From Sulfuricurvum kujiense DSM 16994 (GTDB lineage: Bacteria > Campylobacterota > Campylobacteria > Campylobacterales > Sulfurimonadaceae): DNA of 64,000 bases. The stretch is from positions 1 through 64,000 of the forward strand of contig NC_014762.1 of NCBI RefSeq assembly GCF_000183725.1, read 5' to 3'. The translations under genes and the position numbers were made by a program. Below, one piece after another: positions 1 through 64,000 of this stretch. Each line of letters begins with the position of its first letter. The first letter of the stretch is position 1. The notes under the pieces were generated by a model. That model searched no databases. It had not been told where the DNA came from and saw only the letters and a program-made list of their open reading frames with translations.

Positions 1-33
1 TAATTTGATCCTAATTATAGGGAAAAATCGGTA

Positions 34-55
34 TTATTCACAAATACTATTCACA
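34..55 (+). promoter_or_regulatory. Two DnaA-box-like repeats upstream of dnaA
   Basis: TATTCACA occurs at 35-42 and again at 48-55, a 13-bp spacing, just before the dnaA start. TTCACA-core boxes are the form known for DnaA of Campylobacterota. They could belong to a bipartite origin, as in Helicobacter, or serve dnaA autoregulation. The true upstream region lies outside the window. Confidence 0.6.
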
Positions 56-69
56 GGGTAAGGGTAAAG

Positions 70-1398
70 ATGAATTCAATCGGTAAACAGGTTTTAAATG
101 CTCTCAAAGGGGAGATCAATGAGATCGATTACCAACGCTATATTAAACAGCTAACGTATGACGAAGCCGAATCCAAAAGCAATATAGCGGTTTTTCGTGC
201 TCCTAATACCCTTATAGCCAACTGGGTACGGACAAAATTTGCCGATAAAATCGCTCATCTTTTTGAAATTAAAACCAATGTAAAACCTACTGTATCGATT
301 TTAATACAATCTACTTCCGTTCAATCTTCGGTACAAAATACCGTAGCCGTACCTAATATCGAACGCCCGGGCGGATCACTGCTTAACCCCTCGTTTACTT
401 TTCAAAACTTTGTTGTGGGCGATTCCAATAATTTTGCCTTTATCGCAGCCAAAAACGTGAGTGAAAAACCGGGGGTCGTTTACAATCCCCTCTTTATCTA
501 CGGCGGTGTAGGACTGGGAAAAACCCATTTGATGCAATCGGTCGGAAATGTAATGCTATCCCAAGGAAAAACGGTTATTTATACTTCCGTAGAGCAGTTT
601 CTAAACGATTTTACCCGCCATCTCAGCAACCGGACCATGGATCGTTTTAAAGATAAATACCGCAAATGTGATTTACTCCTTATCGACGATATCCAGTTTT
701 TAAGTAATAAAAACCAAATACAGGAAGAGTTTTTCCATACGTTTGATGCCCTTCGAAACGAAAACAAGCAGATCATTATTACTTCCGATAAACCTCCTAA
801 AAAAATCGGAGGTCTAGAAGAGCGCTTGAAAAGCCGTTTTGAATCGGGTCTCGTAGCCGATATCCAGCCTCCTGAACTCGAAACCAAAATCGAGATCATC
901 AAGAAAAAATGTGAAATCAACCGTGTTAAACTCGATCGCGAAGTTATTAATTATGTTGCAACCATTATTGAAAACAATACCCGCGAAATCGAAGGAATCC
1001 TCTCAAAACTCAATGCCTATTCACAATTGATGGGTGTCGATATCACGATCGAATTTGCGCGTAATGTCCTTAAAGAGCAGATGGCTGAAAAACGGAGCAA
1101 TATCACCACCGATCTCATTATGGATACCGTTGCCAAAGAGCTTAATATCAAACCGAGTGAAATACGCTCCAAAAGCCGTAATAGCAATATCGTATATGCA
1201 CGCCGAATCGCTATTTATCTCTCCCGTACCCTTACTCCGAATTCTATGCCTCAATTGGCTCAGTATTTCGGAATGAAAGATCATACGGCCGTCAGCCATA
1301 CCATGAAAAAAATTCAGGAACTGATGAAAAACGACGAAGATTTCCGCGTTAAAATAGAAGAACTTTCCAATAAAGTTTCTGTTGCCACTCCGGAATAA
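70..1398 (+). CDS. dnaA: Chromosomal replication initiator DnaA
   Basis: Binds DnaA boxes at oriC, oligomerises with ATP and opens the duplex for replisome loading. The 442-residue product has the N-terminal DnaB-interaction domain (about 1-90), an AAA+ core with Walker A GGVGLGKTH at 145-153 and Walker B LLLIDD near 202-207, and the C-terminal DNA-binding signature DHTAVSHT from residue 404. Length is normal for the family. The ATG follows a GGTAAGGG-like ribosome site. It is the first gene of the window and is followed by the likely origin and dnaN, the classical dnaA-dnaN arrangement. Confidence 0.98.
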   Translation: MNSIGKQVLNALKGEINEIDYQRYIKQLTYDEAESKSNIAVFRAPNTLIANWVRTKFADKIAHLFEIKTNVKPTVSILIQSTSVQSSVQNTVAVPNIERPGGSLLNPSFTFQNFVVGDSNNFAFIAAKNVSEKPGVVYNPLFIYGGVGLGKTHLMQSVGNVMLSQGKTVIYTSVEQFLNDFTRHLSNRTMDRFKDKYRKCDLLLIDDIQFLSNKNQIQEEFFHTFDALRNENKQIIITSDKPPKKIGGLEERLKSRFESGLVADIQPPELETKIEIIKKKCEINRVKLDREVINYVATIIENNTREIEGILSKLNAYSQLMGVDITIEFARNVLKEQMAEKRSNITTDLIMDTVAKELNIKPSEIRSKSRNSNIVYARRIAIYLSRTLTPNSMPQLAQYFGMKDHTAVSHTMKKIQELMKNDEDFRVKIEELSNKVSVATPE

Positions 1399-1431
1399 CG
1401 TTTTGTGTTTGTAAAGGCTATTTAAAAAAGA

Positions 1432-1437
1432 TATAAT
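1432..1437 (+). promoter_or_regulatory. Probable -10 box for dnaN
   Basis: TATAAT at 1432-1437 lies in the dnaA-dnaN gap and precedes the DnaA boxes, so transcription from it would run through the putative origin into dnaN. No good -35 is evident. Confidence 0.45.
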
Positions 1438-1445
1438 TCGTACAC

Positions 1446-1592
1446 AAGTGAATAGATGTGAATGAAAGAAAATAGGTTCATCACATCGCAAAAGCAGGAG
1501 AGATGGGTGTTTTGAGGGTGTTTTCACCCATTCACACCCCCTTATTACTAACTACTACAATTAATGCTTATATATAATAAAAGGAGTCTTTT
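1446..1592 (+). other. Putative origin of replication (oriC) with DnaA-trio element
   Basis: The dnaA-dnaN gap holds reversed DnaA boxes (TGTGAATGA at 1457-1465, the complement of the Helicobacter-type TCATTCACA; a weaker one at 1448-1454) and two direct boxes, TTTTCACC at 1521-1528 and ATTCACA at 1530-1536. A C-run follows, then TTATTACTAACTACTACAAT at 1542-1561. Read on the opposite strand this gives TAG/TAG/TTA/GTA triplets, like the DnaA-trio described in Bacillus subtilis. An AT-rich stretch follows to the dnaN ribosome site. The order box, C-run, trio, AT-rich region matches a basal unwinding system. Confidence 0.75.
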
Positions 1593-2660
1593 ATGAAAAT
1601 TACCGTTGACAAGTCGGTTTTGGAAAATATCCTTCTGCATCTACAACCTTTTTTAGAAAAAAAAGATACATCGCAAATCACATCCCATATTCTCCTTTCG
1701 ACAGACGGAAGAACTCTCTATGCCAAAGCGACCGATTATGAAATCGGACTCATCATTCAGACAAATTCCGTTAATGTTGAAGAACCCGGCTCATTAACAG
1801 CAAACGGAAAAAAACTTCTCGATATTATCCGCATTTTAAAAGATGAAGAAATTGAGCTGACTCTGGATAAAGATACCCTTCATATTAGACAAAAACGCTC
1901 AAACTTCAAACTCCCTACCTATAAAAGCTCAGAATTTCCTGCTTTCCCGACTACAGACGGAAAACCTAATATCGCGATTAATTCTCATCTCTTAATTGAA
2001 TCATTGAAAAAAATCACCCCTGCTGCCGATACCAATAACCCGAAATTCGAACTTAACGGTGCATTGATCGATATTAAAAATAATCAAATCAATTTTGTTT
2101 CTACCGATACACGTCGTCTTGCACTCGTTCATATTGACAGCCAAAACGACCATGAACTTTCAATCATTGTCCCTAAAAAAGCGATTATTGAAATTCAAAA
2201 ACTTTTTGCCGACAACATTGAAATCTTTTACGACAATACCCATCTCGTTATCAAATCGGAAGATTCTCTTTTTTATACCAAACTGATTAACGGAAAATTT
2301 CCCGATTACAGCCGAATCATCCCTAAAGAAGCCCAACGGACGATTGTTCTGCCGAAAAGCGTTATTGTCACCGCTATCAAACAGATTACGACTATTTCCA
2401 ATGATTTGAAATTAACATTCCAAAGCGATTCAATACTGTTTGAAAGTTTGAGCGATGATAACATCGAAGCAAAAACGACCGTTGAAATAGAAAACGGATT
2501 TGAATCTCCGTTTATTTTGGCTATCAACAGCCGCTATATTTTGGATTTTTTATCCCAAGTCAATGCTACAGAATTCACTCTCGAAGCCAATGAATCAAAT
2601 CAACCGTTTGTTTTAAAAGATCAAAATTTTAAAACCATCGTTATGCCGATCGTTATCTAA
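1593..2660 (+). CDS. dnaN: DNA polymerase III sliding clamp, beta subunit
   Basis: Ring-shaped processivity factor that tethers DNA polymerase III and repair enzymes to DNA. The 355-residue protein matches the beta-clamp over its whole length (three repeated clamp folds, about 120 residues each) and ends in the typical hydrophobic C-terminus IVMPIVI, close to the usual MPMRL-type ending. It is slightly shorter than the 366-residue Escherichia coli protein. An AAGGAG ribosome site stands 6 bases before the ATG. It lies directly downstream of the putative oriC. Confidence 0.96.
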   Translation: MKITVDKSVLENILLHLQPFLEKKDTSQITSHILLSTDGRTLYAKATDYEIGLIIQTNSVNVEEPGSLTANGKKLLDIIRILKDEEIELTLDKDTLHIRQKRSNFKLPTYKSSEFPAFPTTDGKPNIAINSHLLIESLKKITPAADTNNPKFELNGALIDIKNNQINFVSTDTRRLALVHIDSQNDHELSIIVPKKAIIEIQKLFADNIEIFYDNTHLVIKSEDSLFYTKLINGKFPDYSRIIPKEAQRTIVLPKSVIVTAIKQITTISNDLKLTFQSDSILFESLSDDNIEAKTTVEIENGFESPFILAINSRYILDFLSQVNATEFTLEANESNQPFVLKDQNFKTIVMPIVI

Positions 2661-2663
2661 ATT

Positions 2664-2810
2664 TAACGCAAAGGAATTCATCCCTTTCAAGGAAACATCG
2701 CTATGCGAGCGGTATCCTTGTTTTGGCTACGCTAACGCTGAGTTCCACCCAAAGGGCACTTCGTCTTCAGCAGAGAGCTCGTATACAGTAAACCGCACTC
2801 GCTTCTATTT
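2664..2810. repeat. Dispersed hairpin repeat, copy 1 (type B)
   Basis: Intergenic copy of a family seen at seven sites in this window. It starts AACGCAAAGGAATTC and contains the family core GGCTACGCTAACGCTG at about 2738-2753, preceded by TATCCTTGTTTT, a string also found in the copy at 48 kb. Several short inverted repeats suggest a folded transcript. It fills most of the dnaN-gyrB gap. Confidence 0.6.
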
Positions 2811-2852
2811 TCACAAACTTTCTATAAAACCTATTTTTTAGTTTAACTACGG

Positions 2853-2858
2853 TAAAAT
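2853..2858 (+). promoter_or_regulatory. Probable -10 box for gyrB
   Basis: TAAAAT at 2853-2858, about 35 bases before the gyrB ATG. It follows the repeat element, so gyrB can have its own promoter. The -35 is not convincing. Confidence 0.35.
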
Positions 2859-2860
2859 AA

Positions 2861-5209
<2,349 letters not shown>

Positions 5210-5215
5210 TTTTTA

Positions 5216-6619
5216 ATGACCTACACCGAACAAAAAGAGAGAGAGCACCGCTTTGCCTTGGCATTGCGGATGGGATTGCCTATCTTTTTTTTGAGTTCGG
5301 TTACCCTTTTTGCCCTTTTCTCCCAAACCTATACTTCTCTCGCTTCTTTAATCGTGTTGTCCATATCGCTGCTCGGGATCATGATCTATTTTATTTTTTA
5401 CCTCATTTATCAAAGTGCCCATGAGACGATTACCGATCCGACGACTTATGCATTTACCTCAGAATATTTTTTTAAATTAGGCTCAAAAGCGCTCCTCAAA
5501 AATACGCAAACCGTCATGATGATCAGCGTTGAGAATTTATGGTCTATCAATGAGCGCTACGGTATTAAAAACGGGGATAAAGCGCTCCAAAATACCGTAA
5601 AAAAGCTGGATCGGTTTTTCCGAGACAAAGGGTATGACAAACTTCCGATAGGGCGTTATAAAGGGGGTGACTTTTTAGCCTTTTTGCCGGGAGAAAAAGA
5701 GCAGTATAGAGTATTGATCGAGCTGTTTTTGTCCAAATACGAAAATCACATCGATAATGAGATTGAAATAAGAGTCGGGATCGTAATGGTAGATTCGCGC
5801 CTCTCGAATAATATGGAACTTTTGACAAGCCGTTTGTATGAACTTCATAACGATCGGTTAACAGCAGAAAAAGAGGAATTTTATTCAATCAACGAACTCG
5901 AACATGAAATACTTGAGGCATTGGAACATAAACGCATTTCGATCGGATTTTGGCCGGTATGCTGCGATGATGACATGTTTGACACGTCGGTGAAATTAAT
6001 TGATTCCGAGGGGAGGCTGATTCATCAAAGCCGTTATATTCCCGTACTCAACCGACTCAATAAGATGCGTTTTCTGGAGAGTGACGTACTTGAAAAAATA
6101 GGGGCATTATGCAATGAGAAAAATCAAAATATAGTGTTAACTATCTCTCCCGTTACATTGCGGAATCCCCATTTTTTCGAGCATGCTCTCACTTTATTCG
6201 AACGTTATCCGAAAGCGCGGAATAAAATAACATTGTTGTTTGAAGAGAGGGAGTATTGTCATCAGCTAGAACGTTTTTCACAGCAAATAGCCCATTATCG
6301 CAAAGCCGGATATAAAATCGCTCTGGATCGTTTGGGCGGCTATCAGACAACCCTTTTATATCTCAAAGAGCTTGAGATAGATATTGTCCGTTTCGATTCT
6401 CTTTACAGCCGAAACATAAAAAAAGCGGGGTATCAGAATATTATTCAGGGGCTGAATCTCAGTGCCCATCTGTGCGGTGCGAAAACATGGATGTCGATGA
6501 TTGAAGACTCAAATAGCGACCAGCTTTGCCAATCGCTTAAAATTAATTATCGGCAGGGAAATTATCTGGGTAAAATTTTAACACTGGACGACATTACTAA
6601 AAAGGAAACAAATATATGA
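5216..6619 (+). CDS. Membrane protein with degenerate GGDEF and EAL domains
   Basis: A 467-residue protein with two N-terminal membrane helices (about 16-35 and 39-65), a diguanylate-cyclase-like domain (about 75-225) and a phosphodiesterase-like domain (about 235-460). The GGDEF signature is replaced by KGGDF near residue 150. The EAL motif is absent, its position reading FWPVCC. The later region IALDRLGGYQTTLLYLKEL aligns with the usual IALDDFGTGYSSL but lacks the paired metal-binding acids. I infer a non-enzymatic sensor or scaffold, perhaps nucleotide-binding. It is tightly packed between gyrB (6-base gap) and queF (4-base overlap). Confidence 0.8.
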   Translation: MTYTEQKEREHRFALALRMGLPIFFLSSVTLFALFSQTYTSLASLIVLSISLLGIMIYFIFYLIYQSAHETITDPTTYAFTSEYFFKLGSKALLKNTQTVMMISVENLWSINERYGIKNGDKALQNTVKKLDRFFRDKGYDKLPIGRYKGGDFLAFLPGEKEQYRVLIELFLSKYENHIDNEIEIRVGIVMVDSRLSNNMELLTSRLYELHNDRLTAEKEEFYSINELEHEILEALEHKRISIGFWPVCCDDDMFDTSVKLIDSEGRLIHQSRYIPVLNRLNKMRFLESDVLEKIGALCNEKNQNIVLTISPVTLRNPHFFEHALTLFERYPKARNKITLLFEEREYCHQLERFSQQIAHYRKAGYKIALDRLGGYQTTLLYLKELEIDIVRFDSLYSRNIKKAGYQNIIQGLNLSAHLCGAKTWMSMIEDSNSDQLCQSLKINYRQGNYLGKILTLDDITKKETNI

Positions 6620-7005
6620 AATACGGCGAGCAGATAGTCGAAAATTTCGATGTAGAAAAAGATTTTGAGATTTGGCCTAACCAGCATGAGCGCGATTATG
6701 TCATAAAAGTAACGTTACCCGAATTTACCTGTCTTTGTCCGCGCAGCGGATATCCCGATTTTGCAACGATTTATGTCGAATATACTCCGGATAAATGGGT
6801 TGCTGAACTCAAAGCTATCAAACTGTACATTAATTCGTTCAGAAACCGCCATATTTCGCACGAAAACAGTGCAAACGAGATTTACAGCGTCTTTGAACAG
6901 AAAATCGCTCCTAAGCGCTTAAAAGTGGTTGCAGACTATTATCCGCGCGGAAATGTTCATACGGTCGTGGAAATCGATAGTGAAAAGATGGTAAAAGAGA
7001 AGTAA
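6616..7005 (+). CDS. queF: NADPH-dependent preQ0 reductase QueF
   Basis: Reduces 7-cyano-7-deazaguanine (preQ0) to preQ1 in queuosine biosynthesis. At 129 residues it is the short, unimodular form. The catalytic cysteine is C41 in CLCPRSGYPDFA and the proton donor is D48, with the same 7-residue spacing as Cys55/Asp62 in B. subtilis QueF. The NADPH-binding stretch follows around ELKAIKLYINSFRNRHISHE. The ATG overlaps the stop of the preceding GGDEF/EAL-like gene. No preQ1 riboswitch is evident upstream, as expected for a gene inside an operon. Confidence 0.96.
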   Translation: MKYGEQIVENFDVEKDFEIWPNQHERDYVIKVTLPEFTCLCPRSGYPDFATIYVEYTPDKWVAELKAIKLYINSFRNRHISHENSANEIYSVFEQKIAPKRLKVVADYYPRGNVHTVVEIDSEKMVKEK

Positions 7006-7024
7006 TTCGAAAGAAGAAGAATGC

Positions 7025-7049
7025 ATATAAAGGGAAAAACCCTTTATAT
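7025..7049. terminator. Bidirectional terminator between queF and pstB
   Basis: Perfect 10-bp inverted repeat, ATATAAAGGG (7025-7034) and CCCTTTATAT (7040-7049), with a 5-base A loop. It lies between the convergent queF (+) and pstB (-) genes and can serve both. Confidence 0.75.
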
Positions 7050-7834
7050 CAACCGAATTTACCGGTGATATATTCTTGGGTAAGTTTCTCTTTCGGGGTG
7101 ACAAACAGCTCTTCGGTGTGTCCTAATTCAATCAATTCTCCCAGATACATAAATCCTGTATAGTCGCTGACACGTGCCGCCTGCTGCATATTGTGGGTAA
7201 CGATGATGATCGAAACGCGTTCTTTCAACTCAATAACAAGTTTTTCGATCCCCTGTGTCGAAATAGGATCAAGTGCCGAGGTCGGTTCGTCGAATAACAA
7301 AACTTCCGGCTCAACCGCGATGGCGCGGGCGATACATAAACGCTGCTGTTGTCCTCCTGAGAGGCCGTTTGCATCGTTTTTGAGGCGGTCGCTGACCTCT
7401 TTCCATAATGCGGCGTCCTGAAGCGCTTTTTCGACACGTCCTTCAAGCTCCGTTTTGTTTTTAATACCTTGCAAACGCATTCCGTAAGCGACATTGTCAA
7501 AAATAGACATCGGAAATGCGGTCGGTTTTTGGAAAATCATCCCGATTTTAGTCCGCAAAAAGATAAGATCTTCTTTCGGATTCAAAATATTGCGCCCTTC
7601 AAATTCGATTTCTCCGTTGTAGGTATTGCCGGGATAAAGATCATGCATTCGGTTAAAAGCGCGCAATAGAGTCGTTTTACCACAGCCGGACGGTCCGATA
7701 AGTGCTGTAACGGCATTTTTGGCAATCGGCATCGAAACTTTTTTCAGGCTAGGTGATGACGCACCTTTATAGGTAAATTCAAAATTACGCACATGAAGTG
7801 CACACTCTTCTTTGATATCGATAATGCTTGCCAT
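7049..7834 (-). CDS. pstB: Phosphate ABC transporter ATPase PstB
   Basis: ATP-hydrolysing subunit that powers high-affinity phosphate import through PstA/PstC. The 261-residue protein has Walker [10 protein letters not shown] at 47-55, ABC signature LSGGQ at 158-162, Walker [13 protein letters not shown] around 179-190 and the switch histidine in IVTHNMQQA, a PstB hallmark. Three bases separate it from pstA, so it ends the pstC-pstA-pstB operon, which starts at a Pho-box promoter near 9.57 kb and stops at the hairpin next to the pstB stop codon. Confidence 0.98.
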
Positions 7835-7837
7835 GGA

Positions 7838-8680
7838 TTATTTCCTTTTTCCCATTAATAAAATAAGTCGTCCCATAATATTGAGACCTAATATAAACAT
7901 CGAGAGGATAAAGGCAGCTGCCCATCCGAGTTGCTGCCAGTCATCATAAGGACTGATCGCATAGTTAAACATTGTTACCGTCAGAGAAGGCATCGCTTCA
8001 TTCAAATCGGTTGTGAAAAAGTTGTCGTTAAACGAGGTAAACAGCAACGGTGCCGTTTCACCGCCGACACGGGCGATACCGAGGAGTACACCGGTCAAAA
8101 TACCCGCTTTAGCTCCGCGATATACGACATCGATTATCACTTTATACTTTGGTGCTCCGAGGGCAAATGCCGCTTCACGAAGGGTCCCGGGTACAAGTTG
8201 AAGCATATCATCGGTCGTGCGCAAAATAACCGGAATCATAATAATGGCCAGAGCGATAGCTCCGGCCCAAGCGCTGAAATGGCCCATAGGCATAACGACG
8301 ACGGCATAGACAAACGCCCCGATAACGATTGAGGGGGCCGACATCATGATATCGGAGATGTCACGGATAGTGTGGGCCAATTTTGAATTTTTGCCGTATT
8401 CGCTCAAATAGGTTCCCGCCATGATACCGAGCGGAACACCGATAAGGGTTGCCAAACCGACAAGGATAAGCTGTCCGATCAGAGCGTGTCTGAGACCGCT
8501 TTCAGCATATCCCGGAGGCGAACCTTCATAAATAAAGATATTCCAGTTCAGGGCATTAACCCCTTTCATAACCAAAACTCCGAGAATCCAGAACAAAAAG
8601 GCAAGGGCAATAATAGCACTTAGTGTCGAGAAAGTTAACGCTATACGGTTGATAATGATCCGTTTTTGTGTAGATGTCAT
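7838..8680 (-). CDS. pstA: Phosphate ABC transporter permease PstA
   Basis: One of two inner-membrane subunits forming the phosphate channel. At 280 residues it has an N-terminal helix (about 12-35) and five further helices, with the ABC permease coupling motif EAAFALGAPKYKVIIDVVYRGAKAGI (about 168-193) that docks on PstB. The ATG overlaps the pstC stop by 4 bases, so the two are translationally coupled. It carries the 'GGETAPLLFT' stretch characteristic of PstA. Confidence 0.97.
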   Translation of the reverse strand: MTSTQKRIIINRIALTFSTLSAIIALAFLFWILGVLVMKGVNALNWNIFIYEGSPPGYAESGLRHALIGQLILVGLATLIGVPLGIMAGTYLSEYGKNSKLAHTIRDISDIMMSAPSIVIGAFVYAVVVMPMGHFSAWAGAIALAIIMIPVILRTTDDMLQLVPGTLREAAFALGAPKYKVIIDVVYRGAKAGILTGVLLGIARVGGETAPLLFTSFNDNFFTTDLNEAMPSLTVTMFNYAISPYDDWQQLGWAAAFILSMFILGLNIMGRLILLMGKRK

Positions 8681-9528
8681 TGTCCTTTCCTCACTTTACG
8701 CAAAAAATAAAATTTTGCGATGGCAATAACGACAAAGCTCATAATGAGCAATGTCAATGCTAATCCGAATAGGCTAGAGAAATAAAGGGAACTGTCGGCT
8801 TCGGTAAACTCATTGGCAAGGGTAACCGGAATCGAAGTCGTCGGATCCATAATTGAGCTCGGGGTGTGATGGACATTCCCCATAACGAACGTAACCGCCA
8901 TTGTCTCACCGATCGCTCGGCCGAGTGCCAGGATAAGAGAACCGATAATACCTGCTTTTGCGTAAGGGATGATGACGTCTTTAATGACATCCCATTGTGT
9001 CCCGCCGAGTGCATAAGCGGATTCTTTGAGAATATCGGGTGTCGTATTCATCGCATCGCGGGTAACGGCAGCCATAAACGGAAGAATCATAATGGCCAAA
9101 ACAATTCCCGCTGCAAGCAGACCAATCCCCATTCCGCCGAAAATATCGCGTAAGATAGGGACGAAGAAAAACAATCCCCACATCCCGTAAATGACCGAGG
9201 GGATAGCGGCAAGGAGCTCAACGCTTACGCCGAAGAATCCTTTGATTTTGTCATGGGCGATTTCGCTCAGAAAGATGGCGACGCCGATCGCAACCGGGAT
9301 AGCCAAAAGCATTGCCAAAAAAGTAGAAGCGACCGAGCCGAATATAGCCGCATAGGCACCGAATTTATCGAGATTCGGCGCCCATTCGTCTTTGGTGATG
9401 AAATCAAAGCCGAAGGTCTGCATCGCTTCGGTGGAGTGATTAAAGAGGACCACAAATATCCATGCGACGATGAATAAAATCAGCAGTGCGCTGGTGCGGG
9501 TCATGTTTAAGAAGATTTTATCAATCAT
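8677..9528 (-). CDS. pstC: Phosphate ABC transporter permease PstC
   Basis: Second channel subunit of the Pst importer, 283 residues from ATG 9528 with six predicted membrane helices and the coupling loop KESAYALGGTQWDVIKDVIIPYAKAGI. A longer reading frame exists from a TTG at 9558, but the Pho-box promoter places its -10 at 9563-9558 and the transcript start near 9551, downstream of that TTG. The ATG at 9528 has an AAGG ribosome site and is therefore the start I choose. First gene of pstC-pstA-pstB. Confidence 0.96.
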   Translation of the reverse strand: MIDKIFLNMTRTSALLILFIVAWIFVVLFNHSTEAMQTFGFDFITKDEWAPNLDKFGAYAAIFGSVASTFLAMLLAIPVAIGVAIFLSEIAHDKIKGFFGVSVELLAAIPSVIYGMWGLFFFVPILRDIFGGMGIGLLAAGIVLAIMILPFMAAVTRDAMNTTPDILKESAYALGGTQWDVIKDVIIPYAKAGIIGSLILALGRAIGETMAVTFVMGNVHHTPSSIMDPTTSIPVTLANEFTEADSSLYFSSLFGLALTLLIMSFVVIAIAKFYFLRKVRKGQ

Positions 9529-9557
9529 GCCTTGCCTTACCTTAAAATAATTTGGCA

Positions 9558-9589
9558 ATTTTATTACATGATCATTACAACACTGTTAC
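9558..9589 (-). promoter_or_regulatory. Pho-box promoter of pstCAB
   Basis: On the minus strand: GTAACA (9589-9584), 5 bases, GTAATG (9578-9573), 9 bases, then TAAAAT as -10 (9563-9558). The two hexamers repeat at 11 bp and sit where the -35 would be. The same spacing occurs before pstS, phoU and the porin, which argues for PhoB binding. Confidence 0.8.
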
Positions 9590-9606
9590 CAAAACCTCTT
9601 TTATTA

Positions 9607-9678
9607 CGACAAAGGAATAAAATCCCTTTGTCTACGCATGAGGCTATGACGTTAAAGCTTGCCTCTTTCGAGGTAGAT
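9607..9678. repeat. Dispersed hairpin repeat, copy 2 (type A)
   Basis: CAAAGGAATAAAATCCCTTTG forms a hairpin, followed by a degenerate core (TCTACGCATGAGGC) and GCCTC-TTTC-GAGGT. It is closely related to the copies at 13.2 and 60.3 kb. It overlaps the last codons of cca, whose stop codon (9652) lies inside the element. Confidence 0.6.
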
Positions 9679-11040
9679 ATTAAGCCATTCCAGTGCTTGA
9701 TCCCGGGTGAAAAACAGTTGATTAAGTTGGGCGTCGTAGGCATCATTCAGGATCGATTTAAAGGCTTCGGAAGGAGGCATTCCCAACGCGATCAGATCGC
9801 GTCCCATCAATAGTGGAACGGGCGGTTCAACTAAAACACCTAATGCTGAAGCTCTCTCATAGAGCCACTCGCCCGCTTCAAAATGTTCAGGGATATTTCC
9901 GACGAAGGCTCTTCCGAAAAAATCGGCTTTTGCAACCAAAATCAGATCACGGATACAGACGTATGTACTCAGACGGAGAATGTCGCTGTCGAGGGCATTT
10001 GAGCGATACAGTTTTCGCGGCCATCCGTGATAACGGATAAGGGGTAAAATACGGCTGATGAGTGTTTTGTCTTCGGTTACCCGTTCCAGCCAGTCTTGGG
10101 CCATTTCAGCTCCGATTTCGGCATGTTTCGGGGCATTGAGAATACCATCGGCGTAAAGAGTCGTATCGGGCTTGCCGATATCGTGCAATAACACGGCTAA
10201 CATCAATATGATATCATCTCTCCACTCTCCGCAACGCAGAGATGCCATCGAATCCAGCGCCATCAGGGTATGGACCCAAACGGAACCTTCGGGATGGGAA
10301 TCTTTTTCCTGGGGAGTTTCTTCTAGCCTGTCAAGAGGGGTAAAAAAACCAAGGGCTCCCATATCACGTAATAATGCCATCCCGATTGAGGGGCGGTTAC
10401 TTTGGAGGAGAAGCTTTTTAAACTCTTCAAAAATACGTTCTTTCGGAAGTTCATTAAGCGCTCCGTTTGCAATCATTTGGCGGCACAGCGCTAACAAGTT
10501 TTTATCGCATGTTAGCTCAAAACGGGCGGTAAACTGTACGGCCCGCAGTACTCGCAGAGGGTCGTCTATAAACGTTTCGGGATCAACGCATCTGAGCCGT
10601 TTGGCTTTTAAATCTTCAACTCCACCGAACGGGTCGAGAAGGGTTTGGGTAAGCGGGTCGTAACCGATGGCGTTAATCGTAAAATCACGTCGGCGTGCCG
10701 CTGCGGAAAAATCGAGATCGCTAAACCATTCCAGCTCAAATCCCTTGTGTCCGAATCCTGATTTGGATTCGGTACGCGGAGGGGAAAAGTCGATGGAGTA
10801 CCCTTCGTAATTGAGTTTTAGAACGCCGAAGCTTTTTCCGTATAGCCCCAATTTTCCGAAAGGGCGAAGGAGGGCTTCGAGCGTTTCCAGGGAAGTTACT
10901 CCGTAAAGCTCGATATCAAGATCGGATGTCGTGTGCCCCGTGAAGAAGTCGCGGACAAATCCGCCGACAAAAATAGGTTTGATCCCGTGATGTGAAAGAT
11001 GTTCAACCAGTCGTACCAAGGGAGGAAATAAAGGGATCAT
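9652..11040 (-). CDS. cca: CCA-adding tRNA nucleotidyltransferase with HD domain
   Basis: Class II nucleotidyltransferase that builds or repairs the tRNA 3' CCA end. The 462-residue protein has the catalytic head GGFVRDFFTGHTTSDLDIELYG (about 22-43, carboxylates in SDLDIE), the RRRDFTINAIGYD motif, and the nucleotide-selecting RVLRAVQFTARF. An HD phosphohydrolase-like domain (LLHDIGKPDT) follows near residue 290. The start overlaps the phoR stop by 4 bases, so cca is expressed with phoB-phoR. The extreme C-terminus runs into an intergenic repeat. Confidence 0.92.
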   Translation of the reverse strand: MIPLFPPLVRLVEHLSHHGIKPIFVGGFVRDFFTGHTTSDLDIELYGVTSLETLEALLRPFGKLGLYGKSFGVLKLNYEGYSIDFSPPRTESKSGFGHKGFELEWFSDLDFSAAARRRDFTINAIGYDPLTQTLLDPFGGVEDLKAKRLRCVDPETFIDDPLRVLRAVQFTARFELTCDKNLLALCRQMIANGALNELPKERIFEEFKKLLLQSNRPSIGMALLRDMGALGFFTPLDRLEETPQEKDSHPEGSVWVHTLMALDSMASLRCGEWRDDIILMLAVLLHDIGKPDTTLYADGILNAPKHAEIGAEMAQDWLERVTEDKTLISRILPLIRYHGWPRKLYRSNALDSDILRLSTYVCIRDLILVAKADFFGRAFVGNIPEHFEAGEWLYERASALGVLVEPPVPLLMGRDLIALGMPPSEAFKSILNDAYDAQLNQLFFTRDQALEWLNIYLERGKL

Positions 11041-12449
11041 TTTTTGGAAGGGCCCTTTTTTTCGACGAGATTTGCGAGGGAAAAGCTAAAGGTAGATCCG
11101 ATTCCGAGTATACTCTCTATCCGAAGTTCGGAATCATGCAGTTTTAAAATATAGCTGACGATGGAGAGTCCAAGCCCCATGGAGTTGTCCCAGCGGTTTT
11201 TTTGGACGCGGTAAAATTTTGAAGTAATTTTATCAAGTTCTGATTGAGCGATTCCGATCCCTTTGTCGCTAACGCTCAGGGTATTATCCGTTAGTGTCAC
11301 CGTTACCTCTTCATCCGAATATTTGAGTGCATTGTCGATGAGATTGGTAATGATTAGTTCAATCATCGTTTTATCGGCAAAAACGGTTTTTGCCGTACCG
11401 TGGTAAGTAATGGAGCGTGCCGGATATTTGGCTTGCAGAATAGAGATCGAATCATGACATATGTCGGAAATATTGAATGACGAAGGTTTAATGGAGAGGT
11501 CGTTGTTTTCTAGTTTTACGGAAAGTGCCAGACGGTCCAGCATCAAAGTAACGCGTTGGGTATTGGAGAGGATTTTATCCAAAAACTTTTCACGAATTTT
11601 GGGATCGATATTCAAATCATCATGGAGTGTTTCGGCATATCCCATAATGGCGGCGATGGGGTTTTTGAATTCATGGCTGATTGCGGAGAGGATATCGTTT
11701 TGCTGTTTGTTGATGAGGCGCAGTTTGGCGGTGTGCTTACGCTTTTGTTTGTCACGGTTATGAAGTTTTTTAACCAGATTTTTGAGAAGAATCGAAATTT
11801 GCAAAAACTCGCGAAAGTATTCCGGTTTGAGAACCGCCCGGTAGTTTTTGGCAGAAACTTCATCCAAATAACGGGTAATTTGGAGGATATCGTAACGTGC
11901 TTTTTTGGAGATGTTGTAAGCGATTAGCAGGGCGATAACGACCAGTATGCCGAAACCTCCGACAAGCTGAATCCATAAGACGTAAAAGTGTTTCATTACC
12001 CCTTCGAGACTCATAGCAAGGCGGATGTAAAATGTCCGTTCGGGTGTAACAATTTTATGGGCGACATAGATGAAATCGGTTTTAACTGTTTTTGAATATC
12101 GGATAGCCGTTCCGTAAGGCTCCGTCATGGCATGCATTACTTCTACCCGTCCGATATGGTTTTCCATCGTCGTTTTATCGGCATCGCTTTCAGCCATGAC
12201 ATTTCCGTTTTCGTCGATAACGGTAACCCGTAGAAAGGTTTTTCCGGCGGCTTGGGCAACAAAACGGTCAAAATCGTTGGTTGAAGTCAGCAGAGGCTCT
12301 AAAAGATTGATATTTTCAATCAGCCGCTCTTCACTGTCATTTATGATCATGGATTTAAGGGTAAAATAGCTGATTAGCGAAGCAACGAACAATGCGGCGA
12401 CAAAAAGGCCTAAAACATTAAGAAAGAAAAGCTGATGGATCCTTAGCAC
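11037..12449 (-). CDS. phoR: Sensor histidine kinase, PhoR-like
   Basis: Membrane histidine kinase of the phosphate two-component system (role inferred from context). At 470 residues it has helices near 10-32 and 157-180 enclosing a periplasmic domain of about 120 residues, a HAMP-like linker, the HisKA phosphoacceptor H259 in SAISHEFKNP, and the ATPase boxes NLIDNALKYS, DKGIGIAQ and GLGLSIV. The start overlaps the regulator gene by 7 bases and the stop overlaps cca. A large periplasmic sensor domain differs from E. coli PhoR, which senses through PstB/PhoU; the Campylobacter PhosS type is similar. Confidence 0.88.
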   Translation of the reverse strand: MLRIHQLFFLNVLGLFVAALFVASLISYFTLKSMIINDSEERLIENINLLEPLLTSTNDFDRFVAQAAGKTFLRVTVIDENGNVMAESDADKTTMENHIGRVEVMHAMTEPYGTAIRYSKTVKTDFIYVAHKIVTPERTFYIRLAMSLEGVMKHFYVLWIQLVGGFGILVVIALLIAYNISKKARYDILQITRYLDEVSAKNYRAVLKPEYFREFLQISILLKNLVKKLHNRDKQKRKHTAKLRLINKQQNDILSAISHEFKNPIAAIMGYAETLHDDLNIDPKIREKFLDKILSNTQRVTLMLDRLALSVKLENNDLSIKPSSFNISDICHDSISILQAKYPARSITYHGTAKTVFADKTMIELIITNLIDNALKYSDEEVTVTLTDNTLSVSDKGIGIAQSELDKITSKFYRVQKNRWDNSMGLGLSIVSYILKLHDSELRIESILGIGSTFSFSLANLVEKKGPSKK

Positions 12450-13117
12450 AGTGTGTAACCGACTCCCCGTACCGTTTTGATATATTCTTTGGACTTATCG
12501 GGATCGATTTTTTCTTTGAGGCGGTTAATCGCAACGTTGACGGTGCGGTCTTGATACACTTCGTCACCGCCCCATACGTTTTCGAGAAGATAATCACGCT
12601 CAAGAACGACATTTTCATTCACGATAAGAGCATGCAGGAGATCGAATTCGAGTTTGGTGAGTTCTATCGGATTGCTTTCGATAAATACCGTTCTAGCAGC
12701 CAGATTGAGCGAGATATCACGGTAGGACAGATTCCCTTCATTCGAAAGCTTTTTAGTACGGCGCAATACCGCTTTAACCCGCAGGATCAACTCTTTCATA
12801 CTGAAAGGTTTGGCGATGTAATCGTCCCCACCCCGTTCAAATCCCTGTTCGATATCTTCGTCTTTGTTCTTTGCACTCACGAAAATAACCGGCGTCTGCA
12901 TTCCCCGTTTTCGCAATGACTCGACAAACTCGCTTCCTTCTGCACCCGGAAGATTCCGATCCATAAGGATCAAATCCACATTTTCTTCTTCAAGGGCATT
13001 GTTAACGTGTTTGGTATTGAGAAATCCTATGGTTTCAAACCCCTCTTTCGTGAGGTGATATTCCATAAGTTCCAAAATATCCTGTTCGTCTTCGACAATC
13101 AGTATCAACGCATTCAC
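12443..13117 (-). CDS. phoB: Response regulator, PhoB-like (OmpR family)
   Basis: DNA-binding regulator proposed to recognise the four Pho boxes here. I place the start at GTG 13117, giving 224 residues beginning MNALILIVEDE, because AAGGAA stands 7 bases upstream; the longer frame from 13153 runs into the repeat element. The receiver domain carries the acidic pair D10/E11, phosphoacceptor D53 in LILMDRNLP and the conserved lysine in IAKPFSMKE. The C-terminal winged helix ends VRGVGYTLC. It probably follows phoU on one transcript, with a hairpin repeat between them. Confidence 0.9.
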   Translation of the reverse strand: MNALILIVEDEQDILELMEYHLTKEGFETIGFLNTKHVNNALEEENVDLILMDRNLPGAEGSEFVESLRKRGMQTPVIFVSAKNKDEDIEQGFERGGDDYIAKPFSMKELILRVKAVLRRTKKLSNEGNLSYRDISLNLAARTVFIESNPIELTKLEFDLLHALIVNENVVLERDYLLENVWGGDEVYQDRTVNVAINRLKEKIDPDKSKEYIKTVRGVGYTLC

Positions 13118-13146
13118 GGCTGATTCCTTTTTTTTATTAGTGTAAA

Positions 13147-13230
13147 ACGCCAAAGGAATAAAATCCCTTTGGCTACGCTAGCCGCTAAGGCACTAAAGCT
13201 TGCCTCATTCGAGGCAGAAGCGGCTCGCAT
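13147..13230. repeat. Dispersed hairpin repeat, copy 3 (type A)
   Basis: Three successive hairpins: GCCAAAGG...CCCTTTGGC, GGCTA-CGC-TAGCC, and TGCCTC-ATTC-GAGGCA. Nearly the same string recurs at 60.28-60.39 kb. It sits between phoU and phoB, which face the same way, so it is probably transcribed and could tune expression or mRNA processing between them. Confidence 0.7.
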
Positions 13231-13250
13231 AAAAAGGTTATGCAAGAAGT

Positions 13251-13922
13251 CTAATTGTGCAAGTTTAACTCGCCGCCCTTTTGTGCATAGAGCATCAACG
13301 AAGCTATATTGACCGTACGATCACCGATTCGCTCTAATTTGCGTAATGTTCCTAACACTCTAACATATTCGACGGCAAGTTCATTCGCGTCGATGATCAG
13401 GTTTAGAAGCTCTTTCTCCATTAAAGAAAATAGATCGTCATTTTTGGACTCTTCGACCATCACTTTACGATAGGTATCGTCCGCGTCGCATGAGTCGATG
13501 TTATTTAAACATTCTGAAATGTATTGTAACGCATTGATCGTTGTTTTATGCAACTGAACGATCGCATTGGTCAAAACGCTCATGTCGCATCCTCCCATAC
13601 AGTGGTCATGCAAACGTTTGCTGTATTTTTTGAGTCCGTCGCCGATACGGTCAATTTCATTGGTCATTTTCAAATATGCGACAAGCAATCGTAACTCATC
13701 GGCTTCTGGACCGAAAAGGGCGAATGTTTTAATAATTTCGTTATCAATTTTGTTGGCATCCACTTGAATATTTTTAATATAGGTACGTGAGATCTCGTAC
13801 AGTTCTGCATTGTCGGTTTCAAATGCTTTGAGCGTCTCTTCGCTTGATTGAATAATCTGAGAGAGCATTACGGAGATCATTCCCCGAATTTCATTGAGTT
13901 TGTTTTCATAGCGTGGTAGCAT
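13251..13922 (-). CDS. phoU: Phosphate signalling regulator PhoU
   Basis: Links Pst transporter activity to the sensor kinase and represses the Pho response when phosphate is plentiful. The 223-residue protein consists of two PhoU repeats of three helices (about 10-100 and 110-210), with the metal-binding-type motif LGTLRKLERIGDRTVNIA near the end. An RNA leader of about 25 bases is expected from the Pho-box promoter at 13.95-13.99 kb, which is back to back with that of pstS. It likely heads phoU-phoB-phoR-cca. Confidence 0.95.
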   Translation of the reverse strand: MLPRYENKLNEIRGMISVMLSQIIQSSEETLKAFETDNAELYEISRTYIKNIQVDANKIDNEIIKTFALFGPEADELRLLVAYLKMTNEIDRIGDGLKKYSKRLHDHCMGGCDMSVLTNAIVQLHKTTINALQYISECLNNIDSCDADDTYRKVMVEESKNDDLFSLMEKELLNLIIDANELAVEYVRVLGTLRKLERIGDRTVNIASLMLYAQKGGELNLHN

Positions 13923-13953
13923 TAGCGTGCCTTTGATTAAATGATGGTGCGCG

Positions 13954-13985
13954 ATTATAACAATGATTTATAACCGTGAGATTAC
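13954..13985 (-). promoter_or_regulatory. Pho-box promoter of phoU
   Basis: On the minus strand: GTAATC (13985-13980), 5 bases, GTTATA (13974-13969), 9 bases, TATAAT (13959-13954). Spacing is identical to the pstS, pstC and porin promoters. It is divergent from the pstS box, which explains the inverted repeat GATTACAAA...TTTGTAATC across 13980-14009. Confidence 0.8.
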
Positions 13986-14003
13986 AAACATAAATGGACT
14001 TTT

Positions 14004-14035
14004 GTAATCGTTTCGTTACCGGAGGCCTCTACAAT
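14004..14035 (+). promoter_or_regulatory. Pho-box promoter of pstS
   Basis: GTAATC (14004-14009), 5 bases, GTTACC (14015-14020), 9 bases, TACAAT (14030-14035). The repeat occupies the -35 region, so transcription probably needs the activator. The start of the transcript is expected near 14042, 26 bases before the ATG. Confidence 0.85.
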
Positions 14036-14067
14036 ACGTCCATCAAAAATTCCAAAAGGATTCCATC

Positions 14068-15069
14068 ATGCTAACAAATGTCATTAAAGGTTTGGTTATC
14101 GCTGGCGTAGCGGCAACTTCTATGATCGCAGCAGACAAAATCAACGGTGCAGGTGCTACATTCCCGGCTCCGGTATATTACGATTGGGCGTATAACTATC
14201 AAAAAGCGACTAAAACACGTGTTAACTATCAAGCAATCGGATCAGGCGGCGGTATCAAGCAAATCTCTGAGCGTATCGTAGATTTCGGTGCAACAGATGC
14301 TCCTTTGACACAAAAAGAACTTGACAAAGCAAAATTGACTCAGTTTCCTGCGGTTATCGGTTCTATCGTTGTAGCACATAACCTTCCGGGTGTAGCGGAC
14401 GAAAAATTGAAACTTAAAAACTCTGTTGTTGCTGACATTTTCGCCGGTAAAATTACAATGTGGAACGATCCTGCTATCACTGCGGACAATGCGGGTATCA
14501 AGCTTCCGGCAGAAAAAATTATCGTTGCTCACCGTTCAGACGGATCAGGAACTACCTATGTTTTTACCGATTTCTTGAGTGATTCGTCACAAAACTGGAA
14601 AAGCAAATTCGGTATCGGTAAAGCGATCGGCTGGGCAACCGGTGTCGGCGGAAAAGGGAATGAGGGTGTAACAAACCTTATCAAACAAACTCCGTACTCA
14701 ATCGGGTATATCGAAAATGCGTATAAAGAGAAAAACAACCTTTCAGCCGCAACTTTGCAAACAGCAAGCGGAAAATGGGTAACTGCTACTAAAGCAAACT
14801 TTATGGCAGCGGTTAAACAAGCTTCTTGGAAAAAATCAGAAGGCTTCTACGGATCATTGGTATCTCAAAAAGGCGATACTGCATATCCGATCGTAGCGGC
14901 AACGTACATCCTTTTACCGAAAGAGAAAGCGGAAATGAATGACCAAGTTATCAAATTCTTTGACTATGCGTTCAAAAACGGCGACAAAGCGGCTGAAAAA
15001 TTGGGTTATATCCCATTGCCGGTTGAAACAACCAATCTTGTCCGCGAATATTGGGCAGAAACTAAATAA
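14068..15069 (+). CDS. pstS: Periplasmic phosphate-binding protein PstS
   Basis: Captures phosphate in the periplasm and delivers it to PstCAB. The 333-residue precursor has a signal peptide (about 1-20, ending SMIAA), then GAGATFPAPVY (about 27-37), GSGGGIKQI and the anion-binding loop AHRSDGSGTTYVF, all PstS family hallmarks. AAAAGGA precedes the ATG. It is transcribed alone from its own Pho-box promoter, divergently from phoU and apart from pstCAB, which allows higher expression of the binding protein. Confidence 0.97.
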   Translation: MLTNVIKGLVIAGVAATSMIAADKINGAGATFPAPVYYDWAYNYQKATKTRVNYQAIGSGGGIKQISERIVDFGATDAPLTQKELDKAKLTQFPAVIGSIVVAHNLPGVADEKLKLKNSVVADIFAGKITMWNDPAITADNAGIKLPAEKIIVAHRSDGSGTTYVFTDFLSDSSQNWKSKFGIGKAIGWATGVGGKGNEGVTNLIKQTPYSIGYIENAYKEKNNLSAATLQTASGKWVTATKANFMAAVKQASWKKSEGFYGSLVSQKGDTAYPIVAATYILLPKEKAEMNDQVIKFFDYAFKNGDKAAEKLGYIPLPVETTNLVREYWAETK

Positions 15070-15073
15070 CTTT

Positions 15074-15158
15074 AACGCAAAGGGAGTTATTCTTCCTTTA
15101 GCCGTGTTAGCGCCGGGTTTTACCCAAAGGGCCCTTCTCCTTCGAGGGGAAGCCCAAA
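15074..15158. repeat. Dispersed hairpin repeat, copy 4 (diverged type B)
   Basis: Starts AACGCAAAGGG and keeps a diverged core (AGCCGTGTTAGCGCCGGG) and a CTTCTCC-TTC-GAGGGGAAG-like hairpin. It occupies the first part of the 340-base pstS-porin gap. The rest of that gap holds the pstS terminator and the porin promoter. Confidence 0.5.
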
Positions 15159-15275
15159 TCAAAAAATTTCTCTAAAATCGTTTCTGATTTCGATAGCTTT
15201 AAGAACATATCGGTGTCTTTAAAGGTGTCTTTTTAGACCCACGTTTCATTCTCCTTCTTCAATACCTTAAGTTTT

Positions 15276-15315
15276 ACTCATCTGTCCTTGCGTATGCGTT
15301 CAGATGAGTGTTTTT
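15276..15315 (+). terminator. Rho-independent terminator after pstS
   Basis: ACTCATCTG (15276-15284) pairs with CAGATGAGT (15301-15309), a 9-bp stem with a 16-base loop, followed by GTTTTT. It separates pstS from the porin gene, so the porin needs its own promoter. Confidence 0.8.
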
Positions 15316-15348
15316 CATTCATTTTCCTTATCGTAATCATTTTGCAAT

Positions 15349-15380
15349 GTAACATTGGCGTAATCTATTTTTTCTACAAT
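15349..15380 (+). promoter_or_regulatory. Pho-box promoter of the outer-membrane porin gene
   Basis: GTAACA (15349-15354), 5 bases, GTAATC (15360-15365), 9 bases, TACAAT (15375-15380). The architecture is the same as at pstS, phoU and pstC. A third GTAATC lies upstream at 15333-15338, out of the 11-bp register. Confidence 0.8.
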
Positions 15381-15409
15381 GACACCATTAAAAAACAGGA
15401 GTGATTCTT

Positions 15410-16777
15410 ATGAAAAAAGTTGCATTATCTGCCCTTGCTGCGGTAGTGATTAGCGGTGTTGCATCAGCCGATGCATTGACTCTTTACAGTGATCCGAAAA
15501 CAGGACAGGTTTACACAACTCCTGGTGAAGGGCGTGTTGAAATGGGCGATTTCGTCAGCGCAAAAGAAGTTGACATGCAAATGCGCGATTTGGAATCAAA
15601 AGGTTCTGAATACCAAGACAAAATGTCTAAATACGTAAACGTAAAATCTAAAGCTAAAACACTTGAGTTCAGCGGTACTCACTATTTCGGTTTGACATCG
15701 GCAAGCCCGTCTACAACAGTTTCAGATGCGGATGGATCACATACTAGTAAATATGCAGGGACATCGACCGGATTTGAATTGCGCCGTAACTATGTGCAAG
15801 TAAAAGCCTATTTCAATGATAAAGATTATTTCCGCGTAACAATGGATACGACAAAAGAACTTGCATCTTCAACAAGCTATGCAAATATCTATGCGAAATA
15901 TGCTTATTTGTATCTTGACAAAGTACTTCCGTATACCGGTGTTGAGATCGGTATTGCGCACCGTCCGTGGATCGATTACGAAGAGCACAATGCATGGCAT
16001 TACCGTTCTTTCAATAAAGTAGTATTGGAAGAAAAAGGGACTGCTACGGAAACTGGTGTTGACCTTGTTAACTCTGCTGACTTGGGTGTGAATTTCAAAA
16101 CCCAAACAGATGCTTTCAGCTCTGAAATCGGTATTTTCAACGGTGAAGGTTACCATGCCGACAAAGCGGCTGCTAACCAAGAAAACGATTCAAAACTTTC
16201 ACTTGAATGGCGTTTGACGGGACACATCCTCGGCAGCGGTACAAAAGTGGGTAAAAACGACCGTACTAAAGATACGTATGCCAATATCTCTACATACGGT
16301 TTGATCTCTAAAAACCATAAAGACGATGACGTCGATTTGCAAGGTGTGGACAGCCCGAATGAATACGACCGCTCTATTTACGGAATCCATGCGGTTTATA
16401 ACCAACCGGAATTCCTGATCGCGGCACAGTATTTTACGGCAAAAGATGACAAACGTACACAAAATATTGCTACAGGATTTGATACGAAAGATTACAAAGG
16501 TTGGTCGGTCAATGCCGAATACCGCCCTTTCCAAGATTGGACTGTTATCGGACGTTATGACAATTACAGCATTGAAAGCGAATTAAACGGAGTCGATGTC
16601 AATGATATCGAAGGTGATAAAATCATTGCCGGTTTGGCATACAAATACAATAAAAACGTAAGTTTTATCGCTTCAGCTAAATTCGCTGATGAAAAAGATA
16701 AAAAGGTTGCCGCGAAATCTTCAGATACCGGCGAATCTAAAGACGTTTATATGTTGACGACCGAAGTTAAATGGTAA
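15410..16777 (+). CDS. Outer-membrane porin, probably phosphate-responsive (OprO/OprP-like)
   Basis: A 455-residue outer-membrane protein starting at ATG 15410 (AGGAG 8 bases upstream); a GTG at 15401 in frame is part of the leader. Signal peptide about 1-20 (ending GVASA), then a charged, helix-prone segment (about 45-75), then alternating strands of a beta-barrel ending in W after VYMLTTEVK, a typical aromatic C-terminus. Its Pho-box promoter and position after pstS suggest phosphate or polyphosphate uptake across the outer membrane. Substrate selectivity is inferred; barrel porins are hard to tell apart by eye. Confidence 0.8.
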   Translation: MKKVALSALAAVVISGVASADALTLYSDPKTGQVYTTPGEGRVEMGDFVSAKEVDMQMRDLESKGSEYQDKMSKYVNVKSKAKTLEFSGTHYFGLTSASPSTTVSDADGSHTSKYAGTSTGFELRRNYVQVKAYFNDKDYFRVTMDTTKELASSTSYANIYAKYAYLYLDKVLPYTGVEIGIAHRPWIDYEEHNAWHYRSFNKVVLEEKGTATETGVDLVNSADLGVNFKTQTDAFSSEIGIFNGEGYHADKAAANQENDSKLSLEWRLTGHILGSGTKVGKNDRTKDTYANISTYGLISKNHKDDDVDLQGVDSPNEYDRSIYGIHAVYNQPEFLIAAQYFTAKDDKRTQNIATGFDTKDYKGWSVNAEYRPFQDWTVIGRYDNYSIESELNGVDVNDIEGDKIIAGLAYKYNKNVSFIASAKFADEKDKKVAAKSSDTGESKDVYMLTTEVKW

Positions 16778-16808
16778 TAACCGCTTAACGACAGATTCTC
16801 TCCTTCAT

Positions 16809-16826
16809 TTCCCGCATCTGCGGGAA
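16809..16826. terminator. Hairpin between convergent porin and membrane-protein genes
   Basis: TTCCCGCA-TC-TGCGGGAA, a compact perfect inverted repeat (16809-16826) about 30 bases after the porin stop. A T-run follows only about 15 bases later (16841-16846), so termination efficiency is uncertain. Confidence 0.55.
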
Positions 16827-16874
16827 TGGTACTCTTCACCTTTTTTAAAAACCCCGATTAAAAGTTAGCATAAT

Positions 16875-18146
16875 TTATATCTGCTCAAAACGAAGGCCGT
16901 GTATCATACTGAATCGATACACTCTAAGGGCATTGATGAGATTAAACAATAAAAGAGCGAACATTGCCGAAGCCGCAATGGCGCCGACGACAAACAGTTC
17001 CAATACAAAGATTCCGCCAAGAAGCGAAAAAGTTGTGAGCAGGAAAAGGGAAAAAAGAGTTTTGGCACGTGATTGCGGAATAATATTCGACATAATAGGG
17101 GCATCCATAATCCCGTTTGAACTCAGATGAAACCACACCAGAAACGGGACGATTTTCCCCATCATCCCTAAAATGATCGAGAGTGAAAAAAGAATGAATG
17201 CGATAAGGGAGATGCTAAGCAGGGGCTTATAATTCCCCCATTCATAGACACCGTATGCCATAATAGCAATGTACAGCAAAGCAATCCCCGTAGTCCAAAA
17301 CAAAATACTCACGTCACTAACACGGCGTTTGCGCAGCTGAAGCCTCTTTAGCGTGGTGATAATAAATCCAGTAAATAATGCCCCGAGCGTCAGATCAAAT
17401 ATCCAGACATACGGAAATGCAAAAAAGAGCCAGACGACTTTCAGAAACAGCGAAGCGGCAATAATTCTGAATGCGTTACGCTTGCACCAGCCGTTGTAAG
17501 GTATCGTGACGTAAAACATTTCGATAACCTGAAAAGCTACCGCAACGATAAGGGTGCCGATCCATCCGATGAGTCCCAGAGAATAGTGGGATGTGCGAAT
17601 AGCATCATGCATGGTGCTAAAAGAGCTATTGGCATACGATGATGCCATAACAATACCGAAAAGGGCTGTTAGCGAAAGGGAGATAAGGGCGAGCCGCATC
17701 CCTCGAAGCGTATCATGGGTTACTCCTCCGAAAAGGAGCGGGAGGATGAGATTGGCGGTGTAGAGGATAGATGAGGCTAAAAACACGGCGGCGACGATAA
17801 ACATAACAGAGGCATTAAAGGCAAAAGCCCCGGATAAAGAGAGTATGCCTACCGTTAAAAAAACATGAATGATTAAAGCATTTCCGCTTGCAGCGGGGAT
17901 AGGACGCCCACCCAAAACACTCTGCATCTGAAACAGCGCTCCGATCATCGCCATGGTTATAACCCCCAAAAACATCATATGAATCACTGCAAGAGAGATT
18001 GGATGGGCGGGAGTTAAAACAGCTTCAGGATGAAAGAAAATGCTCAGGGACAGGAGAATTCCGAATAACGGAACGGTGAGAAAAAAGCGCATCACCGCTG
18101 AAATAGGGGGAGCCTGGTCGAGGGAGAGTCCGTTATACATGCTCAT
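16875..18146 (-). CDS. Twelve-helix membrane protein, distantly like heme-copper oxidase subunit I
   Basis: A 423-residue, almost wholly hydrophobic protein with about 12 membrane helices. Helix-associated histidines occur in PISLAVIHMMFLGV (helix 2), RTSHYSLGLIGWIGT (about helix 6) and KIVPFLVWFHLSSNG (about helix 10), positions reminiscent of the heme and copper ligands of the oxidase/NO-reductase fold, but the full ligand set (HH pair and H-x-H) is not there. Last gene of the FNR-type hemerythrin operon, overlapping the DUF2249 gene by 14 bases. I infer a role in nitric oxide or oxygen chemistry or sensing; NnrS-like is an alternative. Confidence 0.6.
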   Translation of the reverse strand: MSMYNGLSLDQAPPISAVMRFFLTVPLFGILLSLSIFFHPEAVLTPAHPISLAVIHMMFLGVITMAMIGALFQMQSVLGGRPIPAASGNALIIHVFLTVGILSLSGAFAFNASVMFIVAAVFLASSILYTANLILPLLFGGVTHDTLRGMRLALISLSLTALFGIVMASSYANSSFSTMHDAIRTSHYSLGLIGWIGTLIVAVAFQVIEMFYVTIPYNGWCKRNAFRIIAASLFLKVVWLFFAFPYVWIFDLTLGALFTGFIITTLKRLQLRKRRVSDVSILFWTTGIALLYIAIMAYGVYEWGNYKPLLSISLIAFILFSLSIILGMMGKIVPFLVWFHLSSNGIMDAPIMSNIIPQSRAKTLFSLFLLTTFSLLGGIFVLELFVVGAIAASAMFALLLFNLINALRVYRFSMIHGLRFEQI

Positions 18147-18375
18147 GCTCCAGTTTCACCGCAGAACTGCGGGTAAAATAGATATGCCACAGATCTTCTC
18201 GCTCCATGACACTCAAATATCGGCCGTCGTTTTTAACAATGATCTCAAAAAGGGGGATCGGTTCACGTCTGTGAATCATGTGAACGATTTCGTCGCCCGA
18301 AAGCTTTTTAAAGGCATTGACCGCCATCTCCAGCGGGACGGGATGGTCATATTCGCGGATATCGAGGAGGATCAT
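18133..18375 (-). CDS. DUF2249 domain protein
   Basis: An 80-residue protein matching the DUF2249 pattern (L-D-R..., KLSGDEIVHMIHRREPIPLFEII), a TusA-like small alpha/beta fold. Genes of this family repeatedly sit beside hemerythrin-like and nitrogen-oxide genes, but the activity is unknown. It overlaps hemerythrin by 4 bases and the membrane protein by 14, so the three are one translational unit. The C-terminus HEHEHV-like ending (KLEHEHV) could bind metal, which is speculative. Confidence 0.75.
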   Translation of the reverse strand: MILLDIREYDHPVPLEMAVNAFKKLSGDEIVHMIHRREPIPLFEIIVKNDGRYLSVMEREDLWHIYFTRSSAVKLEHEHV

Positions 18376-18806
18376 TGCCCCATATCCTTTAGGATTTGAA
18401 TCATATGCTCAGAATCGCTTCCCAATGCGCGGTCGATCATCGGATAGAGCATCTGTTCCTCTTTCATATTGTGCTGCTGAAGCATAATCATCATGGATTC
18501 GCCGATACCGAAAAAATCATTATAGCGCTTTTCATTCAACGCACTTTTCATCGATTCCAAAAGACTTCGCAGCTGCTGATGCTCATAGCGCATCATCTGC
18601 GTCGGTCCCCCCGTCATCCCGGTCCGTTTTTCGAAGGTAATAAAAAGTTCGCGTTCTTCCATATCGAAGTGATGATTGGTGGCTCGGTAAAATTCGTCGA
18701 ATAATCTGACCGCATCATCGACTTTTTTTTCGCTTAGGGCATTTTCGGCTTCTGTGTAATAATGATCGCACGCACGGTGATCGTCACGCATAAATTCTAA
18801 AATCAT
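18372..18806 (-). CDS. Hemerythrin-like (HHE) protein
   Basis: A 144-residue four-helix bundle with the HHE ligand pattern for a di-iron site: H10 in RDDHRACD, histidines and acids in NHHFDMEERELF (about 44-55), EHQQLR (about 79-84) and QQHNMKEEQMLYP (about 110-122). Proteins of this type bind O2, NO or store iron for repair. First gene of a three-gene operon preceded by an FNR-type site and a TATACT -10 in class II geometry, so oxygen limitation or NO is the likely signal. Confidence 0.88.
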   Translation of the reverse strand: MILEFMRDDHRACDHYYTEAENALSEKKVDDAVRLFDEFYRATNHHFDMEERELFITFEKRTGMTGGPTQMMRYEHQQLRSLLESMKSALNEKRYNDFFGIGESMMIMLQQHNMKEEQMLYPMIDRALGSDSEHMIQILKDMGQ

Positions 18807-18834
18807 GAAATTCCTTTTATACTTTAATGGTGAC

Positions 18835-18876
18835 AGTATAAAAGGATCAAGAACGATAAGACTTGATCGAAATCAA
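18835..18876 (-). promoter_or_regulatory. FNR/CRP-family class II promoter of the hemerythrin operon
   Basis: TTGAT-N4-ATCAA, a perfect palindrome, spans 18863-18876. On the minus strand TATACT (18840-18835) serves as -10; taking the start at 18828 puts the palindrome centre at -41.5, exact class II activator spacing. The leader is about 22 bases to the ATG at 18806. Confidence 0.82.
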
Positions 18877-18879
18877 GAT

Positions 18880-21708
18880 TTATTTTTTAGCCGGTTTGTT
18901 ATGAGGGAGAAAGTCACGGAAGTCTTTGATGTAAATCGCATTGATCCCCTGTCCCAGTTCATGAATATCGGCATCCAGCCGCAGCCACCGGTTAAGCGAA
19001 TATTGGATTAAAACGCTGGAGACGGTATCATTTTTGTAAAGGACTCTCAAGTCTTTATTGAGACGCGCGCCCACTTCAAATCCCATCCCCCCCTCGGCGG
19101 TGGTAAGAATGTTCATCGTATCGATCTGAAGTTTCGTCGCTCCGTTGATCAACCCTTTAAGTCCGGCTCCCAGCATAAAATTGGTCGCATCGGCCCGAAC
19201 GGTTGATGTGGAGCTGTCTCCGCCTGAAACCGTATTGGCCGGTCCGCCGAAGAGAAGATAGCTCATAATGTCGTTTTGACTCATCACCGGATCGGAGCTG
19301 AAGAGGAAAATCGGCGAATCGAGGGTATGGGTGACGTAGATAAGTATTTTGTTGTAATCGACCTCATGCCCGATCGTAATGTTGAGATACGGGTTAAGGG
19401 GAACATCACCGCCGAAATAGATTTCGGAATGCTTGATATCAAACGATTTGCCCGCACTCACTGCCGTTCCGGAGGGAATCGTGATCATTCCTAAAATCTG
19501 TACCGGACCCGTCGGCTCTTTCCAAAGGGTTAGATCGGGATCAAGACGCAAATCGAGTTCTTTGGTTTTGAAACGGATCGGTTGTGCAGCCGTAACACGA
19601 AGATTCATGGAGAGTTTTGCACTGCTCGGAGGGCGAACGTCTTGGACAATGATGATATCATCGTCCATTACTTTGAACTCCTGAAACGGCAAATAGGTGA
19701 TGGTCGCGTCCAAAATATTCACTACCCCGCTCAGAGTTTGATTTGCCTGTGCATCACGCACAAAGGTCATATCGGCAGAGGCATGAGCCAACCTCTCGGG
19801 TCCTTGATAGCTGAAACGATCCGAGTGCAGCCGCAGGGCAGCGCTCAGATCCGAATTCACCGTTCCGCTTAGAAACAGCGTATCAAATATCCAGAACTCA
19901 TCGATAGTGACTCCCCCCGCGGAGTTGATATGCAGATGCGACGTTTTATCGGTAGTAATCGGATGGTTGGCAATTTCCAGTCGGTAATTTTCGACCGTTA
20001 TATTCCCGTCACGATACGCCAATCTAACCCTGCCGTCCGTCCCTCCGTAGGCGCGCTGCGAGTCAAGTACGGCGGCATACCACGGTATCTCGATATCGCT
20101 TTGGATACTGAGGGTATCGGAAAGCGTAATACGGGTTTTGGTTCGCATTTCCGCATCGTAATATTCCCCCTTGTGCAATTCGATGGGACGAAGCTCCGAG
20201 GCGGTGGCAAACACGGAGGGGGTGAAAGTATCGATATCGATACGGGTTTGGGTCGGTGCCAATAAGCCGCTTACATTAAAAAAAGTCCCCAGATAGTTGC
20301 CGGAACCTTTGAGTTTCTCCCTCTGCATGACAGCTGAAAAGCTCAGAGCATCTCCTGAAAGATTCAACCGTGTGGCATTGGCCTCATTGTTCAACGAAAT
20401 GCTCAAATGTTCCGGAGGCTTATGCGCCCAGTTTTTCCACAGCGGCGCATCTCCGGGGAGGGTGAGATTTCCGTCCAATACGCGATAGCCGTTTCGGGAA
20501 GAAAAAATTCCTCTAAAGAGGGCATCCTCATGCGACGCATCGACCGTCCCTTTTAACGAATCACTACTGAGCAGATACGATCCCTCACCGTTAAGCTCAA
20601 ATGAGCCTGAGCGGAGTGCGCCCGGCAATGAGGGGATAAATCGGAGGTTTTTATGGGTACTTCTGAGCTTCCAGCTGAAACGTTCATAATCTTTTGAAGC
20701 GAGAGCAAGGGTACTTCCATCGAGGGTAAGCGTGCCCGAAAGACCGTTGGTATCGTCACTGAACGCTCCGTGCAGTGTATTGGAGGGGAGGGGATGATTT
20801 GAGGTGATAATGCCGTCAAACTCGGTTGTCGTTTTCCCTTCCAACGCATACCGAAGATGGTGTTTTGTCTTCATAGAGTCACTGCCGCGTATCAGGGTAT
20901 ACAGGGCATCAATATCCAAATAGTCGTTTTCATAGATATATCGGAAATCGAGGGAAATTGCTTTGGCTTGCACGGCAGGGTCTTGTTTGGATTGCAACGC
21001 AGCGATTGTCGTGCGTAAAATCGCTTTTTCATTTGAGAGTTCTTTTATCTCGATACGCAAACTTCTCGGCAATGTTGTAAAACGTCCGCTGTAAGGAGCT
21101 AGCTCAGCTGAATTCGGATAGATATCTGCCATACCCCTGATCGAATTTTGATGTACGGTTCCGCTGATCGCTCCGCTGGCATAACGGGATTTAAAAGTTG
21201 CGTTCAACGAAGAAAAATTAATCACATCCCCGTCATACGTTCCGTTTTTCCCATGCAGATCGAGTTCTACGGAATAGGAGCTGATCAATTGCAGATTGGT
21301 AACCGTAACGTCGCGCAGTTTAAATGTCGGAAACGGCCAGATTGAAGTGCCGTCGCTTTTAAAATCATCAAGCTGTAGCCGTAATCCGTCGATTTGAACC
21401 GAATCGATCGTATGCTCCCCTTCCAATATTTTGACAAGGTTGTATTTTAGAACAAACGTTTTAGCTCTCGCGTTATCGGTGCGGAGGTTATGAAGGGTAA
21501 ATCCATCCAGAAGCGACCCCTCCGCATGGGTATAACGGATACCGAGCGGCTTTAAAAAATAGGTATTGACGATTTCGAGTCCGTCAGGACGAAAAGCGAT
21601 GTAGAGAAGTGCCGAAGCAGCTAATAGTGAACTGTAGAGGAGAAAATGGGCCGTTACGAACAGGTGTTTGAACCACTTGCGCCACGGAAGAGACCAAAAC
21701 CGCTTCAA
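18880..21708 (-). CDS. tamB: Translocation and assembly module subunit TamB (DUF490)
   Basis: Large inner-membrane-anchored protein spanning the periplasm; with TamA or BamA it helps insert outer-membrane proteins or move phospholipids. The 942-residue product has one N-terminal helix (about 17-40), a long beta-rich AsmA-like repeat region, and the conserved DUF490 C-terminus (about 600-942) with IYVTHTLDSPIFLFSSDP, MSYLLFG and YSLNRWLRLDADI. Shorter than the about 1260-residue E. coli protein but usual for the phylum. The start overlaps the tamA stop by 4 bases. Confidence 0.88.
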   Translation of the reverse strand: MKRFWSLPWRKWFKHLFVTAHFLLYSSLLAASALLYIAFRPDGLEIVNTYFLKPLGIRYTHAEGSLLDGFTLHNLRTDNARAKTFVLKYNLVKILEGEHTIDSVQIDGLRLQLDDFKSDGTSIWPFPTFKLRDVTVTNLQLISSYSVELDLHGKNGTYDGDVINFSSLNATFKSRYASGAISGTVHQNSIRGMADIYPNSAELAPYSGRFTTLPRSLRIEIKELSNEKAILRTTIAALQSKQDPAVQAKAISLDFRYIYENDYLDIDALYTLIRGSDSMKTKHHLRYALEGKTTTEFDGIITSNHPLPSNTLHGAFSDDTNGLSGTLTLDGSTLALASKDYERFSWKLRSTHKNLRFIPSLPGALRSGSFELNGEGSYLLSSDSLKGTVDASHEDALFRGIFSSRNGYRVLDGNLTLPGDAPLWKNWAHKPPEHLSISLNNEANATRLNLSGDALSFSAVMQREKLKGSGNYLGTFFNVSGLLAPTQTRIDIDTFTPSVFATASELRPIELHKGEYYDAEMRTKTRITLSDTLSIQSDIEIPWYAAVLDSQRAYGGTDGRVRLAYRDGNITVENYRLEIANHPITTDKTSHLHINSAGGVTIDEFWIFDTLFLSGTVNSDLSAALRLHSDRFSYQGPERLAHASADMTFVRDAQANQTLSGVVNILDATITYLPFQEFKVMDDDIIIVQDVRPPSSAKLSMNLRVTAAQPIRFKTKELDLRLDPDLTLWKEPTGPVQILGMITIPSGTAVSAGKSFDIKHSEIYFGGDVPLNPYLNITIGHEVDYNKILIYVTHTLDSPIFLFSSDPVMSQNDIMSYLLFGGPANTVSGGDSSTSTVRADATNFMLGAGLKGLINGATKLQIDTMNILTTAEGGMGFEVGARLNKDLRVLYKNDTVSSVLIQYSLNRWLRLDADIHELGQGINAIYIKDFRDFLPHNKPAKK

Positions 21709-23399
21709 AACAACTCTCCGATTCGAAAATGGATGGCGTATTGGGATGTATCTTCCGGGTCAAATCCGAAATCGATCGCAACCGGACCGATCGGAGTGAC
21801 ATAACGAAATCCTGCCCCTACCCCAAGATAACCGTCTTTGGCATAATCGGGAACAGTATTTTGGGAGGCGAACGTCACGTCGGTAAACAGCACTCCGCGA
21901 AACTCCTGATAGATGGGGAAGCGGTATTCAAACGCTCCTTCGGTCAAAGAAGAAAACCCGATCGGATCGCCGTCGAAGTTTTTAGGACCCAAGTCACGAT
22001 AGGTGTAGGCACGGTTGGAGTTCATCCCCCCGGCATAAAATCGGTACGATGAGGGAACCGCCCCGTCGTATACGTGTAACGTCCCCCATTTGAGTTTGGC
22101 ACCGAAAACATGCTCGTCGATACTCGTGATGTAGGCGGCGGAGAGGAGGGTTTTGAAATAACTGGCGTCCGATAACTGCGGCGTGTAGAGCGAACCCATA
22201 AAGTTGGCATTGAGCCAATACCCTTTGGTCGGTTCAAGCGGCTTATCCCGCGTATCGTAGTTAAGCTCCCCGATCGGCGAAATGAGGGAGAGTTTATTGT
22301 CGGGAAACGTTGCTATGTCTTTACTGTCATATGTTTTTACCTGATCGAATAAAAATCCCATCATCGCCGATGCGGGGGTGTCTTGGTACTTCGCCGTCAG
22401 TTTTTGGTAGGTACTCTCCGTCTTATACCCGTCAAATATCTCATTTTTATATCCGACATCTACCCCCAAAAGCCCCCGGTTTTGAAGCGGAAGTCCGAAC
22501 GATCCGGCAGCTTCCTGCTTGATCTGCGAATAGCGAAAATCCAATCCGAGAGTTTTAAGATCACCGAAAAAATTGCGGTGTTTGAGTCCTGTTTGTGCCG
22601 CAAATCCCTGGTCGCTGCTGTATCCGAAACCGGCGGTAAAACGGATCGGACGTTCCGCTTCTTCAATATTGAGAGAGATCGGAACAACACTACCGTTACG
22701 CTCATTGTCGTTGATGATAACGCGGCTGATCCCCTCTTGGGCATACAATGCTTCATAGCTGAGTTTGATCGCTTCGACACTGTACGGGTCTCCCTCGTTA
22801 AACCGTAACATCGAAGCGGTGAGATTTCCGTCGATATTGGAAGTCGATTCGACACTGACTTTCCCGAACGTACACGCCTCCCCCGGCGTAGCTTCGAACA
22901 GTAGATAGGCACGGTTTGTTTCGATGTCGACCCAGGCTTTGGTATTGAACTGCGCATTGCAATAGCCCGCTTCACCGTAGCGTTTTTTTATCAACGATTT
23001 TGACTCGGAAAATTCCTCCTGATCAAACAGCTCATCGGTATGAAGCGAAACAGCCGATTTTATATCCAACGGACTGTTGATCTGGACAGTGCCGACGAGG
23101 ATTGGATCATTCTCCTGAATTTTGAAGAGAACGCCGTTCTCATTCGTCTCCGACGTCACGCGGGCGTGATAAAATCCTTTTGATTTATAAAAACTGCTCA
23201 ACGCCGAAACGCTTTGAGAGATTGCGATCGGCTCGATGGAGGGCTGATCTTCCCACACCTCGATGCCGTAGGGTTTACGCAATCCTAAAACGCCGAAAAG
23301 TTTATCGGAAGAAATTTTCTCATTGCCGCTGAACGTGATTGGAAGGGGGGTACTCATCAATGCAGTACAGAACAACGCTATAACGATACCGTACCGCAT
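21705..23399 (-). CDS. tamA: Outer-membrane assembly factor TamA (Omp85 family)
   Basis: A 564-residue Omp85 protein: signal peptide about 1-20, three POTRA domains (about 20-245), and a 16-stranded barrel with RFTAGFGYSSDQGF at its start, the lid-lock type motif GGMNSNRAYTYRDLGP (the VRGF/Y equivalent is NRAY) and a C-terminus HFRIGELF ending in F. GGGGGTGG precedes the ATG. It sits 24 bases behind cobC on the same strand, so read-through from the B12 operon is possible, and is coupled to tamB. Confidence 0.88.
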   Translation of the reverse strand: MRYGIVIALFCTALMSTPLPITFSGNEKISSDKLFGVLGLRKPYGIEVWEDQPSIEPIAISQSVSALSSFYKSKGFYHARVTSETNENGVLFKIQENDPILVGTVQINSPLDIKSAVSLHTDELFDQEEFSESKSLIKKRYGEAGYCNAQFNTKAWVDIETNRAYLLFEATPGEACTFGKVSVESTSNIDGNLTASMLRFNEGDPYSVEAIKLSYEALYAQEGISRVIINDNERNGSVVPISLNIEEAERPIRFTAGFGYSSDQGFAAQTGLKHRNFFGDLKTLGLDFRYSQIKQEAAGSFGLPLQNRGLLGVDVGYKNEIFDGYKTESTYQKLTAKYQDTPASAMMGFLFDQVKTYDSKDIATFPDNKLSLISPIGELNYDTRDKPLEPTKGYWLNANFMGSLYTPQLSDASYFKTLLSAAYITSIDEHVFGAKLKWGTLHVYDGAVPSSYRFYAGGMNSNRAYTYRDLGPKNFDGDPIGFSSLTEGAFEYRFPIYQEFRGVLFTDVTFASQNTVPDYAKDGYLGVGAGFRYVTPIGPVAIDFGFDPEDTSQYAIHFRIGELF

Positions 23400-23423
23400 C
23401 CACCCCCCTTAATATAGTTGACT

Positions 23424-23927
23424 CTATTTTACCGTAACAATTGTATACTCTAGGTAAGCGAGTCTCTTAATAGGAGCGTTTAAAAGAGAGAGGATTTCGG
23501 CTATTGTCCCCCCGTGGGCGCAGACCAAAATATTTTTCTCAAAGGGAAGTTCGTCCAAAAATGAGGTTAGTCGTCCCCGAAATTCGGTACTCGACTCGTC
23601 ACATACAAAATCGTGCCATTGCTCTTGCGATTCTAAAAAACGGGGATTATATACTTCCATCCCCTCAATCTCTGTAAAATTTTTTCCCTCGAATTGTTCT
23701 TTAAAACGTACTTCCCGCAAGCGTTCATCGGTTTGAAAATCTCCATATCCCAGCTGTTTGAGCGTTTGGGTACAGCGGCTCAGATCGGAGGAGTAGACCG
23801 CATCGTACATCTGCGGTAGGATAATCGGGGCAAACAGCTCAGTATCGATGGGAAGATCGGTGTGTCCGATATACCGCCCGTGAAATTCTGTCGATAGAGC
23901 CGCATGGCGTAACAGTGTTAGCGACAT
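23424..23927 (-). CDS. cobC: Histidine phosphatase, probable alpha-ribazole phosphatase CobC
   Basis: Removes the 5'-phosphate from alpha-ribazole phosphate or adenosylcobalamin-5'-phosphate, the last step of the nucleotide loop. I start at ATG 23927 (MSLTLLRHA, 167 residues), because it overlaps cobS by 10 bases like the other junctions; the longer frame to 24110 reads antisense-like basic residues. The phosphohistidine is H8 in LLRHA and the second histidine is in CAHGGTI (about 133-139). It is the last gene of the cobalamin operon. Substrate is inferred from context. Confidence 0.82.
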   Translation of the reverse strand: MSLTLLRHAALSTEFHGRYIGHTDLPIDTELFAPIILPQMYDAVYSSDLSRCTQTLKQLGYGDFQTDERLREVRFKEQFEGKNFTEIEGMEVYNPRFLESQEQWHDFVCDESSTEFRGRLTSFLDELPFEKNILVCAHGGTIAEILSLLNAPIKRLAYLEYTIVTVK

Positions 23928-24664
23928 GTTAGCAGTGCCGTAATGATCAATACCAGTTCCGAGCCCTCCAGCGACATCCCCAGCACATCGCCGTTGATAA
24001 AGCCGAGCGATCTTTTGGTTAGAAATGAGAGAAGTAACGCAGTGAGTACCCCTGCGACGAAGAGGGGTAAAAAATTCACCGAGAGGAGATAAAAGCCTAG
24101 AGCGCCGCACAAAAGTATCAGCAGTATCAGAGGGACAACGCGGAGATTTTCATGCAGCCGCGTCACAAACGACGAGCGAAATTCGTACGTGCGGATCAAT
24201 ACCAGAAGCGAAAGACGGCTGATAAGGGCTATCGCGATAAAGGGGAGAAACAGATGATGCATCAGGAGTGTCGAGAGGGCGGCGATTTTGAGGAGGGTAA
24301 AACTCACGCCATATAAGACCCCCATTGCCCCGACGGTGGGATCTTTGATGATTTCATAGGGATCTTTTCCGCTGTGGGCGGCGTGCACCGCATCGGCGAC
24401 GTCGATCACCGCTTCGGTGTGGATAAACCCGTAGAGCACCATGTAAATCACGGCGGCGATAATCGCCCCAAGCCACCCAAGCGACTCTAATACACTAAAT
24501 ACCCCTATTGAAAGAGATGCCAAAAGAACTCCGACAAACGGGAGGCTCAGGAGCATCGATTTGAGGACGCGCGGATGGGAGAGGTCATCGTCCGCGTTGA
24601 AGCGGATGGGGAGCAGGGTAAAGTAGCTCAGGGCAAATTTTACCCCCAAGATGATTTTATTCAC
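23918..24664 (-). CDS. cobS: Adenosylcobinamide-GDP ribazoletransferase CobS
   Basis: Inner-membrane enzyme that joins adenosylcobinamide-GDP to alpha-ribazole (phosphate), completing cobalamin. 248 residues with about six membrane helices and the CobS motif TEAVIDVADAVHAAHSGKDPYEIIKDPTVGAMGV (about 88-121), which carries the conserved aspartates. It overlaps the Cys-rich gene by 8 bases upstream and cobC by 10 bases downstream. Confidence 0.94.
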   Translation of the reverse strand: MNKIILGVKFALSYFTLLPIRFNADDDLSHPRVLKSMLLSLPFVGVLLASLSIGVFSVLESLGWLGAIIAAVIYMVLYGFIHTEAVIDVADAVHAAHSGKDPYEIIKDPTVGAMGVLYGVSFTLLKIAALSTLLMHHLFLPFIAIALISRLSLLVLIRTYEFRSSFVTRLHENLRVVPLILLILLCGALGFYLLSVNFLPLFVAGVLTALLLSFLTKRSLGFINGDVLGMSLEGSELVLIITALLTCR

Positions 24665-25079
24665 TCGGCACCTCTTTCATGATTTTGAGCCAGTCGCGAT
24701 CGAACACTTTTTTGATATAGCTCTCGCGGTGGGGGACGATACACCCGGCGCAGTTTTGGTGGATAGCCGACTCGCTCACATAGCGGTCGCCGTCGGGGCT
24801 TTCGATAGAGCAGGTGCTGAAGAGGATTTTTCTCTCTTCGACCGCGAACCCCGCATCGCTAAACCGAAAATTGGGACAGGCGCAGAGGTAGCAGTTGAGC
24901 TCCTCTGTGTCGTGGCACTTTTTATTCTCCGCATAAAGGGGGCAGAAATCCGGCTCGTTTTTGACCATGTTCTCGAACCGGAAATACTCGATCACCTCGT
25001 CGTCACTGAGGCGGGTGAGCTTCTCCATGATTGCGGCGTGTTTGGCCGCATGGGCGTCGAACCATTGTTTATAGGACAT
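24657..25079 (-). CDS. Cysteine-rich small-domain protein in cobalamin operon
   Basis: A 140-residue soluble protein with eight cysteines: C46, C55, C63, C66, C68, C90, C110 and C113. The stretches NCYLCACPNF and NCAGCIVPHR match the pattern I know as the cysteine-rich small domain (Pfam PF04071, family recall), commonly found near cobalamin genes and thought to bind metal. N-terminal 40 residues are helical. It overlaps cobQ by 11 bases and cobS by 8. A role in cobalt or Fe-S handling, or in stabilising a B12 enzyme, is only an inference. Confidence 0.75.
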   Translation of the reverse strand: MSYKQWFDAHAAKHAAIMEKLTRLSDDEVIEYFRFENMVKNEPDFCPLYAENKKCHDTEELNCYLCACPNFRFSDAGFAVEERKILFSTCSIESPDGDRYVSESAIHQNCAGCIVPHRESYIKKVFDRDWLKIMKEVPSE

Positions 25080-26409
25080 GTTCCAAAATCCTCTCCATAT
25101 CGATTTCGTCTCTCATCGTCGCGATGAAATCACCCACCGTTTTTTGCTTGTACTCCTCAAACGCTTCGTCCTCGAACAGTCCGTGAACAAACGTCCCTTT
25201 GATGTGACCCTTCTCATACCACAGCGGATATTTGCCACTCACCCCGTGATGAATCTCGAATCCCCGAACCGTTTTCCCGAAGATCGAATATTCCCCCTTT
25301 GTGAGCACTTTCTCTTTTTGAAACACGATGGCGTCGTCGATAAACCCGAGAGCTTCTTCGCGACTCGGTTCTGGGGTCTCGACACACTCCTCGTCGATGA
25401 TTTCAGTGAACATCATCTGATATCCGCCGCAGATGCCGAGTATCTCTTTCTCTCTTTTTTGGATCGCATCGAACAGCCCCGTCTTTTTGAGCCACCGCAG
25501 ATCCTCGATGACCCGTTTGCTCCCGGGGAGGATAACGCAATCGAAACTCTCCAGCGCCACGTTGGAGGTGATGAACTCGACGAAGATACTCTCATCGGCG
25601 ATGAGGGGTTCGAAATCGTTGTAGTTGCTCATCGTCGGATAGGCGATGATCCCGATCTTTTGTGCGGGGTGGGGTTTGTTTTGGATGAAGTTTTTGAGGC
25701 TCTGGGAGTCTTCGAATCCGAGGTTGAGGGGGAGATAGGGGAGGACGCCGAGTACGGGTATGCCGAACCGCTCCTCGATAATCGTCACCCCCTCATCAAA
25801 CAGGCTCCGATCGCCGCGGAATTTGTTGATGATGACGCCGATGACGTTCTTTCGTAAAGCTTCGGGGAGGAGGTTGTAGACCCCCCAGATCGAGGCGAAT
25901 ACGCCCCCCCTTTCGATATCGGCGACGAGGATAATCTTCGTATTGTACTTTTGCGCGATATAGATATTGGAGAGGTCTTTGTCCATCAGGTTCAGCTCGA
26001 CGGGGCTCCCCGCCCCCTCGCAAACGAGGCACTCATACCGCTCACTCAGATACTCAAAACACTCGTTTACGGCGGGCTTTAACTGATCGAGGTCGCGGTA
26101 GTACTCCCGCACCTCTTTATCCTCCACGACGCGCCCTTTCACGATCAATGAGGCGCTGTTGCCGTGCCCCGATTTCAACAGTACCGGATTGAGATGGTAG
26201 CTCGTCGGAATCCCCAACACCTCCGCCTGAAAATACTGGGCGACGGCGATTTCAGACCCGTCGTCGCAGACGCGGGAGTTGTTGGAGACGTTTTGGGCTT
26301 TGAACACCCCGACGTTGATCCCCCGCTCCTGCAAAAGTCTGCCGATCACAAAGGTGAGGGTTGATTTTCCCGCATCGGAGGAGGTGCCGAAAATAGAGAT
26401 CGATCTCAT
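25069..26409 (-). CDS. cobQ: Cobyric acid synthase CobQ
   Basis: Amidates adenosylcobyrinic acid a,c-diamide at positions b, d, e and g using glutamine and ATP. The 446-residue reading starts at ATG 26409 (MRSISIFGTSSDAGKST); the frame extends to 26460 but the ATG overlaps cbiB by 4 bases. P-loop at 8-17, the dethiobiotin-synthetase-like domain, and a C-terminal class I glutaminase-like domain with the nucleophile C in ILGICGGYQMMF and the histidine in EIHHGVSG. A little shorter than the usual 480-500 residues. Confidence 0.95.
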   Translation of the reverse strand: MRSISIFGTSSDAGKSTLTFVIGRLLQERGINVGVFKAQNVSNNSRVCDDGSEIAVAQYFQAEVLGIPTSYHLNPVLLKSGHGNSASLIVKGRVVEDKEVREYYRDLDQLKPAVNECFEYLSERYECLVCEGAGSPVELNLMDKDLSNIYIAQKYNTKIILVADIERGGVFASIWGVYNLLPEALRKNVIGVIINKFRGDRSLFDEGVTIIEERFGIPVLGVLPYLPLNLGFEDSQSLKNFIQNKPHPAQKIGIIAYPTMSNYNDFEPLIADESIFVEFITSNVALESFDCVILPGSKRVIEDLRWLKKTGLFDAIQKREKEILGICGGYQMMFTEIIDEECVETPEPSREEALGFIDDAIVFQKEKVLTKGEYSIFGKTVRGFEIHHGVSGKYPLWYEKGHIKGTFVHGLFEDEAFEEYKQKTVGDFIATMRDEIDMERILEHVL

Positions 26410-27269
26410 GCGTAAACCCCCGCCGCCAAAAGTAGTATCACAAGGGTATCGAGTTTCCACTGAAGAGCCAATGCGCTTCGGACATCGCCGTCGGTGATCT
26501 CCCGCTTCCCCTCGCCGAAATAGGGCTTGTTTTTGATCGTGCCGAAATACGACGTCGGCCCCCCGAGCGACACATAGAGCGAGAGTGCCATCGCCGCGAT
26601 CGGATATCCCGCATTGGGGCTTTCATGCTGTGCGCCGTAATGCCATGTCTTTTTGAGGGCGCTGAGCTTGCCGAAAAAGGTGAGGATGATCACCGCCGTA
26701 ATACGGGAGGGGAGGTAATTGAGGAGATCGTCCAAACGGGCGCTCACCTTGCCGAATTTCTCGTAGCGCTCGTTGCGGTATCCCACCATCGAATCGAGGG
26801 TATTGACCGCTTTATAGAGAAACAGTCCCACCAAACCAAACACTAACAGATAAAATAGCGGGGCGATCACCCCATCGCTCAGATTTTCGGCGTAGGTCTC
26901 GATCGCGGCCTTGTTGATCTCGCTCTCGCTCAGGTTTTGGGTGTCGCGGCTCACAAGGTAGCGGATGCTAGAAGGGTCACTCAGGACGTTGTTCACACTC
27001 TCGTAGAGCATCTTCCCCGCGATCCCCGTCGAGGCGATGATCCCCAATATCCACGGGTTGCCGATCAAGGTGATCGGAGTGACGATGGCTAACACTGCGG
27101 CTAACAGCCAAAACACGAGCCAAAATCCGCGCAGGATACTGTCACGATAGAACCTCTTTTGAAACGCAGTGATGAAATCGCCCATGAGGACAATGGGGTG
27201 GCGGATAAAGGGGAACTCACCAAAGAGGCGGTCGGTGATGTAAGCTATTAGAGCTACTCCAAAGAACAT
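26406..27269 (-). CDS. cbiB: Adenosylcobinamide-phosphate synthase CbiB
   Basis: Membrane enzyme joining adenosylcobyric acid to aminopropanol phosphate (or ethanolamine phosphate). 287 residues with several helices and family motifs ITDRLFGEFPFIRHPIVLMG (about 11-30), ETYAENLSDGVIAPLFY and HYGAQHESPNAGYPIAAMA. The start overlaps the CobD gene by 16 bases. Called CobD in aerobic-pathway nomenclature; I use cbiB to keep it apart from the aminotransferase-fold gene next door. Confidence 0.94.
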   Translation of the reverse strand: MFFGVALIAYITDRLFGEFPFIRHPIVLMGDFITAFQKRFYRDSILRGFWLVFWLLAAVLAIVTPITLIGNPWILGIIASTGIAGKMLYESVNNVLSDPSSIRYLVSRDTQNLSESEINKAAIETYAENLSDGVIAPLFYLLVFGLVGLFLYKAVNTLDSMVGYRNERYEKFGKVSARLDDLLNYLPSRITAVIILTFFGKLSALKKTWHYGAQHESPNAGYPIAAMALSLYVSLGGPTSYFGTIKNKPYFGEGKREITDGDVRSALALQWKLDTLVILLLAAGVYA

Positions 27270-28261
27270 AGAGCCCCCTCAAACCGCTTCAACGCCTCCA
27301 ACTCTTTGACCGCGATCCGCACCGTTCGCTCATCCAAAAAGTCAAAGTTAGAACAATCACGCACCATAATGCGGTACGGAAGAAGTTTTTCCTGAAACGC
27401 CTTCGCTGAGATTGAAGCAAGTCGGACGAGGAAAAAGTTCGCATCGCTCTCAAACACCTCCTCAAACAGAGGAGAGTTGTCGAGGATCGTTTTCAGATAC
27501 GTTTTTGCTTCGGCATTGAGGGCATGGGATCGCACTCGAAACGGTTCATCCGCCAAAGCGGTGATGAGAAAATGGCCATCAAGCGCCGAGATTTTCCACA
27601 GCGGCTCTTTGGTTTTAAGGGCGGCGATATTCTCACACGACGAGAGGACAATTCCGACCCTTACACCCGCGCATCCGTAAAACTTCGTCTGCGATTTTAA
27701 AACGTAGAGTTTGTCATACGTTTGAAGGTAGCGGGTTGCCGATTCGCCCCCGCAAAACTCCAGAAACGATTCGTCGATGAGGATCGTGCAGTCTCTGGCC
27801 ATCCACCGCTTCATCAGCGTTTCGATCCCATAATACTGTCCGTCAGGGGTGGAGGGGTTGACGAAGACGACGAGGGAGTTCTCCTCGACTTCCGCATCCA
27901 TCGATTCAAATCGGTCGATGAGGGCAATCTTTTTCCCATAGAGAGTGGCGGCCTTTTTGTACTCCAGATAAGCGGGAGAGTAGATCGTGCAGGTCGGATG
28001 ATCGAAAAAGCGCATTAGAGAGAAAATCGCCGAGCTTCCTCCGTTAAAGAGTTCCATCTCATCACACTTCACACGATAATGGCGGGCTAACGCCTCCGTT
28101 AGCTCCCCATAGCTCGGGTAGGCGTTGAGGAGGACACCGCTAAAATCGACGGAGGGGGTGATGAAGTTGATATTGGAAGAGAGATCACACACCTCGCTCA
28201 CCTCACAGCCACAGTGTGCCGCAAAGCTATTCACATCCCCGCCGTGTCCGTAGGTCGTCAT
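27254..28261 (-). CDS. cobD: Threonine-phosphate (or serine-phosphate) decarboxylase, CobD/CobC family
   Basis: PLP enzyme of the histidinol-phosphate aminotransferase fold that turns L-threonine O-phosphate into (R)-1-aminopropan-2-ol phosphate, the linker for CbiB. 335 residues: N-terminal HGGDVNSFA signature of the family (about 5-14), LSSNINF, the tyrosine and aspartate region TILIDESFLEFC (about 154-165) and the PLP lysine in VLKSQTKFYGCAGVRVG (about 190-206). The Sulfurospirillum homologue decarboxylates serine phosphate for norcobamides, so substrate choice is open. Confidence 0.88.
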   Translation of the reverse strand: MTTYGHGGDVNSFAAHCGCEVSEVCDLSSNINFITPSVDFSGVLLNAYPSYGELTEALARHYRVKCDEMELFNGGSSAIFSLMRFFDHPTCTIYSPAYLEYKKAATLYGKKIALIDRFESMDAEVEENSLVVFVNPSTPDGQYYGIETLMKRWMARDCTILIDESFLEFCGGESATRYLQTYDKLYVLKSQTKFYGCAGVRVGIVLSSCENIAALKTKEPLWKISALDGHFLITALADEPFRVRSHALNAEAKTYLKTILDNSPLFEEVFESDANFFLVRLASISAKAFQEKLLPYRIMVRDCSNFDFLDERTVRIAVKELEALKRFEGALCSLE

Positions 28262-28749
28262 TTGAGCCGTCTCTCCAGCCCCAGTTTCACCTCAACCACT
28301 TCGTCGCACAACCGCGCCAGTCTCTGACCGATAATACCGCTGAGATCGACGTAGCGGCGGCTGATCGGATCGCTTGGAATCACCCCCGAGGTGACGTCAT
28401 TGAGGACAAACACAATGTTAGCATCTATCGCTCCCAGCGCTTCGATCTCCGCGACCAGTACCTCTTCATTCTCGTCGAGTCGGTTGAGAATCCACATCGA
28501 GATGCAGTCGACGAGATAGGTGTGATGCGGTTCGATCACCCGTGAGAGGTCACGGCTCTCTTCGAGGGTGATAAACTCTTCTCCGCGAGAAATGCGGTGT
28601 TTGTCGATCCGCGCCCCCATCTCTTCATCGCCGAAGGTGTGATCGTAGGTGGCGAGATAGTAGGGTTTGTCGGTCGCGATGGCGAGTGTCTTCGCCTCCG
28701 CCAGAGAGCTTTTCCCCGATTTTTGTCCGCCGAAGTAGAGTATTTTCAT
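28258..28749 (-). CDS. cobU: Adenosylcobinamide kinase / guanylyltransferase CobU
   Basis: Phosphorylates adenosylcobinamide and transfers GMP to give adenosylcobinamide-GDP. The 163-residue protein has a P-loop GGQKSGKS (7-14) and the guanylylated histidine H51 in KHRISRGEEF, replacing the usual HRxxRGxxW with F for W. VDCISMWILNRL follows. It overlaps cobT and cobD by 4 bases each. Confidence 0.94.
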   Translation of the reverse strand: MKILYFGGQKSGKSSLAEAKTLAIATDKPYYLATYDHTFGDEEMGARIDKHRISRGEEFITLEESRDLSRVIEPHHTYLVDCISMWILNRLDENEEVLVAEIEALGAIDANIVFVLNDVTSGVIPSDPISRRYVDLSGIIGQRLARLCDEVVEVKLGLERRLK

Positions 28750-29807
28750 CCTAAAAAGCTCTCCACTTTGCGGGTGATCGCCTCTTTACTCAGACCGTTG
28801 AGCAAGCCGTACATTAGCGCGCCTCCGGCACCGACCCCCTCTTTCGCCTCCCCCTCGTCATAGAGTTTGAGGGCGGGATGATCGGTGAGGGAGAAATCGA
28901 AATCGGCGTAATAGGCGTTGAGGGCGAAATCGTTCATCTCCAAGAGGGCTTTGATATCGCTCTGCGTATCTTCGGCGACCCATTTGGTCGTGCAAAGGGC
29001 GATGCGAGAGGTGTCCAGTTCCCCCTCCATCATCTGCAAAATGCGGTTGACGACGAGAAGAGCACACGCCATCTGCGTCCCCCCTGCGAGGACGATTCTG
29101 ATATCGCGGTTTTGGAGACCGAGGATCAATCCGGCGTTGAATATCAGCATGTTGTCCCCCACTTTAGAGAGGATACTAAAGAGATCGTCATTCTCGCCGA
29201 TGCGGGAGAGGGCTTGATCGACGACGCTTTGTTTGATGCCGCTTGGGGCGTTTTTGAAACTGCTGCTGAATTTATCCTGCGCATCGTACCCCAAAGCCAG
29301 CGCCGTGGCGAGCGCTGTCGTCGTTCCGGCGGGAACCGATTCGCCTAAAATGATGTAATCGCTTTGGATGGTGAGATTCTGGGCGAACTGAATCCCTTTT
29401 TCAAACACCTCTTCGGCGGGGATGTTCGCCCCATCAGAAATCGAATCGCTGGGGGCAATGCCGAATGAGTGAAGCTTGAAATGCTCCAGTTTCGGGGAAA
29501 TCTCCAGCCCCAGTTCCAGCATCTCTATTTCACGGAACGGATGGAGGAGATGGACGGCGCGGGTGAGGAGGGCGGGGGTGGGGACCCCTTTGGGGGTTTC
29601 GGCGATGGAGCCGAGACTGCGCACCTCTCCGATCGCGATAAACTCCGCATCGAGCGTCGGGGTGAGGTGGAGCATTCCGGGGATTCCCGCCTGGGTAATC
29701 CCCTCGATGTTTGCCGTCTTGGTGTTGCTCATGCACAGAAGAAAACTGGCCCGTTTCCCCCGCAGACTCTCGATGAAATCTTTGTTTCCGGTAATCGTTT
29801 TGATCAT
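28746..29807 (-). CDS. cobT: Nicotinate-nucleotide:dimethylbenzimidazole phosphoribosyltransferase, alternative CobT family
   Basis: Activates the lower ligand base to alpha-ribazole phosphate. Starting at ATG 29807 (MIKTITGNKDF) it has 353 residues; the longer frame lacks support, and this ATG overlaps the kinase stop by 4 bases. The strings SNTKTANIEGITQAGIPGM, TPTLDAEF and GESVPAGTTTALATALALG are those of the archaeal/cyanobacterial-type family (TIGR00303, by recall) rather than of enterobacterial CobT. With bluB upstream the base is probably 5,6-dimethylbenzimidazole. Confidence 0.88.
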   Translation of the reverse strand: MIKTITGNKDFIESLRGKRASFLLCMSNTKTANIEGITQAGIPGMLHLTPTLDAEFIAIGEVRSLGSIAETPKGVPTPALLTRAVHLLHPFREIEMLELGLEISPKLEHFKLHSFGIAPSDSISDGANIPAEEVFEKGIQFAQNLTIQSDYIILGESVPAGTTTALATALALGYDAQDKFSSSFKNAPSGIKQSVVDQALSRIGENDDLFSILSKVGDNMLIFNAGLILGLQNRDIRIVLAGGTQMACALLVVNRILQMMEGELDTSRIALCTTKWVAEDTQSDIKALLEMNDFALNAYYADFDFSLTDHPALKLYDEGEAKEGVGAGGALMYGLLNGLSKEAITRKVESFLG

Positions 29808-30568
29808 ACTAATTTCTCCAATAGTTCTTGATAATTGCCGCCGTTTAGGTAGCGGTTGACGCAATAAAACAGCGTCGCATACTCGCGGTAGGGACGAAAC
29901 TCGTCCAGTGTGAGCGTAGCGCCGTAGCTCTTCAGCAGAGCCTCGGTTTTTTCATCGCTGTCGCACCACGAGAGATCGGTGACGGCGAGATCGAAGAGAA
30001 AATCGCCGTTGCATGCCTGGGTAAAATCGATGACGCAGGAGAGTCTCCCCTCCAAAAATAGGGCATTGTCCAAAAAGAGATCGCCGTGAATGATCCCCTC
30101 ATCGCGCAGCGTGAGATCATTTTTTTTCAACAGCGTATCGAAAATATCCGTATGCGTCTCCCGGATCATCCGCGCTAAGCGTGATTTTTCGAACAACCGC
30201 TCATTCGTGCTTCGACGTCCCGCCGTGAGATGATGAAAATCCCGCAAAAACGCTCCGATCTGCCGTATCTCATCGATTCCGGCATCCTTCAGACTCTCCC
30301 CGCGACAGCGGCGGTAGATGAGGGCGGGTTTGTTCTGCACCCGAAACACTCCCCCCTCCGCTCTGGAGACATGGAGCGATCCGCAGTGGATGAGAAGTTT
30401 CAGCTCCTCGGCTACCGCCTCTTCGCTCGCCGTTTCGAAGATTTTTACGACCCGATCATCGTCCAGAAAATAGACACTGTCCATTACCCCGTCCGTGCTG
30501 GAAGCGAGGGTTTGTACCCCCAGCGACGCGGGTAGATCGGATAGGGTAATAACCCTCTTCACACCCAT
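29804..30568 (-). CDS. APH/choline-kinase-fold kinase in cobalamin operon
   Basis: A 254-residue small-molecule kinase of the aminoglycoside phosphotransferase/choline kinase/homoserine kinase type. The catalytic loop is HGDLFLDN (161-168, catalytic D163) and the metal site IDF (180-182, D181), followed by FDLAVTDLSW. N-terminal lobe KIFE lysine near 43. Embedded between bluB (10-base overlap) and cobT (4-base overlap). No PduX-type threonine kinase is in the operon, so I propose it makes L-threonine phosphate for CobD, or phosphorylates aminopropanol or ethanolamine. Resistance is unlikely in this setting. Confidence 0.8.
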   Translation of the reverse strand: MGVKRVITLSDLPASLGVQTLASSTDGVMDSVYFLDDDRVVKIFETASEEAVAEELKLLIHCGSLHVSRAEGGVFRVQNKPALIYRRCRGESLKDAGIDEIRQIGAFLRDFHHLTAGRRSTNERLFEKSRLARMIRETHTDIFDTLLKKNDLTLRDEGIIHGDLFLDNALFLEGRLSCVIDFTQACNGDFLFDLAVTDLSWCDSDEKTEALLKSYGATLTLDEFRPYREYATLFYCVNRYLNGGNYQELLEKLV

Positions 30569-31182
30569 TCCACAACCTCGTCTATCGTCTTTTTATTCTC
30601 CCACCCCAGCTTTAGCAGTTCGGGTTCGTCCAGAAACTCGTTCACATGTCCGAGGGTGAGATAGCCGATCAGTTTGTACTCATTGCCGATTCCCAAAATC
30701 TTTTTCACCTTTTTGGCTCGGAGAATACTCACCCACCCCACACCGATGTTATAAGCCCGCGCCATCAGCCAGAGGTTCTGGATCGCGCAGACGACGCTGT
30801 ACTCCCCCATCTTTTTCTGGGTCGTCTGCCCTAACACCGTTTTGGTCGGTTTTTTATACAAAACGGCGATATTGATGGCCGATTCCTTGATCCCCTCCAG
30901 TTTGAGGGTATCATAGAGGAGATTCCCCTCGAACAGCTTGGACGCTTTGGTGTTTTCTCGAACAAACTCCTCATAGATTTCTTCGCGCTTGGCATGATCC
31001 TGAACGATAACGAACTTCCACGGCTGTGAAAAACCGACCGAGGGGGCGGAGATTGCCGCTTCCAGAATCTTCCTCAGTACCTCATCGTCGATGGGGGCAT
31101 CAACAAAACGGTTCCCCCGTACGTCGCGGCGTGAAGAGAAGATCGTTTGGAGCAACTCGGCATCGCGGAGGGTATATTTCAT
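30559..31182 (-). CDS. bluB: 5,6-dimethylbenzimidazole synthase BluB
   Basis: Cannibalises reduced flavin mononucleotide to make the lower ligand of cobalamin. The 207-residue nitroreductase-fold protein has the BluB signatures SSRRDVRGNRF (about 16-26), APSVGFSQPWKFVIV (about 46-60) and NIGVGWVSIL (about 145-154). It overlaps btuC by 4 bases and the kinase by 10. Its presence predicts that the organism can make the base itself rather than only salvage it. Confidence 0.93.
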   Translation of the reverse strand: MKYTLRDAELLQTIFSSRRDVRGNRFVDAPIDDEVLRKILEAAISAPSVGFSQPWKFVIVQDHAKREEIYEEFVRENTKASKLFEGNLLYDTLKLEGIKESAINIAVLYKKPTKTVLGQTTQKKMGEYSVVCAIQNLWLMARAYNIGVGWVSILRAKKVKKILGIGNEYKLIGYLTLGHVNEFLDEPELLKLGWENKKTIDEVVEWV

Positions 31183-32138
31183 CGCGAACCTTTATGCCGA
31201 TGGAGTATCAGATAGATAAAGAACGGCCCGCCTAAAAATGACGTAACAACTCCGATGGGAATGTCCGAAGCAGCCCCGAGATTGCGGGCGATCAGATCAC
31301 ACGCTACTAAAAAAATCCCGCCGTAAAAAAATGTCGGGAAAATCAGTGTGTCGCTGCTGCTCCGATAAAGAAGTTTGATGATATGGGGAACGATCAATCC
31401 TACAAACCCGATAGGCCCAACGACGCTGACACATACCGCCACGGCCATAGAGGTGATAAGAAGAAGAGTCATAACCAACCGTGTTACGTGGAGCCCTTTT
31501 AAAAATGCAAAGTCAAGCGACGTCAACAGAAGCCTCAGCGGTTGACGCTGCCAATGGATCGCAAAGAGAAACAAAAGCGATGCGATCACAATCGGGTAGG
31601 CGGTATCGAATCCGACGATGTTCAAACTCCCCATCGTAAAACGGACGATCGAATAGCTCTGTTCAAAATCGCTCAAATAATAAAGAACCATCAAAGCGGC
31701 GGAGTAGAAAAAAGACAACGCGATCCCCACCAGCAGAAGCGAAAGCGTCTGTGCCGATTTGAGTGAACGCGAGAGTAAAAAGAGGACGATGACGGTCAAT
31801 AACGCTCCGATAAAGCTCAATGCATACTGCCAAAAAAGAAGACCGCCTAAAAAAACAATCGCCAATGCCGTCCCCAACGTCGCACCGCTGGCAACGCCGA
31901 GAGTAAAAGGGGTTGTGAGGGGATTGCGAAAAATACTCTGAAACACAAGCCCCGCCAGAGAGAGGATCGCACCGCTGCAAAATGCGACAATCACGCGGGG
32001 AAAGCGAATCTCCCAAAAAAGCATCGACGACGAAGATTCGGGATTGAAAATCTCTTGGACATCCACTGCGATTTCTCCAAAAAATGGGGCAATGACAAGA
32101 ACGGCCAATGCTAAAACAAAACTAACGTACTTCATCAT
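31179..32138 (-). CDS. btuC: Cobalamin ABC transporter permease BtuC (FecCD family)
   Basis: Inner-membrane channel of the vitamin B12 importer. 319 residues with about nine to ten helices and FecCD motifs LRIPR-equivalent FWEIRFPRVIVAFCSGAILSLAGLVFQ (about 42-68), NPLTTPFTLGVASGATLGT and the cytoplasmic GPIGFVGLIVPHI (about 242-254). Overlaps btuD by 17 bases and bluB by 4. Siderophore permeases belong to the same family; the B12 setting decides the assignment. Confidence 0.9.
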   Translation of the reverse strand: MMKYVSFVLALAVLVIAPFFGEIAVDVQEIFNPESSSSMLFWEIRFPRVIVAFCSGAILSLAGLVFQSIFRNPLTTPFTLGVASGATLGTALAIVFLGGLLFWQYALSFIGALLTVIVLFLLSRSLKSAQTLSLLLVGIALSFFYSAALMVLYYLSDFEQSYSIVRFTMGSLNIVGFDTAYPIVIASLLFLFAIHWQRQPLRLLLTSLDFAFLKGLHVTRLVMTLLLITSMAVAVCVSVVGPIGFVGLIVPHIIKLLYRSSSDTLIFPTFFYGGIFLVACDLIARNLGAASDIPIGVVTSFLGGPFFIYLILHRHKGSR

Positions 32139-32838
32139 AATTCACCACAAAGTTTCCGCCGATATTTTGAACTGCGCTTCCGAAACAGCCCTCAAGCTGG
32201 GTCGGATCGAAAAAATCACTGCACGATCCGAAAAACCGGACTTCCCCCTCTTCCAGATACAAAATGTCATATCCAAGCTTGTAAGCCAAATTCAGATCAT
32301 GGGTAATGATGATCTTGTTTTGAAAATAGGAGCCGCTTTTGAGGAGGCGGTAAATTTTGACCTTTTTTGCCTGATCGAGATTGGCGGTCGGCTCATCGAG
32401 AATTGTGTACGCAGCACGGTGCAAAATTGCGCCGGCTATCAAGAGAAGCGAGGACTCGCCGCTGCTGAGCCTCTGGCAGGGGGAGTCTCTGAGGTGTTCT
32501 ATCTCCATCACTCCAAGAATCTCTTCCCTCATTTGAGGGTTGGAAGATTCGAAAAAATTGAGGTCCAGATAATCGGTTACGCTCAAATATTCATCATAAA
32601 TTTCAAGCGATGTCGGAACGTAGTTAATCGTCTGTGAACGCAGGTGATGTGCAATATCACCTATCTTTTTCCCCTCCCAAAAAACACTTTCGGAAGGGAT
32701 TAGATGACAGAGTGCTCTGGCCAGCGTCGTTTTCCCGCTTCCGTTATTTCCTAAAATTGTCAAATTTTTCCCCTCTTCGAGGGCGAAACTGACATTTTTC
32801 AAAATTTGGCAGGTGAGATCAGCGACGTGCAGCATCAA
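32122..32838 (-). CDS. btuD: Cobalamin ABC transporter ATPase BtuD
   Basis: ATPase of the B12 importer, 238 residues. Walker A GNNGSGKTT at 30-38, signature LSSGESSLLLIAG (S-S-G-E variant), Walker B AYTILDEPTANLD, and switch histidine in IITHDLN. It lacks the long regulatory C-terminus of other importers. The start overlaps the btuF end by 20 bases, the longest overlap in the operon. Confidence 0.9.
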   Translation of the reverse strand: MMLHVADLTCQILKNVSFALEEGKNLTILGNNGSGKTTLARALCHLIPSESVFWEGKKIGDIAHHLRSQTINYVPTSLEIYDEYLSVTDYLDLNFFESSNPQMREEILGVMEIEHLRDSPCQRLSSGESSLLLIAGAILHRAAYTILDEPTANLDQAKKVKIYRLLKSGSYFQNKIIITHDLNLAYKLGYDILYLEEGEVRFFGSCSDFFDPTQLEGCFGSAVQNIGGNFVVNYDEVR

Positions 32839-33646
32839 TCAAATACCCCCTCATATCATCTAAAAAAAGGCCGAGACGCTGGCTCGGGTTACTCGAATAG
32901 GGCTGATCTTCGACATAAATTTTTTCCCGTTTGGCCGCATTAATCGGAAGAGAACGCCACGGTGCTATCAAAGCCTCTTTCGTTAACCCTCTCTCTTTGG
33001 TATTCGGGGCTAGCAGTATGATGACATCAGGGTTGAGCGCGATAATGTTTTCGAGATTAAGAACCGGCTGCCCCTTTCGACGGCTTTGAAGCGCATTAGT
33101 ATTACCGCTGGAACGGATGAGATCGTCAAAATAGAGGTTCTGCCCCGAGACATAGATGCTTTTGGAGAGATCGGTATTGTGTCCGAACACCATCAAAATC
33201 TTTTGATTGCGTATAATCCCCCGCAGGGCACGGAGTTTTTGATCGAGTTCGCTCACGATGGCTTCAGCCCTCTTTTCTTTGTGAACGACGGCGCCGATGG
33301 TAAAGATCGATCGGCGAATCGAGGGGTAGGTATCGATTTTAATGATGAGTGTTTTGATCCCCATCTTTTGAATTTTTGCCGCCAGAGGAGCATTGTTTTC
33401 CTGCAGGATCACCATCGTGGGGTTGAGGGAGAGAATCTTTTCCAGAGATGGTGAGAAATATCCCCCCACCTTGGGTTTATTTTTGGCCTCAACGGGATAA
33501 TTGCAATACTCCGTATTGGCAATGATCTGATCTCCCGCACCCAGGGCATACAGAGTTTCGTTGATGGCGGGGCTGAGTGCGATGATCCGCTCAGTACCGT
33601 AAAGGTTCATACCCACGATCAATAGAGCCCAGAGTTTCAATAGCAT
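32819..33646 (-). CDS. btuF: Cobalamin-binding periplasmic protein BtuF
   Basis: Class III substrate-binding protein delivering B12 (or cobinamide) to BtuCD. I start at ATG 33646 (MLLKLWALLIVG, 275 residues), which gives a signal peptide of about 17 residues and an AGG ribosome site; a longer frame reaches 33667. RIIALSPAINETLYALGAGDQI (about 23-44) and KPKVGGYFSPSLEKILSLNPTMVI (about 59-82) match BtuF/FecB proteins. No lipobox cysteine, so it is soluble in the periplasm. Confidence 0.9.
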   Translation of the reverse strand: MLLKLWALLIVGMNLYGTERIIALSPAINETLYALGAGDQIIANTEYCNYPVEAKNKPKVGGYFSPSLEKILSLNPTMVILQENNAPLAAKIQKMGIKTLIIKIDTYPSIRRSIFTIGAVVHKEKRAEAIVSELDQKLRALRGIIRNQKILMVFGHNTDLSKSIYVSGQNLYFDDLIRSSGNTNALQSRRKGQPVLNLENIIALNPDVIILLAPNTKERGLTKEALIAPWRSLPINAAKREKIYVEDQPYSSNPSQRLGLFLDDMRGYLIDAARR

Positions 33647-33984
33647 GCTTCTACCTTGTAAATCCATGTCATGGTTTTAGCATCGTTCAAAATGAAATTC
33701 TCCGCCGTTGTATTAACCGATTCTCCGTCAATGAGATAAAACCATCCGAATTTGCCGATCTGCGATCGAACACCGTCGATGGAACGGACGAAACGGTACT
33801 GTCCCGTTTTGCTCGTCTCTACACGACTGATCCGTTTAAGAACGTCCAATGCGCTCATTCCCCGCGAATAGGCCGTTTCGATGACTTTATCGGGTTTTGC
33901 ATCGCCGTAATGGAGGGTAACCGTAAGATTCTCCCCCCAACAATGCAGTGCTAAAAAAACAGATAGTACAATGAGTTTCATCAA
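33637..33984 (-). CDS. Secreted DUF4430 (transcobalamin-like domain) protein
   Basis: A 115-residue protein with a signal peptide (about 1-17, LALHCWG) and one small beta domain. The spacing LDVLKRI...GWFYLIDGESVN...MTWIYKVE matches DUF4430, which resembles the beta domain that caps cobalamin in vertebrate transcobalamin and intrinsic factor. Located between btuB (4-base overlap) and btuF (10-base overlap), so it is probably a periplasmic B12-binding or hand-over factor. The binding itself is inferred. Confidence 0.78.
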   Translation of the reverse strand: MMKLIVLSVFLALHCWGENLTVTLHYGDAKPDKVIETAYSRGMSALDVLKRISRVETSKTGQYRFVRSIDGVRSQIGKFGWFYLIDGESVNTTAENFILNDAKTMTWIYKVEACY

Positions 33985-35828
33985 AAAATGACCTTCATCC
34001 CTGCATAGTATCCTCGCGGCGACGATGCGTATCCGTCTACACTTTGATAGTATTTGTCGGTAAGATTATCAATTTTACCGTAGAGTTGGATAGAATCGGT
34101 CAGATTGTAGTTAAGTACAAAATTAAAAAGGGTATAACGTCCGGTTTGTTCCCCTTGCTGATCCGCCTGATCGTAGCGTGTCCCTACATAGTGGGCGTTT
34201 ATTCCCATACTCAAATCTTCGATCCCATAATAGTTGACAGAGACTTTAGCTTCGCGTTTGGGGCGGCGTTTTAAATCTTTCCCGTCTTTATCGACAAAGC
34301 GTGCAAGATGGGTATAGTCGGCATTCAGTACGAACGCATCCAAAAGAGTGTGCCGAAAAGTGACTTCGTACCCTTTAAAGGTACTGATTCCGTTTAGATT
34401 TTTGTAATAGGGGTCATTATTGAACCAGTTCAGAGGGGTCGGATCATACCACTCGATCAAATCTTTTACCCGATTTTCGAAATAGGTGAGCGTGATACTT
34501 TTATACCCGAGCGTGAGATCGTAGCTTTTCGTGTTTTCGGGGCTGAGAGTATCATTAGACGCACCCCACGGATTAAACATCTGGATGAGATTAGGCGCCG
34601 TATAGGACGTTCCGTAATTTCCGCCGACATACATATCCTCCGAAAGGGTATATTTTGCCCCCATTTTACCGGTTGTTTTAGCATGGAAGCTGCTGTAGTC
34701 GTCCCGTCGTAAACTCTCCGTTAGAATCAAATCGCCGAAGGTATTGGAGTTGGTCACGAACACCGCTTTCGATGAAACCGATTTTGCTCCCGTAGTTGAA
34801 TCGGCTTGGATGAAATCGATTTGATCCCATTTTTTGGAGAGACCGGCGACGATAAAATCATTCTCGCCGTAGCGAAAGTGGTCGCGCAGCTCAGCCTCAC
34901 GGGTTTGCCCGTTAAATACTTTTACGCCGTAGCCGGTATCCAGCTCATCACGTCTAAATTTTGAAAGATTCGCTTTGGTCGAAAGGGTATGATTATGATA
35001 GGCTTTGTCATAGGTTACCCCGTAAAGTCGGGTTCTCACATCACTGTGTTCTACACTGTTTGGAGAGTGATAGCTGTCATAACTGCCCAATGCGTTAATG
35101 TCGGTATAGCTGATACCGAATGTATCCTCGGACGTCGGATTGTAATGGGCATTAAGGTTGAGGGTTGTATTGGCATAGGGATCTTTTTCGTATCGGTCAA
35201 TATTGTCCCCTTTGGGTGCCTGGGCGGTAAAACTGCTGCTCATTAGACGGTCAAACGAAATTTTAAAATCATATTTATCCGTTTTATGAGAAAGAAATCC
35301 CCCCCACTTTGTGGTGGCAAAACTTCCGTATTCCACATTCGCACCGGTATGGGTTCCCGCTTCCGCACTTTTGGTGATAATGTTAATCACTCCGGCGCTC
35401 GCATCCGCTCCCCATACTCCGCTTTGAGCCCCTTTTATAAGTTCGATCTGCTCGATGTCGCTTATAAGAAGGTGGGCGAAATTGGCTCCGCTTGTACTCG
35501 AGGGATCCTGATAGCGGATACCGTTAATCAAAACCAATACTTTATTGGTATCCATACCGCGCACAAAAACTTCCTGTGTTGTTCCGACTCCACCGTTCGA
35601 GGTGATGCTTATTCCGGAAAGTGAGTTTAGCGCTTCAGCTAGAGAGGTGTAATGTTGTTCTTCAATCTCTTCGGCAGTGATAATTTCAACATTGGAGGTG
35701 ATCGTGTTAAGAGATTGTTCCGTTTTGGTCGCCGTTACGACAATCGGATGGAATGAGAGTTCGTCAGCCCCTAAAGAAGAGGCAGCCAGTGTTGCCGCGG
35801 CAACGAAGGAAATGGTTTGTTTGTACAT
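33981..35828 (-). CDS. btuB: TonB-dependent cobalamin receptor BtuB
   Basis: Outer-membrane receptor for B12 uptake, driven by TonB. The 615-residue precursor has a signal peptide of about 20 residues (ending LGADE), a TonB box PIVVTATKT (about 28-36), a plug domain with GISITSNGGVGTTQEVFVRGMDTNKVLVLINGIR and a 22-stranded barrel ending in KVIF. AAGGA stands 5 bases before the ATG and lies in the arm of a hairpin (35829-35876). First gene of the 15-gene operon; B12 as substrate follows from the neighbours. Confidence 0.93.
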   Translation of the reverse strand: MYKQTISFVAAATLAASSLGADELSFHPIVVTATKTEQSLNTITSNVEIITAEEIEEQHYTSLAEALNSLSGISITSNGGVGTTQEVFVRGMDTNKVLVLINGIRYQDPSSTSGANFAHLLISDIEQIELIKGAQSGVWGADASAGVINIITKSAEAGTHTGANVEYGSFATTKWGGFLSHKTDKYDFKISFDRLMSSSFTAQAPKGDNIDRYEKDPYANTTLNLNAHYNPTSEDTFGISYTDINALGSYDSYHSPNSVEHSDVRTRLYGVTYDKAYHNHTLSTKANLSKFRRDELDTGYGVKVFNGQTREAELRDHFRYGENDFIVAGLSKKWDQIDFIQADSTTGAKSVSSKAVFVTNSNTFGDLILTESLRRDDYSSFHAKTTGKMGAKYTLSEDMYVGGNYGTSYTAPNLIQMFNPWGASNDTLSPENTKSYDLTLGYKSITLTYFENRVKDLIEWYDPTPLNWFNNDPYYKNLNGISTFKGYEVTFRHTLLDAFVLNADYTHLARFVDKDGKDLKRRPKREAKVSVNYYGIEDLSMGINAHYVGTRYDQADQQGEQTGRYTLFNFVLNYNLTDSIQLYGKIDNLTDKYYQSVDGYASSPRGYYAGMKVIF

Positions 35829-36031
35829 AAGTGTCCTTGAGTAATAGTCGTAATGATGGATAAAAGGAGGACACTTTTAGGGGGTGAAACGGTCGAGTAG
35901 GTATGGATAGGATGGGTCGGGCAAATCCAGATGATTTGATGGATAATCTGAAGAAGCCGGACTTCAGAAGCATATGCTTGGATAGCGACAAGGGAAAAGT
36001 ATGTTTTTCCGAATCCGCGCGGTGAACGCAT
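35771..36031 (-). CDS. Possible leader ORF overlapping btuB
   Basis: An 86-codon frame beginning MRSPRGFGKTYF with an excellent GGAGG at 36042-36038, 6 bases before its ATG (36031). It runs through the leader and ends 57 bases inside btuB in another frame. Part of its ribosome site and the start codon fall in leader stem 1. It may be a translated attenuator-like leader or coupling device; the composition of the second half looks random, so it may also be chance. I recognise no family. Confidence 0.35.
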   Translation of the reverse strand: MRSPRGFGKTYFSLVAIQAYASEVRLLQIIHQIIWICPTHPIHTYSTVSPPKSVLLLSIITTITQGHLCTNKPFPSLPRQHWLPLL

Positions 36032-36063
36032 CGCTATCCTCCCAAATCTTTTTGGAAATTATA
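35829..36063 (-). promoter_or_regulatory. Structured leader RNA of the cobalamin operon
   Basis: A TATAAT -10 (36063-36058) would start an mRNA near 36051, leaving a leader of about 220 bases. Stem 1: 36039-36031 with 35988-35980 (9 bp, GGATAGCGA/TCGCTATCC) enclosing an inner GGAAAA/TTTTCC hairpin. Stem 2: TCTGAAG/CTTCAGA (35968-35962 and 35953-35947). Stem 3: AGGACACTT paired with AAGTGTCCT (35837-35829 with 35876-35868), burying the btuB AAGGA. The conserved cobalamin-riboswitch strings (AAxAGGGAA, GCCACTG) are missing, so I call it a leader of unknown class. Confidence 0.65.
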
Positions 36064-36086
36064 GCGAAAACGATAAAGGAGACTTT

Positions 36087-37664
36087 TTAGGACTTGAACT
36101 GGCCTAATTGGGTATTCAAGTTTGTCGCGGCGTTGTAGAGTTCGACGGCAATATTGGAGATCTGCTTGATCTCTTCCTGATTGCTTTGGGAGAGGCTGGA
36201 CATTTCAGAAACTTTATGAATGATTTCATGAATTTTTTGTGCCATATTCTCCGATTGCTGAACACTCTGATGGCTGGCGTCGACGTTTGAACGCAGCGCA
36301 CTGGATGCCGCATCGATTTTTAGATCGATCTCTTCACTCCGCTCCGCAAGCCGGCTGATATTTTGGCTGTTTGAATGCATCATGTCCGATGAATCGGAAA
36401 TAGACTGGATGACGATAGAGATCGTCGAGTTGATCTCTGTCAGGCTTTTTTGCGTCCGTTCGGCGAGTTTGCGCACCTCATCGGCGACGACGGCAAAGCC
36501 GCGCCCGTGTTCACCTGCACGTGCCGCTTCGATAGCCGCATTGAGTGCGAGAAGATTGGTCTGATCGGCAATATCGGAAATAATGCTGAGTACTCCGCTG
36601 ACGCTTGCCGCATCGCTGGAGAGCTGTGCGAAACGTTCTCCGAGCTCACTGCTCATCTGCGTTGTTTTATGCACTTCGCTGGTTATGGCGGTCGCAATAT
36701 CACGAACATGGCTGAGTTCCGTTTCGGTTAAACGGCTGTTCTCTAGGGTGGCCTTTGCCATATTGACGCTTTGCTCCAACGTTACTTCAATCTCGGAAGC
36801 CGTCTTATTGGTATTTTGTGCGATCGTATTGGTTTTTTCCGATTGGGCAGAAAGATTCGCCGCCGCACTGTTGAGCGTACTGGTGGAGTCGACGGCCGAC
36901 GAGGTGATTTGTTTGGTATCGTTGATCGTACTTTGGATTTTAGTGATAAACTGATTGAGATAAAGGCTTGCTATCCCGATTTCATCGTTCTTGTTCAGAA
37001 TCGGCAGACGTTTGGTCAAATCGCCGTTTCCGTGAGCAAGGTCACTCGATACTTTATCAAGCTCTTCGATCGGGTGAAGAATACTGGTACCGGAAACATA
37101 ATTGATCGCGATCAACATGGCGGTCAGGATAGTACCCAACAGTAAAAACCATTTAAAAAAGCCCGCCCGAAGTTCCTCGAAATAATCGGCTTTATTGATT
37201 CCCGGGATTACCCACATATCCCATGCGGGAATATATCGGTAGGCGGCAATTTTATCCTGTCCCGTCGTAGCGGAAACATACTCATAAATACCTCCCGCTT
37301 TATCGGCCCGGATATGATCCACATAATCATGCCCCGATTTGTTTTTTCCTTCATCTTCCGGTTTCGGATGAATCGTCATCACACCTTCGGCATTGATAAA
37401 ATAGACATAGCCGCTTTTACCGATTTTGATCTTTTTGATCTCCTCTTTAAACTCTGTTTCTTCATACGCTTTGGGCTCGATATTGGCAATGTAGTTAACA
37501 TTCTTTTCCAGCACATCGGCGACAGTATTGAGATCGCTGATCATGATTTCTTTGATCGATCCTACGGCGATGAAGTATGCTACAATGACACTTACAAGGA
37601 TTGCGCCCACGGCTGCCACAAGATTGACGATAAACTTAGATTTGATAGTATTGAAGATATTCAT
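36087..37664 (-). CDS. Methyl-accepting chemotaxis protein with periplasmic Cache domain
   Basis: Transmembrane chemoreceptor, 525 residues. Helices at about 14-34 and 168-190 flank a single Cache-type sensor ([19 protein letters not shown] near 77-95, then [11 protein letters not shown]). A HAMP domain (about 190-250) leads to the signalling coil whose hairpin tip [21 protein letters not shown] (about 388-408) binds CheA/CheW. No CheR-docking pentapeptide at the C-terminus. The ligand is not evident; single-Cache receptors of this type often bind small organic acids. Next to, but divergent in purpose from, the B12 operon. Confidence 0.93.
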
Positions 37665-37732
37665 TAATTTTTAAATCCTAATTGCAGTATTGCATCATTG
37701 TAATTCTCTTTTTCTAAAGCGAAGGTAAAACT

Positions 37733-39061
37733 ATGAGATTTTCTTATTTAAAACAAATTGTTGCGTATATGCAGCAGGAATTTTCTTACGTTGTGGCCGC
37801 TTACAGGGTTAACGATACTACATTAAAATTGGTTTTTAATCGTGAAAACAGCTGGAATTTTGAGATGCAGCGGGGAAATTCGGCTATCACGATCGGTGAG
37901 ATTCCCAATCGGGGGAAAATGTATCAGGCACCGTTTGATATTTTGATTGCAAAGCGGCTCAACCGCTCAACGATCCAATCGATTACTCTTCACAACAATG
38001 ATAAAATCATCCGAATCACGACGACGACCAGCGGTTCGTATAAATCGGAAACCACCATTTTACAGCTCGAATTTACCGGAAAACACACCAATGTCATACT
38101 TTTGGACAAAGAGGGGATTGTTTTAGAAGCGCTGCGTCATATCGATGAGGATGTTTCTGCCCGCAGTGTTCGTGTCGGGCAAAAACTAGGCGAAATACCT
38201 TCTCCCCCGTTTGAACCGAAAGAATACCCTCTCGAGAATGTCCGTGACTATTTGATCGAAGAGTTTCGTCGACGTAACAGCGATAAACTCAATCAGCTTA
38301 AACATGAAAAGAAAGCCCTTTTGCAAAAGCGTTTAGGCCAATTGCACAAACATTTGGACGCGTTGGAGGAAGAAGGGGTGTTGATACAGGATGCGCAAGC
38401 GTCTCAAAATGCCGGACATTTGATTCTGGCCAATCTGGATGTTGTCAAACCGTATGGGAAAAAGGCCGAATTGATTAATTTTGACGGGACTCCGGTGGAA
38501 TTGGAACTTCCTTCAGGATGTACAACGGCGGCAGGATGCGCGGAGAGTTTTTTCAAGCGCTCCAAAAAAGCGAAACAAAAAGCACAGGGGCTTCATCAGG
38601 AACGAAGCAATCTCGAAGCCAAAATCCGCCATCTGGAACTTTTTATCCAAACGGTAGAGGAGGCAACGTCTCCCGAAGAGATAACGTTGCTGTTCCCCCC
38701 GAAAGCCATGGGATCAAAAGTCAAATCGTCCGATTCGATCGCCGAATTTTGGATTGAGGGGGTCAAGGTCTCTTTGGGCAAAAGCGAGAAAGGAAATATT
38801 GAGCTTCTGCGCAATGCCAAAGCGCGCGATATTTGGATGCATCTCAAAGATCGTCCGTCCGCCCACGTGATTATCTCGACCGACAAACAGCAGCTTCCCG
38901 AAAAACTCCTCGAAGCGGCCGCGAAACTTTGCGTCGATTTTTCCGTATTTGAAAAAGGGCGCTATTTGGTCGATTATACCCCCAGAAGAGAAGTGAAAAT
39001 GGGGGAAGGTGCGAATGTCCTCTATACGGATTATAAAACACTGAATATCGAAAAAGGGTAA
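37733..39061 (+). CDS. rqcH: NFACT-family protein (RqcH/Rqc2 homologue)
   Basis: Predicted ribosome-quality-control factor that binds stalled 50S subunits and directs alanine tailing. 442 residues: NFACT-N domain (about 1-190), coiled coil (about 195-310, with the 'KLNQLKHEKKALLQKRL' stretch) and NFACT-R RNA-binding domain (about 340-435) with GNIELLRNAKARDIWMHLKDRPSAHVII. It is shorter than the about 560-residue B. subtilis protein, lacking much of the middle, as is usual in this phylum. Function is inferred from the family. Confidence 0.85.
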   Translation: MRFSYLKQIVAYMQQEFSYVVAAYRVNDTTLKLVFNRENSWNFEMQRGNSAITIGEIPNRGKMYQAPFDILIAKRLNRSTIQSITLHNNDKIIRITTTTSGSYKSETTILQLEFTGKHTNVILLDKEGIVLEALRHIDEDVSARSVRVGQKLGEIPSPPFEPKEYPLENVRDYLIEEFRRRNSDKLNQLKHEKKALLQKRLGQLHKHLDALEEEGVLIQDAQASQNAGHLILANLDVVKPYGKKAELINFDGTPVELELPSGCTTAAGCAESFFKRSKKAKQKAQGLHQERSNLEAKIRHLELFIQTVEEATSPEEITLLFPPKAMGSKVKSSDSIAEFWIEGVKVSLGKSEKGNIELLRNAKARDIWMHLKDRPSAHVIISTDKQQLPEKLLEAAAKLCVDFSVFEKGRYLVDYTPRREVKMGEGANVLYTDYKTLNIEKG

Positions 39062-39072
39062 GGGAGGAGATT

Positions 39073-39381
39073 ATGGCAGATATCGGTCCGATCGGCGGTG
39101 CAATTTACGTCAATCAGCAAATGGCAAGTGTCGCGAGTGAGAAAAATGCTGTCTTAAACCGATTCGAATTGCAAGCTCTTGCCGCCGCATCCGCTTCCCA
39201 GGAGGCAAAAAAGGAGATCGAAGAGGTTCGTCCTACCGAAGAGAATCAGGGGGTTGATCCTGACCGAGAACATACCAAAGAACAGGCGGAACAAGAAGAG
39301 AGACGTTCCGAGCACAACGAAAAAAATGAGGAAAATGAAAAACCTTTGAAACCTTTGCATCTTTTAGATATTAAAGTTTAG
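39073..39381 (+). CDS. Small highly charged protein of unknown function
   Basis: A 102-residue protein I do not recognise. The N-terminal 50 residues are ordinary and Ala-rich; the middle (about 50-92) is a low-complexity, Glu/Lys/Asn/Gln-rich helix-prone segment; the end LKPLHLLDIKV is hydrophobic. GGAGG stands 5 bases before the ATG and the gene begins 12 bases after the NFACT gene, so it is probably co-expressed. The N-terminus IGPIGGAIYVNQQM resembles no domain I can name. Confidence 0.65.
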   Translation: MADIGPIGGAIYVNQQMASVASEKNAVLNRFELQALAAASASQEAKKEIEEVRPTEENQGVDPDREHTKEQAEQEERRSEHNEKNEENEKPLKPLHLLDIKV

Positions 39382-39435
39382 ATTTCAAAGCTTGTTTCCC
39401 CTTATTTTTGGGTCGGTCTATAACAAAATAAATGT

Positions 39436-39441
39436 TATAAT
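39436..39441 (+). promoter_or_regulatory. Probable -10 box for cdsA
   Basis: TATAAT at 39436-39441, inside an inverted repeat TATAACA (39419-39425) / TGTTATA (39433-39439). A transcript starting near 39448 would have a short leader before the cdsA start. Confidence 0.45.
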
Positions 39442-39474
39442 TATAAAATATTAAAACCATTGGTTAATCAAACT

Positions 39475-40233
39475 ATGCAAACTGCAAAAAATTCAACACA
39501 AGAGCGTATTGTTACGGCAGTCTTTCTTGTTATCGGTGTCTTAGTCGTCGGACTTATCAATAACTTTTGGCTTATGTGGACCGTGATGGGTATTATTTAT
39601 CTGTTGGCCTTTCATGAAGCCACCCGTTTGTTCGGAATAAACAACAGCTCTTTGTACGCATATGCCGCCATTTTATGGCTGGCGGCGGCATTGTACCCGT
39701 ACGGGGAGGATCTGTTTGTCATTGCCGGGCTGATTTTTGCCGCAGCGGTAGCCTACACCCAAAACATCCCCCCTAAAAATTTTCTTCCGTTTATCTATCC
39801 GACTGCCGGAATGCTTTTTATGCTCAGTATGTACCAAGATTACGGAATGGGTGCAATGTTATGGCTCCTCGTAGTTGTCGCATCTACCGATATCGGAGCG
39901 TATGTAGTAGGGCGCAGTATCGGAAAAACTCCGTTTAGTGTTTCCAGTCCCAGCAAAACCCGGGAAGGTGTTTACGGCGGTATTGCGGTTGCGACGGCAG
40001 CCGGATTTTTCATCGGAGTTACGATTGTCGGTATTCCTCAGGCGATTATTATCTCTATGGCAGCCGCCATCGGTGCAGTTTTCGGTGATTTATTTGAGAG
40101 CTATCTCAAGCGTAAAGCCGGAGTCAAAGACAGCGGTTCTATTTTGCCGGGCCACGGCGGCGTCTTAGATCGGATTGACGGTTATCTGTTCGCTTCTATC
40201 ATTATGCTTGTCCTGTTGCGGGGTATTGTTTGA
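39475..40233 (+). CDS. cdsA: Phosphatidate cytidylyltransferase CdsA
   Basis: Makes CDP-diacylglycerol from phosphatidic acid and CTP at the inner membrane, the branch point of phospholipid synthesis. 252 residues from ATG 39475; a TTG at 39460 adds five residues and cannot be excluded because no strong ribosome site marks either. Six to seven helices, and the family signature SKTREGVYGGIAVATAAGFFIG... (about 158-180) and the C-terminal GDLFESYLKRKAGVKDSGSILPGHGGVLDRIDG (catalytic aspartates). The stop overlaps the dxr start. Confidence 0.94.
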   Translation: MQTAKNSTQERIVTAVFLVIGVLVVGLINNFWLMWTVMGIIYLLAFHEATRLFGINNSSLYAYAAILWLAAALYPYGEDLFVIAGLIFAAAVAYTQNIPPKNFLPFIYPTAGMLFMLSMYQDYGMGAMLWLLVVVASTDIGAYVVGRSIGKTPFSVSSPSKTREGVYGGIAVATAAGFFIGVTIVGIPQAIIISMAAAIGAVFGDLFESYLKRKAGVKDSGSILPGHGGVLDRIDGYLFASIIMLVLLRGIV

Positions 40234-41306
40234 TCCTTCTGGGGTCCACCGGTTCGATCGGAGTCAATGCTCTAAAGATTGCGGATCAGTTTAATCTGTC
40301 GGTCGATACTCTTGTCGCCGGGCGTAATATAACTCTTCTCAACGATCAGATTAAACGTCATAATCCTAAACGTGTCGTTGTGATGCGCCAAGAAGACACC
40401 CATCTTGTAAACCACAGTAATGTCCGCTTTGGCGAGAGCGCGATACTCGACGCGATTGAGGAATCCTCATCAGGGCACGTTGTCAATGCCCTGGTCGGAT
40501 TTGCCGGTTTCGCTCCGACGCTCAAAGCGCTAGAATGCGGGAAACGGGTTGCTCTTGCCAACAAAGAATCCCTCGTTGTCGGCGGTGCGTTTGTAAACAC
40601 TTCCAATATCGTCCCCATCGATTCGGAACATTTCGGATTGTGGTATTTGAATCAGACCGGGCGCTCTATCAGCCGTATGATGATCACCGCCAGCGGAGGA
40701 GCGTTCCGCGACTGGCCGTTGGAAAAACTCTCCTCCGCGACGCTTCAAGATGCCCTGAACCACCCCAACTGGTCTATGGGGCAGAAGATTACCATCGACA
40801 GCGCCTCGATGGTCAACAAGCTCTTTGAGCTTTTGGAAGCTCGTTGGCTCTTCGGAGAGGGGGAATACGATGCCCTCATCGAGACAAAGTCTCTGATCCA
40901 TGCCCTTATCGATTATACGGACGGCTCAACGACCGCCCATTTTGCCCACGCCGATATGCGTCTTCCCATTGCGTATGCGCTGATGGGAAAAGTTGAAACC
41001 CCTATTGTTAATCGAATCGATTTAGCTCAAATCGGTTCGCTGGAATTTCGCCCTATCGATGCGGCACGCTATCCGATTTGGGAAATCAAAAATGACCTGT
41101 TGAAAAATCCCGCCCGCGGCGTCATCGTCAATGCGGCAAACGAAGCGGCTATTGAGAGGTTTATCTCCGGAGAGATCCGTTTTGTCGATATTTCCACTAT
41201 GATTCTCAATGCGTATAACCGATTTAGCGGCATGCCTGAGTCTATCGAAGCCGTTTTCTCCCTGGATGAGGAAATTCGCCGTTACGTCAAAGGTTTGTCG
41301 TGCTGA
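40230..41306 (+). CDS. dxr: 1-deoxy-D-xylulose 5-phosphate reductoisomerase
   Basis: Converts DXP to methylerythritol phosphate in isoprenoid synthesis with NADPH. 358 residues. The start is a TTG at 40230 that overlaps the cdsA stop (TTGA), leaving the NADP-binding GSTGSIG at 5-11 right at the N-terminus; no upstream ATG is possible in frame. ANKESLVVGG, PIDSEHFGLWYL, ASGGAFRD and HPNWSMGQKITIDSASMVNK carry the metal and substrate sites. Cds-Dxr adjacency is common in bacteria. Confidence 0.96.
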   Translation: MILLGSTGSIGVNALKIADQFNLSVDTLVAGRNITLLNDQIKRHNPKRVVVMRQEDTHLVNHSNVRFGESAILDAIEESSSGHVVNALVGFAGFAPTLKALECGKRVALANKESLVVGGAFVNTSNIVPIDSEHFGLWYLNQTGRSISRMMITASGGAFRDWPLEKLSSATLQDALNHPNWSMGQKITIDSASMVNKLFELLEARWLFGEGEYDALIETKSLIHALIDYTDGSTTAHFAHADMRLPIAYALMGKVETPIVNRIDLAQIGSLEFRPIDAARYPIWEIKNDLLKNPARGVIVNAANEAAIERFISGEIRFVDISTMILNAYNRFSGMPESIEAVFSLDEEIRRYVKGLSC

Positions 41307-41830
41307 AAGTTCTTATACTTCACGGCTGGGGAGGAAGTGATGATCCCCATTGGCAGGCATGGCTTGCGGGTGAAATCGCCAAAGACTACGGCACCGTCTC
41401 TTTTCCTCTTTTAGACAATCCCCATTTTCCCAGTAAAAACCGATGGATGAAACAGATAAAATCCCTTTTAAATGATTTCCGCCCCGATATCGTAATCTGT
41501 CACTCTTTGGCCAATATCGCATGGTTCCATCTGTGCAATGAGGGGGAGATATCCCCCGTAAAACGCCTCTTGCTGGTCGCTCCTCCGCATCTGACCTGCG
41601 AGATCGAAACCCTAAAAACCTTTTTCCCGCTTGAAGCGCCAAAGGCTCTTTTTGCCGAAGAGGTTTTATTGGTTACCTCGACCGATGATCCTTATATGAG
41701 TACACAAGAGGCTGCTGAGCTTCAAAAAGCGCTTGGTGTGGAAATGAAAGTGATTGAAAACGGCGGACATATCAATACTGCCTCCGGATACGGAGAATGG
41801 CCGTGGGTCAAAGAGTGGGTACTGCAATGA
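41300..41830 (+). CDS. RBBP9/YdeN-type serine hydrolase
   Basis: A 176-residue alpha/beta hydrolase of the RBBP9/YdeN family. [16 protein letters not shown] (about 8-23) starts the fold, the nucleophile is the serine in [12 protein letters not shown] (about 65-76), the acid is in STDDPYMS and the catalytic histidine in [18 protein letters not shown] start at 41300, overlapping the dxr stop by 7 bases. The substrate is unknown. It ends in a 4-base overlap with tsaD. Confidence 0.85.
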
Positions 41831-42804
41831 TCTTGAGTATAGAAAGCAGTTGCGACGACAGTTCAATCGCTATCACCGAAATAGCGACGAAAAAACTCAT
41901 CTACCATAAGAAGATATCTCAAGAGCTAGAACACTCAAAATACGGCGGCGTTGTCCCCGAACTTGCCAGCCGACTTCATGCCCAGGCACTTCCGGCCATA
42001 TTGGCCGAGTGTGAGCCGTGGTTTTCGCAATTAAAAGCGATTGCAGTTACCAATGAACCGGGCTTGGGTGTAACGCTGATCGAGGGTGTAACAATGGCCA
42101 AAGCGCTCAGTATAGCCCTTAATATCCCCATTTTGCCTATTAATCATCTCAAGGGTCATATCTACTCTCTTTTTATCGAAAAAGAGGCTGTATTGCCGAT
42201 AACGGTTTTGCTGGTATCCGGCGGACATACCCAACTTATAGAGGTAAAGTCCTATACCGAGATGGAGACCGTCGCTACGACGATGGATGACAGCTACGGG
42301 GAGAGTTTTGATAAAGTAGCTAAAATGATGTCGTTGGGCTACCCCGGCGGCCCGTTAATTGAAAAGCTCTCACTAAGCGGCGATAGCAGCCGCTTTGCTT
42401 TCACGGTTCCCCTCTGGCAGTCACCTTTGATTGCCTTTAGTTATTCAGGGCTTAAAAATCAGGTTCGTCTGGCCGTTGAAGCCAACGATGAATCCGCTTA
42501 TCCGGATATTGCGGCGGCTTTTCAAAAAACGGCTACGGATCATCTGATCCAAAAGCTCAAAAAGTATTTTAAATCCCGTCCGCCTGTCCGTTTCGCCATC
42601 GTCGGCGGCGCCAGTGCCAATCTTTACCTGAGAGAAAGAGTGAAGGACGTATTGCATCCCTACAAAGCCGAACTGCTTCTCTCCGAACTCAAATATTGTT
42701 CTGACAATGCCGCAATGATTGGACGCGCGGCAGTTGAGTCATTTCGAAACAATTTTGTAGTCGATTACAAAAAAATTGCCATAAATCCCCGCTGTAAGCT
42801 TTAA
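41827..42804 (+). CDS. tsaD: tRNA N6-threonylcarbamoyladenosine transferase TsaD
   Basis: Transfers the threonylcarbamoyl group to A37 of ANN-reading tRNAs. 325 residues from ATG 41827 ([13 protein letters not shown]), chosen over an in-frame upstream start because it overlaps the hydrolase stop (ATGA). Metal-binding histidines H107 and H111 in [10 protein letters not shown], the phosphate loops SGGHTQL and [13 protein letters not shown], and the C-terminal [11 protein letters not shown]. Normal length. Confidence 0.96.
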
Positions 42805-42830
42805 TATACCTTAACTAGAAACATCTCTTC

Positions 42831-42836
42831 TATAAT
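42831..42836 (+). promoter_or_regulatory. Probable -10 box for tpx
   Basis: TATAAT at 42831-42836, about 62 bases before the tpx ATG. The upstream -35 is weak (TTAACT at about 42811). An AGGAG ribosome site stands 7 bases before the ATG. Confidence 0.5.
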
Positions 42837-42897
42837 TCAGAGTCAAATTATCCGATTTAAGTACAATTTTCGTACCAAACAAAAACAGGAGCTTTAA

Positions 42898-43401
42898 ATG
42901 GCAACAACAATGCTAAAAGGTAACGTCGTAAATCTTGCAGGAAACACAGTAAACGTAGGTGATAAAGCGCCTGCTGTAACGGTTGTCAATTCAAATGGTC
43001 TAGCTGACAAAGTAGTCGGCGGTGCATCAGGTAAAAAACAACTTATCGTTGTTGTTCCGTCACTTGATACGGCTGTATGTGCAACTGAAACACGTAACTT
43101 CAACAAACGTGCATCTGAAATCGAAGGTGTTGATTTGACAGTTGTCTCTATGGACCTTCCGTTTGCTGCAGGACGCTTTTGTTCAACAGAGGGGATTGAA
43201 AACCTTGTTGTAGCATCAGATTTCCGTAACAAAGATTTCGCAAACGCATACGGCGTATTGATCGCTGACGGTGCACTTGCAGGTGTAACATGCCGTGCTA
43301 TTTTTGCGGTAAACGAAGAAGGAACTGTTATCTACAAAGAAATCGTACCTGAAATCACTGCTGAGCCTGAATACGAAGCTGCATTGGCTGCCGTAAAATA
43401 A
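42898..43401 (+). CDS. tpx: Thiol peroxidase Tpx (atypical 2-Cys peroxiredoxin)
   Basis: Reduces hydrogen peroxide and organic peroxides with thioredoxin. 167 residues; peroxidatic C61 in PSLDTAVCATETR and resolving C95 in AAGRFCSTEG, the spacing of Tpx. AGGAG ribosome site. Codons are strongly biased (repeated GTA, GTT, AAA, CGT), as expected for a highly expressed gene. Followed by a weak terminator shared with the convergent AMIN gene. Confidence 0.96.
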   Translation: MATTMLKGNVVNLAGNTVNVGDKAPAVTVVNSNGLADKVVGGASGKKQLIVVVPSLDTAVCATETRNFNKRASEIEGVDLTVVSMDLPFAAGRFCSTEGIENLVVASDFRNKDFANAYGVLIADGALAGVTCRAIFAVNEEGTVIYKEIVPEITAEPEYEAALAAVK

Positions 43402-43408
43402 TTACTTT

Positions 43409-43426
43409 TCTCTCCCTTTGGAGAGA
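43409..43426. terminator. Hairpin between tpx and the AMIN-domain gene
   Basis: TCTCTCC-CTTT-GGAGAGA at 43409-43426, about 8 bases after the tpx stop, followed by a pyrimidine-rich run. It can terminate the convergent genes. Confidence 0.6.
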
Positions 43427-43459
43427 GCCTCTTCTTTCAAATCAAAAACTTTTCTCTTA

Positions 43460-44074
43460 TCACTTACAAATTATAGTAATTAAACCGTTTTCTTTACTCA
43501 ACGTATAAGCATAGTGTCCGTCTAGTGTAATCGTTGCTCGGGCAAATTTGCCGTGATTTCCTACCGATACATTCAGATAGGGAGCGGCATTCAATGTCTT
43601 TTGATCGCTCTTAAAAGAGGCCTCGTGTTTAAAATCGAGGACTATGCTGTTCGGGTTGCTTAACGCAAAATGGCGGATTAGCGGATCAGAAGATTTAATC
43701 GTAAGCGATTTTCCCTTGGAATATAATTGAATAAAGCCGAAATTAGCCGCAGAAGAACTGTTTTTAGCCGTCAAATGGGGTGAAGATCCGCCCTGAGAAA
43801 TGATAAGGGCCCTGTGCCAATCAATACTCTGGTCAATCTGAAGCTTTTTTTCTTCAATACTGCCGTCCAGATTTTGGACCGTAAAGGTAATTTCTTTTAA
43901 TACGCGTGCCTGATCCGGGAAGGTATAACTCAACGTTCCCATTTGAGGACGTGCATCGGATATATTAGATGTTACCTTTTGTTTTTTGGCTTCATCACTG
44001 GCAAAAAAAGGATTTTCACGTGCGATTAGGTGGGAGAGTAATAAAAGCGAGAGAAAGAGTGAATATTTTTTCAT
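43460..44074 (-). CDS. Secreted AMIN-domain protein
   Basis: A 204-residue exported protein starting MKKYSLFLSLLLLSHL at 44074, with a signal peptide of about 18 residues. The longer frame to 44146 reads into ftsB and lacks a ribosome site. The C-terminal half (about 105-204: SLTIKSSDPLIRHFALSNPNSIVLDFKHEA...) has the AMIN fold that binds peptidoglycan or secretin. The middle is a low-complexity spacer. Last gene of recA-eno-ftsB-like-AMIN; a role at the septum or in the envelope is inferred. Confidence 0.75.
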   Translation of the reverse strand: MKKYSLFLSLLLLSHLIARENPFFASDEAKKQKVTSNISDARPQMGTLSYTFPDQARVLKEITFTVQNLDGSIEEKKLQIDQSIDWHRALIISQGGSSPHLTAKNSSSAANFGFIQLYSKGKSLTIKSSDPLIRHFALSNPNSIVLDFKHEASFKSDQKTLNAAPYLNVSVGNHGKFARATITLDGHYAYTLSKENGLITIICK

Positions 44075-44087
44075 AAATCCCCTGTTG

Positions 44088-44374
44088 CTATTGTGAATCA
44101 GCATCAAGCTCTTTAAGCTCAAAATACTGTTTTTGCAAAGCGGCATTTTCGGCTTTTAGCCGCTCAATATCTCCGCTGAGATAGTCTTGATACTCTTCGA
44201 GATCAAGCAGAACACTCAAAGAATTGTCTCCGAAAAAGATAAATCCCATGTAGATGCCTACGCTAAGCACAACACCTGCGGCGAGAAAGAATTTATACGT
44301 CTGTAGACCGAAATAACGCTCAGTCAGACTCTCCTTCTCCTCGTGAAACAGGTGTTGTTGGCTTTCTTGGTGCA

Positions 44375-44375
<1 letters not shown>
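44088..44375 (-). CDS. ftsB: FtsB/DivIC-like septum protein
   Basis: A 95-residue bitopic protein: cytoplasmic N-terminus (about 1-26), one helix (about 27-48, FFLAAGVVLSVGIYMGFIFF), then a periplasmic leucine-zipper-like coil (LLDLEEYQDYLSGDIERLKAENAALQKQYFELKEL). This is the FtsB/DivIC/FtsL design of the divisome, in the usual place after eno. The start overlaps the eno stop by one base (TAATG). Confidence 0.8.
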
Positions 44376-46680
<2,305 letters not shown>

Positions 46681-46716
46681 GCTGTGCTCTCCTGAGACTA
46701 ATATGTTTAAAATTAC

Positions 46717-46770
46717 GTCATAATATGACAAATTGAAATATATTCTAAAAATATGACAAATTGAAATATT
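46717..46770 (-). repeat. Tandem 20-bp repeat and palindrome in the recA promoter region
   Basis: AATATGACAAATTGAAATAT occurs at 46722-46741 and again, identical, at 46750-46769 (28-bp period). The first copy runs into the palindrome GTCATA-A-TATGAC at 46717-46729. On the minus strand each repeat carries TTTGTCATATT, a possible -35/-10 part. The position before recA and the period near three helix turns suggest a regulatory array or duplicated promoter. Confidence 0.6.
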
Positions 46771-46853
46771 AATAATTCGCATTCTGGAATAGAGATATTT
46801 TAGCGTTATTTGGTTAAAATTTAATTGATTTGCAGTTTTGAATAGGATTTTCA

Positions 46854-47717
46854 GTGAAAAAAATGGTGATAGCCCACTCCCCCGATGCCGACGATATTTT
46901 TATGTATTACGCCATTAAATTCGGGTGGGTCGGAAAAGAGAATACTGTTTTTGAAAATATTGCCTTAGATATTGAAACGCTCAATACAGAAGCCCTTAAA
47001 GGAACGTATGACATTACGGCTATCAGTTTCGGGCTCTATCCCCATATCCGCAGCGATTATGCCCTTTTGCGTACGGCGGTAAGTTTCGGTCAGGGGTACG
47101 GCCCAAAACTTATCCGAAAAAAAGAGACCGTTCTTAAAAAGCGGTTCAAAGTTGCTCTCAGCGGAAAATATACGACGAATGCATTACTGTTTCGGATTGT
47201 CTATCCCGATGCGAAAATAATCTATATGAATTTTTTGGAGATAGAGCAGGCGGTTTTGGACGGAGTCGTCGATGCCGGAGTCCTTATCCATGAATCTATT
47301 TTAGGATACGATGAGTCGCTTGAAGTCGAACGGGAACTGTGGGATGTATGGTGTGAACTCTCAGGCGGTGATCTGCCTCTGCCGCTCGGCGGTATGGCGA
47401 TCCGCCGCTCATTGCCGCTGACCTCCGCTATCGAATATGAATCTGTTTTGACCAAAGCGGTACAAATCGCTCGTGATCACAAAGAGACCCTCTCCAAAAT
47501 GCTGATGGAACGCAATCTTGTCCGTATCGATGCGCCGACACTGGAAAAATATCTCGAACTTTACGCCAATGACGAATCTATTACACTTAATGAAACCCAA
47601 TACAAAGCGATCGAACTTTTATTTGATCTAGGATACAAACACGGGTTCTTTGACGCCAAAATCGATCCGAGGGACTTTATGCTCCCGCTCGAATACAACG
47701 AATTGAGGTACTCATAA
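46854..47717 (+). CDS. mqnD: 1,4-dihydroxy-6-naphthoate synthase MqnD (futalosine pathway)
   Basis: Forms 1,4-dihydroxy-6-naphthoate from cyclic dehypoxanthine futalosine for menaquinone synthesis. 287 residues starting at GTG 46854 with AGGA 6 bases upstream; ATG 46863 is an alternative. [15 protein letters not shown] (about 6-20), [12 protein letters not shown], and the SQL/IHE catalytic histidine region [13 protein letters not shown]. MqnA is a paralogue, but the SPDxDD start is that of MqnD. Divergent from recA and linked to fliQ. Confidence 0.9.
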
Positions 47718-47718
47718 T

Positions 47719-47988
47719 ATGGTTCAATCGGAATTGATCGGCTTAGGGATCGAAACGTTTAAAATCGCCCTCATTTTGTCCCTGCCGGCATTATTAGTCG
47801 GGATGTTTTTGGGTCTTGCGGTGAGTATTTTTCAAGCGACTACCCAAATCAATGAGATGACCCTCAGCTTTATCCCGAAAATCATCGGGATTGTTGTCGT
47901 CATTATCCTCACGATGCCGTGGATGATGAATGAGATGCAGGATTTTACGATCCGCATGTTTAATCTGATCCCTACCTTTATGCAGTAA
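47719..47988 (+). CDS. fliQ: Flagellar export apparatus protein FliQ
   Basis: Small inner-membrane part of the flagellar type III export gate. 89 residues with two helices (about 17-40 and 55-78) and the FliQ motif VSIFQATTQINEMTLSFIPK (about 35-54). Starts directly after mqnD. It stands alone here, away from the other export genes, as is common in Campylobacterota. Confidence 0.94.
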   Translation: MVQSELIGLGIETFKIALILSLPALLVGMFLGLAVSIFQATTQINEMTLSFIPKIIGIVVVIILTMPWMMNEMQDFTIRMFNLIPTFMQ

Positions 47989-47993
47989 TGTTA

Positions 47994-48084
47994 ATACGCC
48001 ATCAGAACTCGTCCTGATGGCTACGTTAACACTGGGTTCGCTTCGGCAGCGAGCCCACGCACGCTTGCGTGCTATCCTTGTTTT
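47994..48084. repeat. Dispersed hairpin repeat, copy 5 (type B)
   Basis: ACGCCATCAG...CTGATGGC forms a stem (47998-48005 with 48014-48021); the core GGCTACGTTAACACTGGGTTCG follows, then GGGTTCGCT/AGCGAGCCC and GCACGC-TT-GCGTGC hairpins. The tail TATCCTTGTTTT matches copy 1. It fills most of the fliQ-murB gap. Confidence 0.65.
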
Positions 48085-48099
48085 CTGAGGTAAATAACT

Positions 48100-48888
48100 T
48101 TGCTAAACACCAAAACTATCGATTTTTCCAAATTCAGCTCCATTCGAATCGGCCCCATCGTCGAGGTAGCGCTCATCGAAAACGATGTTGTCCCCGAGGG
48201 GCATATGATCGTCGGTTCCGCTAACAACGTCCTCATCTCTCCCACTCCGCCGCCGCTGATGATCCTCTCCAAAGAGTACGATTTTATCCGCCTTGAAGAC
48301 GACGGGCTCCATATCGGTGCGGCAACCCCCGGAGGACGGGTCGTCTCTTTCTGCAAAAAGAACGACATCGCCCATTTCGAATACCTCTCCAAACTCCCCG
48401 GAACACTCGGCGGAATGCTGAAGATGAATGCGGGACTGAAAGAGTATGAAATCTTTAACCATCTGATCGCCATCCGCACGATGAGCGGCTGGAAGCAAAA
48501 AAACGAAATCGAATTCGGCTACCGAAAAACCTCCATTCATGAAGTCGTTTTTGAAGCAGTATTCGAAGTGCACCCAGGCTACTCAAACGAACGGTATGAG
48601 ATGTTTTCTCAGATGCGTTCCAATCAGCCCAATGACCCGAGCGCGGGAAGCTGTTTTAAAAATCCTCCGGGGGATTATGCCGGGCGACTGATCGAAGCGG
48701 TCGGGTTAAAAGGGGTACGCCAGGGCTCCATGGCATTTAGCGAAGTGCATGCCAATTTTCTCGTCAACACGGGAGGTGGAACCTACAGCGATGCGCTGAC
48801 CCTCATACATGAGGCACAAAAGCGGATAAAAGAGCAGTTTGACATCGATCTTCAATGCGAAATAGTACTGATTGATCAAAAAATATGA
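48100..48888 (+). CDS. murB: UDP-N-acetylenolpyruvoylglucosamine reductase MurB
   Basis: FAD enzyme that makes UDP-MurNAc for peptidoglycan. 262 residues, TTG start at 48100 with GAGG upstream. FSSIRIGP near residue 12, the flavin-binding GSANNVLISP and GAATPGGRVV, YLSKLPGTLGGMLKMNAGL, and the catalytic serine in PNDPSAGSCFKNPPGDYAGRLIEA. Compact type II-like MurB, as in other members of the phylum. Confidence 0.93.
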   Translation: MLNTKTIDFSKFSSIRIGPIVEVALIENDVVPEGHMIVGSANNVLISPTPPPLMILSKEYDFIRLEDDGLHIGAATPGGRVVSFCKKNDIAHFEYLSKLPGTLGGMLKMNAGLKEYEIFNHLIAIRTMSGWKQKNEIEFGYRKTSIHEVVFEAVFEVHPGYSNERYEMFSQMRSNQPNDPSAGSCFKNPPGDYAGRLIEAVGLKGVRQGSMAFSEVHANFLVNTGGGTYSDALTLIHEAQKRIKEQFDIDLQCEIVLIDQKI

Positions 48889-48943
48889 CGATAAAATAAT
48901 CTTTTCTATTGACTTTAGTCGTCACAGTTTGATAAAATGACGA
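48886..48943 (+). promoter_or_regulatory. Strong promoter with repeated TGACGA sites before the recombinase-like gene
   Basis: TTGACT (48909-48914), 18 bases, TAAAAT (48933-48938): a near-consensus vegetative promoter. TGACGA stands at 48886-48891 and 48938-48943, and its complement TCGTCA at 48919-48924. The last two form an inverted pair across the -10, a possible operator, perhaps for the downstream DNA-binding protein itself. Confidence 0.55.
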
Positions 48944-48977
48944 TGAAACTAAAAATAGCAAAGGATTTAAGCGTACA

Positions 48978-49640
48978 ATGACGGTAAGTTATATCCGACC
49001 GGATAAAGATTTTGACGGTGTTTATGAGCAGCTTAAATTGATCAACGGTTATGCCGATCAGAAGGGGATAGCCATCAATGAAGAGATGGTGGATCAGACT
49101 TCCCAGAATAAGCGGCTGAGTGAACGTCATGAAGTCGTCCGTTTCTTCCGTTCTCTGGATGGGGATACGTTAATCATTTACGATACATGGACATTAAGCA
49201 GTTGTATCGAAGATGTAGTCCAAATGTTTAGTTGTCTCCTCAAAAACAATAATACCCTCCATTTTGTCAAACCGGGCGTGATAATCGACCGCAAAAGTGA
49301 TACAATGGTCGTTTTAGGTCTTATTGATCAACTCCGCCAGATATTGCAAGACGATGCGAAAAAAGGGATTGGACGTCCGCGAGGATCAAAATCGTCATCA
49401 AAATTCGATATTCACTTGGAACAGATTATCGACTTATTGAAGAAACGGCGTAGTGTAAGTGAAATTGCACGGGTGCTGGACGTGAGCCGAAGCTCGCTGA
49501 AAGATTATATTGAATCACGTGAGCTAAAAGAGGTCGTAAACGGTGTCATCGGTATCGGAAACGATGAGGATGCGGAAGCAACGGTGATCGGGACGATTCG
49601 GTGCCCGATTGATGAATCACAAAAAAGGGAAAATATATGA
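48978..49640 (+). CDS. Serine-recombinase-fold DNA-binding protein without catalytic residues
   Basis: A 220-residue protein with a resolvase-like N-terminal domain (about 2-135) and a C-terminal helix-turn-helix (about 150-182, IIDLLKKRRSVSEIARVLDVSRSSLKDYI). The usual YxRVS active site reads YIRPDKD (5-11), so the serine is gone (Asp9), and the WRLDRLGRS motif reads YDTWTLSSC (68-76), losing both arginines. A GRPRGSK stretch (about 132-138) precedes the HTH. I infer a transcription regulator. It overlaps ccoG by 4 bases. Confidence 0.82.
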   Translation: MTVSYIRPDKDFDGVYEQLKLINGYADQKGIAINEEMVDQTSQNKRLSERHEVVRFFRSLDGDTLIIYDTWTLSSCIEDVVQMFSCLLKNNNTLHFVKPGVIIDRKSDTMVVLGLIDQLRQILQDDAKKGIGRPRGSKSSSKFDIHLEQIIDLLKKRRSVSEIARVLDVSRSSLKDYIESRELKEVVNGVIGIGNDEDAEATVIGTIRCPIDESQKRENI

Positions 49641-51085
49641 GCAATGAAACAACCCCGACAGGGAAAGAGTATTTGTCCGGATGGACACCTTGGCGTATCA
49701 AACGGTACTGGTTTTACGGTTTGGTAACCATTATATCTCTGGTAATCCCATGGATTACCATTAACGGCAACCACCTTTTCTTGCTGAGTTTTGACAAACT
49801 CAAACTCCATTTGATGTTTGTTCAATTTGATATGCAAGAACTTTATTTGATGCCGTTTTTATTAATGATTTTGTTCATCGGGATATTCGGTATTACCGTA
49901 TTGGGTGGACGGGTTTTTTGCGGATGGATATGTCCCCAAACCATTTTCCGCGTCGTTTACCGTGATTTGATCGAAACGAAACTCTTAGGGCTTCGTAAAC
50001 GGATTAAAAATAAACAACAAGAGCCGGATTATTCAAAACCGGAAAATAAACTCAAACGCCTTGTCGCAATTTTGCTGTGGACCGGTTTGGCATTTATCGC
50101 GGCATCGGATTTAATGTGGTATTTCGTACCGCCGGAAGACTTCTTAGCTTATATCCAAAACCCTGCCGAGCATACGGTTCTGATCGGTTCTATCTTGGGT
50201 ATCGTCGCTTTTTTAGTTTATGACGTCATCTTCCTGAAAGAGAATTTTTGTGTCTATGTTTGCCCTTATTCACGTATCCAATCGGTTTTGTACGATGATG
50301 ATACCGTTATGGCGATCTATAATCCAAACCGCGGCGGCGACATCTATAATGAGCATAAAGAAAAAATCTTCACAAAACAAAACGATCTGTTAAGTGTCAA
50401 TCCAAAAGCGGAATGTACTACCTGCGAAAGCTGTGTGACCGTATGTCCTACCCACATTGATATCCGCAAAGGGCTGCAGCTGGAGTGTATCAACTGTCTA
50501 GAATGTGTCGATGCGTGTACCGAAGTCATGGGTAAACTCGGCAAACCAAGCCTAGTCGAATGGTCAAGTGAAAAAGAGACCCTGTTTATGAAAGGAAAAA
50601 CCCAGTATTTCCGTCCAAAAATTTTAGGGTACATCACCGTATTGGTCGTCGTCAGTATTATTTTGGCAATGATGGGAAGCAAAAAAGAGTATATGCTTCT
50701 TAATATCAACAAAGAGAACCGTTTGTACTCCATCCATAACGATGACGGAAAAGTCAAAGTTGAGAATGCATATACGTTCTTACTGCAAAACACATTGAAT
50801 GAAGACCACGATTACTATTTTGACGTTGTCGCCCCTGCTGGGATGGAAGGCAAAATCAAGATCGAAGAACCGGAAGAAGCCTTTACGGTTAAACCGGGCG
50901 TCGTTAAGAAAAAAGTCGTTGTCCTTTACACAGACGAGATCCTCGTGAATGACGAACGTAAAGATACAGTGATTCCTATCACCATTAACGCTTACGCGGT
51001 TGATGCAAAAGATAAAGTGGCGGTTACACGTCAATCGACCTTTACTTTCCCACGTGCCGATTTATTAAAAGAAGAAGAGGATTAA
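49637..51085 (+). CDS. ccoG: Cytochrome cbb3 oxidase assembly protein CcoG (RdxA/FixG family)
   Basis: Membrane iron-sulphur protein needed for copper delivery to cbb3 oxidase. 482 residues: helices near 28-50, 70-92, 150-170, 185-200 and 325-345, the GWICPQT motif (about 97-103, NapH-like), an 8-Cys double [4Fe-4S] ferredoxin region CTTCESCVTVCPTH...CINCLECVDAC (about 257-295), and an Ig-like periplasmic C-terminus. Translationally coupled to the recombinase-fold gene. The cbb3 oxidase genes themselves are not in the window. Confidence 0.94.
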   Translation: MSNETTPTGKEYLSGWTPWRIKRYWFYGLVTIISLVIPWITINGNHLFLLSFDKLKLHLMFVQFDMQELYLMPFLLMILFIGIFGITVLGGRVFCGWICPQTIFRVVYRDLIETKLLGLRKRIKNKQQEPDYSKPENKLKRLVAILLWTGLAFIAASDLMWYFVPPEDFLAYIQNPAEHTVLIGSILGIVAFLVYDVIFLKENFCVYVCPYSRIQSVLYDDDTVMAIYNPNRGGDIYNEHKEKIFTKQNDLLSVNPKAECTTCESCVTVCPTHIDIRKGLQLECINCLECVDACTEVMGKLGKPSLVEWSSEKETLFMKGKTQYFRPKILGYITVLVVVSIILAMMGSKKEYMLLNINKENRLYSIHNDDGKVKVENAYTFLLQNTLNEDHDYYFDVVAPAGMEGKIKIEEPEEAFTVKPGVVKKKVVVLYTDEILVNDERKDTVIPITINAYAVDAKDKVAVTRQSTFTFPRADLLKEEED

Positions 51086-51094
51086 TCCTCTTCT
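51073..51094. terminator. 22-bp palindrome at the ccoG stop codon
   Basis: AGAAGAGGATT-AATCCTCTTCT is perfectly self-complementary (51073-51094) and contains the ccoG stop codon. As RNA it would form a stem with a short loop, followed by pyrimidine-rich sequence. A weak terminator is the simplest reading. Confidence 0.45.
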
Positions 51095-51149
51095 GGCCAT
51101 CGTTTCCTCTTTTCCTTTCTAATCAGCCATTTATAGTACAATACCCTCC

Positions 51150-52370
51150 ATGAAAACAGTAGCAATTATCGGCGGCGGTGCGAGCGGACTGATGGCGGGG
51201 CTTTTTGCGGCACGCGCCGGTGCAAACGTCACACTCTATGAGCAAAATAACGGTGTCGGTAAAAAGATTTTAGCCTCCGGCAACGGACGGTGCAATATCA
51301 TCAACACGACATCTTCAGCTGACGATTTTGCAGGGACTGACCCTCATTTTGTCACCTATGCACTCAAACAGCTCAATTTTACTTATTTTGAAAAACTTTG
51401 CCTGTCAATGGGGTTGGTTCTTGATATTAAAGAAGACGGACGATGCTATCCTCTCTCCAATGAGGCAAAATCAGTATTGATCGCACTCAAAAGTGCGGCA
51501 AGTGATGCGGGCGTCCATATCCGTACCGACAATTCGGTGAGTGACATATCGAAAAAAGATGCCCAATTTATCGTTGAAACACCTACAGATAAAAAATATT
51601 TTGATGCGGTACTGATTGCTACAGGCTCCGAAGCGGCACCCCAGCTGGGTGCGTCGGCTGATGGCTATCGATTTGCCGAAAAGTTTGGGCACGAAATTGT
51701 CCCGACTTACCCCTCATTGGTGCAGCTTCATTTAAATTCAAAACATCACCATAAAATGGCAGGGGTCAAAACAACGGCCGAAGTAACCCTCATCATCGAC
51801 GGTAAATCCAAAGAAAAAATCCAAGGGGACATCCTCTTCGCTGCGTACGGTATTTCTGGACTTGCTATCCTCGATATCAGCCAGAAAGCTTCCTATGCCC
51901 TCCTCAACAAACAACGTGTCAGTATTTCCCTCAATCTCCTCCCCCGTTATGATCGTCAAAGTCTCATAAATATCGTCGAGAAGCTGTTTGCATCCGTACC
52001 TAAGCATGATGTCCATACGGCACTCTGCGGCCTTATGCCTGCCAAAATTGCGACCTATCTTCTCGATGATGCGGGTATAGCACTCTCCGCACCCGTATCT
52101 GCGCTCAATCCAAAAGAGATTAAAAAACTCTCCCACCTGATCGGCGAATGGAAATTTGAGGTGAACGGTACTCACGGGTTCAAACATGCCGAAGTGAGCG
52201 GCGGCGGCGTATCAACAGCCCAAATCAATAATAAAACAATGGAATCAAAACTGGTAGAGGGTCTCTATTTTGCGGGAGAAGTACTCGATATCGTAGGGAA
52301 GCGCGGAGGCTATAATTTTAACTTTGCGTGGGCTAGCGGAATGATTGCGGGAAAAGAGATGGCAAAATAA
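51150..52370 (+). CDS. FAD-dependent oxidoreductase, HI0933/BaiN family
   Basis: A 406-residue flavoprotein. GGGASG (8-13) binds FAD, ASGNGRCNIIN (about 42-52) is the family signature, ATGSEAAPQLGASADGY (about 155-171) is the second FAD motif, and the C-terminus GLYFAGEVLDIVGKRGGYNFNFAWASG closes the site. Function in vivo is unknown for most members; related enzymes reduce C=C bonds or are annotated as aminoacetone oxidase. The gene is single. Confidence 0.85.
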   Translation: MKTVAIIGGGASGLMAGLFAARAGANVTLYEQNNGVGKKILASGNGRCNIINTTSSADDFAGTDPHFVTYALKQLNFTYFEKLCLSMGLVLDIKEDGRCYPLSNEAKSVLIALKSAASDAGVHIRTDNSVSDISKKDAQFIVETPTDKKYFDAVLIATGSEAAPQLGASADGYRFAEKFGHEIVPTYPSLVQLHLNSKHHHKMAGVKTTAEVTLIIDGKSKEKIQGDILFAAYGISGLAILDISQKASYALLNKQRVSISLNLLPRYDRQSLINIVEKLFASVPKHDVHTALCGLMPAKIATYLLDDAGIALSAPVSALNPKEIKKLSHLIGEWKFEVNGTHGFKHAEVSGGGVSTAQINNKTMESKLVEGLYFAGEVLDIVGKRGGYNFNFAWASGMIAGKEMAK

Positions 52371-52388
52371 TTTCAACTATTATTTTAT

Positions 52389-52476
52389 TAAGTCCCCGTA
52401 ATCCAATACAAAGAGCCGTTCCGAAGGCAGTAGTGCCGAGAGGAACGAGCGTTCTTGGATTGCGGTATGATCTTTT
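52389..52476. repeat. Inverted repeat element between flavoprotein and typA genes
   Basis: Arms CCGTAATCCAA (about 52395-52405) and TTGGATTGCGG (about 52454-52464) enclose a GC-rich centre with GTTCC...GGAAC pairing. It lacks the core of the family at 2.7-63.7 kb, so it is a different element. One copy only in this window. Confidence 0.5.
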
Positions 52477-52477
52477 G

Positions 52478-52505
52478 GTACTTTTCTGACTAAACAGAAA
52501 AGTAC
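52478..52505. terminator. Hairpin downstream of typA
   Basis: GTACTTTTCTG (52478-52488) pairs with CAGAAAAGTAC (52495-52505), an 11-bp perfect stem with a 6-base loop, 10 bases past the typA stop. No clean T-run follows on the minus strand, so termination is uncertain. Confidence 0.55.
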
Positions 52506-52515
52506 ACGAGAGTGA

Positions 52516-54318
52516 TTATTTTTTCCCGTAACGTTTACGGTCAGTCGGATCCAACCAGCGTTTGCGGATACGGATGTTAAGAGGTGTAACTTCGAGAAGC
52601 TCATCATCTTCGATCCACTCCAACGCACGCTCAAGGTTCATATCACGCGGCGGAACAAGCTTGATCGCTTCATCCGCACCGGATGAACGGACGTTTGATT
52701 GCGCTTTCCCTTTGATAGGGTTAACGTCAAGGTCGTTTGAACGGCTGTGCTCACCGATAATCATCCCTTTGTATACTTTGGTTTGAGGCGCTGTGAAAAG
52801 GACACCGCGGTCTTGCAAGTTGAACAATGAGTACGCAAGGGCAACACCGTCTTCCGTCGAGATCAACGCACCGTATTGGCGGCTCTCAACATTCCCGGTA
52901 TACGGACGGAATTCCAAGAATGAGTGGTTCATAACCCCTTCACCTTTGGTATCGGTCAAGAATTGCCCACGGAAACCGATAAGACCGCGTGCCGGAATTT
53001 CGAACTCAACGCGGGTAAAGCCCTCACCCATCGGTACCATCGCTTTCATTTCCGCTTTACGGCGGCCAAGACGCTCGATGATCGTACCTGCGAAATCTGC
53101 CGGAAGGTCAACAACAAGGTGCTCGAACGGTTCACATTTGACCCCTTCGATCTCTTTAACGATAACTTCAGGACGTCCGATACCGAACTCAAACCCTTCA
53201 CGACGCATGTTTTCAGCTAAGATAGTGATTTGAAGCTCACCACGACCGGAAACGATAAATTTACCTTCTCCGACCGTCTCGTAACGCATTGCAACGTTGG
53301 TGTTCATCTCTGCATCAAGACGCTCACGGATTTTATTTGCCGTAACGTGTTTACCTTCTTGTCCTGCAAGCGGAGAGTCATTTACCGAGAATACAACGGT
53401 CAATGTAGGCTCTTCGATGTGCATAGGATCAAGAGGCATAGGGTTTTGCGGATCACAGATAGTATCTCCGACGTCTACGGTTTCGATACCGGCAACGGCA
53501 ACGATATCGCCCGCTTCCGCTTCCTGGATCTCCATACGGTTAAGTCCCAAGAATCCGATCAATTTAGAAATTTTCCCTTTGACCATCTCTCCGTCGGCTT
53601 TTGCAAGGAGGATATTGTCCCCTTTTGCAATCTTACCGTTGAAGATACGGGCAATACCGATTTTACCGACGTAGTTATCGTAGTCAAGTGTGAAAACTTG
53701 CAACTGTGTCGGATTGGCAGCATCACCGGTCGGTTCAGGCACTTTTTCCAAAATGGTGTTAAACATACATGTAAAATCACCGTCAGGATCAGCCATGTCC
53801 ATTTTTGCGATACCGTCACGCGCTGCAGCGTAAATGATCGGGAAATCGAGTTGATCTTCCGTCGCGTCCATTGCAACGAAAAGGTCGAATACTTCATCGA
53901 CTACTCGCTCAGGGTCAGCAGATGGTTTATCGATTTTGTTAATAACGACGATCGGTTTGATTCCAAGTCCGAGCATTTTTTTAACAACGAATTTGGTTTG
54001 AGGCATAACACCCTCATAAGCATCAACGAGGATCAATGCACCGTCAACCATTTTCAAAACACGCTCAACCTCACCGCCGAAGTCGGCATGGCCCGGAGTA
54101 TCGATAATGTTAATTTTGTGATCGCCGTAGCGGATCGCAGTATTTTTAGAAAGAATCGTGATCCCGCGCTCTTTTTCAAGGGCATTAGAGTCCATCGCTC
54201 TTTCGTTTACTTGTTCGTGTGTTCCGAACGTTCCGGATTGTTTGAGCAATCCGTCAACTAGGGTCGTTTTACCATGGTCAACGTGGGCGATGACGGCAAT
54301 GTTACGAATTTTTTGCAC
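52516..54318 (-). CDS. typA: Ribosome-associated GTPase TypA/BipA
   Basis: Translational GTPase helping 50S assembly and stress adaptation. 600 residues with the P-loop AHVDHGKTT (11-19), the switch [17 protein letters not shown], domains II-III, V and the BipA-specific C-terminus (about 480-600) ending in [20 protein letters not shown]. The start is an ATG with an AAGGATA ribosome site. Single gene with its own intergenic region on both sides. Confidence 0.97.
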
Positions 54319-54425
54319 TGAATATCCTTGTAGGTAGGCAATAATTTTCGCGAATTATATCTTATATAAGGTTAAGGATATGTTAAGGCAAAATCATATT
54401 ATTACTGTTCCGTTACTATCATTAG

Positions 54426-54440
54426 TGGAATATTTTTTGC
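54426..54440 (+). promoter_or_regulatory. Sigma-54 promoter before fliK
   Basis: TGGAATATTTTTTGC: GG at 54427-54428 and GC at 54439-54440 are 10 bases apart, the invariant -24/-12 spacing. The same 15 bases occur before flgE at 57942-57956. Sigma-54 (with FlgR) controls mid-class flagellar genes in Campylobacterota. The start of the transcript is expected about 12 bases downstream. Confidence 0.85.
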
Positions 54441-54495
54441 TTTGCTTAACTACTTTAATAATCGAGCGGATACGTACGCTCACTAAGGATCGATT

Positions 54496-55902
54496 ATGAT
54501 CGTTCAAAGCAAAGAAAATAAATCACAGGGATCACTCGTTGATTTGCTGGGTGGAAATACGAAAAACTCTTCCGCAGCAAAATCAAATGATCTTTTTTCA
54601 AAACTTTTGGCTTCTATCGGTATTCAAGGCAAAGGCGATGAAAATAAAATTGTTAAAACAAACGATTTTAAAGCCGTTATTGACCCCAAAAATAAATCGG
54701 CAGCGATTCCGACAAGCACCACAGAATTAAAAGCTTCCCAGATGAAAGAGTTGCAAACACTTTTGAGCGGAAAAGAGGGGAAAGAAGCAACACTTGTTTC
54801 AACCGAACTGCTCGAAAATATGACAAATGATCAAATGCGCACTCTGATTAATCGGGCTAAAGATTATCTAAAAAATGAGATCAGTGCGAAAAGCCCGGAA
54901 TATCAGGCTGACCCGAAATCGTTGCCGAAAACATTAGGCGCTCTGGTTAAATTGGCTGAAAAACTTGGGCTTGAACCGCAAAGTATCTCTCTTGCGACCA
55001 TTGTAAACGAGCCTGAAGAAAAAGCTTCTTTCTCGAATGAACTGCTTTCAAAACCTCTCTTTGAAGCTAAAGCGATTGCCGCACTTCCCGCAACCGTCAT
55101 GGAAGAGAGTGCTCCGATAGAAGCGATTACACAACTTTTAAGTGAATTAAAAAACAAAGAGCAAAAAAATACCAAGCCGCTTTCAACAGAAACATCTGTG
55201 CAAGAAAAATCTGATAAAGCTGAAACACAGCCGTTAACCACGCTTCTTCAAGCCATGGATAAGAAGGAGGAGAAAACAGCTTCGACTTCCGTTTCTGAAA
55301 AAGTTGATCCGATAAAAATTGCTTCGACGCCAACAGCAGCGACGAATAAAACCGATGCACTGATTGCCCTTTTAAAAGAGAGTAATGATGCAAAAGAGAT
55401 AAAATCAGAATCTATAAAAGTGGAAGGGGAATCTTCTAAATCTTTGCATGTCCCTAAAGCCGACTCTTTGGAAGTAAAAGCAAAAGAGGCACAGCAAAGT
55501 ATGCGCCATTTTGCAAGTGACCTCAAAGAAGCCGTTCAAGAGTACAAACCCCCTTTTACCCGCCTTACGATGAAACTTAATCCCGAAAAACTGGGAGAAG
55601 TTGAAGTGACCCTTGTGCAACGGGGCAACAATGTCCACGTCAATATTCAGTCCAATAATGCCAACAGTGTCGCTTTCTTGGCACATAACGCCACCGAACT
55701 CAAAGCGCAGCTTGCGTCTCAGGGGATTCAGAACGCAACCATGAACTTTATGTCCGGAGGCGATAGTCAAAATCAGCAAGCAGGGCAACAACAGCAGCAA
55801 GGGCAACAGCAGCGTTTCCGTGCGTATGAGTCGTTTGAGGAACTGAACCTCAATGAAGAGCAGATTTCTGCTCTTGAAATTATTATCCCGCATTACGCGT
55901 AA
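54496..55902 (+). CDS. fliK: Flagellar hook-length control protein FliK
   Basis: Exported molecular ruler that stops hook growth and switches export specificity. 468 residues: a long, poorly conserved Lys/Glu/Thr-rich stretch (about 1-345) and a conserved C-terminal domain (about 345-425) with PPFTRLTMKLNPEKLGEVEVTLVQRG. A Gln-rich run near 420-432 is a local oddity. It is led by a sigma-54 promoter and followed at 15 bases by flgD. Confidence 0.88.
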   Translation: MIVQSKENKSQGSLVDLLGGNTKNSSAAKSNDLFSKLLASIGIQGKGDENKIVKTNDFKAVIDPKNKSAAIPTSTTELKASQMKELQTLLSGKEGKEATLVSTELLENMTNDQMRTLINRAKDYLKNEISAKSPEYQADPKSLPKTLGALVKLAEKLGLEPQSISLATIVNEPEEKASFSNELLSKPLFEAKAIAALPATVMEESAPIEAITQLLSELKNKEQKNTKPLSTETSVQEKSDKAETQPLTTLLQAMDKKEEKTASTSVSEKVDPIKIASTPTAATNKTDALIALLKESNDAKEIKSESIKVEGESSKSLHVPKADSLEVKAKEAQQSMRHFASDLKEAVQEYKPPFTRLTMKLNPEKLGEVEVTLVQRGNNVHVNIQSNNANSVAFLAHNATELKAQLASQGIQNATMNFMSGGDSQNQQAGQQQQQGQQQRFRAYESFEELNLNEEQISALEIIIPHYA

Positions 55903-55917
55903 ACCAAGGAGACTATT

Positions 55918-56592
55918 ATGGCTATTAATGCTTATGGAGCGTACACAACAGATGCCGCATATACAGGTGCGACGACAGCTGCTACAAACGAAGATAAAAG
56001 TTCTTTGGGAAAAGATGATTTTCTCAAACTGCTGCTATTGGAACTCAAATATCAAGATCCAACATCTCCGATGGATAGTGAGAAAATTTTGTCCCAAACG
56101 TCACAGCTGGCTACGCTTGAATCGACAGAAAACACGAACAAAGCCCTTGAAACGCTAGCGGCTTCACTCACTTCATCAATGCAGTATTCCGGCATATCCG
56201 CAATCGGTAAAATGGCCGATACGGGGAGCAACGCGATTGTCAAAGAAAAAGATACGAGTGCAACGTTTGAAATATACTTTCCGGAGAAGGTAGCAAGCGG
56301 AAAAGTGAACATTCTCGATAGCGCCGGCAAGGTTCTTCGAAGCATCGAAATTGCTGAAACTGCAGCCGGGACAGCCCAATACAAATGGGATGGAAAAGAT
56401 AACGGCGGAACGCTTTTGGAGGAGGGGATTTACTATGTTGAGTCAACGTATACCAAAACCGACGGGACGAGTGCTACCGCGCGCGTCGGACGTTATCCGA
56501 TCGAATCGATTAAATTTGAGGGCGGTACTACCTATGCGAAGCTCGGATCCAGTTATGTCGATTTCAGTACGATTAAAGAAATTACGAACTGA
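55918..56592 (+). CDS. flgD: Flagellar hook cap protein FlgD
   Basis: Scaffold for hook assembly. 224 residues with the N-terminal FlgD motif LGKDDFLKLLLLELKYQDPTSPMDSEKILSQTSQLATLE (about 24-62) and the C-terminal Ig/tudor-like region NVNILDSAGKVLRSIE...YKWDGKDNGGTLLEEGIYYV. Part of fliK-flgD-flgE-like, separated from the next gene by 5 bases. Confidence 0.94.
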   Translation: MAINAYGAYTTDAAYTGATTAATNEDKSSLGKDDFLKLLLLELKYQDPTSPMDSEKILSQTSQLATLESTENTNKALETLAASLTSSMQYSGISAIGKMADTGSNAIVKEKDTSATFEIYFPEKVASGKVNILDSAGKVLRSIEIAETAAGTAQYKWDGKDNGGTLLEEGIYYVESTYTKTDGTSATARVGRYPIESIKFEGGTTYAKLGSSYVDFSTIKEITN

Positions 56593-56597
56593 GGCTG

Positions 56598-57938
56598 ATG
56601 ATGACACAGGGATATTATACGGGAATTTCAGGTATCCAAGCCAACCAGTACGGGTTGGATGTCATTGCAGATAATTTAGCAAATACCAATACGGTCGGTT
56701 TTCGCGGCTCGTCTACCGAATTCGCCTCTTTATTTAGTGAAAAGCTTGTCAGTTCCGGTTCTGCCCCGACTTATGATGAAATCGGTGCGGGGACAAGGTT
56801 GCAAGCGACAACAATGAATACGCAAAACGGATCGCTGCTCAACACGGACAGATTTAATGATTTAGCTATCAACGGAAACGGATGGTTCGGGGTAGTTTCT
56901 GGCCAAGATCGTTATTTTACCCGTGCGGGAAATTTCGTTCTGGACGAATACCAAAAAACCGATGGAGCCGCCAACTCTTCCGTCGGCCGTCTTACTACGA
57001 CGGAGGGGATGTATGTGACGGGGACGATGCTAAATAATTTCGCCTATGATTCACAATACAATTACTCGGCAAAATCGGATGTCACTGATACCGGAGCCTT
57101 TAAAATCACCGCTTCATTAAATACGGTTCCTCTTACCGATGCAAATGAACAGGGGCCGATTGAGCTGCCTACACGATTGGCATATCCGACAGAGCCTACG
57201 ACTAGCACAAAATTTTACGGTAATCTCGGTACGGATGTCGCCGAACGCACCATGAGTGCCAATGCCATCAGCCCCTCTAATGATCAAAACCGTATCAAGC
57301 TTGTTTTCACCCAAAGTGCGGTTCAGCCGGATCAGGGAGTCAGTTGGGATGTTGTCGCTACCGCTTCTTCCAATGACGGAACTGTGCTTTACGATACCCA
57401 GTACGGAACGGCTGTATTTAACGAAGGGGGTGGTTTGGAATCGTTTAGCCTGCCGACGATTAATAATGACGGAGCACCTGTGAGTGTTGATCTTGGCAGC
57501 GCATTCGGCGGTGTGATCTCCAGCGCAGGACCTACCATATCGGCTTCATCGCAATCTGACGGTATTTCCGGAGGGACTCTCAATAAATACAGTATCAATT
57601 CGGACGGGATTATCGTTGCCGATTTTTCTAACGGAAAACAAAGTACCATCGGCCGAATTGCAGTGTATCATTTTCAGAATGACCAAGGGTTAACCCGCTC
57701 GGGAAGCACTCTCTTTTCCCAAAGCGATAACAGCGGCAATCCGATGTTTTGGACCGATGCGAACGGAGAAGCGGTAACCGGAACAACGATAAGCAGCGGT
57801 CATCTGGAAAACTCGAATGTTCGCATGGAAGTTGGGCTTACCGATATGATCGTTATGCAGCGCGCTTATCAGGCGAATGCCAAAACGGTGACAACGGTGG
57901 ATGAAATGATCCAAAAAGCACTCTCGATGAGAAAATAA
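56598..57938 (+). CDS. Hook-family flagellar protein (FlgE-like, short)
   Basis: A 446-residue rod/hook family protein with the N-terminal NLANTNTVGFRGSS (about 28-41) and C-terminal LENSNVRMEVGLTDMIVMQRAYQANAKTVTTVDEMIQKAL. These ends form the D0 coils shared by FlgE, FlgF and FlgG. At 446 residues it is longer than FlgG and shorter than the 758-residue hook protein next to it, so it is a FlgE-like minor protein or a second hook form. It sits behind flgD in the same sigma-54 unit. Confidence 0.8.
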   Translation: MMTQGYYTGISGIQANQYGLDVIADNLANTNTVGFRGSSTEFASLFSEKLVSSGSAPTYDEIGAGTRLQATTMNTQNGSLLNTDRFNDLAINGNGWFGVVSGQDRYFTRAGNFVLDEYQKTDGAANSSVGRLTTTEGMYVTGTMLNNFAYDSQYNYSAKSDVTDTGAFKITASLNTVPLTDANEQGPIELPTRLAYPTEPTTSTKFYGNLGTDVAERTMSANAISPSNDQNRIKLVFTQSAVQPDQGVSWDVVATASSNDGTVLYDTQYGTAVFNEGGGLESFSLPTINNDGAPVSVDLGSAFGGVISSAGPTISASSQSDGISGGTLNKYSINSDGIIVADFSNGKQSTIGRIAVYHFQNDQGLTRSGSTLFSQSDNSGNPMFWTDANGEAVTGTTISSGHLENSNVRMEVGLTDMIVMQRAYQANAKTVTTVDEMIQKALSMRK

Positions 57939-57941
57939 TTT

Positions 57942-57956
57942 TGGAATATTTTTTGC
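57942..57956 (+). promoter_or_regulatory. Sigma-54 promoter before flgE
   Basis: TGGAATATTTTTTGC with GG at 57943-57944 and GC at 57955-57956. It is identical to the fliK site over 15 bases and begins 4 bases after the stop of the upstream hook-family gene. It lies 36 bases before the flgE ATG. Confidence 0.85.
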
Positions 57957-57991
57957 TTACTAATTTGACTTTGTCATAAAAAGGACATACT

Positions 57992-60268
57992 ATGTTACGA
58001 TCACTCTTCGCAGGTGTAACCGGGCTTCAAGCCCATCAGATAGCGATGGACGTTGAATCCAACAATATCGCTAATGTTAACACGATCGGATATAAATATT
58101 CTCGTGCAAATTTTTCCGATTTGTTGGCGCAAACCAGTCAAATCGCAACCGCTCCTCAGGGAGACATCGGAGGGAAAAACGCCGTACAGGTCGGGTTAGG
58201 AACAACGATCAGTTCCGTTACGCGGATTATGACGCAGGGTTCGATTCAAAATACCGATAAAAATACGGACGTCGCCATTCAAGGGGACGGTTTCTTTATC
58301 GTCAGTTCCGATGCGGGGAGCACCTATAAGTACAGCCGTTCAGGGGATTTCAAATTTGATGCGGCCGGAAATTTTGTAGACAATAACGGATTTGTCGTCC
58401 AAGGATGGGTTCGTGACGAGGCGACCGGTAAAGTCGATTCTACCGCGCCTATCTCAAATATTAACATCCCGCCCGGATTAACGACACCTGCGAACGCTAC
58501 GGCCGATGTCGTCCTCAAAGCCAATCTCGATTCTGGGGAAACGGTAGAGACGTTTAATGCGACGAATTCGATGGATTCTTATAATCTGGAATATGCGTCA
58601 AACTACGCTGTATGGCAGGCCGCCGGATTTGTTCCCGCTGTAGGGGGGGCATTGCCGGCACCGCCTAATGCAGCGACACAGGCTCTTTGGTACAGCGCCT
58701 ACACGACACGCAATGCCAATACCAATAGCGCCGAAAATATGAATGTTATGTTTAACGAGCAAGGGCAGTCTCTCACTATGCAGCCCAATCAGGGGGTCTG
58801 GGTCAGCTATAAAGACTCCGTCACTACCATTCCTATGGTCTCAGCTGCAGGTGCTTTTACCTTTACGTTAAACGGGACTACTATCAGCGGTACAACGAGC
58901 GGGGTAACTTTAGCAGATGATGCCGCGACTGTTCAGCAAGCGATCAATGCTCAAACGGCAAATACGGGGGTTTCGGCGACGGTAGTCGGCAGTAATCTCG
59001 TATTAACCAACGACAACTCCCGTGATAGTGACGGGAGTGCCACAAAAAATATCGTTATCACCGGATCAAATGCCGGTGCACTTGCTTTAGGATTCACGAA
59101 TCAATCGGTTATTACAGCCTATAAATATACGTATACGACCAATGCCGCGGATGCGACGCCTCTCATCAATTCCTATGCGGTACCGACTACCTCTGTGCCG
59201 CCTGCGGATAGCAACTTTACGACGACAGAGCAACTGCGATTGCTGATGGAGACCCATGCGCAGTATGTTTCCGGATCCGATCCTGCTGGAACCGTTGCAC
59301 CTGCGGGGGTTAATTTTGCCACGGGTATTAAAATTATTATTAACGATCGCGGGCAATTTGAAGTCAGCAATCTAAGTGATGGCGATGCCAATCAGGAAAA
59401 CTTGAAGCTGCAGGTAACCGGATATTCTGACCCTGCGGCCAATGTCACGAAAAATGAGCGTTTTACCGCATTAATGCAATCGATTAACGGAACGGTTGTC
59501 GAAGGGAGCACGGGAATTCGGCTCTCCCAAAGTATGAATGCGGCGACGCATTCGGCCAGTATCGATGTCTACGATTCTCTGGGGAGTAAACATACCCTGA
59601 AAATGGATTTTCGCAAAACGTCGGTGGATGTGGTCTCCGGTTCGACATGGAGCATGAAACTCTCGGTTCCGGAACCGGGTGAAATTAATACCATTGCTCC
59701 GATCAACGAATTTAACGGACAAGTACGTTTCGGCCCAGACGGAGCACTCTCCTCGTACACGCCGACGAATATCACCTATACGGCAAATAACGGTTCGTCG
59801 CCGAACCAAACGATTAATATTAAATTGGGAACGGCGAATGCCTTTGACGGTGTTACGAGCTTTGACGCCACCTCCGGCACCAGCGGTATCAGTCAAGACG
59901 GTTTCCCGGGGGGAGATTTGGTCGGTATCCGAATCGACCAAAGCGGTACGCTTGTCGGGTCTTTCTCTAACGGGCGTTCGTTCGGACTTGCGCAGATGGG
60001 GATGGCAAAATTTACCAATAACGAGGGGCTGGTGAGTGATGGCGGAAACGTCTATTTGCAATCGGCAAACTCGGGTGATCCGATTATCGGTACGGCGGCA
60101 ACGGCAGGGCGCGGTTTTATGCAGTCATCGTCGCTTGAAGCATCAAACGTCGACTTGTCCAAATCGCTAACGCAGCTTATTATTATTCAACGTGGCTATC
60201 AAGCCAACGGTAAAACGATTACCACTTCCGATACTCTTCTCGAAACTCTTCTGGGAATCAAACGCTAA
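57992..60268 (+). CDS. flgE: Flagellar hook protein FlgE
   Basis: Main hook subunit. 758 residues, long for FlgE but usual for Campylobacterota. N-terminal NNIANVNTIGYKYSRANFSDLL (about 28-49), a large variable outer domain (about 200-480) and the C-terminal coil ASNVDLSKSLTQLIIIQRGYQANGKTITTSDTLLETLLGIKR. AAGGAC precedes the ATG. Monocistronic from its own sigma-54 promoter. Confidence 0.93.
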   Translation: MLRSLFAGVTGLQAHQIAMDVESNNIANVNTIGYKYSRANFSDLLAQTSQIATAPQGDIGGKNAVQVGLGTTISSVTRIMTQGSIQNTDKNTDVAIQGDGFFIVSSDAGSTYKYSRSGDFKFDAAGNFVDNNGFVVQGWVRDEATGKVDSTAPISNINIPPGLTTPANATADVVLKANLDSGETVETFNATNSMDSYNLEYASNYAVWQAAGFVPAVGGALPAPPNAATQALWYSAYTTRNANTNSAENMNVMFNEQGQSLTMQPNQGVWVSYKDSVTTIPMVSAAGAFTFTLNGTTISGTTSGVTLADDAATVQQAINAQTANTGVSATVVGSNLVLTNDNSRDSDGSATKNIVITGSNAGALALGFTNQSVITAYKYTYTTNAADATPLINSYAVPTTSVPPADSNFTTTEQLRLLMETHAQYVSGSDPAGTVAPAGVNFATGIKIIINDRGQFEVSNLSDGDANQENLKLQVTGYSDPAANVTKNERFTALMQSINGTVVEGSTGIRLSQSMNAATHSASIDVYDSLGSKHTLKMDFRKTSVDVVSGSTWSMKLSVPEPGEINTIAPINEFNGQVRFGPDGALSSYTPTNITYTANNGSSPNQTINIKLGTANAFDGVTSFDATSGTSGISQDGFPGGDLVGIRIDQSGTLVGSFSNGRSFGLAQMGMAKFTNNEGLVSDGGNVYLQSANSGDPIIGTAATAGRGFMQSSSLEASNVDLSKSLTQLIIIQRGYQANGKTITTSDTLLETLLGIKR

Positions 60269-60282
60269 TATCATTTTTCTTG

Positions 60283-60393
60283 AACGCCAAAGGGATTTTA
60301 TCCCTTTGGCTACGCTAGCCGCTATGGCACATGAAGCGAAGGGGAAAGCCAAACGAAGTGCAGGCAAACGATTGCCTCTTTGAGGCAGATTTT
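60283..60393. repeat. Dispersed hairpin repeat, copy 6 (type A)
   Basis: Perfect 11-bp stem GCCAAAGGGAT-TTT-ATCCCTTTGGC (60286-60310), overlapping GGCTA-CGC-TAGCC (60308-60320), and later TGCCTC-TTT-GAGGCA (60373-60387). It is closest to the copy between phoU and phoB, with an insertion of about 30 bases before the last hairpin. Lies in the 309-base gap after flgE. Confidence 0.75.
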
Positions 60394-60424
60394 ATTAATT
60401 TTCGAAGTTTTTTGAGGAAAAGGA

Positions 60425-60451
60425 TTCCGGCGATAAGGATGAACGCCGGAA
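60425..60451. other. Hairpin in the flgE-RDD gap
   Basis: TTCCGGCG (60425-60432) pairs with CGCCGGAA (60444-60451), an 8-bp stem with an 11-base loop. No T-run follows. It lies 12 bases before the ribosome site of a possible small ORF. It may be a leader structure; no known riboswitch pattern is seen. Confidence 0.35.
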
Positions 60452-60473
60452 CTTTGAAACTTAAGGAGTGAGA

Positions 60474-60548
60474 ATGATGAATGAGAAAACGTTACCCAAG
60501 ACTTGCTGCTGTCGTTTGGGATATCAGCATTATGAATCAACTTGGTAA
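60474..60548 (+). CDS. Possible 24-residue small ORF with CCC motif
   Basis: Starts ATG 60474 after AAGGAG at 60463-60468 with a 5-base spacing and encodes 24 residues including three adjacent cysteines (KTCCCRLGYQHYESTW). Good ribosome site, but short; chance cannot be excluded. It lies between the flgE repeat and the RDD gene (29 bases before it). No family recognised. Confidence 0.3.
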   Translation: MMNEKTLPKTCCCRLGYQHYESTW

Positions 60549-60577
60549 ACAAACAGTAATATAGCTATACTTTCGTT

Positions 60578-61084
60578 ATGAGATGGCGAACATTAAAACA
60601 AACAAACAAAATAAAAACTCCCGTTAAACCGAAAATCGACTATGCTCCCTTTTGGTCCCGTGCTGCAGGATTTGCGACCGATATTTTTATGATCGGACTG
60701 CCTATATCACTTATTACGATGATGATGTTCGGTTACGATCAGATGCACACCGCCGGCGGATTGGACGTGTTAGTCCACGATCCGAAAGCGCAGACCAATC
60801 CGCCTAATCCGATAGCATCGCTGCTGCAAATCGCTCTTTTTCTCATTACCTACGTTTGGTTTTGGCATAAAAGCGGTCAAACGCCCGGGAAAAAGCTCGC
60901 CCGTATCCGTGTAGTGGATGCCAAGACCATGGACAATGCCTCGTATTGGAAACTCTCCCTCCGTTTTATCGGTTATTTTTTTTCCTTCATTACCCTAGTG
61001 GGATTTTTTATCGGGCTGTTGCGCAAAGACAAACGTGCTTTGCATGATCTCATCAGCGGCACCGCCGTTATACGCGTCCCCTAA
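60578..61084 (+). CDS. RDD-family membrane protein
   Basis: A 168-residue inner-membrane protein with the RDD pattern: PFWSRAAGFATDIFMIG (about 24-40) with conserved Arg and Asp, a helix near 78-98, the QTPGKKLARIRVVD loop (about 107-120) and a last helix pair near 128-155. RDD proteins are small transporters or assembly factors of unknown substrate. The next gene begins 2 bases later, so the pair is co-transcribed. Confidence 0.85.
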   Translation: MRWRTLKQTNKIKTPVKPKIDYAPFWSRAAGFATDIFMIGLPISLITMMMFGYDQMHTAGGLDVLVHDPKAQTNPPNPIASLLQIALFLITYVWFWHKSGQTPGKKLARIRVVDAKTMDNASYWKLSLRFIGYFFSFITLVGFFIGLLRKDKRALHDLISGTAVIRVP

Positions 61085-61085
61085 C

Positions 61086-62192
61086 GTGGCTGTTTTAATC
61101 GCCTCTTTTTATTTCTTCTATTTTGCCCTGATCGGGGTACACATTATTTTTGTCCCGAAAATTCTCTCCGAGGTGGGCTACTCCCCTATGGAGATCGGAA
61201 TCATTTTCGCCTCCGCGCCGCTTGTTCGGTTTGCGATCCCGTTTTTATTTTTAAAAGGGCTAAGGCTAAGCCGCAAAACCTTTTTTACCGCACTTGCCTT
61301 GATGGGGCTTAGCGCTGCCGGTTTTTACGGTGCGCTGGAGCATTTTTGGCCGCTGCTGATCGTCAATATCTTTTTTGGTATCGGCATCGCCTTGATCCTC
61401 CCCTATATCGAGGTGATTGCGCTGGAGCAAATCGGAAGGGAACGCTACGGCCGTATCCGTCTTTTCGGTTCGCTTGGGTTTATTGCCGTTTCTCTTGTAC
61501 TGGTTCGTTTTTTGAGTACTCCGTATATCGGTATCGGATTTTTGATCGCAATGGCTCTGATTACCCTCATATTCGGAGCTATAATCGGAAAACATCCCCA
61601 TTCGGACTCCTCAAGCGATTGCGGATCGGGTGATGAACTTTGTCTCTTTTCGATCCGTAACCATATACCTCTGTGGATCGGATTTTTCCTGATGCAGGTG
61701 AGTTTCGGTCCGTTTTATAATTTTTTTACAATCTACACTACGGCACACGGTATTTCATTGGACACGACCGTGTGGCTTTGGAGCTTTGGGGTCATTGCCG
61801 AAATTTTGATGTTTTATTTCCAAGGGCCGCTTTTGCGGGGAAATTTGGAACGTCTTTTACAATTAACCGCTTTGATTACCGCATTACGATGGACAATTGT
61901 TGCCCTCTTTCCCGATTCGACACCGCTGCTTTTTGCATCGCAAAGTCTGCATGCCTTTAGTTTCGCCCTCTTTCATACAACGGCCATTACGCTGCTTTTT
62001 GAACTTTACAGTGCCAGACGCCTCTCTCAGCAATTTTTCTTCGGAATTTCATACGGATTGGGAGGATTTATCGGAGCGATCGGAGCGGGGGCTCTCTATC
62101 AGTATACCCCTTCTCTCTTATTCATCGGAGGCGCAATTGGCGCTTTGGGAGCTGCCTTGGCATTTAGATTGGATAAAAAACTTCGTTTTTAA
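61086..62192 (+). CDS. Major facilitator superfamily transporter
   Basis: A 368-residue transporter, GTG start at 61086 just after the RDD stop; an in-frame TTG at 61035 would overlap and is less likely. Twelve predicted helices, and FYFFYFALIGVHIIFVPKILSEVGYSPMEIGIIFA at the N-terminus resembles the LacY/nucleoside-symporter-like group (MFS_1-like). The substrate cannot be told from sequence. Confidence 0.82.
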   Translation: MAVLIASFYFFYFALIGVHIIFVPKILSEVGYSPMEIGIIFASAPLVRFAIPFLFLKGLRLSRKTFFTALALMGLSAAGFYGALEHFWPLLIVNIFFGIGIALILPYIEVIALEQIGRERYGRIRLFGSLGFIAVSLVLVRFLSTPYIGIGFLIAMALITLIFGAIIGKHPHSDSSSDCGSGDELCLFSIRNHIPLWIGFFLMQVSFGPFYNFFTIYTTAHGISLDTTVWLWSFGVIAEILMFYFQGPLLRGNLERLLQLTALITALRWTIVALFPDSTPLLFASQSLHAFSFALFHTTAITLLFELYSARRLSQQFFFGISYGLGGFIGAIGAGALYQYTPSLLFIGGAIGALGAALAFRLDKKLRF

Positions 62193-62198
62193 GATTTC

Positions 62199-63020
62199 CT
62201 AGTCTTCTTGTTTTACATGCGTAACCATTTGAGGAAACGGAATCGATATGCCGTTTTTATCAAACTCCAGCTTTACCGCTTCGGTCATCTCAAACATACC
62301 GTCCCAATAATGCTCTACCGCTACCCACGGACGGGCGAAAATTTGTACCGAATTCTGGGCTAGTGCACCTACCGCGACAACGGGAGCAGGATCTGCCAAA
62401 ACTTTCGGGTTGGAAATGAGAACATTCATGATCACCTCTTTGGCCAATTTCAGGTCATCTTTGTAATCGATATCGAAGACCATATCGATCCGGCGTTTCT
62501 CATTTCCGGTATAGTTGATAATGTTCCCGGCGATAAGGGCTCCGTTGGGGATAATGATCGAGCGGTTATCTGCCGTTGTCAACGTCGTCGAAAAGAGGTT
62601 AATGGCCTTGACCGTTCCCATCACCCCTGAGACTTCGATAAAATCGCCTACTTTGAAAGGGCGGAAGAAGATAATCAAAACGGCTGCACCGACATTCGCT
62701 AATGTATCCTTCAGCGCAAGCCCGATCGCAAGACCGGCGGCACCGAAAACCGCTACAAATGAGGTCGTGTTAATACCGATATTGCTTGCCGCCGCAACAA
62801 TCAAGGCGATCATCAGCGCTACATACAGGGCATTTGCCGAAAACGATATCAACGTCTCATCCACACGGGACTTCTCCATCGCTTTACGCATCAATACAAT
62901 TATTTTTCGTATAATCCATCTTCCGATAAAGAAAATGGCAAGTGCGCCTAAAATTTTTACTCCATAGTCGGTTGCATACTCAAGGGCACGCTCCGTATAA
63001 TATTCCATTTTCTGCAGCAT
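62199..63020 (-). CDS. mscS: Small-conductance mechanosensitive channel MscS
   Basis: Opens on membrane tension to release solutes after hypo-osmotic shock. 273 residues with three helices (about 20-38, 60-80, 88-115), the pore helix GAAGLAIGLALKDTLANVGAAVLIIFFRPFKVGDFIEV (about 95-132), the beta domain and the C-terminal alpha/beta domain. Convergent with the MFS gene and 12 bases downstream of the nitroreductase gene on the same strand. Confidence 0.93.
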   Translation of the reverse strand: MLQKMEYYTERALEYATDYGVKILGALAIFFIGRWIIRKIIVLMRKAMEKSRVDETLISFSANALYVALMIALIVAAASNIGINTTSFVAVFGAAGLAIGLALKDTLANVGAAVLIIFFRPFKVGDFIEVSGVMGTVKAINLFSTTLTTADNRSIIIPNGALIAGNIINYTGNEKRRIDMVFDIDYKDDLKLAKEVIMNVLISNPKVLADPAPVVAVGALAQNSVQIFARPWVAVEHYWDGMFEMTEAVKLEFDKNGISIPFPQMVTHVKQED

Positions 63021-63032
63021 CAGATTCCCCTT

Positions 63033-63653
63033 TTAGCGGTATTGAACAATCTGTTTCAGTTCAAGCCGTTTTTGCTCGCTTTGCGGATTCACCCGATATC
63101 CGAATGCACATATCACGGCGACACTGTGTCCGTACTCAAGATCCAAAATCGCTTCGACCGACTCTTTGTCAAACCCCTCAATCGGACAACTGTCTATTTT
63201 GAGAGTTGCCGCATAGGTCATCATATTGGACATGGCGATATAACACTGTTTGGCCGTCCAGTTTTCCAGCAAGACCTCATCGCACTCAATCGGTTCAAGA
63301 TAGTTTTTATAAACACCCATATAGGTGTCCACTGCATCCTGAGGAAGACCTCGTCGCTCAAACATTTTCCGTACATAAGGGGTACCGCTTCGTACCGTAT
63401 CGTTGTCCGTAGTAAACACGACCAATTCAGAACACTCTGTAATCTGATTTTGGTTCCAGCAGGCACTTTTAAGCGCTTTGCGCAGGGCGGGTTTGCGGAC
63501 GACGATCAATCTCCACGGCTCCATCCCAAACGATGAGGGAGACATTCGGGCGACTTCCAGAAGAGCGTCAAACTCCTCTTGAGGAATCTGTTTTTCGATA
63601 TCAAATTTTTTGCAGGCGTGGCGAAACGCCATCGCTTCGGTGAATTCAGACAT
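63033..63653 (-). CDS. Nitroreductase-family flavoprotein
   Basis: FMN-dependent oxidoreductase, 206 residues from ATG 63653 (MSEFTEAMAFRHACKKFD); the frame reaches 63704 but crosses a repeat. RHACKKFD (about 10-17), ARMSPSSFGMEPWRLIVV (about 36-53), and the C-terminal YGHSVAVICAFGYR are family marks of NfsB/YfkO-type enzymes. The physiological substrate is unknown. A hairpin repeat lies upstream. Confidence 0.88.
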   Translation of the reverse strand: MSEFTEAMAFRHACKKFDIEKQIPQEEFDALLEVARMSPSSFGMEPWRLIVVRKPALRKALKSACWNQNQITECSELVVFTTDNDTVRSGTPYVRKMFERRGLPQDAVDTYMGVYKNYLEPIECDEVLLENWTAKQCYIAMSNMMTYAATLKIDSCPIEGFDKESVEAILDLEYGHSVAVICAFGYRVNPQSEQKRLELKQIVQYR

Positions 63654-63673
63654 TCTTTGCCTTTTTATTATAT

Positions 63674-63774
63674 TAACGCCAGCAGAACAACACCCAAAGG
63701 GCACGTGAGTTCCGCTTGGCTACGCTAACGCTGTGTTCGGCTCAGCGCGGCACTCGCGCACAGCATGCCGTGCT
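63674..63774. repeat. Dispersed hairpin repeat, copy 7 (type B)
   Basis: AACGCCAGCAG...GGCTACGCTAACGCTGTGTTCGGC with a GCGCGGC...GCACAGCATGCCGTGC hairpin region and a following T-run. It lies between the nitroreductase and DUF309 genes and supplies the last codons and stop of the DUF309 gene. Confidence 0.65.
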
Positions 63775-64000
63775 TTTTTTCTAGTAGCTTTGCTATTTTA
63801 ACGTAGAGTTCTTTATGGGGGGTAACAAGATTTTCCAAAAGAGAAAAATATTTCAGATAGGTTTGCCATGCCTTCGCCGAAGCTTCTTTCCGCCCTCGCT
63901 TTGCCAATTCGAAACTGACTGCGGCATTAATAAACCCTTTCCAAAGCCGCACTTCATTATTATCTTCAAAACGTCTCGGATACCACAAGGGTTCCAAGTC
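63725..64000 (-). CDS. DUF309-family protein, partial (5' end outside window)
   Basis: The frame is open to the window edge, so the start is missing; at least 91 residues remain. FEDNNEVRLWKGFINAAVSFELAKRGRKEASAKAWQTYLKYFSLLE fits the DUF309 helical hairpin, a family of unknown function often near small housekeeping genes. The last about 11 residues (CASAALSRTQR) come from the repeat element, so the original C-terminus was probably altered by its insertion. Confidence 0.6.
   Translation of the reverse strand, partial: DLEPLWYPRRFEDNNEVRLWKGFINAAVSFELAKRGRKEASAKAWQTYLKYFSLLENLVTPHKELYVKIAKLLEKKHGMLCASAALSRTQR

Follow-up and report, generated by a model that had tools for sequence, protein, structure and literature searches.

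Do four promoters in the phosphate locus of Sulfuricurvum kujiense DSM 16994 carry a common binding site for the PhoB-type regulator encoded beside them, and is such a site peculiar to this genome? The question arises from a 64,000-nucleotide stretch of DNA (hereafter the window; contig NC_014762.1, positions 1 to 64,000), in which a first-pass annotation had read two GTWAY-type hexamers, 5 bases apart and 9 bases from a −10, before pstS, phoU, pstC and a porin gene, had taken the resulting 11-bp direct repeat as a PhoB-type site in place of the −35, and had suspected a diverged recognition code. From the sequence, the best explanation overall is that the four sites are Pho boxes of the PhoB type that would switch on phosphate genes under phosphate starvation, a reading in which we place high confidence.

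The locus and its four promoters

On the minus strand, the locus runs in the order phoU, phoB, phoR, a tRNA nucleotidyltransferase-like gene and pstC-pstA-pstB, and on the plus strand it carries pstS, divergent from phoU, and the porin gene. The product of pstS (14068..15069, plus strand) is a periplasmic phosphate-binding protein (TIGR00975, 354 bits, cut-off 205), and phoU (13251..13922, minus strand) was identified by PF01895 and by TIGR02135, the latter at 93 bits and below its cut-off of 130. The phoB-type response regulator (12443..13120, minus strand) has the receiver and winged-helix domains of the OmpR/PhoB family (Response_reg, PF00072, and Trans_reg_C, PF00486, both over cut-off); the best of its 98 matching models was the PhoB equivalog TIGR02154, at 199 bits and below the curated cut-off of 296. 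A phoR-type histidine kinase gene (11037..12449, minus strand; HisKA and HATPase_c, nearest models PnpS and PhoR) lies upstream of the tRNA nucleotidyltransferase-like gene (9652..11040, minus strand; PolyA_pol and HD). Among the transporter genes, pstC (8677..9528, minus strand; TIGR02138, 283 bits, cut-off 196) likely starts at the ATG at 9528, which we preferred because the listed start at 9558 would overlap the −10; pstA (7838..8680, minus strand) was named from its position, its homologues adjoining pstC in relatives, and pstB (7049..7834, minus strand), the ATP-binding subunit, has a Walker motif.

All four sites proved to be exactly as annotated, hexamers and spacings included, and each matches GTWAY-N6-GTWAY-N10-TANAAT without exception. 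The pstS site (14004..14035, plus strand) reads GTAATC-gtttc-GTTACC-ggaggcctc-TACAAT, with half-sites at 14004-14009 and 14015-14020 and the −10 at 14030-14035. Facing it on the minus strand, the phoU site (13954..13985) reads GTAATC-tcacg-GTTATA-aatcattgt-TATAAT, with half-sites at 13985-13980 and 13974-13969 and the −10 at 13959-13954. The pstC site (9558..9589, minus strand), GTAACA-gtgtt-GTAATG-atcatgtaa-TAAAAT, has half-sites at 9589-9584 and 9578-9573 and a −10 at 9563-9558; a third GTWAY follows 11 bp on (9567-9562, minus strand) and overlaps the −10. Finally, the porin site (15349..15380, plus strand), GTAACA-ttggc-GTAATC-tattttttc-TACAAT, has half-sites at 15349-15354 and 15360-15365 and a −10 at 15375-15380. 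Every one of the window's eight half-sites has A at position 4. No sigma-70 −35/−10 pair was found at the four −10s; sigma-70 promoters of Campylobacter have no clear −35, so the missing element is weak evidence in this group. A repeat search reported none at the four promoters, where the imperfect 5-base halves make it insensitive.

A palindromic repeat, CAAAGGNATAAAATCCCTTTG and then CTACGC, is dispersed, with copies at 9610-9637 and 13151-13178 (plus strand) and at 60288-60308 (minus strand); with up to 2 mismatches allowed, the genome contains its 28-base form six times. Two copies lie in the pho locus; the one between phoU and phoB could end or process the phoU-phoB transcript.

The porin (15410..16777, plus strand) is predicted to be a 16-stranded barrel (AlphaFold2 pLDDT 78.6, pTM 0.74) and matched no family in a Pfam search. 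Its gene lies in the predicted phosphate regulon. The top-ranked structural matches were the Pseudomonas phosphate porins OprP (2o4v; Z 26.8, rmsd 3.4, 311 aligned residues) and OprO (4rjw; Z 26.5, rmsd 3.0, 311 aligned residues), but PorB and other general porins tie with them, so that the structural comparison does not tell OprP from these; the identity is 15-16%. It is the Pho box and the position beside pstS that suggest a phosphate-uptake porin.

Specificity in the genome and conservation across the order

In the 2.82-Mb genome, the exact pattern has four matches, all at these four sites before phosphate genes and not at random density, and a reversed control pattern has none. The pattern was derived from the four window sites, which match it by construction, so the evidence lies in its absence from the rest of the genome and its presence in other genomes. 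With one mismatch allowed, the whole genome yields 8 further matches against 10 for the control, and at this background level we rejected such matches as further members of the regulon.

For the comparison, sequence flanking pstS was taken from another 93 genomes of the order, which brought the number of independent pstS loci to 94. A strict pattern for relatives, GTWAY-N6-GTWAY-N10-TANNNT, occurs upstream of pstS in 71 of the 94 loci, spread over 15 of the 19 families and 31 of the 43 genera sampled, against a mean of 0.005 in shuffled sequences. When the −10 was not required, GTWAY pairs had a period of 11 bp in 78 of the 94 loci, with every other period between 6 and 23 in at most 12 loci, and the gap from GTWAY to a −10-like hexamer had a single peak at 10 bases (66 cases). 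A matrix trained on the 71 loci gave near matches in 17 of the other 23, compared with 2.4% of random windows from the same loci. In two loci (L049 and L058) pstS has no box and the porin gene just upstream is boxed; at four of the 94 (L074, L079, L095 and L128) neither a pstS box nor a boxed upstream gene was identified. More than two units in register occur at some promoters of L101 and L109. The order-wide consensus is TGTAACC(A/G)TTTTGTAACC, then 9 bp, then TATAAT. By the order-wide matrix the window's pstS site scores 25.2, with the phoU, pstC and porin sites weak at 11-16 and pstC the weakest (11.1). Among 31 loci from the genus and the relatives closest to it, the pstS box is retained in nearly all and the phoU and porin boxes in most; five have a 10-bp spacer between the pstS box and its −10.

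That the likeness arose by chance, or from composition in AT-rich promoters of one neighbourhood, could appeal to the fact that the four sites themselves supplied the pattern and that one-mismatch matches in the genome equal the control. The recurrence in 71 loci against the shuffled mean, together with the sharp peak at period 11 and the one gap to the −10, already refutes this reading, and it is contradicted again by an alignment of the phoU-pstS spacer, in which boxes and −10s form conserved blocks and the rest varies; its probability is practically nil. What had been claimed first, an 11-bp direct repeat of the PhoB type at phosphate genes, is very likely correct on this comparative evidence.

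Two candidates elsewhere in this genome, both scoring like the weaker window sites, were left unclaimed. One is a near-consensus box (L012 1501-1532; C4:1657532-1657563; one mismatch, PWM 15.2) before a DsbC-like ORF of 165 aa, whose ATG lies 6 bp from the −10; this match may be due to chance. The other lies near msrA (L005).

Across 1.36 Mb, matrix matches fell before pstS (86), pstC (32), porin genes (22), phoU (19), phoB (4), pstB (1) and others (33), some of the last again being porin genes. A PHO4/Pit transporter gene is preceded by a Pho box in two loci (L112 and L114, family f6), which also have two PhoB-type regulators near pst. At L087 (G186), boxes stand before genes for a glycosyltransferase, a metallophosphoesterase and a GDPD phosphodiesterase downstream of pstS; this looks like lipid remodelling under phosphate starvation, the metallophosphoesterase and glycosyltransferase presumably exchanging phospholipid for glycolipid. 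In two families (L059 and L120), a fused acyltransferase-GNAT gene has a box some 285 bp upstream; the products may be ornithine-lipid synthases, possibly placing ornithine-lipid synthesis under phosphate control. Within the window's own family, L120, L123 and L124 have strong boxes upstream of a short, conserved ORF (97-110 aa) that looks membrane-like and is divergent from a boxed porin gene. The consensus can be used to find phosphate-starvation genes across the order of Sulfuricurvum, Sulfurimonas and Campylobacter, and in relatives it already indicates GDPD phosphodiesterases, Pit transporters, porins and putative lipid-remodelling genes.

The regulator and the Campylobacter box

The PHO box bound by PhosR in Campylobacter jejuni is said to have been given by Wosten et al. 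in 2006 with the consensus GTTTCNAAANNGTTTC; its letters were not found in the open-text literature. We recognised Campylobacter genomes by a published C. jejuni pstS primer (PMC6250842), which was found, exactly or with 2 mismatches, in ten genomes, all belonging to one genus; family f16 was rejected as Campylobacter, the primer matching only genus g29 of family f11. Most of the primer-matching genomes, including all five exact ones, have ATGTTTCCAAAATGTTTCC or a close variant before pstS, 9 bp from a TAAACT-like −10. These boxes fit that PhosR consensus, and they agree with the C. jejuni box of the same period and a GTTTC unit to which the first-pass annotation referred. The box of the C. 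jejuni group, GTTTCC-AAAAT-GTTTCC-N9-TAAACT, shares with the window the frame, the 11-bp period and the 9 bp to the −10 but differs in its unit, which has T at positions 3 and 4 (GTTTCC against GTWAYC) and is not the unit of the window sites. The difference is small, and the odd one out is C. jejuni: most of the order (31 of the 43 genera sampled) uses GTWAYC, a code of which the C. jejuni box is a variant and which is not private to the Sulfuricurvum genome. Of the suspected diverged code paired with the local PhoB, the pairing with the linked PhoB is very likely, and the divergence belongs to C. jejuni instead of the window.

The window's PhoB shares only about 40% identity with PhosR, and an alignment of the recognition helices, PhosR DKTINIALTRLRNKF (TINIALTRL) against DRTVNVAINRLKEKI in the window, gives a matching helix change that is no more than suggestive. 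As an addition to the PhoB reading and not an alternative to it, there might be a tight protein-DNA code in which the single helix changes V195I and V197I turned GTAACC boxes into GTTTCC boxes, once in Campylobacter and once more, independently, in another family; we consider this rather unlikely. The TINIALTRL helix of the C. jejuni-group PhosR does co-occur with GTTTCC, and in family f6, where boxes range over GTAACC, GTTACC, GTTATC, mixed and pure GTTTCC forms, the four genomes whose boxes have two halves of the GTTTCC type (G354, G378, G383 and G368) all encode a regulator with TINVA, and so with I195 as in C. jejuni. Four further genomes (G382, G185, G196 and G351) nevertheless combine I195 with GTWAYC-type boxes, G373 has V195 yet one GTTTCC half, GTATCC halves go with V195 in family f4, and V195 aligns, in our alignment, with a residue outside the listed base contacts of PhoP from M. 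tuberculosis (PMC4832192). Still tentative is a broader proposal, in which the Pho regulon spans the order and its box passed step by step from GTAACC, by way of mixed forms, to GTTTCC in each of two lineages while the PhoB recognition helix changed along with it. If true, the order would hold a natural record of a regulator and its whole set of sites changing specificity at fixed spacing.

The repeats might instead be bound by another regulator of the OmpR/PhoB family that answers a different signal: response regulators are numerous in the genome (79 candidates at first look), and direct repeats of such spacing are general in the family (PMC4832192, PMC4415409). We regard this as very improbable, given that phoB adjoins phoU in the window and lies near boxed genes in many genomes, that the box precedes four phoB-type genes themselves in relatives, that the box-bearing genes have phosphate functions, and that the C. 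jejuni version of the box stands at pstS, a gene described as PhosR-regulated (PMC3197622).

Pho boxes vary in sequence among bacteria (PMC4415409). In the literature searched, which included few subscription papers, no paper on a Pho box for the group outside Campylobacter was found, and the order-wide consensus, with the C. jejuni box placed as a variant of this wider pattern, seems to be new. For the window itself, sequence comparison makes it very likely that the four sites are genuine Pho boxes, an annotation of a known kind.

Proposed mechanism and comparison with Escherichia coli

The PhoB reading rests on the sequence and spacing of the sites, their specificity in the genome, their conservation across the order, their gene context and a geometry like that of E. 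coli. Under phosphate starvation, the linked PhoR-type kinase would phosphorylate the linked PhoB, two effector domains of which would occupy the pair of GTWAYC half-sites, 11 bp apart, in a head-to-tail arrangement. Placed just upstream of the −10, PhoB would take the place of the missing −35 contact and bring in sigma-70 RNA polymerase, switching on pstS, the pstCAB transporter operon, phoU and the outer-membrane porin gene. Lying downstream of phoU, phoB and phoR are probably expressed from the phoU box as well, and autoregulation is therefore probable. In this scheme we infer PhoB binding, the phosphate response, polymerase recruitment and co-transcription of phoU, phoB and phoR.

Corresponding steps are described for PhoB of E. 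coli: on repeats of this sort its effector domains are bound in head-to-tail order (PMC4415409, citing Blanco 2002), and sigma-70 is contacted by the loop that precedes its recognition helix (PMC3973317, citing Blanco 2011). The recognition helices differ at three positions, DRTVDVHIRRLRKAL in E. coli PhoB against DRTVNVAINRLKEKI in the window (D196N, H198A and R200N), so binding is not to be assumed from E. coli. The unit differs as well, CTGTCAT/GTCAT in E. coli and GTWAYC in the window, where the CTGTCAT unit does not occur at the sites. Family f17 has D196 in the helix as in E. coli, and GTCAT first halves in two of its three genomes, the only ones available for this comparison. The pstS promoter of E. 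coli MG1655 contains CTGTCACCTGTTTGTCCTATTTT, in which we assigned TATTTT as the −10. Both systems have two or more 11-bp direct units just before the −10, without a −35 and at pst targets, and in the E. coli pstS box, as in those of the window, 15 bp separate the G of the last GT (GTCAC in E. coli) from the −10.
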